Source of the DNA: Romboutsia hominis
Lineage (GTDB): Bacteria; Bacillota; Clostridia; Peptostreptococcales; Peptostreptococcaceae
Direction of reading: 5' to 3'
Assembly: GCF_900002575.1 (NCBI RefSeq)
Contig: NZ_LN650648.1
Coordinates: 1,116,001 to 1,180,000 of the forward strand
Length of the DNA: 64,000 bases
This document shows, piece after piece, positions 1 through 64,000 of this stretch. The notes below the pieces were generated by a model. It was not told the origin of the DNA. It worked only from the letters and a program-made list of their open reading frames with translations, and did not search any database. A program made the position numbers and the translations under genes. The number at the start of each line of letters is the position of its first letter. Within the stretch, counting starts at the first letter, position 1.

Positions 1-654
1 AATCCAACAGGTATAGTTATGAGACACAAAGAAAGATATGAACTTTATAATCTTATGAAAAAGTATAATGTTCCTATAATTGAAGATGGATTTAATGAAG
101 AACTACTTCATACAGGTTCTCACATATGTCCAATTGCAGCCCTTGATGGTTCATCTAATGGAGTATTGTATATAGGAAGTTTTTCAAAGGTACTTTTTCC
201 TGGTATGAGAATAGGTTGGATATTAGCGGATAAGAGTATTATAAATAAATTAGAAAGTGTTAAAAGATGTAAAAATATTCATGTATCTTTTTTAGACCAA
301 GCTATTTTGTATGATTATTTAAATAATGGCTCTTTTGAAAAGTATATGAAAAAAATAAAAAAGTTCTATAAAGAAAAATATGAATTTGCACTAGAATGTG
401 TTAAAAAATATATACATACAGATTATATTATGGGTGAAGGGGGACTTCATATATTTTTAAAATTAGATAATATAAATAGTAGAGAATTATTATCTAGATG
501 TTATGAAAAAGGTGTTATATTTATGTGTGGAGATGTATTCTATATAGATGATAGTGGACATGATACATTAAGACTTGGTTTTTCAAGGCTTGATTTTGAG
601 GATATTGAAAAAGGAATCAAGATAATTGGTTCTGTTATAGATGAGCTTAGGTAA
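1..654 (+). CDS. MocR/PdxR-type regulator or PLP aminotransferase, C-terminal part
   Basis: The frame is open from base 1, so the gene starts upstream of the window. The visible 217 residues are the second half of a fold-type I aminotransferase domain. NPTG at the very start is the conserved substrate-binding turn, EDGF carries the PLP-ring aspartate, and GSFSKVLFPGMRIGW contains the Schiff-base lysine. In MocR/PdxR regulators this domain follows an N-terminal GntR helix-turn-helix; a free-standing aminotransferase would look the same here, so the class is inferred. The substrate cannot be told. An ATG at 19 lies inside the domain and is not the start. A terminator hairpin follows. Confidence 0.8.
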   Translation, partial: NPTGIVMRHKERYELYNLMKKYNVPIIEDGFNEELLHTGSHICPIAALDGSSNGVLYIGSFSKVLFPGMRIGWILADKSIINKLESVKRCKNIHVSFLDQAILYDYLNNGSFEKYMKKIKKFYKEKYEFALECVKKYIHTDYIMGEGGLHIFLKLDNINSRELLSRCYEKGVIFMCGDVFYIDDSGHDTLRLGFSRLDFEDIEKGIKIIGSVIDELR

Positions 655-701
655 TAAAAAAGTGAAATTAAAAAATAAGATATATAAATTATAATTTTAG
701 T

Positions 702-731
702 AAGAGGAACGAATAGTTCCTCTTATTTTTT
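702..731 (+). terminator. Rho-independent terminator after the MocR-like gene
   Basis: A 9-bp stem (702-710 with 716-724) around a GAATA loop is followed by a T-rich run. The stem core GGAAC..GTTCC recurs in the terminators at 2209 and 13224. Confidence 0.85.
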
Positions 732-861
732 ACTTTAAAGAAATATTAGATAAATAAGCTATATAGAACACCATCATTTATTATATCTTTATAAACAAGT
801 AGAATAGCTTATAATTGGTATGGAAAAAATAAAAGAGCAAAGCAATTTTTAAAACATGTAA

Positions 862-2142
<1,281 letters not shown>

Positions 2143-2208
2143 TTTCTTAATGTTTGATTATAATAGAATAAAATTAAAATAATTAAACTTTATAAATTCT
2201 AAAACTAC

Positions 2209-2239
2209 AAGGAGGAACGAATCGTTCCTCCTTATTTTT
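2209..2239 (+). terminator. Terminator after the P450 gene
   Basis: A perfect 12-bp stem (2209-2220 with 2222-2233) contains GGAACGAATCGTTCC and is followed by TTATTTTTT... The core matches the hairpins at 702 and 13224. Confidence 0.88.
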
Positions 2240-2297
2240 TACTTCAAAAGTAATCACAATTACAAATTAATAAAAAGTGAAAATAGTCATATTTTAA

Positions 2298-2432
2298 GAA
2301 AGTATATTACTAGAAATAATACTGGTCAAAACTAAAAGTTTAAGTTATAGCACTGTATCTAGATACAACATTATTGGTAAAAACATAGATTTTAAATTTT
2401 TAGAAGAGTTTGTTAAATCTATGAATAATTAA
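2298..2432 (+). pseudogene. Unrecognised gene remnant (C-terminal scrap)
   Basis: About 44 codons are open in one frame, ending ..KNIDFKFLEEFVKSMNN and a TAA. There is no start codon with a ribosome site, and a stop lies just upstream at 2295. The composition looks coding, so it reads as the tail of a lost gene. I do not recognise the family, and it may be chance. Apart from this and the 2209 hairpin, I see nothing in 2143-2577. Confidence 0.3.
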
Positions 2433-2577
2433 ATAAAAAATAGTAGCAGATGCTCCTGTTTTATACTAATTTTAAAATATATTTCCAAAATTCAAACTTT
2501 TTGATACGTATTATGATTACAATGTAATTAGAAAATAAAATATGTAATTAAGATAGTTAGATAAGGAGGATAATATC

Positions 2578-3230
2578 TTGAAAAAAATTATATCATTATT
2601 ATTAACAAAGCCTCTAACTTATGGATTGGAAATGAATATTTTGAGCTGATAAATATTTTAAGATCTAATGGAGGTGGTTGGAAAACTGAATGGGTAGATT
2701 TATACAACAATGGGCATAGAGGATTAATTTGTATTATGTTAGATGTAGTTAATATAGATGAAGTTTATAACTTATTAAATAAAAAAAGTATTGAAATTAC
2801 AAAACCTGAGCATTTAAAATTTAAATGTTTTTTCAACATGCTTACAAGAACTATGCCTTGGCAAAATAGTTATATTAATTTTTTTGAAGGAGTTCCATTG
2901 CAAATTGGATTTCAACAAATGAATAATGAAAAATCTCGAAAGTTTATGAATGAATATATGATTCCAAATAGCAGAGACAATGATATCATTGGTATAAGTG
3001 AAGTTATAGTAAGAGGACCATTAACTAATAATGATATAAAGCTTATTCATAATATATTTGATATTTATATTACCCAAACAGAACCTTTAACTATACAATT
3101 AAATCAACAACACGTCTTAGTTTTTGAAGATAGCGAAAGTTATTCAGTCGATATAATTACCAAATGTAACAATAAAAGCTTTAATAATAAAAGTATATCT
3201 ATAGAAAATATTGCTATTAAGAATATATAG
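2578..3230 (+). pseudogene. VOC/glyoxalase-like protein with a one-base frameshift near its start
   Basis: A strong ribosome site (AAGGAGGA, 2563-2570) is followed seven bases later by TTG at 2578. That frame begins MKKIISLLL and stops at 2647. The frame that is open all the way to 3230 lies one base away; it reads NKASNLWIGNEYFELIN... from 2604 and has no start of its own upstream. Adding one A to the seven-A run at 2581-2587 would join the TTG start to the long frame. The body (about 210 residues, with FFEGVPLQIGFQQ and SEVIVRGPL) resembles VOC/glyoxalase-like proteins, but this assignment is weak. ATG 2736 could give a shortened product but has no clear ribosome site. It is either a recent pseudogene or a slippage-controlled gene. 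Confidence 0.55.
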
Positions 3231-3266
3231 TTCATTATTTAATATAATTCCTATTAAATAATGAAC
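3230..3266. terminator. Long hairpin after the VOC-like gene
   Basis: A perfect 15-bp inverted repeat (3230-3244 with 3252-3266) with a 7-base loop begins at the stop codon. It lacks a strong T run on either side, so termination may be weak or bidirectional. Confidence 0.6.
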
Positions 3267-3408
3267 CTTGAGTAATAAATTCATATCCTACTTCTTTTAA
3301 ATTCAAAGACTTAAATAAGTTATTACAGCATAACCTTAATTTATTAATATTACTAGATAGTATAGGCCCAACTATCTTTTTATGATCTATAATAGCTATA
3401 CTTGCATA
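3235..3408 (-). pseudogene. Minus-strand gene remnant, family unknown
   Basis: On the minus strand about 57 codons are open, reading [19 protein letters not shown]... and ending at a TAA (3235-3237). An in-frame stop lies directly upstream at 3409-3411, and no start is available. It abuts the truncated alcohol dehydrogenase on the other strand, which suggests a deletion junction at about 3408-3411. I cannot assign a family. Confidence 0.3.
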
Positions 3409-3410
3409 CT

Positions 3411-4054
3411 AATGGAGGAGAAATAAAAGATTACGAAGGTGTTAATAAATCAAAACTACCTCAATTACCACTAATATGTGTAAACACAACAGCAGGAACA
3501 GGTAGTGAGTTAACAATATTTTCTATAATAACAGATGAAGAAAGACATGTTAAAATGGCTTTAGTAGAGAAAAATATGACTCAAATGTGCGCAGTTAATG
3601 ATGACAAAATTTAATCGCTCGTGAAAATATGGCATATGCTGAGTATTTAGCAGGAGTTGCATTTAACAATACATCATTAGGGTATGTTCATGTTATAGCT
3701 CATCAATTAGGTGGATTTTATGATTTACCTCATGGAGTATGTAATGCAGTATTACTTCCAAGAGTTGAGAAGTTTAATGCTAAAGTATGTGCAAATAGAT
3801 TAAAAGATGTTGCTAAGTTTATGGGCATAGACGTATCTAATATGAATGATGAAGAAGGGGCTAATGCTTGTATAAATGCTATAGAAAAATTATCAAAAGC
3901 TGTAGATATACCAACAGGACTTAAAGAACTTGGAGTGAAAGAAAAAGATTTTGACACTTTAGCAGCTAATGCATTAAAAGATGCTTGTGGTTTAACTAAT
4001 CCAATAACTGCTACTCATGAAGAAATAAAAGAAATACTTAAATTATCTATGTAA
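3411..4054 (+). pseudogene. Iron-containing alcohol dehydrogenase, truncated and internally deleted
   Basis: Two fragments of one group III Fe-alcohol dehydrogenase (DhaT/butanol dehydrogenase type) lie in different frames. The first (3411-3614) reads [37 protein letters not shown]. The second (from about 3617) reads [43 protein letters not shown]... to the natural C-terminus. The first hundred or so residues are missing. A segment of perhaps 60-70 residues between VNDDKI and ARENMAYA is also gone, with a frame change at the join. That lost segment normally carries two of the four iron ligands (the MDALTHAIE region), so the product cannot be active even though the later histidines remain. Confidence 0.9.
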
Positions 4055-4077
4055 TAAATATAAATATTAATATATAG

Positions 4078-4110
4078 CCTAAGGATTATTTCCTTAGGTT
4101 TATTTATTTT
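4078..4110 (+). terminator. Terminator after the alcohol dehydrogenase pseudogene
   Basis: An 8-bp stem CCTAAGGA/TCCTTAGG (4078-4085 with 4091-4098) is followed by a T-rich tail. Confidence 0.75.
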
Positions 4111-4192
4111 AAATAAAAATAATAAAGGGAAAAAACAAATAATGTAGAATTATTAAATCTTGAGTATATTTTGGGACAGGGAGATTTAATAA

Positions 4193-6163
4193 ATGACAAA
4201 ATTTAAGAAAATAATATACATATTAACTGTTATATTAATGACTCAGATGTTTATATCTAAAATACATGCAAAAAGTACAAAAGATGCGTCATTTAACGTT
4301 TTAGTACTAAACTCTTATCATCAAGGACATTACTGGGAGTCAAATATAACAATGGGGCTTAAAAATTATATATCAAATAATAATGAGTCAAATATAAACT
4401 TTAAAGTTGAATATTTAGATTTTAGAGTTAATCACAATAAAGAATATATAAAATCATTAAAAGATATGTTAAGTAAAAAGTACCCAAAGGGAAGTATAGA
4501 TGTTATATATACAGTAAATGATGAAGCTTATGAAGTTTTTAAAAATGAAGTAAAAAATATAAATAGTAATTTTTATAAATTACCTCTTTTATTTAGTGGA
4601 GTAGATAACAATTTAGAAGAAACTAGCAAAGAAAAAGAAAATATGGCAGGTATATATCACCGTGATGATACATTAGATTTAATGATTTTAATGAAAGACT
4701 TAACTCCTAAAGCAAGATATATAAATATAATAACAGAAGAATCAGGATATGGATATTCTATTTATAAGGAAGTATCAAGGATAGTAGATAGATACTTAAA
4801 AGATCAAGTAAAAATAAGACATATAAAAAGTAATTATTTAGAAGATATAACAAAAGAATTAAGTGAGATTAAAAACTCAGAAGATACTATTAATGTAATA
4901 GGAGGAGAATTTCAGAACGAGAATTCAGGAAAGTATATAACTCCTATAGAAGTTATAAGCACAATAAAAAATTATAGCAGTGCACCAATATACTCTAACG
5001 ATCAAACCTATATGAATGCTGGGATATTAGGGGGTAGCATGGATATAGGTCAAGAACAAGGTAGTATAATTGGAGAGATGATAATTAAGTTAAAAAGTGG
5101 AGAAAAAATAGAAAATATTAAAAGCGTTCCAGAACCTAAAGTAAAATCATACGTAGATTATAACAGTATATATGAGTATAATATTAATCCTTTTTCTGTA
5201 ATAAAGGATGTAGTTGTTTTAAATAAAGAGCCTTTTGAATTACTAATTCCTACATGGATGAAAGGAGTTTTAATATTTTTAAAAATCATATCAATAATAA
5301 TTATTATAGGTATAATCATAACTTTTATTAGATTTAGAAATGATAAATTAAAAAGAATAGAAATACAAAAAAGAGCAAAAGAAAGAGAGAAATTAAAATC
5401 AGATTTTATAGTTAATCTAAGCCATGAATTAAGAACACCTATAAATATAATATTAGGAACAACTAAAGTATTAGAAAAAAGTCTTGAAAAAGGAAATCTA
5501 GATAAAGATTATATATTAAGTAAGCTAGAAAATGTAGATAAAAATGCCTATAGACTGCTTAAAATATCAAATAATATAATAGATATGACTAAAGCTGAAT
5601 CTGGAATGTTAAAATTAAACTTAGAAAATTGCAATATAGTATGTGTTGTAGAAGATATATTTGAGTCTAGTATAGATTTTGCAAGAAGAAAAAATATTGA
5701 TATGGTATTTGACACAGAATGTGAAGAGGTAAAAGTAGCTATAGATATATTTCAAATTCAAAGAGTTATATTAAATTTGTTATCAAATGCTATAAAGTTT
5801 ACACCTGAAAATGGAGTTATAAGTGTGTATATTTATAAAGAAAAAGAAAATGTAGTTATTGAAGTAAAAGATAATGGAGTAGGTATATCAAAAGAAAAGG
5901 TTGATTATATATTTCATAGATTTTATCAAGTGGACAACTTATATACTAGACACAATGAAGGTAGTGGAATAGGACTTTGTATAGTAAAGGAAATAATAGA
6001 TATTCATGATGGAAAAATACAAATAGAAAGTGAAATAAATAAAGGTTCTACTTTTAAGATATGCCTTCCTAGACATTTGAAAGTAAATGAAATGCAAAAT
6101 GAAGGTTCAAGTATAAAAGATATAAATAAAATAGTAGATTTAGAAATGTCTGATGTATATTAA
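4193..6163 (+). CDS. Orphan sensor histidine kinase with extracellular ABC-substrate-binding-like domain
   Basis: A 656-residue membrane sensor. Residues 6-26 form a signal or anchor segment. Residues about 33-345 resemble the periplasmic-binding fold of ABC-type substrate-binding sensors (FNVLVLNSYHQGHYWE...). A membrane helix follows at about 357-378. The cytoplasmic part has HisKA with NLSHELRTPIN (phospho-acceptor His411), an N box (NLLSNAIKFTPENG), and G boxes (DNGVGIS, GSGIGLCIVKEI). No response regulator adjoins it, so its partner is elsewhere. Known members of this type bind small extracellular ligands; the ligand here is unknown. It stands between a dead gene and the fructose locus and appears monocistronic. 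Confidence 0.9.
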   Translation: MTKFKKIIYILTVILMTQMFISKIHAKSTKDASFNVLVLNSYHQGHYWESNITMGLKNYISNNNESNINFKVEYLDFRVNHNKEYIKSLKDMLSKKYPKGSIDVIYTVNDEAYEVFKNEVKNINSNFYKLPLLFSGVDNNLEETSKEKENMAGIYHRDDTLDLMILMKDLTPKARYINIITEESGYGYSIYKEVSRIVDRYLKDQVKIRHIKSNYLEDITKELSEIKNSEDTINVIGGEFQNENSGKYITPIEVISTIKNYSSAPIYSNDQTYMNAGILGGSMDIGQEQGSIIGEMIIKLKSGEKIENIKSVPEPKVKSYVDYNSIYEYNINPFSVIKDVVVLNKEPFELLIPTWMKGVLIFLKIISIIIIIGIIITFIRFRNDKLKRIEIQKRAKEREKLKSDFIVNLSHELRTPINIILGTTKVLEKSLEKGNLDKDYILSKLENVDKNAYRLLKISNNIIDMTKAESGMLKLNLENCNIVCVVEDIFESSIDFARRKNIDMVFDTECEEVKVAIDIFQIQRVILNLLSNAIKFTPENGVISVYIYKEKENVVIEVKDNGVGISKEKVDYIFHRFYQVDNLYTRHNEGSGIGLCIVKEIIDIHDGKIQIESEINKGSTFKICLPRHLKVNEMQNEGSSIKDINKIVDLEMSDVY

Positions 6164-6260
6164 TTAGTAATCTGTATATAAGCTTTAAAGATGCTTATGT
6201 ATAGGTTACTTTACTTTAAAATAAATGATAAATACTTAGTAAATGAAAATAAATTTTTAT

Positions 6261-6290
6261 TTGAAACTATAATTACACTTATAGTAGAAT
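6261..6290 (+). promoter_or_regulatory. Putative sigma-A promoter of the PRD regulator
   Basis: TTGAAA (6261-6266), an 18-base spacer and TAGAAT (6285-6290) lie 34 bases before the start codon. Confidence 0.45.
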
Positions 6291-6323
6291 AAAATAATAG
6301 ATAAAAAATTATAATAAGGATTG

Positions 6324-8105
6324 ATGATATTGACATATATTTTAAACAGTAGACAAGTTAAGATAATTAATATATTAAACAAAAGTACACAACCTATAAC
6401 TAGTAAGGCTTTAGCATATGAACTAGATTGTTCTACAAAAACAGTTCAAGGAGAAATAAAAGAGATAAACTCTACTTTAGAAAATGTAAAAATAGATTCT
6501 ATAAGAGGAAAAGGATATATATTAGTTGGAAATGTAGATTCTATTATTGATAAAGATGATGAACAAACTAACGTTAATATAGATAGAGTAGGATATATAT
6601 TAAAAAAGATACTACTACTTTATAAAGATAAAACATTGAAAATAGAAAGTTTAGCAGATGAAATGTATGTTAGTCTATCTACCATAAAAAATGACTTAAA
6701 AGAAGTTAAAGTTATACTTGAAAATTATAATTTAAAAACTATATCAAAACATAAGCTAGGTATTAGTATTTCAGGAGATACTAAAAATATAATAAAGTGT
6801 ATAATAGAAAGTAGCTTAAAGTACAAAAACATAAATATTGAAGACTTTTTTAGTGACATTGTAGCTTCAAATATATCTTCAATAAGAAGTGAAATATTAT
6901 ACAATATACATAAAAAACATATAATATTTACTGATTATGAATTTAATAATATATTCAATTATATACTACTATCACTATCATTAGAAGATAATAATAATTA
7001 TAAAGAATTTATAAAAATATATATTAATAACTACCAAGAAAAAATAAACAGTAATTACAATAAAGAATATGAAGAAAAAGTACTAAGCTCTATAGATGAG
7101 TTTATTAAAAATTTAAAATTAGCTACATCTATAGATTTAAGTAATGATAATATATTTAAAAAGTATTTATATAAGCATATACTTAGTTTTTATACTAACA
7201 AAGAACTAAACATAAATACTCAAAGTATAATAGCAAGCGATATAAAGGCTAAGTATCCATTTGCATTTGAACTAGCAACTATTGCAAAAAATACATTAGA
7301 AAAAGATTTAGATATTAAAATAGATGAAAATGAGATTGCAAATATTGCAATTCATATAGGAGGAGCATTACAAAGAACTTCTCATAAAGAAAACAAAAAA
7401 GTATTAAAAGCTATAATAGTATGTGCATCAGGCATTGGAACATCTATGCTTATAAAGGCAAAGATTGAAGCTAAATTTGATAAAAGAATTGAAATACTAA
7501 AAGTAATTCCTTCTTACTTAATAGATTTTATAGGAGTACTTGATGTAGATTTTATAATATCTACGGTACCTATAGATATTAAAAATATTCCTGTTATAAA
7601 TGTATCACCATTTTTAGATGAAAAGGAAATAATGATAATAGAAAAGTTTATAGATACAGGTAAAATTTATTATAATATAAATTTATCTGAAATATTTGAT
7701 AAGGATTTATTCTTTACAGACTTAGATTTTGATAATAAATATGACGTAATAGATTATATGTCTGATAAATTACTTAAAAAGAATTATATAGATGAAGAAA
7801 TGAAACTATCTTATATTGATAGAGAAAAGATAGCTACAACAGAAATTGGAAATATGGTAGCTATTCCTCATGGTGCTAAAGGAAAGGTATATAAAAATAC
7901 TATAGCAATAGGAATACTTAAAAAAAGCATAAAGTGGGAAGTAGGGGATGTAAGGCTTATAGTAATGCTTTGTATACAAAAAGATAGTATATTAAACTAT
8001 GAAGATTTACTTTCAAGCATATATAAAAGAATAGATTCTATAGCTAAAGTTATAAGTATATGTGAATCTAAAAATTATGATAAATTTATAGCTATGTTTA
8101 AATAA
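6324..8105 (+). CDS. PRD-domain transcriptional activator of the fructose PTS operon (MtlR/LicR/ManR type)
   Basis: About 593 residues in the architecture of PTS-controlled activators. An N-terminal HTH (VKIINILNKSTQPITSKALAYEL) is followed by a second HTH (about 90-140). Two PTS-regulation domains follow, the second with NEIANIAIHIGGALQR, whose His is the expected phosphorylation site. Then come an EIIB-like domain (IVCASGIGTSMLIK, Cys nucleophile) and a C-terminal EIIA-like domain (IPHGAKGKV, His). Phosphorylation by HPr and EII proteins sets activity in this family. It sits directly upstream of fruK-fruA on the same strand, which points to those genes as targets. The start is ambiguous: ATG 6324 is close behind AAGGA, and TTG 6330 is better spaced. 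Confidence 0.88.
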   Translation: MILTYILNSRQVKIINILNKSTQPITSKALAYELDCSTKTVQGEIKEINSTLENVKIDSIRGKGYILVGNVDSIIDKDDEQTNVNIDRVGYILKKILLLYKDKTLKIESLADEMYVSLSTIKNDLKEVKVILENYNLKTISKHKLGISISGDTKNIIKCIIESSLKYKNINIEDFFSDIVASNISSIRSEILYNIHKKHIIFTDYEFNNIFNYILLSLSLEDNNNYKEFIKIYINNYQEKINSNYNKEYEEKVLSSIDEFIKNLKLATSIDLSNDNIFKKYLYKHILSFYTNKELNINTQSIIASDIKAKYPFAFELATIAKNTLEKDLDIKIDENEIANIAIHIGGALQRTSHKENKKVLKAIIVCASGIGTSMLIKAKIEAKFDKRIEILKVIPSYLIDFIGVLDVDFIISTVPIDIKNIPVINVSPFLDEKEIMIIEKFIDTGKIYYNINLSEIFDKDLFFTDLDFDNKYDVIDYMSDKLLKKNYIDEEMKLSYIDREKIATTEIGNMVAIPHGAKGKVYKNTIAIGILKKSIKWEVGDVRLIVMLCIQKDSILNYEDLLSSIYKRIDSIAKVISICESKNYDKFIAMFK

Positions 8106-8141
8106 ATCTATTTAATTTATAATCTAAAAAAATTTAATATA

Positions 8142-8165
8142 ATAAAGGTGAAAATACACCTTTAT
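8142..8165 (+). terminator. Hairpin downstream of the PRD regulator
   Basis: A 9-bp stem (ATAAAGGTG 8142-8150, CACCTTTAT 8157-8165) with a 6-base loop and no long T run. It may act with the next hairpin. Confidence 0.5.
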
Positions 8166-8176
8166 ATTTAATAGAT

Positions 8177-8214
8177 AAATTTCTCTTTTAACTAAGAGAA
8201 ATTTTTTGTCTTTT
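8177..8214 (+). terminator. Terminator between the PRD regulator and fruK
   Basis: An 11-bp stem (8177-8187 with 8194-8204) around TTAACT is followed by TTTGTCTTTT. It separates the regulator from fruKA, so fruK probably has its own promoter between here and 8272. Confidence 0.75.
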
Positions 8215-8271
8215 AGGAAAAGGTATTCTAGCTTATTATAAGTATATAAGATAACACAATGAGGTGATAAA

Positions 8272-9189
8272 ATGATTTATACAGTTACACTTAATCCATC
8301 TATAGATTATGTAATAAAGCTAGATAATCTAAAAAATGGAGAGGTAAATAGAACTAAAGAAGAGTATGTATATCCAGGTGGTAAAGGTATAAATGTATCT
8401 TTAATATTAAAAGAACTAGGATATGAAAGTAGAGCACTAGGATTTGTTAGTGGGTTTACAGGTAATTATATAAAAGATGTATTAAAAGATAAAGGATTAA
8501 ATGAAGATTTTATAAATATAAAAAATGGATTTACAAGAATAAATGTTAAGGTTAAAAGCAGTGAAGAAACAGAAATAAATGGTCAAGGACCAAATATAAG
8601 TGAAGAAGATTTAAATAAATTATATGAAAAATTAGACACCCTTAGGGAAAACGATGTATTAGTATTAGCAGGAAGTATACCTAATACTTTAGATTCTTCT
8701 TTTTATGAAAATATAATGAAAAGGCTAGAAAATAAAAATATAAAAATAGTAGTAGATGCAACTAAAAATTTATTAATTAATGTATTAAAGCACAAACCAT
8801 TTTTAATAAAGCCAAACAACCATGAATTAGAAGAATTATTTAATGTTAAACTAGAAACTGTTGATGAAATAATAACTTATGCTAGAAAGTTAAAAGATAT
8901 GGGAGCTAAAAATGTATTAATATCAAGAGGGAAAGATGGAGCATTACTTATAACAGAAAATGGAGAAACCTTTATAAGTAACGTAGCAAAAGGTAAAGTT
9001 AAAAATTCAGTAGGTGCAGGAGATTCTATGGTAGCTGGATTTATAGCTGGATATCTAAATTCAAAAGACTACAAAGAAGCCTTAAAACTAGGAGCAGCTA
9101 GTGGAGGTGCAACAGCATTTTCTAATGATTTAGCAGATAAAGAACACATATATAGTTTAATAGATGAAATAAATGTAGAGAGGAGATAA
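8272..9189 (+). CDS. fruK: 1-phosphofructokinase
   Basis: This 305-residue PfkB-family kinase phosphorylates fructose-1-phosphate, the product of the fructose PTS, to fructose-1,6-bisphosphate in the cytoplasm. The N-terminal PfkB signature GGKGINVSLILKELG and the C-terminal NSVGAGDSMVAGF (catalytic Asp, anion-hole GAGD) are intact. TLNPSIDYVIKL at the N-terminus is typical of FruK/LacC. Length is normal. GAGGTGATAAA precedes the ATG. The stop is three bases before fruA, so the two are co-transcribed. Confidence 0.95.
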   Translation: MIYTVTLNPSIDYVIKLDNLKNGEVNRTKEEYVYPGGKGINVSLILKELGYESRALGFVSGFTGNYIKDVLKDKGLNEDFINIKNGFTRINVKVKSSEETEINGQGPNISEEDLNKLYEKLDTLRENDVLVLAGSIPNTLDSSFYENIMKRLENKNIKIVVDATKNLLINVLKHKPFLIKPNNHELEELFNVKLETVDEIITYARKLKDMGAKNVLISRGKDGALLITENGETFISNVAKGKVKNSVGAGDSMVAGFIAGYLNSKDYKEALKLGAASGGATAFSNDLADKEHIYSLIDEINVERR

Positions 9190-9192
9190 GCT

Positions 9193-11085
9193 ATGAAGAT
9201 AGTAGATTTAATAAATAAAAAATCTATAAGCCTTAACTTAAAAGCAACTGATAAAAGTGATGCTATAGACAAGCTAGTAGATTTAGTAAATAATAGTGGC
9301 AATTTAAATAATAAAGAAGAATATAAAAAAGCAATAATAGCTCGTGAAAATCAAAGTACAACAGGAATAGGTGAAGGAATAGCAATACCTCATGCTAAAA
9401 CTAGTTCAGTTAAAAATGCATGTTTAGCTGCAGCTATTTGCAAAGATGGTGTAGACTATGAATCTTTTGATGGGAGCCTATCACACTTATTCTTTATGAT
9501 AGCAGCACCAGAAGGAGCTAATAACACTCACTTAGAGGTGTTATCAAGATTATCTACAATACTTATGGATGAAGAATTTAGAGAAAAACTTATAAATGCT
9601 AAAAGCGAAGATGAGTTTTTAAGTTTAATAGATAAAAAGGAAAAAGAGAAATTCCCAGAAGAAAAAGAAGAAAAAATAGAAGTATTTAAAGAAAAAACTT
9701 CAAAATACCCAAAAGTATTAGCAGTTACAGCTTGCCCGACAGGTATAGCACATACTTTTATGGCAGCAGAAAGCTTAAATAAACAAGCTGAGAAAATGGG
9801 AGTTAGCATAAAGGTAGAAACTAATGGTTCATCTGGTGCTAAAAACGTATTAACTAAAGAGGAAATAGAAAATGCAACAGCTATAATAGTAGCGGCAGAT
9901 AAAAAAGTTGATATGGCTAGATTTAACGGAAAAAAAGTTATAATAACTAAAGTTGCTGATGGAATACACAAAGCAGAAGAGTTAATAACTAAAGCAGAAA
10001 ATGGAGATGCACCTATATATAATCACGAAGGAAATGTAGAAACAAAAGATGAAAGCAGCGACGAAAGTGCATTTAGAAAAGTATATAAGCACTTAATGAA
10101 TGGTGTATCAAACATGCTACCATTTGTAGTAAGTGGAGGTATACTAATAGCATTAGCATTTTTACTTGATAATTACTCAATAAATCCAGAGACTTTTGGT
10201 TCAAATACACCGCTAGCAGCATTCTTTAAATCAATAGGGGATATTGCCTTTGGATTTATGTTGCCAGTACTAGCAGGATATATTGCATATAGTATAGCTG
10301 ATAGACCAGCTTTAGTAGTAGGGTTTGTAGGTGGAGCACTAGCAAATACTGGTGGTTCAGGTTTCTTAGGAGCACTACTTGCAGGTTTTATAGCAGGATA
10401 TTTAGTAGTAGGACTTAAAAAGGTGTTTAGTGTGTTACCAGATTCATTAGATGGTATAAAGCCAGTACTTTTATATCCTTTATTTGGGACACTTTTAATG
10501 GGTATTATAATGACATTTTTAATAATACCTCCAGTAGCAGCACTTAATTTAGGTATAACTAATTTTTTAAATGGACTTGGAACTAGTTCTAAATTAATAC
10601 TTGGATTAATACTTGGTGGTATGATGGCGATAGACATGGGGGGACCAATAAACAAGGCAGCTTATGTATTTGGAGTAGCATCACTACAATCAGGTCAATT
10701 TGAAATAATGGCAGCAGTTATGGCAGGTGGTATGGTACCTCCTTTAGCAATAGCACTTGCTACAACTTTCTTTAAAAATAGATTTACAAAAGAAGAAAGA
10801 GAATCAGGTAAGGTTAATTATGTAATGGGATTATCATTTATAACAGAAGGTGCAATACCATTTGCAGCAGCAGACCCACTTAAAGTTATACCAGCTTGTG
10901 TATTAGGTTCAGCAACAGCAGGAGCACTTAGTATGATGTTTAATGCAACACTAAGAGCACCACATGGAGGAATATTTGTTGTTCCAGTTGTTGGTAACCC
11001 TTTAGGATACTTAGCTGCAATAACAATAGGTTCAGTAGTAGGTATGATAGCATTAGCAGCTTTAAAAAAGCCTATAAATGAATAA
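9193..11085 (+). CDS. fruA: Fructose PTS permease, EIIABC fusion
   Basis: A single 630-residue protein with all three fructose-specific PTS domains. EIIA spans residues about 1-150 (IAIPHAKT, phospho-His). EIIB spans about 170-270 (AVTACPTGIAHTFMAAE, phospho-Cys). EIIC spans about 290-630 with the multi-helix membrane domain and GGPINKAAY. It imports fructose across the membrane and delivers fructose-1-phosphate to FruK. Gene order fruK-fruA with the A-B-C domain order is common in Firmicutes. GAGAGGAGATAAGCT supplies the ribosome site at the end of fruK. Confidence 0.96.
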   Translation: MKIVDLINKKSISLNLKATDKSDAIDKLVDLVNNSGNLNNKEEYKKAIIARENQSTTGIGEGIAIPHAKTSSVKNACLAAAICKDGVDYESFDGSLSHLFFMIAAPEGANNTHLEVLSRLSTILMDEEFREKLINAKSEDEFLSLIDKKEKEKFPEEKEEKIEVFKEKTSKYPKVLAVTACPTGIAHTFMAAESLNKQAEKMGVSIKVETNGSSGAKNVLTKEEIENATAIIVAADKKVDMARFNGKKVIITKVADGIHKAEELITKAENGDAPIYNHEGNVETKDESSDESAFRKVYKHLMNGVSNMLPFVVSGGILIALAFLLDNYSINPETFGSNTPLAAFFKSIGDIAFGFMLPVLAGYIAYSIADRPALVVGFVGGALANTGGSGFLGALLAGFIAGYLVVGLKKVFSVLPDSLDGIKPVLLYPLFGTLLMGIIMTFLIIPPVAALNLGITNFLNGLGTSSKLILGLILGGMMAIDMGGPINKAAYVFGVASLQSGQFEIMAAVMAGGMVPPLAIALATTFFKNRFTKEERESGKVNYVMGLSFITEGAIPFAAADPLKVIPACVLGSATAGALSMMFNATLRAPHGGIFVVPVVGNPLGYLAAITIGSVVGMIALAALKKPINE

Positions 11086-11100
11086 TATATACTTAGTTAA

Positions 11101-11143
11101 AAATAGATAGACTTATATAAAAATAAGTCTATCTATTTTTTAT
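11101..11143 (+). terminator. Terminator of the fruKA operon
   Basis: A perfect 15-bp stem (11101-11115 with 11124-11138) is followed by a T run. Confidence 0.9.
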
Positions 11144-11210
11144 ATACTAAATGATTAAAAACTTTATTTATATATAAATTTGTATTATAATAAGATGTAT
11201 ATCCTATCAT

Positions 11211-11302
11211 ACTGAGGGAGTAGTTTGCACGTATTGTGTGATTAGGTCAACATAATGACTAAATAGTCTGGTCTAATCTTAAAAAACGAGACTCAGGTAT
11301 GC
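11211..11302 (+). ncRNA. yybP-ykoY manganese riboswitch upstream of mntP
   Basis: The leader contains the family's conserved GGGAGTAG next to helix P1 (CTGAG, 11212-11216), a central GGTCAACATA segment, and the 3' element CGAGACTCAG closing P1 (11287-11296). In this Rfam class (RF00080) the L1/L3 loops bind Mn2+ and switch gene expression on. The 3' strand of P1 is also the first part of the terminator at 11286, so ligand-stabilised P1 would block termination. A plausible -10 TATAAT lies at 11186-11191. Gene context (a Mn exporter) supports the call. Confidence 0.85.
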
Positions 11303-11337
11303 TTATTTTGCATACCTAGAGTCTCGTTATTTTTTTG
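11286..11337 (+). terminator. Riboswitch-controlled terminator in the mntP leader
   Basis: A long stem (11286-11302 with 11310-11327, one bulged A) is followed by TTATTTTTTT. It overlaps the 3' half of riboswitch helix P1, so the two structures exclude each other. Confidence 0.88.
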
Positions 11338-11363
11338 CAAAAATAAAAAATTAGGAGGAAATT

Positions 11364-11966
11364 ATGAGTATTACAGCAGTATTATTTACAGCTTTAGCAC
11401 TTTCAATGGATGCTTTTGCTGTATCGGTAACAAAAGGAATGACTATTAAACATTTAACAAAATCTTTAGGTATAAAAATAGCCTTATTCTTTGGAATATT
11501 TCAAGGTGGAATGCCACTTTTAGGGTGGGTTATGGGTATTGGATTTGAAAAGTACATAAAATCTATAGATCATTGGATAGCACTTATATTATTAAGTTAC
11601 TTAGGATATAAAATGATAAAAGGATTCATAGATGAAAGAAAAGAAGCAAATGAAGTAGATACTTTGTTAGCTGCTACATCTGAAGAAGAGCTATCTACAA
11701 AGGATATTTTAGTGTTATCTGTAGCTACTAGTATAGATGCTTTAGCAGTGGGAATAAGTTTTGCTTTTTTAAGTATAAACATAGTAGAGGTATCAATAGC
11801 TATAGGTGTTATAACATTTATAATGTGTTTATTTGGAGTTTTTATAGGTAAAAAAATAGGAAACGTATTTAATGGATATGCAGAACTTATAGGTGGAATT
11901 ATACTTATAGGCATAGGTATAAATATATTTAATGAACATACACATATATTTAGTCAGTTATTTTAA
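11364..11966 (+). CDS. mntP: Manganese efflux pump MntP
   Basis: A 200-residue inner-membrane protein with about six helices and two homologous halves, each with the family's acidic motif (SMDAFAVS near residue 15, SIDALAVG near residue 126). It exports Mn2+ and protects against excess. The length is slightly above the usual 180-190, because of the hydrophilic linker near the middle (IDERKEANEVDTLLAATSEEE). AGGAGG is well placed. The upstream Mn riboswitch indicates induction by manganese. Confidence 0.94.
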   Translation: MSITAVLFTALALSMDAFAVSVTKGMTIKHLTKSLGIKIALFFGIFQGGMPLLGWVMGIGFEKYIKSIDHWIALILLSYLGYKMIKGFIDERKEANEVDTLLAATSEEELSTKDILVLSVATSIDALAVGISFAFLSINIVEVSIAIGVITFIMCLFGVFIGKKIGNVFNGYAELIGGIILIGIGINIFNEHTHIFSQLF

Positions 11967-12005
11967 GTACATATAATCAAAACATAAAAAATATATGATA
12001 AAAGT

Positions 12006-12048
12006 ATAGATATAGTAAGTTTTCAATAGCTTATTATATCTATTTTTT
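12006..12048 (+). terminator. Terminator of mntP
   Basis: A 14-bp stem with one G-U pair (12006-12019 with 12030-12043) is followed by TTTTT. Confidence 0.8.
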
Positions 12049-12231
12049 TATAAAAATTAAAATGCCTAATAGATATATTACAAAGTGAAAAACGAACTTT
12101 ATTTAATTTTAATATATAAAAATTCATAATAATACATAAAAAATATAAAAAAATATTGAAAATGTATGAAAATAATGATATAAATAATATTGTAAAATGA
12201 TTTTGACATAAAATTAAGGAGTAATTAGAAA

Positions 12232-13017
12232 ATGAAAAAAATATTAGTTTTACTACCAACAATATTATTATCAATATTTTTAATGGTAGGGTGCACATCA
12301 CAATCAGAACCAGGAAATGAAAATGTATTAGGGATAATAGGGGCTATGGAAGAAGAAGTAGAGATATTAAAAGAAAAGATGGATATAAAAGAAACTACGA
12401 CTATAGCAGGTATAAAGTTTTATAAAGGAACATTACATGATAAAAATATAGTGTTAGTTCGTTCTGGTGTAGGAAAAGTTAACATGGCTATGTGTACTCA
12501 AGTTTTAGTTGATAAATTTAATGTATCAGCTCTTGTAAATTCTGGAGTTGCTGGGACTATGAATGAAGATTTAAATCAAGGAGATGTAGTTATATCAACA
12601 ACTACAGTTCAGCATGATTTTGATACAACAGCATTTGGAGATCCACTTGGAGAAATATCAAGATTAAATAAAAGATTCTTTGATGCAGATAAAAATATGA
12701 TAAATAAAGCAAAAGAAGCTGCTAAGAATGTAAAAGGTGTAAATATAGTAGATGGAATGGTAGCTACAGGAGACCAATTTGTAGCAGGTGGAGATATTGC
12801 TAAAAAAATAAAAGATAATTTTAAAGATGTAGAGGCAGTAGAAATGGAAGGAGCAGCTATGGCACAAGTAGCTTACTTAAATGATATACCATTTGTTATA
12901 CTTCGTTCAATATCTGATAAAGCAAATGGAGAAGCTGATTTATCATATGAGGAATTCTTACCAATAGCAGCTAAAAATGCTAGTTCATTATTAGAAGAAT
13001 TTATAAAAATATACTAA
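12232..13017 (+). CDS. mtnN: MTA/SAH nucleosidase (Pfs family) with lipoprotein signal peptide
   Basis: The 261-residue protein begins with a classic lipoprotein signal: MKK, a hydrophobic stretch and the lipobox LMVGC (Cys21), then a short linker (TSQSEPGNEN). The rest is a full Pfs/MtnN domain (GIIGAMEEEVEILKEKM..., active-site Glu; SDKANGEAD with the catalytic Asp). The family hydrolyses 5'-methylthioadenosine and S-adenosylhomocysteine to adenine and a thioribose sugar, normally in the cytosol. The signal implies an enzyme anchored outside the membrane, perhaps for salvage of exogenous nucleosides. No linked transporter is present. A ribosome site (AAGGAG) precedes the ATG. Confidence 0.92.
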   Translation: MKKILVLLPTILLSIFLMVGCTSQSEPGNENVLGIIGAMEEEVEILKEKMDIKETTTIAGIKFYKGTLHDKNIVLVRSGVGKVNMAMCTQVLVDKFNVSALVNSGVAGTMNEDLNQGDVVISTTTVQHDFDTTAFGDPLGEISRLNKRFFDADKNMINKAKEAAKNVKGVNIVDGMVATGDQFVAGGDIAKKIKDNFKDVEAVEMEGAAMAQVAYLNDIPFVILRSISDKANGEADLSYEEFLPIAAKNASSLLEEFIKIY

Positions 13018-13032
13018 TATTAAGAATAAATA

Positions 13033-13065
13033 AAAGTTGGGCTAATTTATAGACCAACTTTTTTA
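13033..13065 (+). terminator. Terminator of the lipoprotein nucleosidase gene
   Basis: An 8-bp stem AAAGTTGG/CCAACTTT (13033-13040 with 13054-13061) is followed by T residues. Confidence 0.75.
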
Positions 13066-13122
13066 TTATATAAAGCTAATATAACTAAAAGTCGAATACA
13101 TATTAATCAAAAATTTTATTAG

Positions 13123-13206
13123 GATGGTTATAAAGGGATAAATAAAGAAGTAGTTAATGTAGAAAATTTTTGGGATGATTTACGAAATCAAAATGACTAT
13201 AAATAA
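13123..13206 (+). pseudogene. Short C-terminal gene remnant
   Basis: 27 codons are open (DGYKGINKEVVNVENF..) directly after an in-frame TAG, with no start codon or ribosome site. A terminator follows at 13224. It looks like the tail of a deleted gene. Family unknown. Confidence 0.35.
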
Positions 13207-13223
13207 TTAAATGGGCTAAATAT

Positions 13224-13252
13224 AAAAGGGGAACGAATCGTTCCTCTTTTAT
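13224..13252 (+). terminator. Terminator with the repeated GGAACGAATCGTTCC core
   Basis: The stem 13224-13236 / 13238-13250 contains GGAACGAATCGTTCC and one G-T pair, and is followed by an AT-rich tail. It is the third copy of the core seen at 702 and 2209. Confidence 0.75.
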
Positions 13253-13283
13253 ATTTTAAAATTTGTTAAAAAAATAATTAATA

Positions 13284-13310
13284 TTGCACTTTTTTTTATT
13301 AATGTATAAT
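13284..13310 (+). promoter_or_regulatory. Putative promoter of glpP
   Basis: TTGCAC (13284-13289) and TATAAT (13305-13310) are separated by 15 bases, shorter than ideal. The ATG is 33 bases downstream. Confidence 0.45.
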
Positions 13311-13343
13311 AAATATAGACGCATACAAATTTGGAGGGAAAAA

Positions 13344-13895
13344 ATGAGAGAAATTTTAGAAGTAAATCCTATAATAGGTGCAATTAAAAATGACGAAAAC
13401 TTAGAAGCTGTAGCAAAATCAGATTGTGATATTGTATTTTTATTAAATGGAGATATACTTAATTTAAAAAAAATAATCGAATATCTTCATAAATATGATA
13501 AAAAGGTATTTGTTCATATAGATATGATATCTGGAATAGCATCAAATCCGGTTATTGTTGATTATATAAAAAGAGAAGTAAAATTAGATGGAATAATAAC
13601 TACTAAAACTAATATTGTAAAAAGGGCATTAGAGCTAAACCTAGATGTTGTGCAAAGGTTTTTCTTTATAGACTCAATGTCACTTGAAAATGCTATAGAA
13701 AGCTTAAGGAAAGTAAAGCCTCAAGCTATAGAAATAATGCCTGGAATAATGCCAAAGATAGTAAAAAGGATAAATAAAACTTATCCTAATATACCAATAA
13801 TATGTGGTGGACTTATAGATGAAAAAGAAGAAGTTATAAATATATTATCTTGTGGTGCTATGGCAGTTTCAACTACAGATAAAAGTATATGGTAA
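13344..13895 (+). CDS. glpP: Glycerol operon antiterminator GlpP
   Basis: A 183-residue protein of the GlpP family, a small TIM-barrel-like RNA-binding antiterminator. Typical segments are NPIIGAIKNDENLEAVAKSDCDIVFLLNGDI, VHIDMISGI, DGIITTK and EIMPGIMPK...ICGGLI. In Bacillus, GlpP with glycerol-3-phosphate binds glp leader mRNAs and prevents termination. The two downstream operons here both start with such leaders (14004 and 16633). ATG 13344 is chosen because TTGGAGGG lies seven bases upstream; an in-frame ATG at 13284 falls on the promoter. Confidence 0.93.
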   Translation: MREILEVNPIIGAIKNDENLEAVAKSDCDIVFLLNGDILNLKKIIEYLHKYDKKVFVHIDMISGIASNPVIVDYIKREVKLDGIITTKTNIVKRALELNLDVVQRFFFIDSMSLENAIESLRKVKPQAIEIMPGIMPKIVKRINKTYPNIPIICGGLIDEKEEVINILSCGAMAVSTTDKSIW

Positions 13896-13910
13896 GGATT
13901 AAAAAAAGGC

Positions 13911-13945
13911 TGTTAAAAACTTAACTGCAATGTTAAAAACTTAAC
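13911..13945. repeat. Tandem 15-bp palindromic repeats upstream of the glpF promoter
   Basis: TGTTAAAAACTTAAC occurs twice without mismatch (13911-13925 and 13931-13945), 20 bp start to start. Each copy is itself an inverted repeat, GTTAA-AAAC-TTAAC. They sit 12 bp before the -35 of the glpF promoter, as expected of a pair of regulator sites on one face of the helix. They lack a T run, so they are unlikely to be the glpP terminator. Confidence 0.7.
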
Positions 13946-13956
13946 CTTAAAAAATA

Positions 13957-13985
13957 TTGACGGGAAAAAGTTTTTTTATTATTAT
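13957..13985 (+). promoter_or_regulatory. Promoter of glpFK
   Basis: TTGACG (13957-13962), a 17-base spacer and TATTAT (13980-13985) would start transcription just ahead of the GlpP-type leader. Confidence 0.7.
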
Positions 13986-14003
13986 TTAATTAAATCAATA
14001 CTA

Positions 14004-14058
14004 GGCTGGAGACGAGAGAGCTAATAGTTTTTTTACTATGAGCTCTCTCTGTTTTTTT
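14004..14058 (+). promoter_or_regulatory. GlpP-controlled terminator leader of glpFK
   Basis: GGCT, six bases, then GAGAGAGCT begin a strong hairpin (about 14014-14028 with 14034-14049, minor mismatches) ending in GTTTTTTT. The same GGCT-N6/7-GAGAGAGC arrangement opens the leader at 16633. Shared sequence in a terminator's 5' arm, next to glpP, fits GlpP binding and antitermination as known in Bacillus. The exact contact bases are inferred. Confidence 0.8.
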
Positions 14059-14097
14059 ACAAAAAATTGATTTTATAAAAATTAAGGGGGAATTAAG

Positions 14098-14895
14098 TTG
14101 AAAAAAACATTGATGGGAGAGTGTATCTCTGAATTTATAGGATCCTGGATACTAATATTTATAGGTTGTGGATCAGTTGCATCACTTGTATTAAATGGAG
14201 CTAGTATTTCACAGTGGGAAATCGGTATAATATGGGGCCTTGCTGTTACCATGGCAATATATGTTACAGGAGCAGTGTCGGGTACACATATAAACCCAGC
14301 AGTTACTATAGTTTTAATGGTGTATAGGGATTTTCCAAAGAAAAAGGTCTTACCGTACATAATAGCTCAAATACTAGGATGTTTTGTAGGAGCTGCTACA
14401 GTTTACTTTTTATTTAAGAACTTATTCATATCTTTTGAAAATGCTAATAATATAGTAAGAGCAAGTGCAAGTGGTATGGCTACAGCGGGAATATTCTCAA
14501 CATACCCACATGCTGATATAAGTATAATGACAGCTTTATTTACAGAAATAATAATAACAATGCTTTTAGTTATGGTTATACTTGCAGTTGGAGAAGCTAA
14601 AAACTCAAACAAGCCTCATGCTAATTTAGCACCAGTTATGATAGGTTTAACAATAGCTATAATAGGTGCAAGTTTTGGAGTATTAACAGGATTTGCAATG
14701 AATCCATCAAGAGATCTTGGACCAAAATTATTTGCAATGATAGCAGGATGGGGAACTAATGCATTAGGAGAAAATATGTATTTCTTAGTTCCAATAGTAG
14801 GTCCAATTATAGGTGGTTTACTTGCAGGATTTGTATATGACAAAGGTGTAAAAAGATATTTAGATGATGAAGAGGTTACAGAAGCATCTAAGTAG
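14098..14895 (+). CDS. glpF: Glycerol uptake facilitator
   Basis: A 265-residue aquaglyceroporin of the MIP family with six membrane helices and two half-helices. The first pore motif is intact (GTHINPAVT, about residue 65-73). The second is NPSRDLGPK (about 201-209), with Ser replacing the usual Ala of NPA. It lets glycerol diffuse into the cell, where GlpK traps it. The start is TTG (14098) behind AAGGGGG; no ATG is available at the right distance. It is followed closely by glpK. Confidence 0.94.
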   Translation: MKKTLMGECISEFIGSWILIFIGCGSVASLVLNGASISQWEIGIIWGLAVTMAIYVTGAVSGTHINPAVTIVLMVYRDFPKKKVLPYIIAQILGCFVGAATVYFLFKNLFISFENANNIVRASASGMATAGIFSTYPHADISIMTALFTEIIITMLLVMVILAVGEAKNSNKPHANLAPVMIGLTIAIIGASFGVLTGFAMNPSRDLGPKLFAMIAGWGTNALGENMYFLVPIVGPIIGGLLAGFVYDKGVKRYLDDEEVTEASK

Positions 14896-14928
14896 AAACA
14901 TTAAATACAACAATAATTATAAATATAA

Positions 14929-16494
<1,566 letters not shown>

Positions 16495-16632
16495 TATAAA
16501 ATTAGTGACAAAAAATATTTTATAGTATATAATTAATATATCGAGGAAAATGTTTACAATTTTAAAGTAATATCTATAATTTACAAATTATAACAAAGTG
16601 AATTTTATTAAGTACAATATTTAAATATTTTT

Positions 16633-16689
16633 GGCTAAGAGATGAGAGAGCCTTCTATACAACGTATAGGGGGCTCTCTGTCTTTTTTT
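16633..16689 (+). promoter_or_regulatory. GlpP-controlled terminator leader of the glycerol-3-phosphate dehydrogenase operon
   Basis: GGCT, seven bases, then GAGAGAGCC opens a strong hairpin (16644-16660 with 16664-16680) followed by TCTTTTTTT. It repeats the arrangement of the glpF leader, so both operons should respond together to GlpP. The rest of 16495-16632 is AT-rich, with no promoter I can call confidently. Confidence 0.8.
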
Positions 16690-16717
16690 AGAAAAAACAT
16701 AAGTTGGAGGGAAAGTT

Positions 16718-18178
16718 ATGTATGATATAGCAATAATAGGCGCTGGAATTGTGGGAAGCTCTATAGCTCGTGAATTATCTAAATATAATTTAAAAACAGT
16801 AGTACTAGAAAAGGGAGTTGAAGTTTGTCAAGGAACTACTAAAGCAAATAGTGCTATAGTACATGGTGGATATGATGCAAATGAAGGAAGTTTAAAGGCA
16901 AGATTAAATGTAGAAGGTAACAAGTTGTATCCTAAACTTTGTGAGGAGCTAAATGTAGAATTTAAACAAAATGGTTCTTTAGTTTTAGCTTTCGATGAAG
17001 AAGATAAAAAACATATACAACAACTTTATGATAGAGGAATAAAAAATGGTGTAGAAGGTCTAAAAATACTAAACAAAGAAGAAGTATTAAAACTTGAGCC
17101 TAGTGTAAATAAAAACGTAGTAAGTGCACTACTTTGTGAAGTAGCAGGTATAGTTTGTCCATTTAATTTAAATATAGCACTTATGGAAAATGCTATAACA
17201 AATGGAGTAGATTTAAAATTAGAAAGTGAAGTAGTAGATATTAATAAAATAGATGATGAATTTAATATAAAACTAAAAAATGGCAAAATAATAAAATCAA
17301 AATATGTAATAAACGCAGCTGGAGTATACAGTGACAAAATAAACAATATGATAGGCGGAGATGAGTATTATATCATACCTAGAAAAGGAGAGTACAAAAT
17401 ACTAGATAAATCTGAAGGGAAAATAGCAAATCATACATTATTCCAATGCCCAACAAAAAAAGGTAAAGGTGTATTAGTAACTCAAACAGTTCATGGAAAC
17501 TTATTAGTTGGACCAAATGCAAATGTTGTAGATGACAAAGAAGATATATCTACAAGTAGAGAAGGTATTGAAGAAGTAGTTAATGCTTCAAGAAAAAGTA
17601 TAGAAAATATAGATTTTAGAAAGACAATAACATCTTTTGCAGGACTTAGAGCAACACCAAATACAGGAGACTTTATGATATTTGCATCAGATAAATGTAA
17701 AAACTTTATAAATGTAGGTGGAATAGAATCACCTGGGTTAGCCTCATCACCAGCTATTGCAAAATATGTAGTAGAAATTCTAAAAGAAGAGGGATTAAAC
17801 TTAGAGAAAAACACAGATTTTAACCCAATAAGAAGAAAAAATAAGCCATTTTCACATATGAGTAGCAAAGAAAAAGAAGAAATAGCAAAAAAAGATGAAA
17901 GATATAAAAAGATAATATGCAGATGTGAAATGGTAACAGAAGGTGAAATAATAGATGCTATAAAATCACCATGTGGAGCTAAAACTGTAGATGGAGTTAA
18001 AAGAAGAGTAAGACCAGGAATGGGAAGATGCCAAGGTGGTTTTTGTGGTCCTAAAGTTATAGAAATAATAGCTAGAGAACTTAATATAAATGTTGAAGAT
18101 GTATTAAAAGATTATGACAAATCAAACATGGTAGTAGGTAAAGTTAAGGAAATGAGGGGTGAGTTAGTTGAAATATAA
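16718..18178 (+). CDS. Anaerobic glycerol-3-phosphate dehydrogenase, FAD subunit (GlpA-like)
   Basis: A 486-residue DAO-type flavoprotein. The N-terminal Rossmann motif IIGAGIVGSSIAREL binds FAD, and GTTKANSAIVHGGYD is typical of GlpA/LhgO relatives. A C-terminal BFD-like domain (about 395-460) carries CRCE and CQGGFC cysteines for a [2Fe-2S] cluster. In clostridia this three-gene arrangement oxidises glycerol-3-phosphate to dihydroxyacetone phosphate. A 2-hydroxyacid oxidase role would be the alternative, but the glp leader and neighbours favour glycerol-3-phosphate. The next gene overlaps its end by 11 bases. Confidence 0.88.
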   Translation: MYDIAIIGAGIVGSSIARELSKYNLKTVVLEKGVEVCQGTTKANSAIVHGGYDANEGSLKARLNVEGNKLYPKLCEELNVEFKQNGSLVLAFDEEDKKHIQQLYDRGIKNGVEGLKILNKEEVLKLEPSVNKNVVSALLCEVAGIVCPFNLNIALMENAITNGVDLKLESEVVDINKIDDEFNIKLKNGKIIKSKYVINAAGVYSDKINNMIGGDEYYIIPRKGEYKILDKSEGKIANHTLFQCPTKKGKGVLVTQTVHGNLLVGPNANVVDDKEDISTSREGIEEVVNASRKSIENIDFRKTITSFAGLRATPNTGDFMIFASDKCKNFINVGGIESPGLASSPAIAKYVVEILKEEGLNLEKNTDFNPIRRKNKPFSHMSSKEKEEIAKKDERYKKIICRCEMVTEGEIIDAIKSPCGAKTVDGVKRRVRPGMGRCQGGFCGPKVIEIIARELNINVEDVLKDYDKSNMVVGKVKEMRGELVEI

Positions 18179-19412
18179 TGTTGTTGTTGTTGGAGGAGGA
18201 CCAGCAGGTCTTGGAGCAGCTTATGAAGCTAAGAAAAATGGTGCAAAAGATGTACTTATAATAGAAAGAGACAGAGAATTAGGTGGAATACTTAATCAAT
18301 GTATACACAATGGATTTGGACTTCATGAATTTAAAGAAGAACTAACAGGGCCTGAGTATGCTCATAGATTTATAGAAATGATAAAAGAAGAAAATATAGA
18401 TTATATGCTAAATACTATGGTACTTAATATAACTAAAGATAAAACTATAGAAGCACTTGGAGAAGATGGACTTATAAATATAAGTGCAGATTCAATCGTT
18501 CTTGCTATGGGATGTAGAGAAAGAACTAGAGGTGCAATCGATATACCAGGATATAGATGTGCAGGAGTATATAACGCAGGAGCAGCTCAAAGGCTATCAA
18601 ATATGGAAGGATATATGGTAGGTAAAGAAATAGTTATATATGGATCAGGAGACATTGGTCTTATAATGGCAAGACGTATGACATTAGAAGGCGCTAAAGT
18701 TAAGGCAGTAGTAGAAGTTAATCCTCACAGTAGTGGGCTTACTAGAAATATAGTACAGTGTTTAGATGATTTTAATATACCTTTAATGTTAAGCACAGGT
18801 ATAAGTTATATTCATGGAAAAGAAAGAGTTAAAGGAGTTACACTTTCAAAACTTGATGAAAACAGAAAGCCTATAAAAGGAACAGAAGAATATATACCAT
18901 GTGATACAGTACTTTTATCAGTAGGACTTATACCAGAAAATGAGTTAAGTGTTGATTTAGGAGTAAGTCTAGATAGTAAAACTAGTGGACCAATAGTTAG
19001 AAATAGCATGGAAACTAATATAGATGGTGTATTTGCTTGTGGTAATGTAGTTCATGTACATGACTTAGTAGATTTTGTTACAAAAGAAAGTAGAATAGCT
19101 GGTAAAAATGCAGCTCTATACTCATTAAATAAATTAAAAAATAATGAAAGTGTAAAAACTTTAGCAAGTGAAGGAATTTCTTATATAGTACCACAAAATA
19201 TAGACACAACTTGTGATGAAGATATAAATTTATTTATGAGAGTTAGAAATATATACAGTAACAAAAAATTAGTAGTAGAAAGTAATGGTAAAGTAATATT
19301 AGAAAAGAAAAGAAAACATATGATACCATCTGAAATGGAAAATATAAAATTATCTAAAGATTTATTTAAAGATATAAAAGAAAATATAACTGTAAGTGTT
19401 AAGGAGGCTTAA
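18168..19412 (+). CDS. NAD(P)/FAD-dependent oxidoreductase, second subunit of the glycerol-3-phosphate dehydrogenase
   Basis: A 414-residue pyridine-nucleotide-disulfide-type flavoprotein. The first FAD motif is VVVGGGPAGLGAAYEAKK, and the NAD(P) motif is IVIYGSGDIGLIMARRM (about residue 160). GVFACGNVVHVHDLVDFV is the second FAD contact. It probably passes electrons from the GlpA-like subunit to a pyridine nucleotide or quinone. It starts at TTG 18168, inside the end of the previous gene, behind GAGGGGTGAG, so the two are translationally coupled. It plays the part that GlpB takes in enterobacteria but is not obviously homologous to GlpB. Confidence 0.88.
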   Translation: MKYNVVVVGGGPAGLGAAYEAKKNGAKDVLIIERDRELGGILNQCIHNGFGLHEFKEELTGPEYAHRFIEMIKEENIDYMLNTMVLNITKDKTIEALGEDGLINISADSIVLAMGCRERTRGAIDIPGYRCAGVYNAGAAQRLSNMEGYMVGKEIVIYGSGDIGLIMARRMTLEGAKVKAVVEVNPHSSGLTRNIVQCLDDFNIPLMLSTGISYIHGKERVKGVTLSKLDENRKPIKGTEEYIPCDTVLLSVGLIPENELSVDLGVSLDSKTSGPIVRNSMETNIDGVFACGNVVHVHDLVDFVTKESRIAGKNAALYSLNKLKNNESVKTLASEGISYIVPQNIDTTCDEDINLFMRVRNIYSNKKLVVESNGKVILEKKRKHMIPSEMENIKLSKDLFKDIKENITVSVKEA

Positions 19413-19414
19413 AT

Positions 19415-19771
19415 ATGGCAAATATAACTTGTATAGTATGTCCTATGGGATGTCCATTAGTAGTAACTAAGACTGATGATGGATATAAAGTAGAAGGAAA
19501 TACTTGTAAAAGAGGAGAAAAGTATGGAGTAGAAGAGTTAACTAATCCTAAAAGAGTTATAACTACTACTGTAAGACTTGAAAATTCATATTTAAACCTA
19601 CTGCCAGTAAAAACAAAAGAATCTATACCAAAAGATATGATGTTTGAAATAATGAGAGAATTGGACACTATAAAGGTAAGTGCACCAATAAGTGTAGGAG
19701 ATGTTATAGTTAAAAATATACTAGACACAGGTATTGATGTAGTTAGTGCTAAAACAGTAGATATTTATTAA
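19415..19771 (+). CDS. DUF1667 small cysteine-rich protein of the glycerol-3-phosphate dehydrogenase operon
   Basis: 118 residues. The N-terminal ITCIVCPMGCPLVV and GNTCKRGEKYG place four cysteines in the pattern of a small iron-sulfur or zinc domain. DUF1667 proteins are regularly the third gene after the two flavoproteins seen here and are thought to be a subunit of the complex; the biochemical role is unknown. The ATG is two bases after the preceding stop. Confidence 0.9.
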   Translation: MANITCIVCPMGCPLVVTKTDDGYKVEGNTCKRGEKYGVEELTNPKRVITTTVRLENSYLNLLPVKTKESIPKDMMFEIMRELDTIKVSAPISVGDVIVKNILDTGIDVVSAKTVDIY

Positions 19772-19800
19772 AAAGATAGCTTATGCTATCTTTTTTTTAT
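19772..19800 (+). terminator. Terminator of the glycerol-3-phosphate dehydrogenase operon
   Basis: A 9-bp stem AAAGATAGC/GCTATCTTT with loop TTAT is followed by a run of eight T. Confidence 0.9.
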
Positions 19801-19888
19801 ATACCAGTACTTTATATTAAGCATAAAGCTGTTGATAGCTTACATAGACAACATATATCAATAAGATTAAAATGCAAAAAAAGATATT

Positions 19889-19966
19889 TTGAGCAACAGA
19901 CGAAGTCGTGGGCGACATGAAGTGTTTTGCCGACACGTCGCTCAAGCAAAGCGAATTTTTGTTGTA
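19889..19966. other. GC-rich structured intergenic element
   Basis: In this otherwise very AT-rich gap, 19891-19953 has 35 G or C in 63 bases. Short complementary pieces nest within it: TTGAGC/GCTCAA (19889-19894, 19940-19945), GACG/CGTC (19899-19902, 19936-19939) and GTCG/CGAC (19905-19908, 19931-19934). No frame looks coding. It could be a small RNA, a miniature mobile element or a genomic repeat; sequence alone does not decide. Confidence 0.5.
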
Positions 19967-19987
19967 CCCAAAAAGTATAAATATAAA

Positions 19988-20046
19988 AGTTACATCCTTG
20001 TTACTTTAATTACGAACTTGTAATCTAAAGTAACAGCCGTGTAACT
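19988..20046. repeat. 59-base interrupted hairpin upstream of a secreted-protein gene
   Basis: Nested perfect arms AGTTACA/TGTAACT (19988-19994, 20040-20046), GTTACTTTA/TAAAGTAAC (20000-20008, 20026-20034) and ATTAC/GTAAT (20009-20013, 20020-20024) are present. Internal loops separate the outer arms. There is no T run. It lies about 95 bases before the start of the next gene and may be a leader structure or operator. Confidence 0.6.
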
Positions 20047-20141
20047 GTTATATATAATTTTAATATGTTAATATAAATACATAGAAGGAAATAAAATAAA
20101 AACTTACATAAATTTACATAAATTAAAAGGACGTGATTAAA

Positions 20142-20828
20142 ATGAAAAGAGCTATAACAGCATTATCAGTATTATGTGGAGGGATGTTATTTGTAAGTCC
20201 AATAAACAACATAATATTTGCACAAAATTCTAATAACAAACCTAAAGTAGAAGCAGTTGAAGGTATAAACACTAATACAAAAGAAGAAGTAAATAAAGAA
20301 GAAAATAACAACATAGATAAACAAGTAATAAAAAATGAAAGCAATAATAAAGTACATAATGAATCAGTAAAAGTTGAAAATAAAGAAGAAGTTAAAAAAG
20401 ATGATAATAAAATAAATAAAGAAGAAAACAAACAAGAAAATAATCAAGTAGCTAAAGAAGAAAATACAACTACTAATGAAAATGCAAAAGTTGAAAATAA
20501 ACAAAAAACTGAAGATGATAAAGTACAAGAAGAAAATGTAGTAGTTTCAAATGATAAAGTACAACCAGACATAAAAGAAGAAAGTAAAGTTGAAGTTATA
20601 AAAGTATTAAATCAAGAACAAGCTAAAGATTTATTAAAAATGTATAATCAAGACGCAAACTATACATACCAAGGTGATGAAAATAACTTTAGTGCATTAA
20701 AAGAAAAAGGATTAAGTGGATATGTATTTTTCCCAGACTATGATACTGACTTAGGTTTCTTTGTAGATAAAAATACATCAAATATATACTACTTCCACCC
20801 AAGTGGATATCTTGAATTAGCTATGTAA
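20142..20828 (+). CDS. Secreted low-complexity protein with a short C-terminal domain, function unknown
   Basis: 229 residues. A signal peptide (MKRAITALSVLCGGMLFVSP..FAQN, cleavage near residue 29) is followed by about 130 residues made almost only of Lys, Glu, Asn, Val and Asp, which should be extended and disordered. The last 70 residues look folded (EQAKDLLKMYNQ..YTYQGDENNFSALKEKGLSGYVFFPDYDTDLGFF..YYFHPSGYLELAM), aromatic and acidic. There is no sortase motif or cell-wall repeat. I do not recognise the domain. ATG 20142 is chosen over GTG 20133, which sits against the ribosome site. Confidence 0.75.
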   Translation: MKRAITALSVLCGGMLFVSPINNIIFAQNSNNKPKVEAVEGINTNTKEEVNKEENNNIDKQVIKNESNNKVHNESVKVENKEEVKKDDNKINKEENKQENNQVAKEENTTTNENAKVENKQKTEDDKVQEENVVVSNDKVQPDIKEESKVEVIKVLNQEQAKDLLKMYNQDANYTYQGDENNFSALKEKGLSGYVFFPDYDTDLGFFVDKNTSNIYYFHPSGYLELAM

Positions 20829-20846
20829 AATAAATTAATATAAGCT

Positions 20847-20885
20847 AAAAAAGAGCACCTCTAAAAAAGAGGTGCTCTTTTTATA
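20847..20885 (+). terminator. Terminator of the secreted-protein gene
   Basis: A stem of at least 13 bp built on AGAGCACCTCT/AGAGGTGCTCT, with a short A loop, is followed by a T run. Confidence 0.92.
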
Positions 20886-21048
20886 TAGTAATACTAACAA
20901 TTAATGATTTTAAGTTGATAATTTAATATAATATCTATTTTTAATAGAATATAAGAAACTATGTACTATAATATATTTATAATTTAAAATATTTTATGAT
21001 AAAATGTAAATTAAACTAAAAAAATCAGTAAGAAAGAGAGACATAAAT

Positions 21049-21573
21049 ATGAAAAGAAAAATAATATTAAACTTAGCAATTAGCATAGATGGATATATAG
21101 CAAGTGAAGATGGAGGATTTGACTGGATAGTTGGAGATGGAGATAATTCTTTAAATAGTGATAAAAAGTGGGATTTTAATGAATTTCTAAGTGAAGTAGA
21201 TACTGTAGTAATGGGAAAAAAATGTTATGACCAAAATTTTCATAATGACTACAAAAGCAAAAAGGTGTATGTAGCTACATCAAAGGAGCTAGAAGATTAT
21301 GAAAATATACATTTTATAAATGGCGATATATGTAAAGTAATAGAAGAAGAAAGAAAAAAAGAAGGAAAGAACATATTTTTATTTGGAGGAGGGAAATTAG
21401 TAGACAACTTTATAAAAGCAGATATTATAGATGAATATATAATAGGAATAATACCTACAATACTTGGAAAAGGTAGACCATTATTCTTGGGTAATAACCC
21501 TAAAATAGATTTACACTTAGATGAGTATATTTCAGACAATGGGATTGTCATATTAAGATATTCAAAAAGATAG
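21049..21573 (+). CDS. Dihydrofolate reductase-family protein (RibD C-terminal-like)
   Basis: 174 residues with the RibD_C/DHFR-like fold. The N-terminus is RKIILNLAISIDGYIASEDGGFDWI, followed by VDTVVMGKKCYD, NIFLFGGGKLVDNFI and IIPTILGKGRPLF. These small reductases (YwjB/YyaP-like) are NADPH-dependent and their substrates are mostly unknown; a role in true folate metabolism should not be assumed. The gene is monocistronic. Confidence 0.88.
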   Translation: MKRKIILNLAISIDGYIASEDGGFDWIVGDGDNSLNSDKKWDFNEFLSEVDTVVMGKKCYDQNFHNDYKSKKVYVATSKELEDYENIHFINGDICKVIEEERKKEGKNIFLFGGGKLVDNFIKADIIDEYIIGIIPTILGKGRPLFLGNNPKIDLHLDEYISDNGIVILRYSKR

Positions 21574-21593
21574 TATATAAAATTTAAATATAT

Positions 21594-21630
21594 AAAGTTA
21601 TGAGAATATTTATTTTCATAACTTTTTCTA
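21594..21630 (+). terminator. Terminator of the DHFR-family gene
   Basis: A stem AAAGTTATGA.../...TCATAACTTT (21594-21603 with 21616-21625) is followed by TTCT. Confidence 0.75.
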
Positions 21631-21949
21631 TATATATAATATTAAATTTTAGTTAAAAAATACATAAAAAATTCTATTATAGTTTATGTATTTATTACAT
21701 TAAACATAAAATTAATTTTATATAGAAGTTATATAAAAATCTTATTGATAAGAATATTTTTTATTAGTACAATCTAATTGTAAAAGTAAAAAAACTAAAA
21801 ATATAGTTATGTCATTTTTATAAATAACAGTATATATAAATCTTAAAGTATATAAAATTGATAAATAGTTTTTGACTAAAATAAATACCTCTACAAATTA
21901 TATCTATAATTTTTAGTTTTAAAAATATATTATTTATTGGAGGTAAGTA
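21631..21949. other. AT-rich intergenic stretch without a recognisable gene
   Basis: No open frame with a ribosome site and no strong hairpin. A possible -35 TTGACT at 21872-21877 lacks a well-spaced -10. The GGAGGTAAGTA before the next ATG is the only clear signal. Confidence 0.6.
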
Positions 21950-23101
21950 ATGAGAAAGCTAACAAAGGCTATGGCAATTGCAATTTCATCTACGTTTATA
22001 CTAGGTGCAAGTACTATGAATTATACTGGAAATGCAGGTGGAAATGATGTAGATAGAATACTCTGGGAACATGGTGGTGACTTAGAGGCACAATTTGGAC
22101 AAGATAAAAATATAGGTACTGCAGGTTTACTTGCGGGTAAAGATGGCGAATATATAATAGCTGGTGGAGGAGCAAATTTCCCAGATAAACCAGTTTTAGA
22201 TGGAGGGGCTAAAAAGCTTTATCCAGATGTGTATGTACTAAAGGAAGAAGATGGAAGACTGAAGCAAGTTAGCCATGAAAAACTAAATTATGAAATTGGA
22301 TATGGGAGCTCAATTACTGATAAAGAAGGGGTTTACTATATAGGTGGAAGTAGTAATGAAAAAGAAGCTGATAATGTAACTTTATTTACAGTTAATAAAA
22401 AAGGAAAACTTAAAGAAAAGCACATAGGAGATTTACCATTTACACTTAGCGATGGAATAGCAGTTAAAAAAGATAGATATATATATGTTGGTTTAGGAAA
22501 GCAAAATGGAACACCTAGTAATAAGATGTATAGATTTGACATAAAAAAAGGTGAGACTAAAGAGTTAGCACCTATGCCAGGAGAAGCAACTAGAAACCAA
22601 GCTGTAGCTCAAATATTAGGTGATGATATATATGTATTTAGTGGTGGAGATAAAGTAGCATATACAGATGGATATAAATATAACATAAAGAATAATAAAT
22701 GGGAAAAGGTTTCTGATATTAAAATAAATGATAATAAAATATCTTTATTAGGAGCAAGCTCAGTGAAACTTAATGAAGAAGAAATGTTAGTTATAGGTGG
22801 ATTTAATAAAGAAATATATGATGATGCAGTTTATAATCTAGATAACTTAAAAGGAGAAGAATTACAAGCCTTTAGACAAAAATATTTTGGTGCAGATCCT
22901 CAGGAATTTAATTGGAATGAAAATATATTAATATATAATGCAGAAGAAGATAGCTGGAAAACTGTAGGAGAAATTCCATTTAATGCACCTTGTGGAGCAG
23001 GTCTAATACTTAATGGAAATAAGATATATTCAATAAATGGGGAAGTAAAACCAGGTGTTAGAACAGAAAGAACTTTTGTAGGAACAATAATTAATGAGTA
23101 G
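21950..23101 (+). CDS. Secreted cyclically permuted mutarotase / N-acetylneuraminate epimerase (NanM/YjhT-like kelch propeller)
   Basis: 383 residues. A signal peptide (MRKLTKAMAIAISSTFILGAS) is followed by a six-bladed kelch propeller with recurrent G-G pairs (YIIAGGGANFPD, YYIGGSS, IYVGLGK, IYVFSGGD, MLVIGGFN, IYSINGEVKPG). In E. coli NanM converts alpha- to beta-sialic acid in the periplasm. The next gene is a YhcH/NanQ-type anomerase, which supports a sialic-acid or related amino-sugar role. No nanA, nanE or nanK lies in this window. The start has GGAGG seven bases upstream. Confidence 0.85.
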   Translation: MRKLTKAMAIAISSTFILGASTMNYTGNAGGNDVDRILWEHGGDLEAQFGQDKNIGTAGLLAGKDGEYIIAGGGANFPDKPVLDGGAKKLYPDVYVLKEEDGRLKQVSHEKLNYEIGYGSSITDKEGVYYIGGSSNEKEADNVTLFTVNKKGKLKEKHIGDLPFTLSDGIAVKKDRYIYVGLGKQNGTPSNKMYRFDIKKGETKELAPMPGEATRNQAVAQILGDDIYVFSGGDKVAYTDGYKYNIKNNKWEKVSDIKINDNKISLLGASSVKLNEEEMLVIGGFNKEIYDDAVYNLDNLKGEELQAFRQKYFGADPQEFNWNENILIYNAEEDSWKTVGEIPFNAPCGAGLILNGNKIYSINGEVKPGVRTERTFVGTIINE

Positions 23102-23151
23102 CTATCAAGGTATAAATTTAATTAAAGACTTTTAGAATAGGGGGAAAATTT

Positions 23152-23604
23152 ATGATATTTGGCAATATAAAGCATATAAAAAATTATCCTAACTTAAGTA
23201 AAGACCTACTTAGATGTTTTGAATATGCTAATGAAAATGATTTGAATAGATATGAAAAAGGGACATATACTATAGATGAAAAAGATATATTTGTAAATAT
23301 AGTAGAATATGAAACTTATGAGAAAGAAGAAAGATTTTGGGAAGCTCATAAAAAGTACATAGATATTCATTTAATGATAGATGGATGCGAAAGAATTGAC
23401 TTAAATTTCATAGAACAATTAACTCAAAAAGATTATGAAGAAGAATCGGACTTTTTACCTCTAGAAGGTGAAAATAATGGATATGTAGAATTAAGAAAAG
23501 GAAATTTCTTGATTTGCTATCCAGAAGATGCTCACATGACAGCTATAAAAGTAAATGAAAAAGAATATGTAAAGAAAGCTATATTTAAAATTATAATAAG
23601 ATAA
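23152..23604 (+). CDS. YhcH/YjgK/YiaL (EbgC) family sugar anomerase
   Basis: 150 residues, a small cupin-like protein of the YhcH/EbgC family. Recognisable parts are NDLNRYEKGTYTIDEKDIFVNIVEYET, FWEAHKKYIDIHLMIDG and FLICYPEDAHMTAIKV, with the conserved His and Glu of the metal site. YhcH (NanQ) speeds sialic-acid anomer exchange in E. coli. Here it follows the NanM-like gene by 50 bases and ends in a terminator, so the two form an operon: one enzyme outside the cell, one inside. Confidence 0.9.
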   Translation: MIFGNIKHIKNYPNLSKDLLRCFEYANENDLNRYEKGTYTIDEKDIFVNIVEYETYEKEERFWEAHKKYIDIHLMIDGCERIDLNFIEQLTQKDYEEESDFLPLEGENNGYVELRKGNFLICYPEDAHMTAIKVNEKEYVKKAIFKIIIR

Positions 23605-23607
23605 ATA

Positions 23608-23634
23608 TAAGAGAGGGTATATGCCCTCTCTTAT
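23608..23634 (+). terminator. Terminator of the mutarotase/anomerase operon
   Basis: A stem AAGAGAGGG/CCCTCTCTT around a short loop, followed by ATTAAAG; the T tail is weak. Confidence 0.7.
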
Positions 23635-23684
23635 TAAAGTATAAAAATTAAATTTTTATTATTGGTAAATTTAATTATTTAAAC

Positions 23685-23715
23685 TTGTTAAATACATTTT
23701 TTTATATGATATAAT
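23685..23715 (+). promoter_or_regulatory. Putative promoter of the creatininase-family gene
   Basis: TTGTTA (23685-23690) and TATAAT (23710-23715) have a 19-base spacer, slightly long. Confidence 0.4.
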
Positions 23716-23748
23716 TTATACAGTAGTATTAATAAAGGAGTGATTTTT

Positions 23749-24501
23749 ATGACACTAATGGCAGAAATGACATGGTATGAGTTTAATGAAAGAAAAGACA
23801 AAGATGTAGTAATATTACCTATAGGGTCTGTTGAACAACATGGACCACACTTACCATTATCTACAGATACTATAATATCTGAGGGATTCTCTAAATTATT
23901 AGGAGAAAAAACAAATTCTATAGTAATGCCTTCTATAAATTATGGATATAAATCTCAACCGGCATCAGGTGGAGGTCCATTATTTCCAGGTACTATAGAT
24001 TTAAATGGAACTACTTTAATAGAGTTAGTAAAAGATATTTTAGAAGAGTTAATAAGAGATGGTGTAAGAAAAATAGCTATAGTAAACTCTCATTTTGAAA
24101 ATCAAGCATTTTTACTAGAAGCCATAGATTTAGTAAGCAAATTTATGCCAAATGATACTAAAATAATAATGATGAGCTGGTGGGACTTAATAAGCCAAGA
24201 TACTATTGATAAAGTATTTGATGAAATAGAGTTTCCAGGGTGGGCATTAGAACATGCAGCTATAACAGAGACTTCATTAATACTTAAATTTGCTCCACAA
24301 CTAGTTCATATGGATAGATTAATAGATGAAAAAATAGAAGAAGTACCAACTTATCATGTATATCCAATACCAAAGGATTTAGTTCCAAAATCAGGATTAT
24401 TAGCCATAGGAAGAACTAGTTCTAAAGAAAAAGGAGAACTAATAGTAAATGAAGCTTTAGACAAAATGGTTAGTATAGTAAACAAAGAATTTATAAAATA
24501 A
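23749..24501 (+). CDS. Creatininase-family amidohydrolase
   Basis: 250 residues. The metal ligands of the family are all present: GSVEQHGPHLPLSTDTI gives Glu, His and Asp, and NSHFENQ gives His and Glu in the NGHYEN position. Members include creatininase, formamide hydrolases of riboflavin-type pathways and MftE. Nothing nearby identifies the substrate. ATG 23749 is chosen because GTG 23740 overlaps the ribosome site AAAGGAG. Confidence 0.9.
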   Translation: MTLMAEMTWYEFNERKDKDVVILPIGSVEQHGPHLPLSTDTIISEGFSKLLGEKTNSIVMPSINYGYKSQPASGGGPLFPGTIDLNGTTLIELVKDILEELIRDGVRKIAIVNSHFENQAFLLEAIDLVSKFMPNDTKIIMMSWWDLISQDTIDKVFDEIEFPGWALEHAAITETSLILKFAPQLVHMDRLIDEKIEEVPTYHVYPIPKDLVPKSGLLAIGRTSSKEKGELIVNEALDKMVSIVNKEFIK

Positions 24502-24521
24502 ACAAGAATATTTTGCTATAA

Positions 24522-24577
24522 AAATACATTAAAAACCTATGGCTATAAATAACTAGCAATAGGTTTTTAATGTATTT
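24522..24577. terminator. Long hairpin terminator
   Basis: A perfect 19-bp stem (24522-24540 with 24559-24577) with an 18-base loop that itself can fold (GGCTATAAATAACTAGC). Confidence 0.85.
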
Positions 24578-24623
24578 ACTATTATTTTAATTTATTAATA
24601 TTAAAGTTTTGGAGGAAATTAAA

Positions 24624-25136
24624 ATGAAAATTGCAATAATTGGTTATAGTGGAAGTGGAAAATCCACACTTGCTAGGAAGCTTTCAAAATATTATAAGGC
24701 ACCTGTTTTATTTCTCGACAAAGTTAATTTTTTGCCCAATTGGATTGAACGTGATAGAGATGAAGGGCGTTTGATAGTATGTGATTTTATGAAAAATGAT
24801 TCTTGGGTGATAGATGGAAATTATAGTGATTTTTTTCAAAAAGAAAGATTAGAACAAGCTGATAAAATAATTTTTTTGAATTTTCCACGTAGAATTTGTA
24901 TTTATAGAGCATTAAAGAGGTATTTTAGATACAAAAACACAACTCGTGAAGATATGGCTAAAGGATGTATAGAGAAAATTGACTTAGAATTTATTTGGTG
25001 GATTCTTTATGAAGGCCGCACTAAAGAAATACGCAATCATTATAAACAAATAGAACAAGATTTTAAAAATAAAATAGTAGTTTTGAAAAAAGCAAAAGAA
25101 GTTAATTTGTTTCTACAGAAAATAACAAATTCATAG
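24624..25136 (+). CDS. P-loop nucleotide kinase-like ATPase (FlaR/topology-modulation family)
   Basis: 170 residues. The Walker A motif GYSGSGKSTLARKLS is at the N-terminus, followed by VLFLDKVNFLPNW and DSWVIDGNYSDFF, typical of the adenylate-kinase-like proteins annotated as FlaR or 'DNA topology modulation'. RRICIYRALKRYFRYK is a basic lid-like segment. The true substrate is unknown. Codon use is less AT-biased than in the neighbours (CGT, CGC, GGC present), suggesting acquisition. ATG 24624 follows GGAGG; an upstream in-frame TTG overlaps that site. Confidence 0.85.
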   Translation: MKIAIIGYSGSGKSTLARKLSKYYKAPVLFLDKVNFLPNWIERDRDEGRLIVCDFMKNDSWVIDGNYSDFFQKERLEQADKIIFLNFPRRICIYRALKRYFRYKNTTREDMAKGCIEKIDLEFIWWILYEGRTKEIRNHYKQIEQDFKNKIVVLKKAKEVNLFLQKITNS

Positions 25137-25176
25137 TATATAGTAAATAAAAAAATTAATTACTATGTACTATGAA
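25130..25176. terminator. Bidirectional hairpin between convergent genes
   Basis: A 17-bp stem with one G-U pair (25130-25146 with 25160-25176). Its 5' arm includes the stop codon of the kinase-like gene. The EamA gene ends at 25221 on the other strand. Confidence 0.75.
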
Positions 25177-25220
25177 ATATATAGTTAATATTTTTATTGT
25201 CTTGATATGTAATATAAAAT

Positions 25221-25649
25221 TTATCCTAAGGCAACAAATATAGTACCAATAGCTATAAATAAAACGCCTATTATACCTTTTACACTTATTTGTTCTTTAA
25301 ATATTAAAATAGAAAAAATTACAGTTAAAACTACAGATAACTTATCAATAGGAGCTACTTGCCAAGTTTTACCTGCCTTTAGTGCTATATTTAAAAATAA
25401 CCAAGACAAAGCACCAGATACGCCAGCAAATACTAAGAATAGTAAGTCTTTTTTATGACTTAAAAGAGAAGATAGATTAGAAAAATCTCCTTTTATAAAA
25501 GATACTAATACTAAAAATACTCCCATTATAACTGCTCTAACACTAGTAGCTAGTGAAGGAGACAAGTTAGTTACTCCCACCTTAGAAAAAACTGTTACAA
25601 AACTTGCACTGATAGCCGCTAAAAGTGCATAAAATAACCAATTACTCAT
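25221..25649 (-). CDS. Half-size EamA/DMT-superfamily transporter
   Basis: 142 residues with about five hydrophobic helices and a single EamA domain (LAAISASFVTVFSKVGV..VRAVIMGVFLVLVSF..GALSWLFLNIALKAGKTWQVAPIDKLSVVLTVIFSILIFKEQIS). Typical DMT exporters have two such domains in about 300 residues; single-domain forms work as dimers. Substrate unknown. An AAGGAGG-type site precedes the ATG on the minus strand. Confidence 0.9.
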   Translation of the reverse strand: MSNWLFYALLAAISASFVTVFSKVGVTNLSPSLATSVRAVIMGVFLVLVSFIKGDFSNLSSLLSHKKDLLFLVFAGVSGALSWLFLNIALKAGKTWQVAPIDKLSVVLTVIFSILIFKEQISVKGIIGVLFIAIGTIFVALG

Positions 25650-25879
25650 AAAACCTCCTTGCGAATTAATATTAAATGTTAATTAAAAATAAATGAAAAT
25701 AAATATCAATAACTAAAATAATACTTTATAAATCTTATATAGTCAATAAATATTTAAATGCAATAAAAAATTATATAAAAAATAATAAAATATTATATCT
25801 TGTTTGAAAACATACTAATTTAAACTTGTTTGTTGTATAATTTAATAATAAACAATCAACAAAAGGAGAGTCAAAATTT

Positions 25880-27019
25880 ATGAGGGATTTTAAACTGAAA
25901 AATCAATTTATACTAGCAACTTATATAATTATATTATCCTTTTTATTATTAAATATAAAAACTGTAGGAAATGTTTTAAACACTACATTATCTATATTAA
26001 AACCTTTTATAATAGGATTAGCTATAGCATTTTTACTAAATGTACCTATGAAATCTTTTGAAAATAGATTAATAGGAAAAATTGTTAAAAAATATAATAT
26101 AAAGAATTCAAAAATTATTATAAGGATAATATCATTAATATTAACACTTATAACAATAGGGCTATTATTAAGTGCATTTATAAACTTAGTAATACCACAA
26201 TTAGTAAAAAGTACTTCAAGTTTAATAAGTAGTATTCCGCAGGATATAGACTCATTACAGTCTTATATAACAACTTATATGTCTCATATAAATATATCAG
26301 ATAATTTACATCACAGTTTATTATCAGGAGTTGATAAGATGTCAGACTTTATGATAAAAACTTTAAATTATTTTATATCTAATATAGTTGGAATTACTTT
26401 TTCAATAACATCTATAATAACTAACTTATTATTAGGTTTTGTTATAGCCATATATATGTTACTTAGCAAAGACAAGCTTATAGTTCAATTTAAAAAGGTG
26501 ATATATGGTCTTTTAAGTGAAAATATGGCAGATAAAATAATGAGCATTATTAAATTAGGAGATGTTAAATTTTCAAAATTTATAGTAGGACAATGTACAG
26601 ATGGTATAGTTATGGGAAGTTTATGTTTTATAGGTATGACCATATTTAATATGCCTTATGCTATATTAATAAGTACATTAATAGGAATTACAGATTTAAT
26701 ACCGATATTTGGTACATTTTTAGGAGCAGCTCTTTCTGCTTTGATATTATTTATGATAAAACCTGTAACAGCACTTTACTTTATAATAATGATAGTTATA
26801 ATTCAGCAAGTAGAAGGGAATTTTATATATCCATTTATAGTAGGAAATTCCATAGGATTATCATCATTTTGGATATTAGTTCCTATAATAATAGGTTCAT
26901 CAATGTTTGGAGTATTAGGGATCCTAATAGGAGTACCTCTTTTTAGTATGATATATACTTTATGTGGTGGGTATATAAATAACAGGATAAAATCAAAAAA
27001 TATAAATATACAAAAATAA
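25880..27019 (+). CDS. AI-2E family transporter (PerM/YtvI-like)
   Basis: 379 residues with about eight membrane helices. Family landmarks are LKPFIIGLAIAFLLNVPM near the N-terminus and the C-terminal FGTFLGAALSALILFM..QQVEGNFIYPFIVGNSIGLSSFWILVPIIIGSSMFGVLGILIGVPL. Relatives include TqsA (autoinducer-2 export) and ion antiporters, so the substrate is not fixed by homology. GGAGAG precedes the ATG. It is a single gene. Confidence 0.92.
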   Translation: MRDFKLKNQFILATYIIILSFLLLNIKTVGNVLNTTLSILKPFIIGLAIAFLLNVPMKSFENRLIGKIVKKYNIKNSKIIIRIISLILTLITIGLLLSAFINLVIPQLVKSTSSLISSIPQDIDSLQSYITTYMSHINISDNLHHSLLSGVDKMSDFMIKTLNYFISNIVGITFSITSIITNLLLGFVIAIYMLLSKDKLIVQFKKVIYGLLSENMADKIMSIIKLGDVKFSKFIVGQCTDGIVMGSLCFIGMTIFNMPYAILISTLIGITDLIPIFGTFLGAALSALILFMIKPVTALYFIIMIVIIQQVEGNFIYPFIVGNSIGLSSFWILVPIIIGSSMFGVLGILIGVPLFSMIYTLCGGYINNRIKSKNINIQK

Positions 27020-27062
27020 TTTGATACTTGTATTTATTTTATATAAACAATTAAAATAATAT

Positions 27063-27100
27063 AAAAAGGGACTAAAGTTGGCTTTTAGTCCCTTTTTATA
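27063..27100. terminator. Bidirectional terminator between AI-2E and YvlD-like genes
   Basis: A 14-bp stem AAAAAGGGACTAAA/TTTAGTCCCTTTTT (27063-27076 with 27084-27097) has an A run on one side and a T run on the other, so it serves both convergent genes. Confidence 0.9.
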
Positions 27101-27107
27101 TTATTAA

Positions 27108-27446
27108 TTAGTCTAATATACTATATAAAACACTATTTACAATAGATAGCAATATAGATGCACCTATTGCACTTAAAGTACTATTTATATAAACTCCATT
27201 AACAAATGAGAATGCTAGCTTTAAAACTAATCCATTTATAATTAGTGAAAATAACCCTAAAGTTAAAACTGTTATAGGGAATGAAAAGAACTTAAGTATA
27301 GGCTTTATAGTTAAATTAAGTAATCCAAATATTAATGTAAGTATTATTAATGACTTAAAAGAACTTATATATACGCTATTTAAAAGTAAAGATACTATAT
27401 ATAAGGATATAGCATTAACGACTATAAATAATGATGCTTTTCTCAT
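27108..27446 (-). CDS. Phage holin family 4 / YvlD-like membrane protein
   Basis: 112 residues, four hydrophobic helices, with GLLNLTIKPILKFFSFPITVLTLGLFSLIINGLVLKLA, the hallmark of the YvlD/DUF360 family. Despite the holin-family name these are usually chromosomal envelope-stress proteins, and no phage genes are nearby. It is transcribed away from the dynamin genes. Confidence 0.9.
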   Translation of the reverse strand: MRKASLFIVVNAISLYIVSLLLNSVYISSFKSLIILTLIFGLLNLTIKPILKFFSFPITVLTLGLFSLIINGLVLKLAFSFVNGVYINSTLSAIGASILLSIVNSVLYSILD

Positions 27447-27657
27447 AGTAAATCTCCTTTCAAAATATTACAAATTTATACAAATATTAAATCATATATA
27501 CAATAATATTTCAAGTTAGTATAATATTTAAGATAATTAGATCATATACTTTAAATATGGTTTTGTTTTTAATTTTGTCTATATATTAAATTTATATACA
27601 CTACACTTATTAAAGTAAAAATATAATTAAATTAATTTACCAAAAAAGGATGATATT

Positions 27658-29295
27658 ATGTATAATTCAAGATATGAAGAATTAAACAATATTATGAAAA
27701 TTATTACACCTATAGAAAATGAAATAAATAATATTACAAAGTATATATATACCAAAGATAAAACAAAATCAATATATATTATAGATTATATACAAAAAGA
27801 GATAAATAAATTAAAAAACAATGTAAAAGAGCTAGAAAATCCATTTGTACTTTGTATAGTGGGTTGTGGGAACTACGGAAAATCAACTCTTATAAACTCA
27901 TTAATAAAAAGGGAGGTAGTAGCTACAAAAGATATACCAAGTACTTGGAAGGTTGATGTTTTTTTAAAGAGTAATTTAGAAAAAATAGAGATAATATATG
28001 ACAACGAAGAAAAAATTTTAAAAAGTATACAAGGTGGATATAGATTACTGAAAGATGAAGAAGATAAGTACAAAAAATCTAAAGAAAAAATATATAGATT
28101 AGTTCAAGAGCTTAAAAAAGAAAATACAAAAACAAAAAAAGAACTTAAAGAATACAAAAGAGAATTAGAAGAGAAATATTTATATAAACCTCAAATATGT
28201 AAGATTAAATATTACTTAAAAGAAGGAAATTTAATAAATGATTTTACTATAGTAGATACACCGGGACTTAACCAAAGTCTATTAAATACTGATAAAAAAG
28301 TAGAGAGATATTATGAGATAGCAGATGGAATTATATGGGTAATAGATGCTCAAAATATAGTATCTAGTGAAAATACAAAGCTTATAAATGAAATTAATGA
28401 TATAGATAAAAATTACACTAACAAAAATATAATAGCTGTTGTAAATAAGATTGATATAATAAAAGAAAAAGATCTAGATAAAGTTAAAGATAAATGTGAA
28501 GAATTATTTAAAGATAAGTTTAAAGACATTGTATACATATCAGCTAAGGATGCTATAAAAGGAATATTAAATGAAGATTATTATTATATACAGAAAAGCA
28601 ATATAGAAAAATTATATAAAAGTATAGATGTTAATTTTAAAAAACTTTGTGAAAATAAGCAAATAGAATCCAAATACAAAAATTTATATATAACTAAAAG
28701 TAATATACTACAATCTATATACTCACATAAGAGAGAATTATACAAAGACTTATCTATATATAATGAAATAGATTATGAATTAAAATACACCTTAGATAAT
28801 ATAAAAAAGGATGCTCTAAGTTATATAAAAGATATAGATATAGAAACAAAGGACCATATAATAAGTTTGCAAAATAAATGCAATAATGATTTTAGTAATA
28901 TATATGATATAATTTATAAAAAATCAAATTTCAATAAAGACTCCATTTATCAAAAAATAGATACTAATATAAATTTAGATAAAATCCAGGTACCAATTCA
29001 AAAACAATTAAAAGATAAAGCAAAAGAAGATAAACTAGAAAATTTATTTAATAAATTTTTAGTTAAAGCATTTAATGAAGACGTAAATTATAAACCAAAT
29101 TACCTATCTATAAATAAAGAACTCATAACAAAAGACATAGAAAAAATATTAAAAGATAATATAAATACTATAATTTCAAACATAGAATATATAAAAAATC
29201 ATAGTTTTGAAAAAGTATATATAGACTATAAGTATATAAATATTTATATAGACTTCCTAAACAATATAGAAAGAATTTTAAATACTTTGGGGTGA
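27658..29295 (+). CDS. Dynamin-like GTPase, first of a tandem pair
   Basis: 545 residues. A dynamin-type GTPase domain has G1 GCGNYGKSTLINS (Lys75), a switch region around DIPSTWKVD, G3 DTPGLNQS and G4 NKID. The middle and C-terminal parts are helical, rich in Lys, Asn and Ile, and likely coiled (28080-28200 and from 28700). No clear membrane segment is present. In bacterial dynamin-like proteins the GTPase drives membrane binding or fusion, often as a two-protein complex. The stop is four bases before the second dynamin gene, so they are one operon. Confidence 0.88.
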   Translation: MYNSRYEELNNIMKIITPIENEINNITKYIYTKDKTKSIYIIDYIQKEINKLKNNVKELENPFVLCIVGCGNYGKSTLINSLIKREVVATKDIPSTWKVDVFLKSNLEKIEIIYDNEEKILKSIQGGYRLLKDEEDKYKKSKEKIYRLVQELKKENTKTKKELKEYKRELEEKYLYKPQICKIKYYLKEGNLINDFTIVDTPGLNQSLLNTDKKVERYYEIADGIIWVIDAQNIVSSENTKLINEINDIDKNYTNKNIIAVVNKIDIIKEKDLDKVKDKCEELFKDKFKDIVYISAKDAIKGILNEDYYYIQKSNIEKLYKSIDVNFKKLCENKQIESKYKNLYITKSNILQSIYSHKRELYKDLSIYNEIDYELKYTLDNIKKDALSYIKDIDIETKDHIISLQNKCNNDFSNIYDIIYKKSNFNKDSIYQKIDTNINLDKIQVPIQKQLKDKAKEDKLENLFNKFLVKAFNEDVNYKPNYLSINKELITKDIEKILKDNINTIISNIEYIKNHSFEKVYIDYKYINIYIDFLNNIERILNTLG

Positions 29296-29299
29296 TATT

Positions 29300-30982
29300 T
29301 TGGAAAATAATAAAGGTATATGTATAGTTAAAGAAGAAATATTAAATTCACCAATAAGAAAAAAGTTAATTGAAGATTTAAATTTACCATATAAAAATAC
29401 AATAAAAGAACCATTACAAGAAGTGGTTGAACTTATTAAATCTATAGAAAGTAATAAGGAAGAACCATTAAAAATTGTTGTGTTAGGAGAAGTTAAATCA
29501 GGAAAATCAAGCTTAGTAAATTCATTAATAGGAGGGGATATAAGTGAAGTAGATGTACTTGAAGCTACTTCTAGTATAATAGAAATAGTATATAGTAACA
29601 TGCCATATACTAAAACATATAAAGACATAACAAAGGTGGGTCTTAATATAGATTATTTAAAAAAGATAAATATAGTAGACACACCAGGGTTAAAGAGCAT
29701 AACTGTAAACAATGAAGAAAAAACTTTAAACTATATAAAAAATGCTGATTTGATATTATTTGTAATAGATGCAACTCACCTAGGACAAGAAGATGTAATA
29801 GAAGCGCTTGATTTGATAAGTGAGTATAAAAATAACATTATAGGTATAGTAAATAAGTGTGATTTATTAAGTTCTGATAAAGAAGAAATTATAGATTATA
29901 TAAAAGATGAATATGGAATATATATAGATGAATTTTTTATGATATCTTCATATCTTGAATACCAAGAGAAGGTATTACCTAAGGTAAAAACAAAAAGTAC
30001 TGATTTAGTATTATCAAACTATAATGATTTAAAATACGAATTTAATAGATTAAATGATTATATAAATTATCTAATAAAAAATTCTCAAGAAGAAAAAAAT
30101 AGTAGTATAAAATCATCTTTAGATAGAATAATACACAAAGATATAGTTTGTCATAATGATTATCTAAAGACTTTATATGTTTTAGATGATGAACTATTAA
30201 TATACAATAAATTACTTCAAAACAAAAGAGACTATATAAGTTCAAAGATGGATTTTGAGATAAAGGATTGGGTAGATAGAATATTTTTTAGTGATGAAAT
30301 ACAAAAAATTAAATTAAATATAGATTTAGCTAAGTTATACATAAATGAAGGATATATAAATGAATTAGTAAACAAGAAAAAAATAGAATTGGATAATTTA
30401 TTTTTTAATGAGTGGAGTCAGTGTTTAAAAGAAATAAGCAATGAAATGGATGATGATATAAAAAGATATATAAATGATATAACATATAAAAATGAATGCA
30501 TAGATACCCAAAGCTTTAAATTAGAAAAAAACCAAGCAACAGCAAATGAATTATTAGCAGTAGTAGGAACAGGTGCAGTGCTTGGGGCAACTTCGGGTAC
30601 AGTTGTTTCAATGTATAGTGCAATACTTGGAGCATCGGCAACCTCAACTACTATATCAGCAGCACTAATGACTTATTGTCCACCGCTATTAATAGCAGGG
30701 ACTATAAGTGGAGCAGTAGGGAAAGTTATATATGATAAAGTACGAGATGATAAAAAGAGCAAGGAATTGCTAAATGATATAGATACTTTTATAGAAAATC
30801 TAAAGTATAAAATAAGTGAGAATCTAAAAGATATATATGAAAATTATAGTATAGAGATAAACTATACAACACTAGAAATACTAAAAAATATAAAAGGTAT
30901 ACAAACTAACAAACACGAAATAGAAGATACAATTAAAGAAATAAATATATATATAGATAAATTAAAAACATATATACATTAA
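29300..30982 (+). CDS. Dynamin-like GTPase with membrane-inserting region, second of a tandem pair
   Basis: 560 residues. G1 is GEVKSGKSSLVNSLIGG (Lys69), with switch I threonines in EATSSI, G3 DTPGLKS and G4 NKCD. A glycine/alanine-rich hydrophobic stretch at about residues 415-475 (LLAVVGTGAVLGATSG..YCPPLLIAGTISGAVGKVIYD) should insert in the membrane, like the paddle region of bacterial dynamins. The start is TTG 29300 behind GGGGTGAT, in tight coupling with the first gene. A membrane-touching partner plus a soluble partner resembles the paired dynamins of Campylobacter and the fused DynA of Bacillus. Confidence 0.9.
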   Translation: MENNKGICIVKEEILNSPIRKKLIEDLNLPYKNTIKEPLQEVVELIKSIESNKEEPLKIVVLGEVKSGKSSLVNSLIGGDISEVDVLEATSSIIEIVYSNMPYTKTYKDITKVGLNIDYLKKINIVDTPGLKSITVNNEEKTLNYIKNADLILFVIDATHLGQEDVIEALDLISEYKNNIIGIVNKCDLLSSDKEEIIDYIKDEYGIYIDEFFMISSYLEYQEKVLPKVKTKSTDLVLSNYNDLKYEFNRLNDYINYLIKNSQEEKNSSIKSSLDRIIHKDIVCHNDYLKTLYVLDDELLIYNKLLQNKRDYISSKMDFEIKDWVDRIFFSDEIQKIKLNIDLAKLYINEGYINELVNKKKIELDNLFFNEWSQCLKEISNEMDDDIKRYINDITYKNECIDTQSFKLEKNQATANELLAVVGTGAVLGATSGTVVSMYSAILGASATSTTISAALMTYCPPLLIAGTISGAVGKVIYDKVRDDKKSKELLNDIDTFIENLKYKISENLKDIYENYSIEINYTTLEILKNIKGIQTNKHEIEDTIKEINIYIDKLKTYIH

Positions 30983-31063
30983 TGAAAATTCAGTACAATA
31001 AACACAAAAAATGTCATTTTATCATACATTGAAGTATAACTTTTAATTAAGGGAGCAAATAGT

Positions 31064-32149
31064 ATGATTACTATAAGTTTATGTATGATAGTAAAAAATG
31101 AAGAAAATATTTTAAAAAGATGTTTAGATAGTATTTATGATATAGTAGATGAAATAATAATAGTAGATACAGGGTCAGTAGATAAAACAAAGGAAGTTTG
31201 CAGAAATTATACTAACAATATATATGATTTTAAGTGGATTGATGATTTTTCAAAGGCTAGAAATTTTTCCTTTGATAAAGCAACCAAAGATTATATACTT
31301 TGGTTAGATGCAGACGAGTATTTAGATGAGAAAAATAGAAAAAGACTTATAAACTTGAAAGAAAATTTAAATGAAAGTATAAGTGTTATATCTACAGAGA
31401 CTCATATGTGTATAGATGAAAATAATAATCCTAAAATAGTAGCTAGAAGAAATAGAATAATCAAAAGAAATGAAGGTTTTAAGTGGGTAGGATATGTTCA
31501 TGAATATATATCTATAGAGGGTATAAATGAAAGTAATGTATATGATAGTAATATTTGTATAATACATGATAAGGTAAAAAATATAGATGATAGAAATCTT
31601 AAAATATACGAAAAAAAACTAAAAGATGGCAAAATATTAAGCAATAGAGATTTGTATTATTATGGAAGAGAATTATATTGTAATTTAAAATATGAAAAAT
31701 CTATAGAAATATTAAAAGAATTTATAAAGGTAAGTAAATTTAAGGAAGAAACGGTAGATGCATTATGCAAAATAGGAGAATGTTATATAAAACAAAAAGA
31801 ATACAAACTAGCAAGGATATATTTATATAAAGCCTTTGAAGAAGATATACCAAGAGCTGATATAATGTATAATATAGCTTATTCATTTGAAGAGGAGGAA
31901 AAATATTTACAAGCTATAAGTTGGTATAAAATAATACTTAATACTGATATATCTTGTGATACTAACCAATGCATTAATATGAGTTACTTAAGATTTAAAC
32001 CTCATTTAAATCTTTGTTGCTGTTATTATGAATTGAAAGATTTACCAAGGGCTTATTATCACCATCAAAAATGTATGGAATTAAATCCAAATGATGAATG
32101 TGTAAAATGTAATGAAAAGTACTTTAATTCTATAATAAAAGAAAGATAA
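31064..32149 (+). CDS. Family 2 glycosyltransferase with C-terminal TPR repeats
   Basis: 361 residues. The N-terminal GT2 domain (SLCMIVKNEENILKRCLDSIYDIVDEIIIVDTGSVDKT..FSKARNFSF..YILWLDADEYLD) has the DAD metal motif. From about residue 200 the protein is made of TPR-like helical repeats (LYYYGRELYCNLKYEKSIEILKEFI, KIGECYIKQKEYKLARIYLYKAFEE). This architecture occurs in protein or peptide glycosyltransferases of the SunS type and in cell-surface modification; the acceptor is unknown. It lies 81 bases after the dynamin pair and could share its transcript. Confidence 0.88.
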   Translation: MITISLCMIVKNEENILKRCLDSIYDIVDEIIIVDTGSVDKTKEVCRNYTNNIYDFKWIDDFSKARNFSFDKATKDYILWLDADEYLDEKNRKRLINLKENLNESISVISTETHMCIDENNNPKIVARRNRIIKRNEGFKWVGYVHEYISIEGINESNVYDSNICIIHDKVKNIDDRNLKIYEKKLKDGKILSNRDLYYYGRELYCNLKYEKSIEILKEFIKVSKFKEETVDALCKIGECYIKQKEYKLARIYLYKAFEEDIPRADIMYNIAYSFEEEEKYLQAISWYKIILNTDISCDTNQCINMSYLRFKPHLNLCCCYYELKDLPRAYYHHQKCMELNPNDECVKCNEKYFNSIIKER

Positions 32150-32168
32150 GGTGGGGAGACCCACCTTA
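32147..32168 (+). terminator. Short GC-rich hairpin after the glycosyltransferase gene
   Basis: A 9-bp stem TAAGGTGGG/CCCACCTTA encloses GAGA and begins at the stop codon. It is not followed by a T run, so termination may be incomplete. Confidence 0.55.
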
Positions 32169-32233
32169 AATTATATATCATAAAAAATCATATGTAAAAT
32201 ATACTGTATTAAACAATAGATAAGGAGGATATG

Positions 32234-33694
32234 ATGAGATTAGATAAAATTTTAGAGAATGTAGATACTTTAAATATATATGGAGACAAAAATATTGATA
32301 TAGATAATATATATTATGATTCAAGAGAAGTAACAAAAAACAGCCTGTTCATATGTATAAAAGGATATAATACTAATGGACATTTATATATAGAAAATGC
32401 CATAAAATCTGGAGCTAAGGCATTTTTAATAGAAGAAGATATAAATATAGATAATATGGATAAGTATACATTTATAAAAGTAAGTAATACTAAAGATGTC
32501 ATGGCAAAAATTGCATCTAATTTTTATAATGAGCCAAGTACAAAATTAGACGTAATAGGAATAACAGGAACAAATGGGAAAACTAGCGTATCAACTCTTT
32601 TAAAGGAGATATTAAATAAAGTTAATAAATGTGGTCTTATAGGAACTATCGAAATAGACAACTCAAAGGAAAAAATAATACCTAAAAATACAACTCCAGA
32701 AAGTTTAGACCTTCAAAAAAGTTTCAATGATATGTTAAAAAATAACTGTAAATATTGCGCTATGGAAGTATCTTCTCATGCACTTAGCTTAGGTAGAGTG
32801 AAAGATACTAGTTTTTTAATGGGATTATTTACAAACTTAACTGAAGAACATTTAGATTTTCATAAAAATATAGAGGATTATAGAAACTCTAAAGAAAAGC
32901 TATTTTATATGACAACAAAAGCAAATATAATAAATATAGATGATGAACATGGTAAGATTATATTAAATAATATTAAAAACTTAGATATACCTGTATACAC
33001 TTATGCTATAAATGAACATGCTGATTTTATGGCAAGTGATATTATATTAGAAAAAGATCATATAGAATATAAAGTAAAAACTCCAACTTATGAAGATTAT
33101 ATCTATGTAAATATACCAGGAAAGTTTAGTGTATATAATACATTAGGAATAATAAGTATTTGCTACATATTAGATATAGATATAAACATAGTTAAAGAAG
33201 TATTTAGAAATACTAAAGGTATTAAGGGTAGATTTGAAAGCATAAAAAATAATAAAAAACTAAATGTTATAGTAGACTATGCACATACTCCAGACGCTTT
33301 AGAAAATATATTAAAAGCTTCAAAAGAATTTACAAAAGGCAAGGTAATAACAGTGTTTGGATGCGGAGGAGATAGAGATAGACTAAAAAGACCTATAATG
33401 GGAAAAATAGCACAAGAATACTCTGATGTAGCTATAATAACATCAGATAATCCAAGATGTGAAGATCCCCATAAAATAATTAATGATATATTAAAAGGTA
33501 TTAATATAAAAAAGGATAATTATATAATTATAGAAGATAGAAAAGAAGCAATATATAAGGCAATAGATATGGCAAATGATAAAGACTTAGTTATAATAGC
33601 GGGAAAAGGACATGAAGATTATCAAATAATAGGTAAGAAAAAGCATCCTTTTGATGATACAAAAGTAGCACTTGAAGCTATAAATTTAAAGTAG
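32234..33694 (+). CDS. murE: UDP-MurNAc-tripeptide synthetase, meso-DAP-adding
   Basis: About 486 residues, a Mur ligase adding the third stem-peptide residue to UDP-MurNAc-L-Ala-D-Glu in the cytoplasm. It has the N-terminal UDP-binding domain (YYDSREVTKNSLFICIKG), the ATP site GITGTNGKTSVS, and SSHALSLGR..TNLTEEHLDFH. In the C-terminal domain the substrate loop reads SDNPRCEDP. DNPR is the marker of meso-diaminopimelate specificity, in contrast to the lysine-adding variant. It is isolated from the usual dcw cluster. ATG 32234 is better spaced from AAGGAGG than ATG 32231. Confidence 0.94.
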   Translation: MRLDKILENVDTLNIYGDKNIDIDNIYYDSREVTKNSLFICIKGYNTNGHLYIENAIKSGAKAFLIEEDINIDNMDKYTFIKVSNTKDVMAKIASNFYNEPSTKLDVIGITGTNGKTSVSTLLKEILNKVNKCGLIGTIEIDNSKEKIIPKNTTPESLDLQKSFNDMLKNNCKYCAMEVSSHALSLGRVKDTSFLMGLFTNLTEEHLDFHKNIEDYRNSKEKLFYMTTKANIINIDDEHGKIILNNIKNLDIPVYTYAINEHADFMASDIILEKDHIEYKVKTPTYEDYIYVNIPGKFSVYNTLGIISICYILDIDINIVKEVFRNTKGIKGRFESIKNNKKLNVIVDYAHTPDALENILKASKEFTKGKVITVFGCGGDRDRLKRPIMGKIAQEYSDVAIITSDNPRCEDPHKIINDILKGINIKKDNYIIIEDRKEAIYKAIDMANDKDLVIIAGKGHEDYQIIGKKKHPFDDTKVALEAINLK

Positions 33695-33721
33695 GCAACA
33701 AATAAACTCATATATATTAAT

Positions 33722-33755
33722 AAAAGGAGCTGTGAATATTCACAGTTTCTTTTAT
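33722..33755 (+). terminator. Terminator of murE
   Basis: A stem built on CTGTGAA/TTCACAG with flanking AAAGGA.../...TTCTTTT arms, ending in T-rich sequence. Confidence 0.75.
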
Positions 33756-33842
33756 ATTATAATAAAGCATGCTTTATTATTTTTTTTAGAAGTATTATAA
33801 TATACGGATAAGCTAAATAAAAATTAAAAGGTAGGTAATTTG

Positions 33843-34802
33843 ATGAATGAAACTAAAAAGTTAACAGAGTCAGCAATACTATCCGCACTATTTGTTATAA
33901 GTACCTTACTATTTGTAGGAATTGGTTTTGGATATGCACTTTACATAGATTTTATAGTTCCTGTATTTTTTTCAATAGTAGTACTTAGATGTGATTTTAA
34001 GTATTCAGCACTTTCTGGAATAACATCACTTTTAATAGTATGGTTGATACTTGGGAATATAGGCATAGCTATATGGTGTAGCCAAAGTGTAATACTTGGA
34101 ATACTTTGTGGCTACTTTATAAGTAAGGATACATCTATTATGGATGATATGGTATATACTTCTTTTATAGGCGTTGTACTTATGGTATTTGTAGATGTAT
34201 ATGCATCTAAGTTAATAGGATACAGCTTTATGAAAGAGTTTCAAGGATATATAAATATACTAAAGTCGGGAGAATATGTACAAGTTATTTATTATATACT
34301 TATAGCTGCATTTCCTTTTGGAACTGTATTTTCTATATATATTTTATCCTTATTTATGTGCAAGAAATTAAATATGCTAAAAGGAAATATAAATAAAAAA
34401 TTTGAAATTATAGCTAACTTTAGAAGACTTTCAAGATTTGTATGTTGTTCTAAAAATGTATTTTATGTATTATCAGTATATATTTTTATAGTAGAAGTTT
34501 TTAAAGCGTTTAATATAAACATAGATAATACATATCTAAAAACTATAATAATAAGTATAGAGTATCTATCATTTTACTTTGTGATAAAAGATGGATATAC
34601 AGCAATACAAAATTATTTATTATCTAAAAATAAGAAAGTAGCTCATATAAGGATATTATCTATTTTAATGTTAATAGCATTGGTATTAATATTTAAGATA
34701 ACTACATTTATTATAATCATAATTAATATAATATTAGATATAAAGGTAAATATAAGAAATCAACAAATAGGAATATTAAATAATATATTAAGTAGAGGGT
34801 GA
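33843..34802 (+). CDS. DUF2232-like integral membrane protein
   Basis: 319 residues with about eight hydrophobic helices. The N-terminal TESAILSALFVISTLLF..YIDFIVPVFFSIVVLRCDFKYSALSGITSLLIVWLI is typical of DUF2232/YybS proteins, a family with a fold related to ECF transporter S components. The function is unknown. ATG 33843 follows AAGGTAGG. The next gene starts four bases after the stop. Confidence 0.7.
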   Translation: MNETKKLTESAILSALFVISTLLFVGIGFGYALYIDFIVPVFFSIVVLRCDFKYSALSGITSLLIVWLILGNIGIAIWCSQSVILGILCGYFISKDTSIMDDMVYTSFIGVVLMVFVDVYASKLIGYSFMKEFQGYINILKSGEYVQVIYYILIAAFPFGTVFSIYILSLFMCKKLNMLKGNINKKFEIIANFRRLSRFVCCSKNVFYVLSVYIFIVEVFKAFNINIDNTYLKTIIISIEYLSFYFVIKDGYTAIQNYLLSKNKKVAHIRILSILMLIALVLIFKITTFIIIIINIILDIKVNIRNQQIGILNNILSRG

Positions 34803-34806
34803 AAAT

Positions 34807-35538
34807 GTGGTTAAGGATGTAAGTTTTATCAAAAAATGTCCCTTTTCACATAGAGGACTTCATAACAATATATATCCAGAAAACTCTATGGGGGCTTTTA
34901 TAAATTCTATAAAATATAACTATGGTATAGAATTAGATGTACAACTTACAAAAGATAAAAAGGCAGTAGTATTTCATGATGAGTTTTTAGAAAGAATGAC
35001 AGGATATAAAGGTACTATAAATAATATGACTTATAATGAAATAAGCAAACTAAGGCTATTAAACACTGATGAAAAGATACCTCTTTTAGTGGACGTATTA
35101 GATATTGTAAATAACAGGGTACCAGTCTTAATAGAATTAAAGGCTCTTGGAGATGCTATAGATATGAGTAGTGAGGTTTATAAGATAGTAAAAAATTATG
35201 AAGGTAAGTTTGCTATACAGTCTTTTAATCCAAGGGTACTTCTATGGTACAAAGAAAATGCAAATAATATAATAAGAGGGCAAATATCATTTGATTACAA
35301 AGATACAATAATAAAATGGTACAAAAAAATATTTTTAAGGGGAATGATACTAAATTTTAAAACAAAGCCTGACTTTGTATCTTATGATATAAAAAGTATT
35401 CAAAGTAAAAGGGTTCAGTTAATTAGGAGTAATATTCCAGTTATAACTTGGACTATACTTAATTGTAATCAATATAAAAAAGCATCCAAATATGCAGATA
35501 ATATAATATTTGAAGGTATAGATCCAAATAAATGTTAA
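34807..35538 (+). CDS. Glycerophosphodiester phosphodiesterase-family protein
   Basis: 243 residues with the GDPD TIM-barrel signature: FSHRGLHNNIYPENSMGAF (catalytic His/Arg and Glu), GIELDVQLTKDKKAVVFHDEFLERMTG (metal acids and second His), and VLIELKA. It hydrolyses glycerophosphodiesters to glycerol-3-phosphate and an alcohol. There is no signal peptide, so it is cytoplasmic. Its product would feed the glycerol-3-phosphate pathway at 16.7-19.8 kb, though the genes are not linked. It starts at GTG 34807 behind GAGGGTGA; the ATG two bases earlier is out of frame. Confidence 0.9.
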   Translation: MVKDVSFIKKCPFSHRGLHNNIYPENSMGAFINSIKYNYGIELDVQLTKDKKAVVFHDEFLERMTGYKGTINNMTYNEISKLRLLNTDEKIPLLVDVLDIVNNRVPVLIELKALGDAIDMSSEVYKIVKNYEGKFAIQSFNPRVLLWYKENANNIIRGQISFDYKDTIIKWYKKIFLRGMILNFKTKPDFVSYDIKSIQSKRVQLIRSNIPVITWTILNCNQYKKASKYADNIIFEGIDPNKC

Positions 35539-35544
35539 AAAGTA

Positions 35545-35573
35545 TTGACAAAATATAATTTTAAGAATATATT
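35545..35573 (+). promoter_or_regulatory. Promoter of the tyrS T-box transcript
   Basis: TTGACA (35545-35550), a 17-base spacer and TATATT (35568-35573). Confidence 0.7.
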
Positions 35574-35604
35574 ATAGACATAAATGAAAAAATATTAATA
35601 TAAA

Positions 35605-35871
35605 GCTATGATAAGAATTAGTAGGATTAATGTATTCTAACAGAGAGTTTCCGGTAGGTGAGAGGAGCAAGAAAAGTTAATTTGAATACATCTTGGAGCA
35701 GTTTTCCTGAAAGATAACAACCACTAGGGAAAAACGGAGTAGCATACGTTATAATGCTAGGGTATAATTTTGTACCTAATGAGGTTAATACTGTGAGGTA
35801 TTAATAAATTAAGGTGGTAACACGTAAGCACAAGCTTTCGTCCTTTTATAAGGATGAAGGCTTTTTTTAAT
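35605..35871 (+). ncRNA. Tyrosine T-box riboswitch
   Basis: All main T-box parts are present. Stem I ends in the specifier loop TTTGAATACATC, where TAC (35687-35689) is a tyrosine codon. The antiterminator T-box sequence is AAGGTGGTAACACG (35811-35824), whose GGT pairs with the tRNA acceptor end. A terminator follows. Uncharged tRNA-Tyr should stabilise the antiterminator and allow tyrS transcription. The specifier agrees with the downstream gene. The 5' boundary is approximate. Confidence 0.92.
35833..35871 (+). terminator. T-box regulated terminator of tyrS
   Basis: A stem AAGCTTTCGTCCT / AGGATGAAGGCTT with G-U pairs is followed by a run of T. It is the terminator alternative to the antiterminator that uses the T-box at 35811. 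Confidence 0.9.
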
Positions 35872-35959
35872 ACAAAAAAGTTTTATATCATTAAAAAATG
35901 ATTTGCTAAAAAATAAGACTTAAGCAAATTTATAAATATAAAATAACAGGAGGGTAAAT

Positions 35960-37165
35960 ATGTTTAATTTAGATGAACAAGTAAAAATTATATTAAAAGG
36001 TGTAGAAGATTTAATAGATGAAAAGGACTTAAGAGAAAAATTAACTAATGCTCACAAAGAGGGAAGACAGTTAGTTGTTAAGTTAGGTCTTGACCCATCA
36101 GCACCAGATATACACTTAGGGCATACTGTTGTTCTTAGAAAAATGAAGCAATTACAAGACTTAGGACACAAGGTAGTAATAATAATAGGAGACTTTACAG
36201 GAAAGATAGGAGATCCAACTGGAAAATCTCAAGCTAGAAAGGCATTAACTACAGAGCAAGTTTTAGAAAATGCAAAAACTTACCAAGAACAAATATTTAA
36301 AGTTTTAGATAAAGAAAAGACAGAAGTAAGATTTAACAGTGAATGGCTAGGAAAGTTAAACTTTGAAGATGTTGTTAAATTAGCTGCAACTATAACTGTT
36401 GCTAGAATGTTAGAAAGAGAAGACTTTAAAAAGAGATATGAAAGCCATACTCCAATATCAGTACACGAATTCTTCTACCCATTAATGCAAGGATATGATT
36501 CAGTTGCTATAAAAGCTGATATAGAATTAGGTGGAACTGACCAAAGATTTAACTTACTTATGGGTAGAGCACTACAAAAAGAATTTGGTCAAGATTCTCA
36601 AGTAGTTATAATGATGCCTATAATAGAAGGACTAGATGGCGTTAATAAAATGAGTAAGAGTTTAGGAAACTACATAGGAGTAGATGAAGAAGCTGGTGTA
36701 ATGTATCAAAAAGCTATGGAAATACCAGATTCATTAATAGTTAAATACTACAACTTAGTAACTGATGTTCACCCTGATGTAGTAGCTGAAATAGAAAAAG
36801 ATTTAAAAGAAGATAGAAAAAATCCAAGAGATATAAAAATGGAACTTGCTAAAGAAATAGTAAGATTATACCACGGAGAAGAAAAAGCAAACTTCGCTGA
36901 AGAAAGATTTAAATCAGTATTCCAAAAAGGACAAATACCTGTTGATATATTAACAGTAGAAGCAGATGCTAATGATTTTGATTTAGCTCAAATAATAGTT
37001 GATAACAAGTTAACTCCAAGTAAAAGTGAATTAAGAAGATTAGTTAAGCAAGGTGGAGTTAAAGTAAATAGTGAAAAAATAGCTGATTTACAAGAAGTAG
37101 TAGCTGAGGGTGAATTAGTAGTTCAAATAGGTAAGAAGAAGTTTATAAAAGTAGTTGTAAAATAA
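35960..37165 (+). CDS. tyrS: Tyrosyl-tRNA synthetase
   Basis: A 401-residue class I synthetase. The HIGH signature appears as [14 protein letters not shown] and the KMSKS loop as [26 protein letters not shown] is the tyrosine/ATP site. The last 60 residues are an S4 RNA-binding domain ([24 protein letters not shown]). Its size and its long C-terminal S4 tail resemble the TyrZ/TyrS2 lineage. AGGAGGG precedes the ATG. Expression should follow tRNA-Tyr charging through the T-box. Confidence 0.97.
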
Positions 37166-37172
37166 TATAATT

Positions 37173-37210
37173 AAAAGAGATATAAGAAACTAACTTATAT
37201 CTCTTTTTGG
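37173..37210 (+). terminator. Terminator of tyrS
   Basis: A perfect 14-bp stem AAAAGAGATATAAG/CTTATATCTCTTTT (37173-37186 with 37194-37207) with a T tail. Confidence 0.9.
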
Positions 37211-37373
37211 ATTAATATCCTAATATACCTCACATTATACTTAATGATAAAATATATTATACTAAAGATTAATAGATGATATAACAAGTACTAATTAGAA
37301 TAAAGCAGTTGTAAAAAATAATGATAAATGTTATATTTTATCTATTAAAGACGAAAAAGAGATGAGGAGCTAT

Positions 37374-37904
37374 ATGTATTTACCAAGTAAAATAACTAAA
37401 ATATTATCTAATATGAATAGGTCTTATATCATATACTATAGTAAAGGAAAAATAACATCTGTAGTAGTTGACAATAAAAATATAACTATAAGTGCTAGTA
37501 CAAAAGGATATTTAATAGATATAAAAGGTTCTAAAGTTATATTAAATGATCTAAAATCAATCAAACCTTTACTTATGAAGTTTAGCACAAGTCAAGTTGA
37601 TAAAAGCAAAAGTTTTAAGATATCAGAGAATTTAGTTGAGTTATTTGCTGAAAATGAAAAGACATTTGCTGTTGAGTATTTAAATGGAAATGTAATATCT
37701 ATTATAATGGATAAACCAAGTGTAAAGATAGAAAAAACTGCAACTGGATATTTTTTAGAGATAAATTATAAAGAAATAGCAGTAGATAGCTTAACAGATG
37801 TTAAAAGGTTTTTATCTAAAATGAATATAATAAATGAAAATCAAAAAGAATCTAACAAAAATCAAGAAGAAGATCTATATAAACAATTAAAGCTAGATAT
37901 ATAA
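37374..37904 (+). CDS. Unknown protein made of two similar halves
   Basis: 176 residues with no recognised family. Residues about 19-72 (YIIYYSKGKITSVVVDNKN..STKGYLIDIKG..DLKSIKPLLMKF) and about 99-152 (FAVEYLNGNVISIIMDKPS..TATGYFLEIN..SLTDVKRFLSKM) match in order and spacing, which indicates an internal duplication of a small alpha/beta unit. There is no signal peptide or membrane helix. The C-terminal tail is Asn/Lys/Glu-rich. ATG 37374 is chosen because GAGGAG lies just upstream; ATG 37362 has no ribosome site. Confidence 0.75.
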   Translation: MYLPSKITKILSNMNRSYIIYYSKGKITSVVVDNKNITISASTKGYLIDIKGSKVILNDLKSIKPLLMKFSTSQVDKSKSFKISENLVELFAENEKTFAVEYLNGNVISIIMDKPSVKIEKTATGYFLEINYKEIAVDSLTDVKRFLSKMNIINENQKESNKNQEEDLYKQLKLDI

Positions 37905-37956
37905 AATAAATTTTTGATATATACAAAAATCATATTTCATATATCTTTAATATGAA

Positions 37957-38049
37957 TATAATATTTTTGGAAGTGGATATGACTAAAAATACACACGTAT
38001 TCATGAGGAGAAGGGAAATTTTATAAAAATGTTTTCCTGGGAAATTTTT
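37957..38049 (+). promoter_or_regulatory. Leader with a 15-codon frame and competing hairpins
   Basis: A -10-like TATAAT (37957-37962) is followed by GGAAGTGG and a tiny frame (37979-38026, MTKNTHVFMRRREIL and stop). GGGAAATTTT (38013-38022) and GGGAAATTTTT (38039-38049) can both pair with TTTTCC in 38031-38037. This could be an attenuator for the next gene. It is a weak call based on layout only. Confidence 0.35.
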
Positions 38050-38099
38050 AATACTTAAATTTTATATAGTTTATAAACTATGTAAGAAAGGATATAATT

Positions 38100-38447
38100 A
38101 TGGATGATTATAGAAAATCAATATCTAGAGAAAATATTATAATGCTTTTAATGGCAGGTGGAATTATAGTTTTTAATTTTATAGGGTTTATAATATCATA
38201 CTTTGTATGGAAAGATTATAGTAAAGACTCAGACTTTATAGCTAGAAATGGTAGAAGACTTTTGAATTTTCACATATCATTTTTTATATATGAAATAATA
38301 TCTGGATTATTAGTATTTTTGCTAGTTGGAATGGTATTATTACCACTAGTATCAATAGCCTATTTAGTACTTAATATAATAGCTATGATAAGATATGGAT
38401 CATATAGAGATTATGATTTCCCATTTACACTTAACATTATAAAATAA
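38100..38447 (+). CDS. DUF4870-like small membrane protein
   Basis: 115 residues with about three hydrophobic helices. NIIMLLMAGGIIVFNFIGFIISYFVWKDYSKDSDFIARNGRRLLNFHISFFIYEIISGLLVFLL has the layout of DUF4870 (cytoplasmic loop ending in the LNFHxS motif). Function unknown. GAAAGGA precedes the ATG, and a terminator follows. Confidence 0.82.
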   Translation: MDDYRKSISRENIIMLLMAGGIIVFNFIGFIISYFVWKDYSKDSDFIARNGRRLLNFHISFFIYEIISGLLVFLLVGMVLLPLVSIAYLVLNIIAMIRYGSYRDYDFPFTLNIIK

Positions 38448-38450
38448 AAT

Positions 38451-38490
38451 AAAAAGAACTACATTTAATATATTATGTAGTTCTTTTTTT
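38451..38490 (+). terminator. Terminator of the DUF4870-like gene
   Basis: A 14-bp stem AAAAAGAACTACAT/ATGTAGTTCTTTTT (38451-38464 with 38475-38488) with a T tail. Confidence 0.9.
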
Positions 38491-38623
38491 ATGCACTAAT
38501 TAAATTATATATAAAATAAAATTATTTGAAAATTATGAATAAAAGAAATGTTAATGTATTTACAAAATATGTCTAGTATATTAATGTTAATAGTGAGTTA
38601 TATCAAAAAAAAGGGGGAAAAAG

Positions 38624-39550
38624 ATGAAAAAAACATATATTTCACAAATAGGATTACTAATAGTTGCTATGATTTGGGGAAGTGGATTTGTAGGAACACA
38701 ATTGGCGCTAGATGGGGGACTTACGCCACTGCAAATAATAACACTTAGATTTTTTATAGGAGCGCTTTTGATAAATTTAATCTTTTTTAAACAGATAAAA
38801 GAAAATGTGAGCAAAGATGCAATAAAGTATGGTTGTATATTAGGATTTTTTCTATTTACAGCCTTTGTTGTTCAAACTATAGGGTTAGTTTATACAACAC
38901 CATCAAAAAATGCATTTATAACTGCTACTAATGTAATTATAGTTCCGTTTATAGGATTTTTAATGTATAAACAAAAACTTGATAAAATGGGTATAATAAG
39001 TAGTATATTAACAGTTATAGGAATAGGTATACTATCGCTTGAATCAGATTTTTCTATTAATTTTGGAGACTTTTTAACTTTAGTATGTGCTTTTGGATTT
39101 GCATTTCATATATTCTTTACAAGTAAATATGCTGTAAGGTATAATCCAATAGTACTTACAGCTATACAATTTAGTGTGGCATTTATACTTTCATTATTTA
39201 CACAAATACTTATGGGAGAGGGAAGTATAAATGCTGGTATAGATGGATATCTAGGTGTATTATATCTAGGAGTATTTAGTACTACTGTTTGTTTTTTGGT
39301 GCAAACTATATGTCAAAAAAGTGTTGAAGGAAATAAGGCTGCTATAATACTTTCAACAGAAGCAGTATTTGGAACAATTTTCTCTGTAATTATATTAAAA
39401 GAACTAGTAACATTAAGAATGATTTTAGGAAGTTTTATAATATTTGTAGCCATCATAATGGCTGAAACTAAACTATCTTTTTTAAAGAAAAAAGACATAT
39501 ACATAGAAGAAGCATGTATAGAATCTAACGAAGATACAAGTAAATCTTAA
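38624..39550 (+). CDS. EamA/DMT-family transporter
   Basis: 308 residues, ten predicted helices, two EamA domains. The first opens QIGLLIVAMIWGSGFVGTQLALDGG and ends with a YTTPSKNAFITATNVIIVPFIGFLM helix pair. The second ends with STEAVFGTIFSVIILKE, a conserved DMT motif. It is probably an exporter of metabolites or amino acids. The substrate cannot be inferred from context. GGGGG lies seven bases before the ATG. Confidence 0.92.
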   Translation: MKKTYISQIGLLIVAMIWGSGFVGTQLALDGGLTPLQIITLRFFIGALLINLIFFKQIKENVSKDAIKYGCILGFFLFTAFVVQTIGLVYTTPSKNAFITATNVIIVPFIGFLMYKQKLDKMGIISSILTVIGIGILSLESDFSINFGDFLTLVCAFGFAFHIFFTSKYAVRYNPIVLTAIQFSVAFILSLFTQILMGEGSINAGIDGYLGVLYLGVFSTTVCFLVQTICQKSVEGNKAAIILSTEAVFGTIFSVIILKELVTLRMILGSFIIFVAIIMAETKLSFLKKKDIYIEEACIESNEDTSKS

Positions 39551-39828
39551 TATACATTATATAAAATTAATAATTTAATATAAAAATGGGAAAATAAGGT
39601 TGTAATTATGACTGTATAGATGGTAAACTTATATTTGTAAAAAATTTAAATTTATTGTTTAGGGGATGCTACACCGGGTATATATAAAATATGATCGATA
39701 AGATATTAAATATCTTATTTATAAATAATAAGAATTTATTATTTAGTTAATGTATTTTAGGGTATATAGTATAGTAGTTAAATAATGAATTTAAATTAAA
39801 TTAATATATAAATTGGAGGAGTATAATC

Positions 39829-40380
39829 ATGAAAAAATTTGTTTGTACAGTATGTGGATACATACATGAAGGAGAAACTGCACCAGAAAAATGTCCAGTA
39901 TGTGGAGTTGGAGCTGATAAGTTCGAAGAAATGAAGGGTGAAATGGTTTGGGCTGACGAACACAGAATAGGTGTTGCTAAAGGTGTAGACGAAGAAATAT
40001 TAGAAGGTTTAAGAGCTAACTTTACTGGAGAATGTACAGAAGTTGGAATGTACTTAGCAATGAGTCGTCAAGCTGATAGAGAAGGATACCCAGAAGTTGC
40101 AGAAGCTTACAAGAGAATAGCATTTGAAGAAGCAGAACATGCTGCAAAATTTGCTGAATTATTAGGGGAAGTTGTTGTAGCTGATACTAAAGCTAACTTA
40201 ACTGCAAGAGTAGAAGCTGAATATGGAGCAACTGAAGGAAAATTAAAAATAGCTAAGAGAGCTAAAGAATTAGGATTAGATGCTATACATGATACAGTTC
40301 ATGAAATGTGTAAAGATGAAGCTAGACATGGTAAAGCATTCTTAGGATTATTAGAAAGACATTTTGGAAAGCAAAACTAA
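39829..40380 (+). CDS. Reverse rubrerythrin (N-terminal rubredoxin, C-terminal diiron domain)
   Basis: 183 residues. The rubredoxin-like FeS4 site comes first ([21 protein letters not shown], residues about 4-27), followed by the ferritin-like diiron domain. Helix ligands appear in [36 protein letters not shown] and [11 protein letters not shown]. Classical rubrerythrin has the opposite domain order. Reverse rubrerythrins of clostridia act as NADH-linked peroxide and oxygen reductases and are strongly induced by air. The codons are highly adapted and GGAGG is strong, consistent with high expression. The 278-base gap upstream holds no other gene; IRs at 39695-39720 may be regulatory. Confidence 0.95.
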
Positions 40381-40393
40381 TTATAGTTTAAAT

Positions 40394-40427
40394 AAAGGGG
40401 TCATCTCATATGAGATGGCCTTTTTTA
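40394..40427 (+). terminator. Terminator of the reverse rubrerythrin gene
   Basis: A stem AAGG(GG)TCATCTCA/TGAGATGGCCTT, with G-U pairs, followed by TTTTTT. Confidence 0.88.
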
Positions 40428-40501
40428 ATTTTTATAATAATATGTGATATACTAATTAAGTAGATAAATAAAACTATAATAAGAGTGAATATGGTGAAGA
40501 G

Positions 40502-41182
40502 ATGATAAAAAGCAGTTATATAGATAATATAAATATATTTAAAAATTTAAAAGATGAAACAAAAGAAGAACTTAAGAAATATAGCAACACAATAAAATTA
40601 GAAAAAAATGAAGTTTTATTTGAGGAAAAAGAAAAAATAAATAATATATACTTTGTTATAGATGGAAAAGTATCTATATTTAAAATAAATGAAAATGGCG
40701 ATAGAAAAGTAATATTTATATTAAATGAAGGCGAAATGATTAATGAAATAACTACAGATAAAAAAAGAGAATCATCAGTATTTTGTGAAGTCTTTGAGAA
40801 CGCCACTATACTAAAATATAATATAGATGATTTTATAAAGGTTATGGAGAAAGATTTTTACTTAACTAAAAATATAATAAATTACATGGAAAGAAGAAAT
40901 AGAAGATTATATAGACAACTAAAAAATTCAATTTCTATAAAAATGGATAAAAAGTTAGCAGCTAAATTATATAGAATAAGCAAAGAATTTGGAACAAATA
41001 AAGGAGTATGGACATTAATAGATGTAAATATAAGCATAACTTATTTATCAGATATGCTAGGATGTAAAAGAGAAACTTTATCAAGGGCAATGAAAACACT
41101 TCAAAATGAAGGATTAGTTAAATTAGAAAATAAAAAAATATTTGTTAAAGAAAAAGGATTATCAGAGTACTTTAAGAAATAG
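40502..41182 (+). CDS. Crp/Fnr-family regulator, probable regulator of asrABC
   Basis: 226 residues. The N-terminal cyclic-nucleotide-binding fold (NEVLFEEKEKINNIYFVIDGKVSIFKINENGDRKVIFILNEGEM) lacks the four-cysteine set of oxygen-sensing FNR. The C-terminal winged HTH has ITYLSDMLGCKRETLSRAMKTLQNEGLV, with the E..SR recognition pattern that binds GTGA half-sites. A perfect GTGA-N6-TCAC palindrome lies between this gene and asrA, so it is the likely regulator of that operon. The signal it senses is unknown. Confidence 0.88.
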   Translation: MIKSSYIDNINIFKNLKDETKEELKKYSNTIKLEKNEVLFEEKEKINNIYFVIDGKVSIFKINENGDRKVIFILNEGEMINEITTDKKRESSVFCEVFENATILKYNIDDFIKVMEKDFYLTKNIINYMERRNRRLYRQLKNSISIKMDKKLAAKLYRISKEFGTNKGVWTLIDVNISITYLSDMLGCKRETLSRAMKTLQNEGLVKLENKKIFVKEKGLSEYFKK

Positions 41183-41212
41183 TAAAACATTAAAGTTTTG
41201 CTATTTCTTTTT
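41174..41212 (+). terminator. Terminator of the Crp/Fnr gene
   Basis: A 15-bp stem AAGAAATAGTAAAAC/GTTTTGCTATTTCTT (41174-41188 with 41195-41209, one mismatch or wobble) overlaps the stop codon and is followed by TTT. Confidence 0.85.
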
Positions 41213-41225
41213 ATTTTTATAAAAA

Positions 41226-41256
41226 CGTGATATTAATCACGGAAAATAATTATAAT
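41226..41256 (+). promoter_or_regulatory. Crp/Fnr-type operator and -10 of the asrABC promoter
   Basis: CGTGATATTAATCACG (41226-41241) is a perfect 16-bp palindrome matching the GTGA-N6-TCAC consensus. TATAAT follows at 41251-41256. The site covers the place of the -35 hexamer, which fits repression at this promoter or activation if the real -10 lies further downstream. Confidence 0.8.
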
Positions 41257-41300
41257 AAATGTTAAAATTTTATCAATAGAAAAGGGAAAAGGTGATTGTT

Positions 41301-42308
41301 GTGAAGATAAAATTAAGCAAAGAAAATTTTAATGAAAAATTGAAAACACTTAGTAATGAATATAAAATATTAGCACCAGTATCATTAGAATATATGGGAA
41401 CTTTCTCAGATACAGACGTTGTAAGATATAAAGAAGTAAGTTCTTTAGATGAAATGGAACTAAATAGAAAATCAAACTTTTCTGCCAAGGAAATAGTATT
41501 TCCTATAACACAAATATTATTTTATTTTACAGAAAATGAATTTAAGGAAAGCGATATTGATGATAAAAAACTATTAATCTTTTTAAGAGCATGTGATATA
41601 AATGCAATGAAAAGACTAGATGAGATATATTTAAAAAATGGAATTGATGAAGATTATTATTACAAAAAATTAAGAGAGAAAGTAAAATTTGTTCTTGTTG
41701 GATGTAGAGAAAGTTTTAGAAATTGTTTCTGTGTAAGTATGGATTCAAATAAAACGGATAATTATTCTATGGGAATTAAAATAGACGATAATGAAGTTTT
41801 CCTAGAAATAAAAGATAAGGATTTAAAAATATTTAATGGAGAAAAATGTGAATTTGAAATAGATTTTGTAAAGGAAAACTTATTTAATATAGAAGTGCCA
41901 CAAATAGATAAAATAAACTCTAAAGAAATATCTAAACATGAAATGTGGCAAGAGTATAACTCAAGATGTATAGCTTGTGGAAGATGCAACTTTGTATGTC
42001 CAACATGTTCTTGTTTTACTATGCAAGATGTTTTTTACAAAGAAAATGAAAAAGTAGGTGAAAGAAGAAGAATATGGGCAGGATGTCAAGTTGACGGCTT
42101 TACAAGTATGGCTGGAGGGCATGAATTTAGAAAAACTAAGGGTGAAAGAATGAGATTTAAAACAATGCATAAAATATATGATTTCAATAAGAGATTTGGC
42201 TACAACATGTGTGTAGGGTGTGGAAGATGTGATGATGCTTGCCCTCAATATATATCATTTTCAAAATGTATAGAAAAAGTAAATGAAATAAGTAAGGAGA
42301 GAAAGTAA
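41301..42308 (+). CDS. asrA: Anaerobic sulfite reductase subunit A
   Basis: 335 residues. An electron-transfer subunit with two [4Fe-4S] cysteine sets near the C-terminus (CIACGRCNFVCPTCSC and CVGCGRCDDACP), preceded by the AsrA-type N-terminal region (FPITQILFYFTENEF..LLIFLRACDINAMKRLDEIYLKNG). In Salmonella and clostridia AsrABC reduces sulfite to sulfide with NADH. The start is GTG 41301, with AAAGGTGA upstream. asrB starts one base after the stop. Confidence 0.95.
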   Translation: MKIKLSKENFNEKLKTLSNEYKILAPVSLEYMGTFSDTDVVRYKEVSSLDEMELNRKSNFSAKEIVFPITQILFYFTENEFKESDIDDKKLLIFLRACDINAMKRLDEIYLKNGIDEDYYYKKLREKVKFVLVGCRESFRNCFCVSMDSNKTDNYSMGIKIDDNEVFLEIKDKDLKIFNGEKCEFEIDFVKENLFNIEVPQIDKINSKEISKHEMWQEYNSRCIACGRCNFVCPTCSCFTMQDVFYKENEKVGERRRIWAGCQVDGFTSMAGGHEFRKTKGERMRFKTMHKIYDFNKRFGYNMCVGCGRCDDACPQYISFSKCIEKVNEISKERK

Positions 42309-42309
42309 T

Positions 42310-43101
42310 ATGAATTCGTATATTCCAGTAGGAGCTAAGATAATAGATATAGTTAAACATACAGATATAGAGTGGACTTTTAGAGTAGAATGTAGTACTA
42401 AAGATGTACTTCCAGGAAAATTTTATGAGATATCAATACCTAAATATGGAGAAAGTCCAATATCTGTAAGTGGATATGGTGATAATTATATAGATTTTAC
42501 AATAAGAAGTGTAGGAAAAGTAACTAATGAAATATTTAATTATAAAATAGGAGATAAATTCTTCATAAGAGGACCATATGGAAATGGTTTTGATATAAGT
42601 ATATATGAAAATAGAGAAATAATAGTAGTTGCAGGAGGAAGTGGAATTGCACCAGTTAGAGGAATTGTAGAATATTTTTATAATAATCCTCAAAAATTCA
42701 AAAGCTTTAAATTAATAGCTGGATTTAGATCACCACAAGATATATTATTTAAAGATGATTTAAAAAGATGGGGTGAAAAATTAGATGTAATAGTTACTGT
42801 GGATAAAGGTGAAAACGATTATAAAGGTAATGTTGGTTTAGTTACAAAATATATACCAGATTTAGAAATAAAAGATGTAAATAATACATCAGCAATAGTA
42901 GTAGGTCCTCCTATGATGATGCATTTTACAGTAGGCGAATTTTTAAAAAGAGATTTGGCAGAAAATAATATATGGGTTTCTTATGAAAGAAAAATGTGTT
43001 GTGGAGTAGGTAAGTGTGGTCATTGTAAAATGGATGATACTTATATTTGCATAGATGGGCCTGTATTTGATTATTCTTATGCTAAAAATCTTATAGATTA
43101 G
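42310..43101 (+). CDS. asrB: Anaerobic sulfite reductase subunit B (FAD/NADH-binding)
   Basis: 263 residues of the ferredoxin-NADP reductase fold: FAD-binding beta-barrel (FYEISIPKYGESPISVSGYG, FIRGPYGNGF), NAD-binding domain (VVAGGSGIAPVRGIVEYF) and a C-terminal cysteine cluster CCGVGKCGHC for a [2Fe-2S] centre. It takes electrons from NADH and passes them to AsrA/AsrC. It lies between asrA and asrC with almost no gaps. Confidence 0.95.
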   Translation: MNSYIPVGAKIIDIVKHTDIEWTFRVECSTKDVLPGKFYEISIPKYGESPISVSGYGDNYIDFTIRSVGKVTNEIFNYKIGDKFFIRGPYGNGFDISIYENREIIVVAGGSGIAPVRGIVEYFYNNPQKFKSFKLIAGFRSPQDILFKDDLKRWGEKLDVIVTVDKGENDYKGNVGLVTKYIPDLEIKDVNNTSAIVVGPPMMMHFTVGEFLKRDLAENNIWVSYERKMCCGVGKCGHCKMDDTYICIDGPVFDYSYAKNLID

Positions 43102-43112
43102 GAGGGAATGTT

Positions 43113-44075
43113 ATGATAAGAGATTTAAATACTAAAAAGACAATGAAAAATGCTTATAGAATAACTAAAAATAGATACGAAACAGCATTAAGAGTTAGAA
43201 TTCCTGGAGGATGTGTTGACTCTGAAAGTTTAATGATAGTATCAAAGATAGCAAATGAGTATGGAAATGGTCAAATACATATGACTACTAGACAAGGGTT
43301 TGAAATACTTGGTATAAAAATGGAAGATATGGAAAAGGTCAATAAGCTTGTCCAACCAATTATAGAAAAAATGGAAATAAATCAAGAAGAAAAGGATAAA
43401 GGATATTCTGCTGCAGGAACTAGAAATATAGCATCATGTATAGGAAATAAAGTATGCCCAAAAGCGCAATACAATACAACTGAGTTTGCAAAGAAAATAG
43501 AAAAAGCAGTATTTCCAAATGATTTACATGTAAAAATAGCTTTGACAGGATGTCCAAATGACTGTATAAAAGCAAGAACTCATGATTTTGGAATAATAGG
43601 AATGACTTTACCGCACTACGAAAGAGATAGATGTGTATCTTGTGGGGCTTGTGTTAAAAAGTGTAAGCAGTTATCAACAGGTGCATTACATGCAGAAAAC
43701 TATAGGGTAATAAGAGACCACAGTAAATGTATAGGATGTGGAGAATGTGTACTTAATTGTCCTACAAATGCATGGAGTAGAGATCCTAAGAAATATTATA
43801 GATTAGCTATAATGGGAAGAAGCGGTAAGAAGAATCCAAGGTTAGCAGAAGATTTTTTAATATGGGCAGATGAAGAAAATATAATTAAGATAATACTAAA
43901 TACTTATAAGTATGTAGAAAAATATATAGATAAAAGTTTACCAAAAGAACATATTGGATATATTGTTGACAGAACAGGATTTATGGAGTTTAAAAAATGG
44001 GCACTTGAGGGTGTAGAATTTGATGATATTACTATTATAAAGGATAATGTATACTGGAGTGGAATAAAATATTAA
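43113..44075 (+). CDS. asrC: Anaerobic sulfite reductase subunit C (siroheme catalytic subunit)
   Basis: 320 residues. The nitrite/sulfite reductase fold appears with GQIHMTTRQGFEILGI and the siroheme/[4Fe-4S] cysteines in SCIGNKVCPKAQYNT and LTGCPNDCIKA. Two ferredoxin-type clusters are inserted (CVSCGACVKKCK and CIGCGECVLNCP). This is the sulfite-reducing subunit, giving the sulfide production typical of sulfite-reducing clostridia. GGAGGG precedes the ATG. Confidence 0.95.
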   Translation: MIRDLNTKKTMKNAYRITKNRYETALRVRIPGGCVDSESLMIVSKIANEYGNGQIHMTTRQGFEILGIKMEDMEKVNKLVQPIIEKMEINQEEKDKGYSAAGTRNIASCIGNKVCPKAQYNTTEFAKKIEKAVFPNDLHVKIALTGCPNDCIKARTHDFGIIGMTLPHYERDRCVSCGACVKKCKQLSTGALHAENYRVIRDHSKCIGCGECVLNCPTNAWSRDPKKYYRLAIMGRSGKKNPRLAEDFLIWADEENIIKIILNTYKYVEKYIDKSLPKEHIGYIVDRTGFMEFKKWALEGVEFDDITIIKDNVYWSGIKY

Positions 44076-44186
44076 ATAAATATAATGACAAAACAAAGTC
44101 ATTACAATATTGTTAATATAGTATAAAATATATCCAATATTTGTTAGAATATAATAAACTAACAATATAATTGGAGGGGAAGGCAT

Positions 44187-44819
44187 ATGATTTCAAGAGC
44201 TGAATTAAAAAATAGTGCTAAAATGCAATTAAAGGGTCATTGGGGATTAGCAATATTAACATGTTTAATATATACTATAATAGTAGAAGGAACAGGTGTT
44301 GAATCAGGGACAGCTACATCTTGGTTAAATGAAAATATAGTTATTACTTTGAACATAATAGGATTAATATTTGCAGGTCCAATACAATTAGGATTTAGTA
44401 GATTTATATTAAATTTAGCAATAGATAATGAAAAAGCTAAATTTACAGATTTATTCTCTGGATTTAATGTTTTTATAAAATCTTTTGTAATAAATTTAAT
44501 AATAACTATAGCTTCAGTAATAGGAACATTTTTATTTGTAATACCAGGTATTATAGTGATGTTAATGTTCTCACAATCATATTATATATTAGCAGAAAAT
44601 CCAGAGTTATCAATAATGGATTGTTTAAAGAAAAGTGCAAATATGATGAAAGGCTTTAAGTGGGAATTGTTTATATTAGAACTAAGTTTTCTAGGTTGGG
44701 CTATATTATGTGTATTTACTTTAGGAATAGGGTTCTTATGGTATACACCATATTATTATACTACATTAGGGAATTTTTATTTAAATTTAAAATCTATTTC
44801 TAACGAAGATATCTTGTAA
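44187..44819 (+). CDS. DUF975-family membrane protein
   Basis: 210 residues with about five helices. It opens ISRAELKNSAKMQLKGHWGLAILTCLIY, the DUF975 signature, and carries FIKSFVINLIITIASVIGTFLFVIPGIIVMLMFSQSYYILAENPELSIMDCLKKSANMMKG. The function is unknown. GGAGGGG precedes the ATG, and a strong terminator follows, so it is monocistronic. Confidence 0.9.
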   Translation: MISRAELKNSAKMQLKGHWGLAILTCLIYTIIVEGTGVESGTATSWLNENIVITLNIIGLIFAGPIQLGFSRFILNLAIDNEKAKFTDLFSGFNVFIKSFVINLIITIASVIGTFLFVIPGIIVMLMFSQSYYILAENPELSIMDCLKKSANMMKGFKWELFILELSFLGWAILCVFTLGIGFLWYTPYYYTTLGNFYLNLKSISNEDIL

Positions 44820-44847
44820 AAATAATACAATATTTATATATAAATAA

Positions 44848-44889
44848 AAAAATGTATACTTGTCAGAACTGGCAAGTATACATTTTTTT
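44848..44889 (+). terminator. Terminator of the DUF975 gene
   Basis: A stem of about 15 bp, AATGTATACTTGTCA.../...TGGCAAGTATACATT with a G-U pair, is preceded by A and followed by T runs. Confidence 0.92.
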
Positions 44890-44989
44890 ATTAAAAATAT
44901 TATTATATTAATCTAATATATATTAATAAAAACTATCACCATTTATCCTAAAAATAAATACTATATAATTAGAAAGGGGGATTAGTAAA

Positions 44990-45295
44990 ATGAATTTAAA
45001 AAGAATTGACGAAAATAAAGATTTACAAAGTTTAAGAGATAAATGTAAAAGATTTTTAAATTACCACGTTGTATTAATGATGGAAGATGGACAAGTATTT
45101 GATGGAATTATTGAGAGTGTAGATGAAGATGGTGTTACTGTATTAGTTGGGGAAGATGTAATTGTAGATGAAGATAATAATCAACTAAGACGTGGCAGAC
45201 AATTTGGAAGACCTAGAAGATTTAGACGTTTTAGACGTAGAAGATTCCCACTTAATCTTTTACTTGCCCTATCATTATTACAATTTCCTTTTTAA
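44990..45295 (+). CDS. Small basic protein with Sm-like N-terminus and arginine-rich tail
   Basis: 101 residues. Residues about 22-60 (FLNYHVVLMMEDGQVFDGIIESVDEDGVTVLVGEDVIVDED) have the spacing of a small beta-barrel such as an Sm/LSM domain. Then comes an Arg/Phe-rich run (GRPRRFRRFRRRRFP, about residues 73-87) and a hydrophobic end LNLLLALSLLQFPF. Proteins with this general layout occur in spore-forming Firmicutes but I know no function. The arginine patch could bind nucleic acid or phospholipid. GAAAGGGGG precedes the ATG. Confidence 0.8.
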   Translation: MNLKRIDENKDLQSLRDKCKRFLNYHVVLMMEDGQVFDGIIESVDEDGVTVLVGEDVIVDEDNNQLRRGRQFGRPRRFRRFRRRRFPLNLLLALSLLQFPF

Positions 45296-45314
45296 AAATT
45301 AATCTTTAACTTAA

Positions 45315-45355
45315 AATAGGAGCTATCTCCAAGTAGAAATTTGCTCCTATTACTT
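45315..45355 (+). terminator. Hairpin after the arginine-rich protein gene
   Basis: A 9-bp stem AATAGGAGC/GCTCCTATT (45315-45323 with 45343-45351) with a 19-base loop and a weak T tail. Confidence 0.6.
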
Positions 45356-45395
45356 ATTCTTAAAATAAATTTACAATATATATAAATATAATTTT

Positions 45396-46133
45396 TTAAC
45401 CTTTTTGGTCACTACTAACTTGAGGAGCAGATGCAAATACTCTAGAAGCAAGTCTACTAAATGGTAAGCTTTGAATCCAAACATATCCAGGACCTGTAAG
45501 AGTTGCAAAAAATAACCCTTCACCGCCAAATAAGCTATTTTTTATACCACCTATAAATTCTATATCATATTTTATATCTTTTGTCATAGCTACTAAGCAT
45601 CCAGTATCAACTTTTAATTTTTCACCAGGCATTAATTCTTTTTTTATAATAGTACCGCCAGCATGAATAAAGCAAAGACCATCTCCTTCTAATTTTTGAA
45701 GGATAAATCCCTCACCTCCAAAAAATCCAACACCAAGTTTTTTTCTAAAATCTATTCCAATACTTACTCCCTTAGCAGCGCATAAAAATGAATCTTTTTG
45801 ACATATTAGCTTACCGTTCATTTCAGATAAGTCAATTGGTATTATTTTACCAGGATATGGTGATGCAAAAGATACTTTTTTTCTATTGTTAGAAGTATTA
45901 GTAAATGACGTCATAAAAAGACTTTCACCAGTTAAAACTCTTTTAGCAGCACCAAATAGCTTAGAACCACCTTTTTTACTGCCATCTCCAAATATAGTTT
46001 CCATAGAAATGTGTTCATCCATCATCATCATAGAACCAGCTTCAGCTACTACACTTTCACCTTTATCTAACTCAATTTCAACAAATTGCATGTCATGTCC
46101 ATGTAGTTTATAATCTATTTCATGAGAATTCAT
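45396..46133 (-). CDS. AIM24 / TIGR00266-family protein
   Basis: 245 residues. MQFVEIELDKGESVVAEAGSMMMMDEHISMET, SLFMTSFTNTS, FGGEGFILQKLEGDGLCFIHAGGT and LFGGEGLFFATLTGPGYVWIQSLP are the family landmarks. This tryptophan-RNA-binding-attenuator-like beta fold is shared with mitochondrial Aim24; the bacterial function is unknown. It is monocistronic on the minus strand with GGAGGG upstream of the ATG. Confidence 0.93.
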   Translation of the reverse strand: MNSHEIDYKLHGHDMQFVEIELDKGESVVAEAGSMMMMDEHISMETIFGDGSKKGGSKLFGAAKRVLTGESLFMTSFTNTSNNRKKVSFASPYPGKIIPIDLSEMNGKLICQKDSFLCAAKGVSIGIDFRKKLGVGFFGGEGFILQKLEGDGLCFIHAGGTIIKKELMPGEKLKVDTGCLVAMTKDIKYDIEFIGGIKNSLFGGEGLFFATLTGPGYVWIQSLPFSRLASRVFASAPQVSSDQKG

Positions 46134-46349
46134 AAAATATCCCTCCTTATGTATTTAATTATAATCTAATTATATATAAAGTATTATAAAAATTTAAAAG
46201 ATATAGTTATTTTATAGAAAACTTTTTATACATTATATAAAAATAATAGCTAAAAATAGGCATAAATATGAGAATTTCAAGAAAGATTTTTTCATTGTGA
46301 TATAATTATGTAAAGATATAGGATAACAATTTTATCAAGGGGGAAACAA

Positions 46350-47495
46350 ATGGGGAATGTATCAATTAGGGAATGTAATGATTATGGATATGAAAGTGTA
46401 AAACATGCAATAAGTAAAAATTTAGAAGATTTAGGTGGGTTAGAAAAGTATATAAAACCAAATAGCAAAGTACTAATAAAGCCAAATTTGCTAATGAAAA
46501 AAAGTCCTAAAGAAGCAACAACTACTCATCCAATGGTAGTTAAAGTTGTGTGTGAAATGTTACTTAAGTTAAATTGTAAAATAATAATAGGAGATAGCCC
46601 AGGTGGTCCGTATACAGTACCTTCATTAAAAAGTATATATAAGTCAACTGGTATGAAAGATATAGCGGATGAACTAGGTGTAGAACTAAATTATGATATA
46701 AGTGAAATTAAGGTAGAAAATAAAAATGCTAAAGCTTTAAAATACATGAATATTATAACTCCAATAACTAAAGTAGATCATATAATAAATATATGTAAAT
46801 TAAAAACTCATGGAATGGCAACATTTACAGGTGGAGTTAAAAATTTATATGGCTCTATAGCAGGACTTCAAAAAGCAGAAATACATTATAGATTTCCAAA
46901 TGAAGAAAGATTTTGTGAAGATGTATTATTAGATATATGTTCTTATGTAAACCCAAGTTTGACTATTATGGATGGAATTGTAGGCATGGAAGGAGAAGGG
47001 CCTTCAGCTGGAACACCAAGAAAAATTGGCATAACATTAGCATCGCCTAGTCCTTATATGATAGATATAGTAGCATGTAAAGTTATAAATCTAGATATAA
47101 ATAAAGTACCTACTATAAGAGGGAGTATAAAAAGAGAATATATAAAAAAAGACTTAAGTGATATATCTATAGTGGGTGATAACATAGAAAGATTTATAAT
47201 AAAAGATTTTAAGATACCTAAAACTAGTAAAGATTTTAGGCTGTTATCATCAACTATGCCTAAATTTATACACGAGCCACTTACAAGGATGATAACTCCA
47301 AAGCCTTTTGTATCACATAAAGATTGTATAAAATGTAAAAAATGTATAGAAGTATGTCCGGCCAAGGTTATTACTTTAAATAATAAAATAGAAATAGACC
47401 TAAATAAATGTATAAGATGTTTTTGTTGCCATGAATTATGTCCTAAAAAAGCTATAGATATAAAGAGAAGTATAATATTTAAATTAATAAAGTAG
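46350..47495 (+). CDS. DUF362 protein with C-terminal ferredoxin domain
   Basis: 381 residues. The DUF362 domain (KPNSKVLIKPNLLMKKSPKEATTTHPMVVKVVCEML..GDSPGG..KLKTHGMATFTGGVKNLYGSIAGLQKAE..IMDGIVGMEGEGPSAGTPRKI) is followed at about 325-370 by two [4Fe-4S] motifs (CIKCKKCIEVCP and CIRCFCCHELCP). DUF362-ferredoxin proteins are widespread in anaerobes, with an electron-transfer role presumed but not shown. It is not in an evident operon. Confidence 0.92.
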   Translation: MGNVSIRECNDYGYESVKHAISKNLEDLGGLEKYIKPNSKVLIKPNLLMKKSPKEATTTHPMVVKVVCEMLLKLNCKIIIGDSPGGPYTVPSLKSIYKSTGMKDIADELGVELNYDISEIKVENKNAKALKYMNIITPITKVDHIINICKLKTHGMATFTGGVKNLYGSIAGLQKAEIHYRFPNEERFCEDVLLDICSYVNPSLTIMDGIVGMEGEGPSAGTPRKIGITLASPSPYMIDIVACKVINLDINKVPTIRGSIKREYIKKDLSDISIVGDNIERFIIKDFKIPKTSKDFRLLSSTMPKFIHEPLTRMITPKPFVSHKDCIKCKKCIEVCPAKVITLNNKIEIDLNKCIRCFCCHELCPKKAIDIKRSIIFKLIK

Positions 47496-47708
47496 ATTAT
47501 ATAAATATTCGTATAATAATTATTATTTAATATCTAATTTAAAATTTTCTACTATAATATATGAGTTTTTTTAGAAAAAATATATTTAAAGGTGAACTAT
47601 AAAAAAAAAATTTAGTATAAAATTCGTAAAACTATTTAAAATATACACAACTTAATGTATAATATAGTAAATTTAGTTATACATTAATCAGCTAAAGGGG
47701 AGATAAAT

Positions 47709-48977
47709 ATGATACTTATAAGAAATGGAAGACTAATAGACCCAAAAACAAAAAGAGATGAAGTAGTAGATATACTTATAAAAGATAATAAAATAGAAAA
47801 AATAGGGAATATAGATGAAAATGATGTTGATAGAATAATAGATGCTAAAGGATGTATAGTATCACCTGGGCTTATAGATGTACACGTTCATTTTAGAGAT
47901 CCAGGATTTACTCATAAAGAAGATATATTAACAGGTTCAGCTTCAGCAGCTAAGGGAGGATTTACAACAGTTGTATGTATGGCAAATACTAATCCTATAG
48001 TTGATAATGAAGAAACTTTAGATTATATAAATGAAAAAGCTAAACTATCATCAATAAATGTATTACAAGCAAGTGCAATAACTAAAGGATTTAAAGGTAA
48101 AGAAATAGTTGATATGGATAAAATGATTAAAGCTGGTGCTGTAGGCTTTACTGATGATGGACTACCTATAATGGATAGTGATATTATACTTAAGGCTATG
48201 AACATGGCGAAGGAGAGAAACGTTCCTCTTAGTTTTCATGAAGAGGATCCATCGCTTATAACTTGTGCTGGTATAAATGATGGCAAAATATCTAAACAAA
48301 TGGGAATATTGGGTGCGCCAAATGTTGCTGAAGATGTTATGGTTAGTCGTGATTGTATGTTAGCTTTAAAAAGTGGGGCAAAAGTTAATATACAACATAT
48401 AAGTTCTAAAAATTCAGTAGAAATGGTAAGATTTATAAAAAAGTTAGGTGCTAATGTATACGCAGAAGCAACACCACATCATTTTACACTAACTGAAGAT
48501 GATGTATTAACTTATGGTACTAATGCTAAAATGAATCCACCACTTAGAACATTAGAAGATAAGATGGCAATAATTGAAGGTTTAAAGGACGATACAATTG
48601 AAATAATAGCAACAGATCATGCACCTCATACATATGAAGAGAAAAATGTAGAATTTACGAAAGCACCAAGTGGTATAATAGGTCTTGAAACTGCACTTTC
48701 TCTTGGTATAACTAGCTTAGTTAAAAACAATCATTTAAATATGATGAAGTTAATAGAGAAAATGACTATAAATCCAGCTAGATTATACAATCTAGAAAGT
48801 GGGAGCATAGAAGAAGGGAAAGTTGCTGATATAGTTATATTTGATGAAAACGAAGAGTTTGTAGTAGATAAATTTGTATCAAAATGTGAAAATACTCCAT
48901 TTAAAGGACATAAATTATTTGGTAAAGTAAAATATACTATATGTGGCGGTAAGGCCGTATTTGAAGAGAAAAAATAA
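47709..48977 (+). CDS. pyrC: Dihydroorotase
   Basis: A 422-residue class I dihydroorotase. SPGLIDVHVHFRDPGFTHKEDI has the HxH metal ligands and substrate Arg. GGFTTVVCMANTNP, NIQHISS, EATPHHFTLTEDD, NAKMNPPLR and ATDHAPHTYEEK (catalytic Asp) follow. It closes dihydroorotate in pyrimidine synthesis. Other pyr genes are not adjacent, so it stands alone here. The upstream 213 bases are AT-rich; a TATAAT-like -10 lies near 47659. Confidence 0.95.
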   Translation: MILIRNGRLIDPKTKRDEVVDILIKDNKIEKIGNIDENDVDRIIDAKGCIVSPGLIDVHVHFRDPGFTHKEDILTGSASAAKGGFTTVVCMANTNPIVDNEETLDYINEKAKLSSINVLQASAITKGFKGKEIVDMDKMIKAGAVGFTDDGLPIMDSDIILKAMNMAKERNVPLSFHEEDPSLITCAGINDGKISKQMGILGAPNVAEDVMVSRDCMLALKSGAKVNIQHISSKNSVEMVRFIKKLGANVYAEATPHHFTLTEDDVLTYGTNAKMNPPLRTLEDKMAIIEGLKDDTIEIIATDHAPHTYEEKNVEFTKAPSGIIGLETALSLGITSLVKNNHLNMMKLIEKMTINPARLYNLESGSIEEGKVADIVIFDENEEFVVDKFVSKCENTPFKGHKLFGKVKYTICGGKAVFEEKK

Positions 48978-49020
48978 AATTATAAAGGACTATATTAAAA
49001 ATATAGTCCTTTATAATTTT
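48976..49020. terminator. Bidirectional terminator between pyrC and the histidine kinase gene
   Basis: A perfect 20-bp stem (48976-48995 with 49001-49020) with loop TAAAA, A run on one side and T run on the other. Confidence 0.93.
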
Positions 49021-49030
49021 ATTAATATAT

Positions 49031-50617
49031 TTAGTAAACCTTAAATTTTAATATAACTTTAAATAAATCTCCATCTATATCAAGCTTAAGACTACCACCT
49101 TGAAGATCCACTAAATTGCTACAAATAGATAATCCTAATCCACTTCCAGAAGTATTTCTAGAAACATCACCACGGACAAATCGCTCTAATAGTTCATCGG
49201 AAGAAATATTTAATCTATGATTAGATATATTTTTCATAGTAATAAATATATAGTCATCTTTAACATTAATATCTATATATACACGAGTATTAGCTAAAGA
49301 ATATTTAGTAATATTAGTTATAAGATTTTCAAAAACCCTAAACATTCTTTTACCATCTATATTGGTAAATACAGGATAATCAGGCGTATCTATTATAAAA
49401 TCTAGCTTAGAAGACTCTATTTTATCTTCTAGTTCAACGATACTTTGAATTAGAAGTTCCTTTATATCAGTTTTTTTTAGATTAATTTCTATATCACCAC
49501 TACTTATTTTAGATGCTTCAAATATGTCCTCAACTAAATCTTTAAGTCTAGTAGCTTTTTTATCTAGGATATTTATATAATCTTTAGTAGTTTTAGAATC
49601 TAATTCGTTATTTTTAAGTATATCTATATAGCTAACTATAGAAGTAAGTGGTGTTTTTAAGTCATGACTTACATTAGTTATAAGCTCTGTTTTCATTTTT
49701 TCACTTTTTAGTTGCTCATTAAGAGACTTTTCAAGTCCTAAGCTTATATTATTTATACTGCTTGCAATAGATGATATTTCATCATTACCAATTACCTTTA
49801 ATTTATGGCTTAAGTCACCATTTTCTATAGTTTTTATATTTTTAGATATATATTCAATATATTTTGTTTTTTTAGTTAATAATTTGTATATATAAGAGTA
49901 AGGTATAATACTAAATAGAGAAAATAGCATAGCATAAATCATTGCAAAAATAGAAAAATAGCTTATAACTGATAAAAATATAAACATAATTATAAACTGT
50001 ATTATTATAGATATTACTAATATACTAGCTATTTTATTGTTTATCGTTTTTTTATTTTGTTTATCTAAAAAATCCTTAATCATAGAAAGTACTATTAATC
50101 TAGATAATAAATTATTAGATGATAATTTAAAACTTTTATAAGCTATATAAGTAGTTGTAAGGATTAAAAAATCACATACTATAAGTGAATTATCAAAAAA
50201 ATCTGGTGCAGATGACCAAGTATGAAATCTTATAAAGAATATAAAACCTATTATAAATAAAAATACTTCAATAGAAACATTTGAAGTTAGATTTATAAAA
50301 GAGTCAAATATTTTTATATTAGATTTTTTAGTTATGTTATAAACTACAATACAACCTATAGATATAGCTAAAGAAACTATAGTAACTATCACTTCAATAC
50401 TTAAAATACTCCGATTATCTAAATGTATTACATTTCCAAAGAATATATATCTTGCTATTGGAGAATATTCATATATGTTATGAAAGCTAAATGCTAAATT
50501 AAATAGTGATTCAAAACATATAGACATAGATAAAAATAAAATTAGTAAAGAAGCTACCTTTAATTTTGAGTCTTCTATATTAATAGATTTATTTAATGTC
50601 TTCAATTTTATATCCAA
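49031..50617 (-). CDS. Membrane sensor histidine kinase
   Basis: 528 residues with about six membrane helices in the first 260 residues, little extracellular sequence, then a HAMP-like linker (about 265-315). HisKA has NVSHDLKTPLTSIVSYIDIL. The HATPase has FENLITNITKYS and GSGLGLSICSNL. Sensors of this type often detect cell-envelope stress or membrane-associated ligands. The gene overlaps the preceding response regulator by 29 bases, so translation is coupled and the two form one system. The N-terminal layout differs from the 55.5 kb kinase. Confidence 0.92.
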   Translation of the reverse strand: MDIKLKTLNKSINIEDSKLKVASLLILFLSMSICFESLFNLAFSFHNIYEYSPIARYIFFGNVIHLDNRSILSIEVIVTIVSLAISIGCIVVYNITKKSNIKIFDSFINLTSNVSIEVFLFIIGFIFFIRFHTWSSAPDFFDNSLIVCDFLILTTTYIAYKSFKLSSNNLLSRLIVLSMIKDFLDKQNKKTINNKIASILVISIIIQFIIMFIFLSVISYFSIFAMIYAMLFSLFSIIPYSYIYKLLTKKTKYIEYISKNIKTIENGDLSHKLKVIGNDEISSIASSINNISLGLEKSLNEQLKSEKMKTELITNVSHDLKTPLTSIVSYIDILKNNELDSKTTKDYINILDKKATRLKDLVEDIFEASKISSGDIEINLKKTDIKELLIQSIVELEDKIESSKLDFIIDTPDYPVFTNIDGKRMFRVFENLITNITKYSLANTRVYIDINVKDDYIFITMKNISNHRLNISSDELLERFVRGDVSRNTSGSGLGLSICSNLVDLQGGSLKLDIDGDLFKVILKFKVY

Positions 50618-51299
50618 TTCCCCACACCACCTTTAAATATTTTGGTTCTTTAGGATTTATCTCTATTTTTTCTCTTATCCTTCTAACATGAACAGCAACG
50701 GTTTTTTCACAGTTATAAGCTATATCATCCCAAGCATTTTCATATATTTCTGTAGATGAAAATACGATTCCCTTATTTAAAAGTAAAAATTCAAGTATCC
50801 TGTACTCAATAGGAGTTACTTTAATAACTTCTCCATCTAAGCTAACTACCTTAGTATCTTTATTTAAACTAAGACCACCACTTTTCAATACGTTAGAATC
50901 GTTAATATTCTTATTACTAGAGTTATTATTTAAGTTAATAAATCTTCTTAATTGAGATTTAATACGAGCAATGAGTTCTAGTGGATTAAATGGCTTTGTA
51001 ACATAATCATCAGCCCCTATATTGAGACCTAAAATTTTATCAATATCTTGATTTTTAGCAGATAAAAGTATTATAGGAATATTATTATTTTCTCTTATTT
51101 TTAAAGTCGCTTTAAGACCATCAAGATTTGGCATCATCACATCCATAATAACTAAATCTACATTATTATCTATTAAAGTTTCAATAGCATCAATTCCATC
51201 ATAAGCTTTTAATACATTAAAACCCTCAGGTTTTAAATAAAATTCTATCGCATCAACTATTTCTTTATCATCATCAACTATTAATATATTTTCATTCAT
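50589..51299 (-). CDS. OmpR/PhoB-family response regulator
   Basis: 236 residues. The receiver has the acidic pair DDD near residue 10, phospho-acceptor Asp in VDLVIMDVMMPNLDG, Ser/Thr LLSAK and Lys YVTKPFNP. A Ser/Asn-rich linker is followed by a winged HTH (TPIEYRILEFLLLNKGIVFSSTEIYENAW..VAVHVRRIREKIE..LKVVWGIGYKIE). It partners the overlapping kinase. Targets are unknown. Confidence 0.93.
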   Translation of the reverse strand: MNENILIVDDDKEIVDAIEFYLKPEGFNVLKAYDGIDAIETLIDNNVDLVIMDVMMPNLDGLKATLKIRENNNIPIILLSAKNQDIDKILGLNIGADDYVTKPFNPLELIARIKSQLRRFINLNNNSSNKNINDSNVLKSGGLSLNKDTKVVSLDGEVIKVTPIEYRILEFLLLNKGIVFSSTEIYENAWDDIAYNCEKTVAVHVRRIREKIEINPKEPKYLKVVWGIGYKIEDIK

Positions 51300-51499
51300 T
51301 TTATCACTCCCTTAAAACAATTATATCATACAACTAAAAAACATATTTTAACAATAAATTATAGATTTATTAAGAATTTATAAACCAATGTATTAATTAT
51401 TACAAAATTATTAAGAAATTTATACTATTAACACAAGCATAGTAAACATATAAATATCTATGATATACTATAATTAGAAAGCATAATGAGGGGGATGTT

Positions 51500-52510
51500 A
51501 TGAAAAAAAGGGTTATATTAGGAGTAGTAGCAGGAGTATTAGCACTAACTAGCATAGGATTTGGGAAAAAGGAAAATATTGAGGTAAATGTACTTGGAAC
51601 AACAGATTTACATGGGATAGTAAGTAAGGATTTAGAAAAATATGTAAATGAACAAAGAAAAAAGGATGAAAATTTGATATTAGTAGATAGTGGAGATTTT
51701 TTTGATATGCAAACTCCAGAAATGAACTCATGGTTTAAAAAAAATAGTGTAATAGTTGAAGAAAATGGGTTTCCTATTCTACGATTTAAAGATGGTGAAA
51801 TAGAAGGAGTTGCTCCAATAGTAACTAATATGGGAAAATTAAAATATGATGCTGTGATTCTTGGAAATCATGAGTTTGTATCCAATAATAAAAGTCGTTT
51901 AGATACATTAATAAATGATTTTAAAGATAATAATATGGAAATATTATCTGCAAACACATATAAAAGTAATAATGAAAACTATACAAAGCCATACATAATA
52001 AAAAATATTAATACAAAATATGGAGACTTAAAAATAGGAATATTAGGACTAACCATAAAAGAAGTAGGAGAATCAAAAGAATGGGATGGAGAAAAATTGG
52101 TTCCTACTAAATCAAGAGAATTAAAAGATCAAGATGGATATGAGGGTAAATTATATATGAATGATTTAGTAGAAGATGCTAAAAAATGGGTACCTAAAAT
52201 GAAAAAAGATGGGGCTGATATAATAATAAGTGTGGTTCATAGTGGGGAAGAACCTAAAAAGCCCAAAAATCCAGGAAATAAAATAAAAGAATTAGCAAGA
52301 GAAACTAGTGATATAGATGTTATATTTGCAGGGCATACTCATAAGACAATAGATGAAAATAAATACACTAACAAAGATGGTAAAGAAGTAATAGTAACTC
52401 AAGGTGGAAAACATTCAGAGGCAATAGCTCATTCTAAACTCCAATTAGAGAAAGTAAAAGATGGTTGGAAAGTAATAGAAAAAAGTAGTGAAGTTATATC
52501 TTTCAAATAA
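51500..52510 (+). CDS. Exported metallophosphatase (5'-nucleotidase-like catalytic domain)
   Basis: 336 residues. A signal peptide (MKKRVILGVVAGVLALTSIGFG) is followed by a calcineurin-type dimetal domain: LGTTDLHGIV, LVDSGDFFDMQ, AVILGNHEFV, ISVVHSGEE and FAGHTHKTID give the usual Asp/His/Asn ligands. The C-terminal substrate domain of true 5'-nucleotidases is absent, so it may be a short phosphodiesterase form such as the CpdB/YfkN catalytic half. It is divergent from the two-component system and may be a target of it. Confidence 0.9.
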   Translation: MKKRVILGVVAGVLALTSIGFGKKENIEVNVLGTTDLHGIVSKDLEKYVNEQRKKDENLILVDSGDFFDMQTPEMNSWFKKNSVIVEENGFPILRFKDGEIEGVAPIVTNMGKLKYDAVILGNHEFVSNNKSRLDTLINDFKDNNMEILSANTYKSNNENYTKPYIIKNINTKYGDLKIGILGLTIKEVGESKEWDGEKLVPTKSRELKDQDGYEGKLYMNDLVEDAKKWVPKMKKDGADIIISVVHSGEEPKKPKNPGNKIKELARETSDIDVIFAGHTHKTIDENKYTNKDGKEVIVTQGGKHSEAIAHSKLQLEKVKDGWKVIEKSSEVISFK

Positions 52511-52620
52511 AAAATAATTTGGATTAATAAGGTTAAGTATTGATTATTTTAATAAACTTAATTTCATATAAAGTAAAAATATATTCAATTTATATAATAA
52601 GAAAAACTGTATTGTAATTA

Positions 52621-52670
52621 AAATATTAAAAGAAGTGAACTATTATAATAATTCACTTCTTTTAATATTT
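52621..52670. terminator. Bidirectional terminator between the metallophosphatase and asnB
   Basis: A perfect 19-bp stem (52621-52639 with 52652-52670) with a 12-base loop, A and T runs at the ends. Confidence 0.93.
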
Positions 52671-52686
52671 TTATATTTTCAATTTC

Positions 52687-54519
52687 TTATATTTGGTCTA
52701 TAAAAAATCTTTTATACCAAACTAAGAAAGTATATATAGTATATATTTTACGAGCATTATTAGTTTTGCCATTAAAGTGGTCATCTAAAAGTTTCACTAT
52801 TTCATTAGTATCAAAAAATTCATTAGCATAATCACTTGTAAAACTTTCCTTTATTGTATTATAATATCTTTCCTCTTTAAACCAATGTCTTATAGGTACA
52901 GGGAATCCTTTTTTCTCTCTTTTAGCCCAAGCATCAGGAAGCTTATTTTTAGCAGCTTCTCTTAAAGCAAGTTTTGTAGTACCATTATTAACTCTATATT
53001 TTGGAGGGATAGTTTCTCCTACTTTCATAACTTCAACATCTAAAAATGGAACTCTTAGTTCTAGAGAATGAGCCATACTCATTTTATCAGCTTTAAGTAA
53101 TATATCTCCTGCTAACCATAATTTTAAGTCAAGATATTGTTTTTTAGTTAAGTCATCCATATGTGAAACTTTATCATATATAGGTTTAGTTATATCTTTT
53201 ATAGAAGGAGCATTTTTATAGTTTGGCTTTAATATAGAATTAGCCTCTTTTTCTTCAAATATAAAAGCTTGTCCTATAAAGTAATCTTCAACTTTAGAAC
53301 CACCTCTAATTATTGTTGTTCTACCTTTAAAATAAGGTAGTTTTTTTGCAGTCATTGCTAATGGTTTTCTTATGAAAGAAGGAAGTTTTTTATATTTTTT
53401 TAATCTATCATCATCATCATACCATTCATATCCTCCAAAAATTTCATCAGCACCTTCGCCAGATAATACAACAGTAACATGTTCTCTAGCAAGTTTTGAT
53501 AAGAAGTATAGTGGTATGCATGATGGATTTGATTGAGGTTCATCCATATGATACAAAATAGTTGATAAGTTTTCAAAACATTCTTCTGAAGTTAGTAGCT
53601 TTTGTATATTTTTAATTTCTAACATGTCAGATAGATCTTTAGCTAGTCCAGACTCATTAAAATTGTCTTCTTCAAAACCAACAGAGAAAGTTTTAGCAGG
53701 CATTAAAGATGCAGTTATATAACTAGAATCAACACCACCAGATAAAAAACTACCAACAGGTACTTCACTGTTTTTATGAATATCAACAGATTCAGCTACA
53801 ACATTTTCTATTCTTTTAATACTTTCATCAAGTGAAATTTCTTCATTTTTAAATTCTACATCAAAGTACTCTCTTATTTTCAATTCACCATTTTTATAAA
53901 TCATATAATGTCCTGGCTTTAATTTATAAACTCCTTTAAAGAAAGTTTCATCAAGTACTGAGTATTGAAAAGTTAAATAAGGTTTTAGAGCCTCTTTATT
54001 GACTTCTTTTTTGAAATCCTTATAAGCTAAAAAACTTTTAATCTCTGAACCAAATAATAATTTATCATTATCGATTCTAGAGTAGTAAAAAGGTTTTATA
54101 CCAAAAGGGTCCCTTGCAGCAAAAAGGGTTTTAGCTTTTTTATCCCATATAGAAAAAGCAAACATACCTCTTAGTTTTTTTACCATAAATTTTCCGAACT
54201 CTTCATATGCATGTATTAAAACTTCACTATCCGTTTGAGTTTTAAATATATGACCTTTTTCAATTAGTTCATCACGTAATTCTTTATAATTATAAATTTC
54301 ACCATTAAATACTAATACTAAACTATTATCTTCATTATATAAAGGTTGTAACCCATTATCAACTCCGATTATACTAAGTCTTCTAAATCCAAGGGCTATA
54401 TCTTCGTTAATAAAAGTTCCCATTTCATCAGGACCCCTGTGAACAATAGCTTCTAGCATATTATTTAATATATTTTCTTTATCTGAATTTTTATCAATAA
54501 ATCCTACAAATCCGCACAT
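52687..54519 (-). CDS. asnB: Glutamine-hydrolysing asparagine synthetase
   Basis: 610 residues. The N-terminal glutaminase domain has the nucleophile Cys2 (MCGFVGFIDK) and NGEIYNYKELRDEL. The synthetase domain has the PP-loop GSFLSGGVDSSYIT and SGEGADEIFGGYEWY. It makes asparagine from aspartate and ATP using glutamine nitrogen. Some clostridial AsnB homologues amidate meso-DAP in peptidoglycan, and this organism's MurE is a DAP type, so that is an alternative. It is divergent from the two-component system at 54.8 kb and shares the regulatory region with it. Confidence 0.94.
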   Translation of the reverse strand: MCGFVGFIDKNSDKENILNNMLEAIVHRGPDEMGTFINEDIALGFRRLSIIGVDNGLQPLYNEDNSLVLVFNGEIYNYKELRDELIEKGHIFKTQTDSEVLIHAYEEFGKFMVKKLRGMFAFSIWDKKAKTLFAARDPFGIKPFYYSRIDNDKLLFGSEIKSFLAYKDFKKEVNKEALKPYLTFQYSVLDETFFKGVYKLKPGHYMIYKNGELKIREYFDVEFKNEEISLDESIKRIENVVAESVDIHKNSEVPVGSFLSGGVDSSYITASLMPAKTFSVGFEEDNFNESGLAKDLSDMLEIKNIQKLLTSEECFENLSTILYHMDEPQSNPSCIPLYFLSKLAREHVTVVLSGEGADEIFGGYEWYDDDDRLKKYKKLPSFIRKPLAMTAKKLPYFKGRTTIIRGGSKVEDYFIGQAFIFEEKEANSILKPNYKNAPSIKDITKPIYDKVSHMDDLTKKQYLDLKLWLAGDILLKADKMSMAHSLELRVPFLDVEVMKVGETIPPKYRVNNGTTKLALREAAKNKLPDAWAKREKKGFPVPIRHWFKEERYYNTIKESFTSDYANEFFDTNEIVKLLDDHFNGKTNNARKIYTIYTFLVWYKRFFIDQI

Positions 54520-54610
54520 AAACCTTACACCTCTAATTATTATCTATATTAAACTAATTTTTTATATCTTTTTAACATATATAAATTTTACAAAACTTAT
54601 ATAGCAATGG

Positions 54611-54639
54611 TGTGTCAATGATGTGTCAGTTTTGTGTCA
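54611..54639. promoter_or_regulatory. Three TGTGTCA direct repeats at 11-bp spacing
   Basis: TGTGTCA starts at 54611, 54622 and 54633, exactly one helical turn apart. OmpR/PhoB-type regulators bind such 11-bp direct repeats. The site lies between asnB (start 54519) and the response regulator (start 54831), so autoregulation or control of asnB is plausible. Confidence 0.75.
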
Positions 54640-54718
54640 AAATTTATCATTTAAGGTAAAAATAAGTTGTTAAAATATAGTAAGATATATATATACAAAA
54701 AATATAACCATAAATCCT

Positions 54719-54753
54719 ATTCATGTTACAAAATTGTTTCATTCATGTAACAT
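54719..54753. repeat. Second repeat element before the response regulator gene
   Basis: ATTCATGT occurs at 54719 and 54741, 22 bp apart (two helical turns). The same stretch has an inverted repeat ATGTTAC (54723-54729) / GTAACAT (54747-54753). Apart from this and the TGTGTCA repeats, 54520-54830 is AT-rich and without a gene. Confidence 0.6.
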
Positions 54754-54830
54754 ACATAATATATAAATAGTTTATAGTTAAATATATAATAGGTAGGTAG
54801 AATTATTTAAAAGAAAGAAGTGAAGTATCT

Positions 54831-55523
54831 ATGGAAAAAATACTAATAGTTGAAGATGAAGAAAATATATCAGATTTACTGGCATATTCTTTGGGAAAAG
54901 AAGGATACAAAACAGAAGTAGCAGAAAATGGGAAAAAGGCTTTTGAGCTTATAGAAAGTTTTAATCCAGATTTAATAATGCTAGATTTAATGCTTCCAGA
55001 TATAAGTGGATTAGATATATGTAAAAAAGTTACAACTACATATTCAACGCCTATTATAATGTTGACGGCAAAATCAGATACAATAGATAAAATACTAGGG
55101 ATAGAATTAGGTGCTGATGATTATATAACAAAGCCCTTCAATGTAAGAGAGGTTATAGCAAGAGTAAAGTCTATATTTAGGAGAATAGATTTGCTATCAA
55201 AATCTATTAAAAGCGAAGAAGATAAAATAAAGCTACAAAATGGATTAGAAATAAATAAAAGTGAGATGAGAGTAAAAAATGATAAAGATGAAGCAATTCA
55301 TTTAACTAGTAAAGAATATGAGTTACTACTTTATTTTATAAATAATAAAAATAAAGTATTGACGAGAAATCAGCTCTTAGAAAATATATGGGGGATAAAC
55401 TTTGAATGTGAAACAAGAACAGTAGATACTCATGTTCAAAGGCTTAGAAAAAAATTAAAAGAATATAACTGTATTGAAACTGTAATAGGAACAGGATACA
55501 AACTAAATGATAAGAGTAGGTAA
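54831..55523 (+). CDS. OmpR/PhoB-family response regulator
   Basis: 230 residues. The receiver carries VEDEEN, phospho-Asp in PDLIMLDLMLPDISG, MLTAK and ITKPFN. The winged HTH reads LTSKEYELLLYFINNKNKVLTRNQLLENIWG..RTVDTHVQRLRKKL..VIGTGYKL. It is followed two bases later by its kinase and then a putative beta-propeller protein. The 11-bp repeats upstream are its likely binding site. Confidence 0.94.
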   Translation: MEKILIVEDEENISDLLAYSLGKEGYKTEVAENGKKAFELIESFNPDLIMLDLMLPDISGLDICKKVTTTYSTPIIMLTAKSDTIDKILGIELGADDYITKPFNVREVIARVKSIFRRIDLLSKSIKSEEDKIKLQNGLEINKSEMRVKNDKDEAIHLTSKEYELLLYFINNKNKVLTRNQLLENIWGINFECETRTVDTHVQRLRKKLKEYNCIETVIGTGYKLNDKSR

Positions 55524-55525
55524 AT

Positions 55526-56980
55526 ATGAAAAAATCTATAACTAATAAAATAATGCTATTTTTCTTAGGAATAATATTTTTTGTAATATATTCCATAGTA
55601 ACATATAGCAATTCAGTACTCAAAAATAACAATGAATTTATAATTGATAAAGAGATAAAAGAAAAATCTAAAAGCATTGACTTATACCTAAAAGAGTATT
55701 TTGAATTTAATAGACTAAACCTTAATAATATATCTTTTAGAGCGGCTTCTAGTAACATATCAAAGGATTTAAGCTACAGACTAGAAAGTATGGTATATAT
55801 ATATGATAGTGAAGGTAAGCTAGTATATCCAAGAACCAAAAATTCTCAAAAGTTAGAGAAAACGCAAGATTTAGATGAGGCTATAGATCAAAAGGTATCT
55901 TACACTATAAAGCATAGTAATTCTAAAACCAATGTATATTCATCATATCCAATACTACATGATGATAAGTTAATAGGAATTATAAGGTATAAAAGTGATT
56001 ACACATATTTATATAATCAAAGTAAATCTTTTATAGAAAAGATAGCTTATTTTTCTATAGGCGTATTTTTTATAAGTATACTAATAGCATACATTATATC
56101 TAAAAAGATAACTAAGCCTATAATAACTTTAGCTAATAAAACTAAAGAGATAGCAAGTGGTAATTTTGATATAGATATAGATATTAATTCAGATGATGAA
56201 CTAGGTCGTTTAAGCTTAGATTTTGAAACCATGGCAAAAAAAATAAAACATCAAATTAAGATAATAGAAAAAGATAGAGATGATTTAATTGAATTATCAA
56301 AAAAACAAAAGAGATTTTTTGATAATGTAACCCATGAACTTAAAACACCAATGACCACTATAATAGGATATAGTGAAGTTTTAAAGGATAATCAGTTTAC
56401 AGATGAAAAATTTTTTAATAAAGGTATAGATAGAATTATATCAGAGGCTAATAGGTTAAATAGAATGATAGTTCAATTAATAGAAATATCTAGAAATTCT
56501 AAAAAAGATTTTGACTATGAACTTAAAAAAATAAATGTATCAAAAATCATAATAAGTATTTGTGAGGACATGATACACAAGTCTCAAAAATATAATATGA
56601 AAATAGATGTAGATGTTAAGGAAAATTTAAAAATAATTGGAAATGAAGATAAGATAAAGGAAATATTAATAAATCTATTAGATAATGCTATTAAATATGG
56701 AAAAATAAATACAACCATATATGTAAAAGCAGAGGTTAATGATGGATATATAAATATAAAAGTAGTTGATAGTGGTGAAGGAATTTGTGAGAGTGAACTA
56801 GAAAATATATTATCACCATTTTATAGAGTATCTAAAAGTGATACTAGAGAGATTGGTAGTACAGGTTTAGGTCTTGCTATTGTAAAATCTATAGTTGAAA
56901 GTTATAACGGCATTATTGAAATACAAAGCGAAGTAAACAAAGGAACCATGGTTTTAGTTAAATTGCCTACAATAAGTTAA
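55526..56980 (+). CDS. Two-helix sensor histidine kinase
   Basis: 484 residues. Membrane helix 1 is at about 9-30, an extracellular sensor domain of about 140 residues follows, and helix 2 is at about 172-192. HAMP is at about 195-245 (KKITKPIITLANKTKEIASGNF), HisKA has DNVTHELKTPMTTIIGYSEVL, and HATPase has NLLDNAIKYG, DSGEGI and GSTGLGLAIVKSI. The extracellular part looks like a dCache/sCache-type sensor (YIYDSEGKLVYPRT). It pairs with the adjacent regulator. Confidence 0.94.
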   Translation: MKKSITNKIMLFFLGIIFFVIYSIVTYSNSVLKNNNEFIIDKEIKEKSKSIDLYLKEYFEFNRLNLNNISFRAASSNISKDLSYRLESMVYIYDSEGKLVYPRTKNSQKLEKTQDLDEAIDQKVSYTIKHSNSKTNVYSSYPILHDDKLIGIIRYKSDYTYLYNQSKSFIEKIAYFSIGVFFISILIAYIISKKITKPIITLANKTKEIASGNFDIDIDINSDDELGRLSLDFETMAKKIKHQIKIIEKDRDDLIELSKKQKRFFDNVTHELKTPMTTIIGYSEVLKDNQFTDEKFFNKGIDRIISEANRLNRMIVQLIEISRNSKKDFDYELKKINVSKIIISICEDMIHKSQKYNMKIDVDVKENLKIIGNEDKIKEILINLLDNAIKYGKINTTIYVKAEVNDGYINIKVVDSGEGICESELENILSPFYRVSKSDTREIGSTGLGLAIVKSIVESYNGIIEIQSEVNKGTMVLVKLPTIS

Positions 56981-56989
56981 GGAGGAGAC

Positions 56990-58108
56990 ATGAAAAATTT
57001 TAATATCTTTAAAAAAGAGAAAAGTAATTTAATAGTTTTGTTTTGTATTGTAGGTATACTTTCTATGATAATATACTTTGGTATAAATAAAGATAAGGAA
57101 TACACTAAAAATGTAAATTTAAGTTCTAGTAAATATATATATAATGAGAATAAATTAAAAAAAAAGGATGAACCTATAAAGCTTAACTCAGTAATATCTT
57201 TAAGTAGAAATGTATTATCCATGAAGATTTTAGATAATAATATATTACTATTTGAATCAGAAAAGGGCAAAACTGATATAGTATCTATAGATATTAAAAG
57301 CAAAGAAAAAAAATTAATAAATAGCAGTAGTGCTGGAAAAGTTATGTACTATGGTTATAGAAGTATATCTCCAAATGGAGAAGTACTTCTATGCATACAA
57401 GATTATAAAAATAAACCAGTAACTAGTATATTAAACTTAAAAGAAAATAGTTCTAAGATATTAGAAAGTAGGCCTATTACAATATTAAGCTGGGTTTTAG
57501 ATAGTAGTGGATTTATATATACTATAGATAATAGCTTAATTTATTATGATATAATCAATGGAACTAAAAGAGAGATATATAAATTTAAAGATGATGAGTT
57601 TATACATAAAGTCGAATTTTCTAGTGATGGAACAAAGTTATATATGTTTATGGAAAAGCTATTGAAAAATAATCATACAAAAAGTATTTTGCTAGAATAT
57701 GATTTAAAAATGAATAAGTCAACTATTAAAATAAATAGCAATAATATTATAGATATGGAAGTATTCAATAATGGAAGTATATTAACTTTAGAACATAGAG
57801 ATGGAATAAATAGAATATATATAAATACTAAAAATAAATCTGAAGAACTAGATATAAAAAATGTAGAATCAATTTATTTAAATAACAATAGAAGTAAACT
57901 TGTGATAATAACTACAAATAACAATTATGAGATGGAAATAGGAATATATGATGTTAAAAATAGAAGTGAAAATACTAAATTAAGTAAGGTAGGAAATATA
58001 AGTGGAATAACAAGGATAGGTTCTATAAGTATAAATAATGAAAATCAACTTGCTTATTTAGTTAGGGATAAACTACAAAATTTAAGATTATATATTTATG
58101 ATATATAA
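56990..58108 (+). CDS. Membrane-anchored putative beta-propeller protein in the two-component operon
   Basis: 372 residues. A single N-terminal helix (LIVLFCIVGILSMIIYFGI, about residues 14-32) anchors an extracellular domain of repeated beta strands (SISPNGEVLLCIQDYKN, VEFSSDGTKLYMFM, YLNNNRSKLVIIT). These short repeats resemble TolB/WD40-like blades. No enzyme motif is visible. It follows the kinase by nine bases behind GGAGGAG, so it is co-expressed and may modulate sensing or be an effector. The family assignment is uncertain. Confidence 0.75.
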   Translation: MKNFNIFKKEKSNLIVLFCIVGILSMIIYFGINKDKEYTKNVNLSSSKYIYNENKLKKKDEPIKLNSVISLSRNVLSMKILDNNILLFESEKGKTDIVSIDIKSKEKKLINSSSAGKVMYYGYRSISPNGEVLLCIQDYKNKPVTSILNLKENSSKILESRPITILSWVLDSSGFIYTIDNSLIYYDIINGTKREIYKFKDDEFIHKVEFSSDGTKLYMFMEKLLKNNHTKSILLEYDLKMNKSTIKINSNNIIDMEVFNNGSILTLEHRDGINRIYINTKNKSEELDIKNVESIYLNNNRSKLVIITTNNNYEMEIGIYDVKNRSENTKLSKVGNISGITRIGSISINNENQLAYLVRDKLQNLRLYIYDI

Positions 58109-58211
58109 ATAAAACTAAAAATAAATTATATAAAATTTAAAAAATATTATAGAAATAAGCTACATAGTTAACTAAAATTATCTTATAAAGAAAGCTTAAG
58201 GGGAAGATAAT

Positions 58212-58451
58212 ATGAAATCCATAAAAATATGTATAGGAAGTGCTTGCCACTTAAAAGGATCATATGAAGTTATAGAGGCATTTAAAAAACTAATAAAGGA
58301 AAATAACTTAGAACAAGAGATAGAATTATGCGCATCTTTTTGTATAGGAAATTGTAAAGAAGCAGTATCAGTTATGAGATGGGACGGAGTAGTATTTTCT
58401 GTTGATAAAGAAAATGCAAAAGATATATTTGAGCGTGAGTTTAAGATATAA
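58212..58451 (+). CDS. Thioredoxin-like [2Fe-2S] ferredoxin
   Basis: 79 residues. The cysteine pattern CIGSACHLKG .. LCASFCIGNC matches the NuoE/HydC-type [2Fe-2S] thioredoxin-fold domain. It is regularly found next to [FeFe] hydrogenase genes as an electron carrier. It starts the three-gene module with the HsfB-like hydrogenase (25-base gap) and the SpoIIE phosphatase. GGGGAAG precedes the ATG. Confidence 0.9.
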   Translation: MKSIKICIGSACHLKGSYEVIEAFKKLIKENNLEQEIELCASFCIGNCKEAVSVMRWDGVVFSVDKENAKDIFEREFKI

Positions 58452-58476
58452 AATTAACTATCAGGGGGAATAGACT

Positions 58477-60189
58477 ATGTGGTTTATGAGCTTTTCCAAA
58501 GCAAATTGTAAAAATTGCTATGCATGTATAAGAACTTGCTTTGTACATGCTATAAAAGTAAAAGAAGAACAAGCACATATTATAAAGGAGAGATGTATAA
58601 TATGTGGTAAATGTTTTAAAGCTTGTCCACAAAATGCCAAGCTTATAAAATCAGAAGTATCTATGATAAAGCACTACAATAAAATGGGGAAAACTGTAGT
58701 TGCATCACTTGCACCAAGCTTTAGCGCAATATATGGCAAAAATAGCTTAAAAATTCCAACAGCACTAAAAAAGTTAGGATTTAATTATGTAAAAGAAGCT
58801 GTAGAGGTTACTGATTTAGTATTAGATGAATACATAAAATATGCAAATAAAGAAAATGATGATGTGTATATAACAAGCTTTTGCCCATCTATAAATAATC
58901 TAATCCAAAAACACTATCCTGAACTAACTAAAAATATAATACCTGTAACATCACCGTCAATACTACATGGAAGAATACTAAAAGAAAAATATCCAGATTC
59001 TAAAGTGGTTTTTATAGGTCCATGCTTATCTAAAAAAACTGACGCACACGATGAAAAATCTATAAATTCTGTTATAACTTTTGAAGAATTAGATAAGTGG
59101 TTTAAAGAGGAGAATATAGATTTAGAAAGTCTAGAGGATGGAGAATTTAAATATATAGAAGAAGAAAAAAGAATGTTGCCTATAATAGGAAGCATAACAG
59201 ATAAAATAAAAAGTCAGAAACCAAAAAGAACTATAATACAAGTGGATGGAGTTAGAGAGTGTATAGAGGTTTTAGATGAAATAAAAAAAGGAAAATTTAA
59301 AAATACTTTATTTGAAATGACTGCTTGTAGACATGGTTGTATTGGTGGATCTGGTATGCCTGAGGACAATAATAGTGTTTATGAAAAAAAAGAAAATATA
59401 AAAGAATTTTCAAAATACTTAGATGAAAATAAGAGCTTAATAATTGAAAATGACACTTCAAAAAATAAAAACATAAATATATCAATTTATAAAGAATTCC
59501 CAGCAAAAGATTATAAATTAAAACAACCAAGTGAAAATGAACTTAAGGAAATATTAAAAGATATGGGAAAATACGATAAAAGTGATGAGCTAAACTGCGG
59601 TGGATGTGGATATCATTCTTGTAGGGAAAAAGCAATAGCAGTATATAATAATATGGCTGAAATAAATATGTGTTTACCATTTATGAGGGAAAAAGCAGAA
59701 AATCTAACTAGTACTATATTTGAGATGACACCAAATATGATAGCCGTAGTAAATAAAGAATTAGAAATAGCTAGATTAAATCCAGCGGCAGAACATTTTT
59801 TTAATATGTCTAGCAATAAAGCTAAGAATATTCCTATAGGAATGTTTCTAGAAGAAGAAAAATTTAAAAATGTAAAAACAAGTAAGAAAAATATATACAA
59901 AGAAAGGATAATACTAAAAGAAAGTAACTCAACTATAATTCAAAGTATAATATGGTTAGATAAAAATCAGGTATTGCTTTGGATAGGAGACGATATAACA
60001 GAGGATGAAAAACTAAAAAATAAAATAAAAAGTATGAAAATAGATGCTGTTAATATGGCTCAAGATGTTATAGACAAACAAATGATAGTAGCACAAGAAA
60101 TAGCAAGTCTTCTTGGAGAAACAACGGCTCAAACTAAGGTTACACTAACAAATCTTAAACAGCTTATAAAAGAAGAGGAGAATTTATAA
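58477..60189 (+). CDS. Sensory [FeFe] hydrogenase, HsfB-type, with PAS domain
   Basis: 570 residues. Two [4Fe-4S] sites open the protein (CKNCYACIRTC..CIICGKCFKACP). The H-cluster domain keeps all four cysteine ligands: TSFCPS (Cys136), GPCLSKK (Cys183) and TACRHGC (Cys284, Cys288), although the catalytic-type motifs TSCCP and ACxGGC are altered. A four-Cys domain follows (CGGCGYHSCREKA..MCLP, about 374-400), then a PAS domain (about 415-510, FEMTPNMIAVVNKELEIARLNPAAEHFF). This domain order is that of sensory hydrogenases (group C), thought to report hydrogen or redox state rather than turn over hydrogen in bulk. Its stop overlaps the phosphatase start by one base. Confidence 0.93.
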   Translation: MWFMSFSKANCKNCYACIRTCFVHAIKVKEEQAHIIKERCIICGKCFKACPQNAKLIKSEVSMIKHYNKMGKTVVASLAPSFSAIYGKNSLKIPTALKKLGFNYVKEAVEVTDLVLDEYIKYANKENDDVYITSFCPSINNLIQKHYPELTKNIIPVTSPSILHGRILKEKYPDSKVVFIGPCLSKKTDAHDEKSINSVITFEELDKWFKEENIDLESLEDGEFKYIEEEKRMLPIIGSITDKIKSQKPKRTIIQVDGVRECIEVLDEIKKGKFKNTLFEMTACRHGCIGGSGMPEDNNSVYEKKENIKEFSKYLDENKSLIIENDTSKNKNINISIYKEFPAKDYKLKQPSENELKEILKDMGKYDKSDELNCGGCGYHSCREKAIAVYNNMAEINMCLPFMREKAENLTSTIFEMTPNMIAVVNKELEIARLNPAAEHFFNMSSNKAKNIPIGMFLEEEKFKNVKTSKKNIYKERIILKESNSTIIQSIIWLDKNQVLLWIGDDITEDEKLKNKIKSMKIDAVNMAQDVIDKQMIVAQEIASLLGETTAQTKVTLTNLKQLIKEEENL

Positions 60190-61349
60190 TGGATTTTTTT
60201 ATAGATTTTGCTAGTAGTAGCTTAAATAAATATGGTGAAGAATTATGTGGCGATAAAGTTGAGTTTTATAATGATGAAGAGATGTTTATCGCAGTGCTAT
60301 CAGATGGACTTGGAAGTGGAGTTAAAGCAAATATATTAGCAACTTTAACATCTAAAATAGCTATAACTATGCTAAAAGAAGGAGTTAAAATAGAAGAGGT
60401 TGTAGATACAATAGTAAAAACCTTACCAGTATGCTCAGAGCGTAATTTGGCATATTCAACTTTTACAATAGTTAAAATAGCAAAAGATAATATTGCCTAT
60501 ATTGCAGAGTTTGACAATCCTAGTATATTTTTTTTAAGTGATAGAGAAATCAAAAAAATAGAATGGAGTACTATTGATATAGGTGGACGCAAGGTAAAAG
60601 AAAGTCAGTTTAAAGTTCATGAAAAAGATACTTTAGTATTTGTCAGCGATGGAGTCATACATGCTGGAGTTGGAACTATCCTAAATTTAGGGTGGCAGTG
60701 GGAAAATGTAGATGAATACTTAAAGAAAAATATAAATAAATCTATGTCGGCTAAACAAGTAACTGATTTATTATTAGGCGCTTGCGATCAACTATATATG
60801 CAAAAGCCAGGGGATGACACAACGGTAGCTACTATAAAGGCCATAAGGCGTAAAAATGCAGTATTATTTTCAGGTCCTCCAATAGATAATGCTATAGATA
60901 GTAAAATAGTAGATACTATAATGAAGACTCATGGCAAAAAGATAGTATGTGGTGGTACTACTGCAAATATAGTAGCAAGAGAACTAGGTGTAGAACTAAA
61001 AACTAGTTTTGATATTTTTGATAAAAATATACCACCTATAGGTTATATAAAGGGGATTGACTTGGTAACAGAAGGTGTATTAACTATTAAGGAAACACTA
61101 AAAAAGCTTAAAAGAATAAAATATGAAACTAATTTAAACTTTTTATATAAAGAAGATGGTGCATCAAAATTAGCTAGAATGCTTTATGAGGATTGTACAC
61201 ATATAACTTTAATAGTTGGAAGGGCAATAAATCCAGCACACCAAAATCCTGATTTTCCAAATGAGCTAAGTATAAAGCTATATCTTATGAATGAACTTAA
61301 AAAAGAGCTAATAGCTTTGGGGAAAATAGTAGATATAAAATTTTACTAA
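60189..61349 (+). CDS. SpoIIE/PP2C-type serine phosphatase of the hydrogenase module
   Basis: 386 residues. The PP2C-like SpoIIE domain has the metal-binding motifs AVLSDGLGSGVKA, LVFVSDGVIHAG and PGDDTTVATIKA. The C-terminal 170 residues (ILFSGPP..KIVCGGTTANIVARELG..) form a further domain seen in these hydrogenase-linked proteins. The ATG overlaps the hydrogenase stop, so the ratio is fixed and a signalling pair is likely: the hydrogenase senses, the phosphatase answers, typically on a phosphorylated STAS or regulatory protein. No such substrate gene is near. Confidence 0.92.
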   Translation: MDFFIDFASSSLNKYGEELCGDKVEFYNDEEMFIAVLSDGLGSGVKANILATLTSKIAITMLKEGVKIEEVVDTIVKTLPVCSERNLAYSTFTIVKIAKDNIAYIAEFDNPSIFFLSDREIKKIEWSTIDIGGRKVKESQFKVHEKDTLVFVSDGVIHAGVGTILNLGWQWENVDEYLKKNINKSMSAKQVTDLLLGACDQLYMQKPGDDTTVATIKAIRRKNAVLFSGPPIDNAIDSKIVDTIMKTHGKKIVCGGTTANIVARELGVELKTSFDIFDKNIPPIGYIKGIDLVTEGVLTIKETLKKLKRIKYETNLNFLYKEDGASKLARMLYEDCTHITLIVGRAINPAHQNPDFPNELSIKLYLMNELKKELIALGKIVDIKFY

Positions 61350-61378
61350 AGGCACAGTTATGTGCCTTTAATTTATTA
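61348..61378 (+). terminator. Terminator of the hydrogenase-phosphatase operon
   Basis: A 9-bp stem AAAGGCACA/TGTGCCTTT (61348-61356 with 61361-61369) with a GTTA loop and a weak T tail. Confidence 0.75.
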
Positions 61379-61598
61379 TACAAGTATTTTAACATTTCAT
61401 AATATAAGCGCATATAACATAAGTATTAGCCATTAAAAATTTTATAAAAATTTACGTACTTGAAATTAAAGTTTTATAGTAGTATAATTACTCCTTGATT
61501 ATAAGAAAAGTAATTATAATTTTAATTAAAAAAATGATTACTGATTAAGTATTCATATCGGTATAATAGTTTAAACAAATATGAAATGAGGGATGAAT

Positions 61599-62597
61599 TT
61601 GGAAACAAATATTACTAAAAGATTAATGATTAATAAGTTAATTTTACTTATTATCATAATAGCATTTGTAAATATGTTCTCTTTTTTATTTGGAACGGAA
61701 AATACCCTAACAGGGGTAACAGTAATAACAGGTGCATTAATGTTTAAGGATATAGATTTAGGATACAATGTCAAAGAATCTGTATTTATAACTATAGGAT
61801 TATTTACTTTTATAGGAATAGTTACATATTTAACTAGTCAAGTTGGAATATTACTTGGGATATTAATAAACCTTATATCAGTATTTATGGTAATCTATAT
61901 AACATCAGAAAATTTACAAACAAAAGTATTTTTACCATTTATTTTACTTTATGTATTCTTAGATGGAACACCTATTGATGAAACACAAGCTATTATGAGG
62001 GTAGTAGCATCTTTTATAGGTGGAGTTATAATGGCTTTAACACTTTATATAAGTCATTATAAAAAACAAATATCAAAAAAATCTATAAAAGAAGATTTAT
62101 GTAAAGAAAATATAGATTTTTCTAGTGAAAGGTTTAGATTTGCAGTAAAAATGGCAATAGGTATAAGTATAGCAATACTTATAGGGAGGGTTTTAAATAC
62201 TCAAAAGGCTATGTGGATTACTATAGCAGTAATGTCACTAACTCAACCACAACATGAAGATTCAAAACAGCGTATGAAAGAAAGACTTATAAGTACAATA
62301 TTAGGAGCTATAGCTTTTGTTATATTATTTAAAGTATTGGTGCCAGAAAAATACTTTACTTTTGTAACCCTTAGCTTAGGATATATATATACATTCATAT
62401 ACGAATATAAAATAAAGATGTTTTTCGTAGCTATAAATGCTTTAGTGGCATCTATGTTTATATTTAATACGCCAACATCTATAGCATTAAGAATTGGATT
62501 TTTAACTATAGGAATATGTGTTGTATATATTATAAGTAAAGGTGAAGAGGTTATATCTAAAATAAAAGACAAAGAGCAATCAGCTATATTTGAATAA
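61599..62597 (+). CDS. FUSC-family membrane protein
   Basis: About 332 residues with ten or so hydrophobic helices in two similar halves. The second half reads FRFAVKMAIGISIAILIGRVLNTQKAMWITIAVMSLTQPQHEDSKQRMKERLISTILGAIAFVI, which is the FUSC/aromatic-acid-exporter signature. Relatives export aromatic acids or organic anions; the substrate is unknown. TTG 61599 is better spaced from GAGGG than ATG 61593, which abuts it; either start is possible. Confidence 0.85.
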   Translation: METNITKRLMINKLILLIIIIAFVNMFSFLFGTENTLTGVTVITGALMFKDIDLGYNVKESVFITIGLFTFIGIVTYLTSQVGILLGILINLISVFMVIYITSENLQTKVFLPFILLYVFLDGTPIDETQAIMRVVASFIGGVIMALTLYISHYKKQISKKSIKEDLCKENIDFSSERFRFAVKMAIGISIAILIGRVLNTQKAMWITIAVMSLTQPQHEDSKQRMKERLISTILGAIAFVILFKVLVPEKYFTFVTLSLGYIYTFIYEYKIKMFFVAINALVASMFIFNTPTSIALRIGFLTIGICVVYIISKGEEVISKIKDKEQSAIFE

Positions 62598-62615
62598 TAT
62601 AATAAAAATAATATC

Positions 62616-62659
62616 AATACTATATACAGAAAAGTTTAATCTGAATATAGTATTTTTGA
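62616..62659 (+). terminator. Terminator of the FUSC gene
   Basis: A 10-bp stem AATACTATAT/ATATAGTATT (62616-62625 with 62645-62654) is followed by TTT. Confidence 0.7.
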
Positions 62660-62724
62660 TTGGAATGAAATTATAAATTCTCTATTTTATGAAAGATTTG
62701 AGTAACAAATACAATTGAATTGAG

Positions 62725-62765
62725 AAAGAAGGTATATAAATTACAATAATTTATATACCTTCTTT
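62725..62765. terminator. Bidirectional hairpin between FUSC and the LytTR gene
   Basis: A perfect 18-bp stem (62725-62742 with 62748-62765) with loop ACAAT ends five bases from the LytTR stop codon. Confidence 0.9.
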
Positions 62766-62769
62766 ATAT

Positions 62770-63507
62770 TTAAAATCTTTTAGTTCTATAAAATCTGTAT
62801 AAAAAATCTTTTTCTAAGGTTTTACTTAGAGTTGCACTTTCTTGAAAATTAATAAACCTTATTTCTAAAGAAGACCTATTAGTAGGAATAACTTTATGAA
62901 TTAATTTTAGATTAACTATGTAACTTTTATGTGATTTGAAAAAATTTGGAGGTATTCTTTTTTCTAAATCATCAAAGTTCTCATAAAATTTTATAATATC
63001 GTGGTCTTTAGTATATAAGTTTATAGCTCTAGAATTCTTTTCAAACATAACTATATCATCAAAATTTAGCATATGTATTTGCTTTCTTATTTTATATACA
63101 AATAAGGTATCATCTATAAAATTTGTTTTAGCTAACTTATGAGAATTTATATGGTCAATAGCTATATTTACAGAATCAATTATTTTATCCCTAGTAAATG
63201 GCTTGACTATAAAATCAACAGGATGAACTTTAAAGCTTTCTAAGCTATAATCTGAAAAGCCAGTAACAAAAATTATATGAATATCTTTGTCAATAGAAGT
63301 TATTTCTTTAGCAGTTTCAATTCCATTTTTATAAGGCATATCAATATCAATTATAAGTAAATCTATTTTTTCAGATTTAATAAACTCTATAGCCTCAATT
63401 CCATTTTTAACTTTTTTTATATAATCTACATATCCAGATTCTTTTAATATATTTTCTATATCATCTCTTATAGCTTTATCATCATCACATATTAAAACTT
63501 TTATCAT
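62770..63507 (-). CDS. LytTR-family response regulator (AgrA/VirR type)
   Basis: 245 residues. The receiver has CDDDKA, phospho-Asp in IDLLIIDIDMPYKNG, and KPFTRDK. The C-terminal LytTR DNA-binding domain reads IVMFEKNSRAINLYTKDHDIIKFYENFDDLEKRIP..FFKSHKSYIVNLKLI. Such regulators control extracellular and quorum functions from a membrane GHKL kinase, which is the next gene upstream on this strand, 13 bases away. Confidence 0.93.
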   Translation of the reverse strand: MIKVLICDDDKAIRDDIENILKESGYVDYIKKVKNGIEAIEFIKSEKIDLLIIDIDMPYKNGIETAKEITSIDKDIHIIFVTGFSDYSLESFKVHPVDFIVKPFTRDKIIDSVNIAIDHINSHKLAKTNFIDDTLFVYKIRKQIHMLNFDDIVMFEKNSRAINLYTKDHDIIKFYENFDDLEKRIPPNFFKSHKSYIVNLKLIHKVIPTNRSSLEIRFINFQESATLSKTLEKDFLYRFYRTKRF

Positions 63508-63520
63508 ATAAATCTCCTAG

Positions 63521-64000
63521 TTAATTATATTTGGGTATTAGTATAGTAAATTCTGTTAAAAAATCATCACTATTTGCAAATATATAATACCCATATTTAT
63601 CTAATATATTTTTTACTAAATAAAGACCATAACCTCTATCTGTACCATCTTTAGTAGAGTAGCCTTCTAAAAATATTGCATCAGTGTTATATATTTTAGG
63701 GCCGTTGTTTTTTATAGATATAACATATTGAAATTCATCTTCATAGACAAATAGTTTGATGTATTTATTATCTTTAGATATTGTAGATAATGAATCAATT
63801 GCATTATCTATTATATTAAGAAGTACAGAGCTCATTTCATTAGGCTCTATAATTAGATTGTCTATAAAATCTTGTATATAAACATCAAAAGTTATATTTT
63901 TCATAAGACATTCTTCATATTTTAATGAAGCTATAGCATCAAGGTAAGATACTTTACCATATCTTGAAGTTTTACTTCTAAAGTTATTAGATATATTTGT
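63521..64000 (-). CDS. GHKL sensor kinase, C-terminal part
   Basis: The frame stays open to the window edge, so only the last 159 residues are seen. They form the GHKL ATPase domain: NEMSSVLLNIIDNAIDSL (N box), SIKNNGPKI and GYSTKDGTDRGYGLYLVKNIL (G box). The domain lacks the usual HisKA, as in AgrC/CitA-type kinases. It is the partner of the LytTR regulator. The sensor region lies beyond the window. Confidence 0.9.
   Translation of the reverse strand, partial: TNISNNFRSKTSRYGKVSYLDAIASLKYEECLMKNITFDVYIQDFIDNLIIEPNEMSSVLLNIIDNAIDSLSTISKDNKYIKLFVYEDEFQYVISIKNNGPKIYNTDAIFLEGYSTKDGTDRGYGLYLVKNILDKYGYYIFANSDDFLTEFTILIPKYN

Follow-up and report, generated by a model that had tools for sequence, protein, structure and literature searches.

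In the accessible literature, biochemical work on sensory [FeFe] hydrogenases has dealt with the H-cluster and with the FeS cluster at the C-terminus, and it has not found the step by which the signal is passed on. Positions 58212-61349 (+) of the window, the 64,000-nucleotide stretch of a Romboutsia-like genome analyzed here, encode a ferredoxin, a sensory [FeFe] hydrogenase with a PAS domain (HydS, or HfsB) and a SpoIIE-type PP2C phosphatase (HfsC). Comparison of many copies points to the conserved tail of HydS as the part likely to switch the phosphatase. If the contact between tail and switch holds true, the output step becomes accessible to a simple assay of two proteins, the residues of interest being already named. 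In several thermophiles, ethanol yield goes up when hfsB is deleted (PMC5707799), which gives the pathway practical weight.

The three genes were first recognized in a sequence-only reading, and Pfam domains and open reading frames bear out their identity, coordinates and anatomy (Table 1). The hydrogenase stop was said to overlap the phosphatase start, and direct reading confirms it: the hydS TAA (60187-60189) and the hfsC ATG (60189-60191) have one base in common. Among related pairs, hfsC starts between -16 and +32 bases from the final base of the stop codon of hydS. The ferredoxin has the cysteine pattern C7-x4-C12 ... C40-x3-C44. The candidate terminator behind hfsC may be bidirectional, as it is also listed on the opposite strand, and the next gene (61593-62597) encodes a FUSC-like membrane protein. 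A promoter scan stays at shuffle level (24 found, 25.3 expected), and Rex-like operators show no excess within the window and none at the module start.

Table 1. Coordinates of the module and its features within the window
Feature	Position	Strand	Evidence
HfsA-like thioredoxin-fold [2Fe-2S] ferredoxin, 79 aa	58212..58451	+	PF01257 3.7e-8; NuoE/HoxE-like models
HydS/HfsB sensory [FeFe] hydrogenase, 570 aa	58477..60189	+	Pfam, AlphaFold2 model, Foldseek to CpI/CbA5H, family alignments
HydS tail motif, residues 531-562 (VIDKQMIVAQEIASLLGETTAQTKVTLTNLKQ), proposed phosphatase-docking element	60067..60162	+	conservation, co-variation with HfsC
TAATG, hydS stop/hfsC start overlap	60187..60191	+	read from sequence
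HfsC SpoIIE-type PP2C phosphatase, 386 aa, without N-terminal regulatory domain	60189..61349	+	PF07228 1.1e-14
HfsC residues 39-80: catalytic DG, then alpha1/alpha2 (switch helices in SpoIIE)	60303..60428	+	structure model
HfsC C-terminal alpha/beta domain, residues 223-386	60855..61346	+	kept in HfsC relatives
Candidate intrinsic terminator after hfsC, 10-bp stem, 4 GC pairs	61347..61370	+	pattern scan

HydS combines two 4Fe-4S ferredoxin motifs (residues 1-60), an H-cluster domain (residues 72-291; Fe_hyd_lg_C 9.3e-53), a C-terminal 4Fe-4S region (residues 366-402; FeS domain PF04060 2.2e-9) and a helical tail (residues 508-570), and its AlphaFold2 model has a pLDDT of 73. The four H-cluster cysteines are retained, as the sequence-only reading held (C136, C183, C284 and C288), and the altered loop motifs that it described correspond to three substitutions relative to CpI: C299 to F135, M353 to G181 and M497 to T282. 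Its PAS domain (residues ~419-505) finds support in position and in the predicted order of helices and strands; the sequence match itself is weak, with PAS_9 (1.3e-4) falling under the Pfam cut-off (22.6 versus 27 bits). Among the 48 HydS found through HfsC, all keep the four H-cluster cysteines and the four C-terminal FeS cysteines. The maturases that had been put forward as a check are all present, with HydE, HydG and HydF equivalogs far over cut-off 11-16 kb downstream of the module.

The HfsC model aligns with SpoIIE (5ucg_A) at a VIA-align Z of 21.5 and an rmsd of 2.7 over 207 residues. The metal-site aspartates (D22, D39, D154, D209 and D210) are invariant in 71/71 relatives. The model places helices at residues 45-63 and 68-78, within the 39-80 region that is equivalent to SpoIIE 628-678 (PMC5468089). 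An extra C-terminal domain had also been claimed and is indeed there: residues 223-386 carry the motifs GPPxD ... CGGT ... PP ... LxTEG ... GxxxN, and the last ~165 aa have no Pfam, NCBIfam or PDB-sequence match over cut-off. Foldseek and VIA-align were run on the whole HfsC model, and the PP2C part fills the matches.

Hydrogenase and phosphatase travel together, and the module is present in about a quarter of sampled Clostridia. HfsC occurs in 54/104 sampled genera of the host's order and in 29/71 genomes of its family, where HydS is found in the same genomes bar one divergent case. Of 391 Clostridia, 105 have both the tail of HydS and the C-terminal domain of HfsC, 2 have the tail only and 6 have HfsC only. 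At least five of these eight one-sided genomes also carry the pair: in one tail-only genome (G285) HfsC is cut by a contig end, and four HfsC-only genomes have a divergent HydS with a divergent tail. At the level of loci, HfsC lacks HydS in one genome (L171) and lies apart from it in another (L164/L177).

The tail is where HydS is most strongly conserved. Its last ~35 residues (KQMxVAQEIASLLGETTAETKVxLxxLK) form the most conserved stretch of the protein; conservation over the 48 HydS, chosen via HfsC only, reaches 0.85 in the best 32-residue window, which is the tail, versus 0.54 for the H domain. In the Clostridia searched, the motif is nearly confined to the end of frames of HydS size. Among 7848 HydS x HfsC window pairs, the tail paired with HfsC 36-80 ranks first in co-variation (r 0.44-0.48, against a standard deviation of 0.11 for all pairs), and other well conserved control windows show no such signal. 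Simple co-variation is partly due to four divergent pairs, so the calculation was rerun without them and with cubic regressors; the top rank holds whether or not the divergent pairs are included, and it survives a cubic correction for overall distance. The pairs compared are related, and shared clade structure could explain part of the correlation. From the conservation of the tail, its co-occurrence with HfsC and its specific co-variation with alpha1/alpha2, we infer that the HydS tail acts in trans, docking on HfsC at these switch helices.

Precedent for such a contact comes from SpoIIE, in which a long regulatory helix touches the switch helices (PMC5468089), and from RsbU, in which coiled-coil linkers act similarly (PMC12143880). 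In phosphatase-linked sensory hydrogenases, the invariant tail might be a detached regulatory helix that engages, in trans, the switch helices of a sensorless PP2C, so that hydrogen leads to the dephosphorylation of a substrate lying beyond the sigma-factor partner switch; to this proposal we give slightly less than even weight. The broader reading, that this is a group C3 (phosphatase-linked) hfsA-hfsB-hfsC module in which a hydrogen or redox signal sets the HfsC phosphatase through the HydS tail, is the one we favor, with somewhat better than even confidence. Hydrogen, or the redox state that follows it, would be read at an H-cluster built by the nearby HydEGF, and electrons would travel along the 4Fe-4S clusters, with the small [2Fe-2S] protein perhaps as donor or acceptor. 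From the C-terminal cluster region the change would go on by way of the PAS domain into the helical tail, which would dock on HfsC and set its metal-dependent phosphatase activity. HfsC would then dephosphorylate a Ser/Thr-phosphoprotein that alters the expression of hydrogenase and fermentation genes. Within this chain, hydrogen as the signal, the tail-switch contact and the direction of the effect are the steps that we infer. In TamHydS, a group D enzyme, the redox state of the C-terminal cluster is unchanged by hydrogen (PMC13104023), which weakens a simple electron-relay route.

The same HfsC output could be reached if HydS senses redox state or ferredoxin potential rather than hydrogen, with ferredoxin feeding in electrons by way of HfsA or the clusters at the N-terminus, and the H-cluster doing no more than poise the chain. 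PAS domains often read redox. Most Romboutsia loci, like the hfsABCD operons, have a relative of HfsA directly upstream of HydS, and the proton-path cysteine is replaced in 31/48 HydS, suggesting low turnover. However, many relatives have no HfsA beside HydS, and the H-cluster ligands are invariant, although a protein that read ferredoxin alone could do without them. A redox sensor is unlikely, though it is the alternative that carries the most weight. It is very improbable that HydS is mainly a catalytic hydrogenase with the phosphatase as a mere operon-mate. Its hydrogenase domain is complete, and the product of the Thermoanaerobacterium hfs operon was originally presented as the main H2-producing hydrogenase (PMC11837493), but the C299, M353 and M497 positions are all altered, as in the low-activity TmHydS (PMC10055695), and deletion of hfsB raised hydrogenase activity (PMC5707799). 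Co-variation of the tail with the phosphatase and the three further group-A-type Fe-hydrogenases in the host genome also argue against a catalytic role.

On the output side, HfsC belongs to the SpoIIE-type PP2C family and the host genome has both SpoIIAA-AB-sigmaF-like and RsbV-W-sigmaB-like operons, so SpoIIAA or RsbV might be what HfsC dephosphorylates, which would feed the partner switch of sporulation or general stress. This is improbable, as candidate phosphatases are already present for both STAS anti-anti-sigma proteins, namely SpoIIE and an RsbZ-like PP2C with a GAF domain. The absence of a nearby phosphoprotein target, as originally claimed, holds for the flanks examined, and the two STAS proteins lie >1.3 Mb from the module. 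Moreover, three near-complete genomes (G165, G183 and G185; 98-99% completeness) keep HydS-HfsC with all metal-site aspartates and contain neither a stand-alone STAS protein nor any HATPase_c_2 of the anti-sigma type over cut-off. Because the pair persists there without the anti-sigma partners of the usual SpoIIE/RsbU circuits, the substrate of HfsC is probably not a SpoIIAA/RsbV-type protein but something else.

The module is a Romboutsia-type, gut-bacterial copy of an already described and widespread kind rather than a new arrangement. Judged by domains, motifs and gene context, HydS is placed in HydDB [FeFe] group C3, "phosphatase-linked (putative)", in which a sensory-type hydrogenase is likewise encoded with a serine/threonine phosphatase (PMC5037454); no difference in kind was found, and Phe at the C299 position is common to this copy and its Romboutsia relatives. 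For this class, the usual reading is a hydrogenase that senses hydrogen and is coupled to a phosphatase (PMC5037454; PMC6776011; PMC5707799). The original proposal that hydrogen is turned into dephosphorylation thus agrees with that reading, and the ligands, maturases, co-occurrence and co-variation all fit it; it is not new, and it stands as a prediction. No experiment on hydrogen signaling to the phosphatase in any C3 member was found in the accessible literature.

A close counterpart is Thermoanaerobacterium hfsABCD, in which HfsB is a PAS hydrogenase, HfsC is serine phosphatase-like and the gene order is the same (PMC5707799; PMC11837493). Blastp to two complete hfsABCD loci (L045 and L046) and 14 loci of the order recovers hfsA-hfsB-hfsC. 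Here, however, hfsD is not beside the pair, making the locus hfsABC rather than a full hfsABCD. All 20 host-family loci examined lack hfsD beside the pair, whereas it lies directly downstream in 14/20 other loci of the order. In the host genome, the top HfsD-like match is unlinked (C1:169086) and 40% identical over part of its length; a hydrogenase 11 kb downstream was rejected as HfsD, since it scores as group A.

Ruminococcus albus also has a group C hydrogenase with an H-cluster, a PAS domain and a putative Ser/Thr phosphatase subunit, proposed as a hydrogen sensor (PMC6776011), but its eight-gene cluster includes a ferredoxin-only hydrogenase and an alcohol/aldehyde dehydrogenase, whereas the Romboutsia copy consists of three genes alone. 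Thermotoga maritima HydS is another group C enzyme with a PAS domain and changes at the equivalents of C299, M353 and M497, with Ala in place of the Romboutsia Phe at the C299 position according to its own report (PMC10055695). HfsC has in common with SpoIIE, RsbU, RsbP and RsbZ the PP2C core, the alpha1/alpha2 switch helices and the metal aspartates (PMC5468089; PMC12143880). Unlike them, it begins at the first PP2C strand and lacks a sensor or linker helix; the helix proposed to regulate it is carried by a separate protein, HydS. Three features go beyond the accessible literature: the conserved HydS tail with its HfsC co-variation, the pair in genomes without anti-sigma partners and the loss of hfsD beside the pair in the host's family.

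The putative hydrogen-sensing module consists of three genes, hfsA, hfsB and hfsC, in the reading frames where the sequence-only reading had placed them (table). The stop of hfsB, which encodes the sensory [FeFe] hydrogenase HydS, and the start of hfsC have one base in common (TAATG), the overlap that reading had described, and the phosphatase HfsC does extend about 165 residues beyond its PP2C domain, a C-terminal stretch without any Pfam family above cut-off. All four H-cluster cysteines are present in HydS (C136, C183, C284 and C288), and the altered loop motifs attributed to it are F135, G181 and T282, in place of C299, M353 and M497 of the reference hydrogenase CpI, positions reported to be changed in sensory hydrogenases (PMC10055695). 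The claimed PAS domain stands in part: a PAS_9 match is detected (1.3e-4), yet it lies under Pfam's own cut-off. The module is limited to these three genes because neither the upstream trio nor the FUSC gene was seen recurring next to it in the neighbourhoods of relatives.

Features of the module and its surroundings, other hydrogenases of the source genome, and side loci (bare positions refer to the window; L numbers are fetched loci)
Feature	Position	Strand	Evidence or context
hfsA product, 79-aa thioredoxin-like [2Fe-2S] ferredoxin	58212-58451	+	PF01257, 3.7e-8
HydS, 570-aa hydrogenase	58477-60189	+	Fe_hyd_lg_C, 9.3e-53; FeS, 2.2e-9; two ferredoxin motifs
HfsC, 386-aa SpoIIE-type PP2C	60189-61349	+	Pfam match, 1.1e-14
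Two-component pair (response regulator-histidine kinase)			Upstream of module
372-aa protein	56990-58108		Between pair and module; no Pfam or NCBIfam match
FUSC-like membrane protein and LytTR regulator			Downstream of module
Bifurcating-type HydA			Source genome; preceded by hydB- and hydC-like genes
473-aa and 656-aa Fe_hyd_lg_C proteins			Source genome; group A
460-aa group-B1-like hydrogenase	C1:168810-170192 (= L009 8811-10193)		Source genome; under its model's cut-off
hfsA-hfsC	L171 (G342:C1:540000-554000) 6496-7948	-	No HydS between
HydS-HfsD	L164 8891-12378		G318 contig 19; directly adjoining
HfsC	L177 9005-10171		G318 contig 19; near hydABC-like genes
Two successive HydS, genus g6	L060 4318-6108, 8187-9908		One HfsC
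Two successive HydS, genus g6	L061 4866-6635, 8214-9935		One HfsC
HydS, frame split in two	L109 10720-12450		Possibly a draft-assembly frameshift
HfsD, frame split in two	L114 10838-12295		Possibly a draft-assembly frameshift

The source genome, a single contig of 3,039,673 bases with the window at 1116001-1180000, encodes five Fe_hyd_lg_C proteins, HydS included. The HydEFG maturases, whose presence had been left to be checked, are all in the genome and near the module: the gene for the 473-aa hydrogenase begins some 10.9 kb downstream, and after it come hydE, hydG and hydF, with each product far over its NCBIfam cut-off. The 460-aa hydrogenase has a TSCCCP loop, and its surroundings, with a polysaccharide deacetylase gene next to it, are unrelated. 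Among named organisms, HfsC has its nearest relatives (76-77% identity) in Romboutsia lituseburensis and R. sedimentorum.

The four H-cluster ligands and four C-terminal FeS ligands are retained in 48/48 HydS, as are the five metal-site aspartates in 71/71 HfsC. The proton-path cysteine position varies in the same 48 HydS (C in 17, F in 14, S in 6, A in 3 and others in 8), so the H-cluster is under strong selection and the usual proton path is not, a pattern that suits a sensor.

The C-terminal tail of HydS, about 35 residues beyond PAS, is almost invariant. Across the 48 HydS found through HfsC, the only sequences used here as a guard against selection bias, residues 531-562 form the best 32-residue window of the protein (mean top-residue frequency 0.85; the FeS domain averages 0.70, the H-cluster domain 0.54 and PAS 0.47). 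This region is predicted, with modest confidence, to form two helices, a long one (508-546) and another at 551-569, with a break between them at the GET motif. When the last 69 residues were searched against 391 Clostridia genomes, matches occurred in 107, nearly always ending frames of HydS size (555-615 aa), and HfsC lay immediately downstream in 28 of the 29 tail loci inspected. The HfsC C-terminal domain occurs in 111 of the 391, 105 of them shared with the tail. Exceptions were checked among those fetched. One tail-only genome has HfsC truncated at a contig end; four HfsC-only genomes do have HydS, with a tail that is recognisable yet strongly changed beside an equally changed HfsC; and in one, hfsA is followed directly by hfsC (L171). 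The L171 genes are convergent with hydABC-like genes, leaving a phosphatase without a sensor at that locus.

The tail also co-varies with a defined part of the phosphatase. In 50 HydS-HfsC pairs, pairwise tail distances correlate with those of HfsC 45-80 (r = 0.93, and 0.78 once the remainder of the PP2C domain has been regressed out), although the pairs are related by descent and the correlation is therefore not a probability; partial values for the H domain and PAS are negative. When every one of the 7848 combinations of 30-residue windows was regressed on both proteins' overall distances, tail by HfsC 36-75 ranked top, with or without four divergent pairs and one further outlier. Cubic regressors give a top value of 0.44-0.48; the standard deviation across the full set of window pairs is 0.11. 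Other well conserved windows (HydS 371-400, HfsC 21-50) show weak or no co-variation.

In the predicted structure, residues 45-78 of HfsC match helices alpha1 and alpha2. SpoIIE uses these as switch helices, with which a long helix from its regulatory domain makes contact (PMC5468089), and coiled-coil linkers fill the same role in RsbU and relatives (PMC12143880). HfsC lacks an N-terminal regulatory domain, its PP2C fold running from residue 3 onward. The simplest reading of these sequences is that HydS provides the regulatory helix in trans, with its tail acting on alpha1 and alpha2 of HfsC.

The usual substrates of SpoIIE-type phosphatases are STAS anti-anti-sigma factors. The source genome has two STAS operons (SpoIIAA-AB-sigmaF-like and RsbV-W-sigmaB-like) and two SpoIIE-family phosphatases besides HfsC, SpoIIE itself and a GAF-bearing protein whose layout is as described for C. 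difficile RsbZ (PMC12143880). Three small-genome, HfsC-bearing members of the order (G165, G183 and G185; 98-99% complete) contain neither a stand-alone STAS protein nor HATPase_c_2 above cut-off. STAS occurs in G165 and G183 solely inside transporter-sized frames of 769 and 782 aa, and G185 has no STAS match whatever. Their HfsC proteins retain every metal-site aspartate, so the substrate there is probably not of the usual STAS type, absence from draft genomes not being proof; by parsimony, the same perhaps holds in the source genome.

HfsC relatives (E below 1e-60) occur in 29 of 71 Peptostreptococcaceae genomes, with HydS in the same genomes bar one divergent case, and across the order in 79 of 198 genomes and 54 of 104 genera. 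HydS and HfsC adjoin each other in complete family loci. hfsD, the fourth gene of the Thermoanaerobacterium hfsABCD operon, is next to the pair in 0/20 family loci, compared with an hfsA-B-C-D arrangement in 14/20 other loci of the order; a separate search found a true-looking HfsD (65%) in only one family genome, elsewhere in that genome. hfsA is present in Romboutsia-type loci and most order loci and missing from many other family members. In several lineages the pair instead adjoins bifurcating-hydABC-like genes. Since it is found beside either partner and is kept without hfsD, the pair accompanies hydrogen metabolism generally and outlasts hfsD loss. Among unusual arrangements, HfsC lies about 17 kb from HydS-HfsD in G318, and both HydS copies of genus g6 retain the four H-cluster cysteines.

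Comparison with known systems assigns the locus to a described class. HydDB class [FeFe] C3 is putatively phosphatase-linked, with possible H2 sensing and regulation via serine/threonine phosphatases (PMC5037454), and in R. albus, where an H2-dependent response is described, a group C hydrogenase comes with a putative phosphatase subunit (PMC6776011). The proposal that hydrogen level is turned into protein dephosphorylation is reasonable, and published work already contains it as a hypothesis. The present analysis adds a specific, testable site for the output, where the tail would act on the switch helices, together with evidence that speaks against the default substrate. In Thermoanaerobacterium, HfsB carries the PAS domain and HfsC is serine phosphatase-like; deletion of hfsA or hfsB raises ethanol yield and increases adhE expression, whereas deletion of hfsC, hfsD or the whole operon gives no rise in yield (PMC5707799, PMC11837493). 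These deletion phenotypes are consistent with a pathway where HfsB holds back something dependent on the downstream genes. The module thus belongs to the already known, putatively phosphatase-linked hydrogenase class and differs from the Thermoanaerobacterium operon in lacking hfsD.
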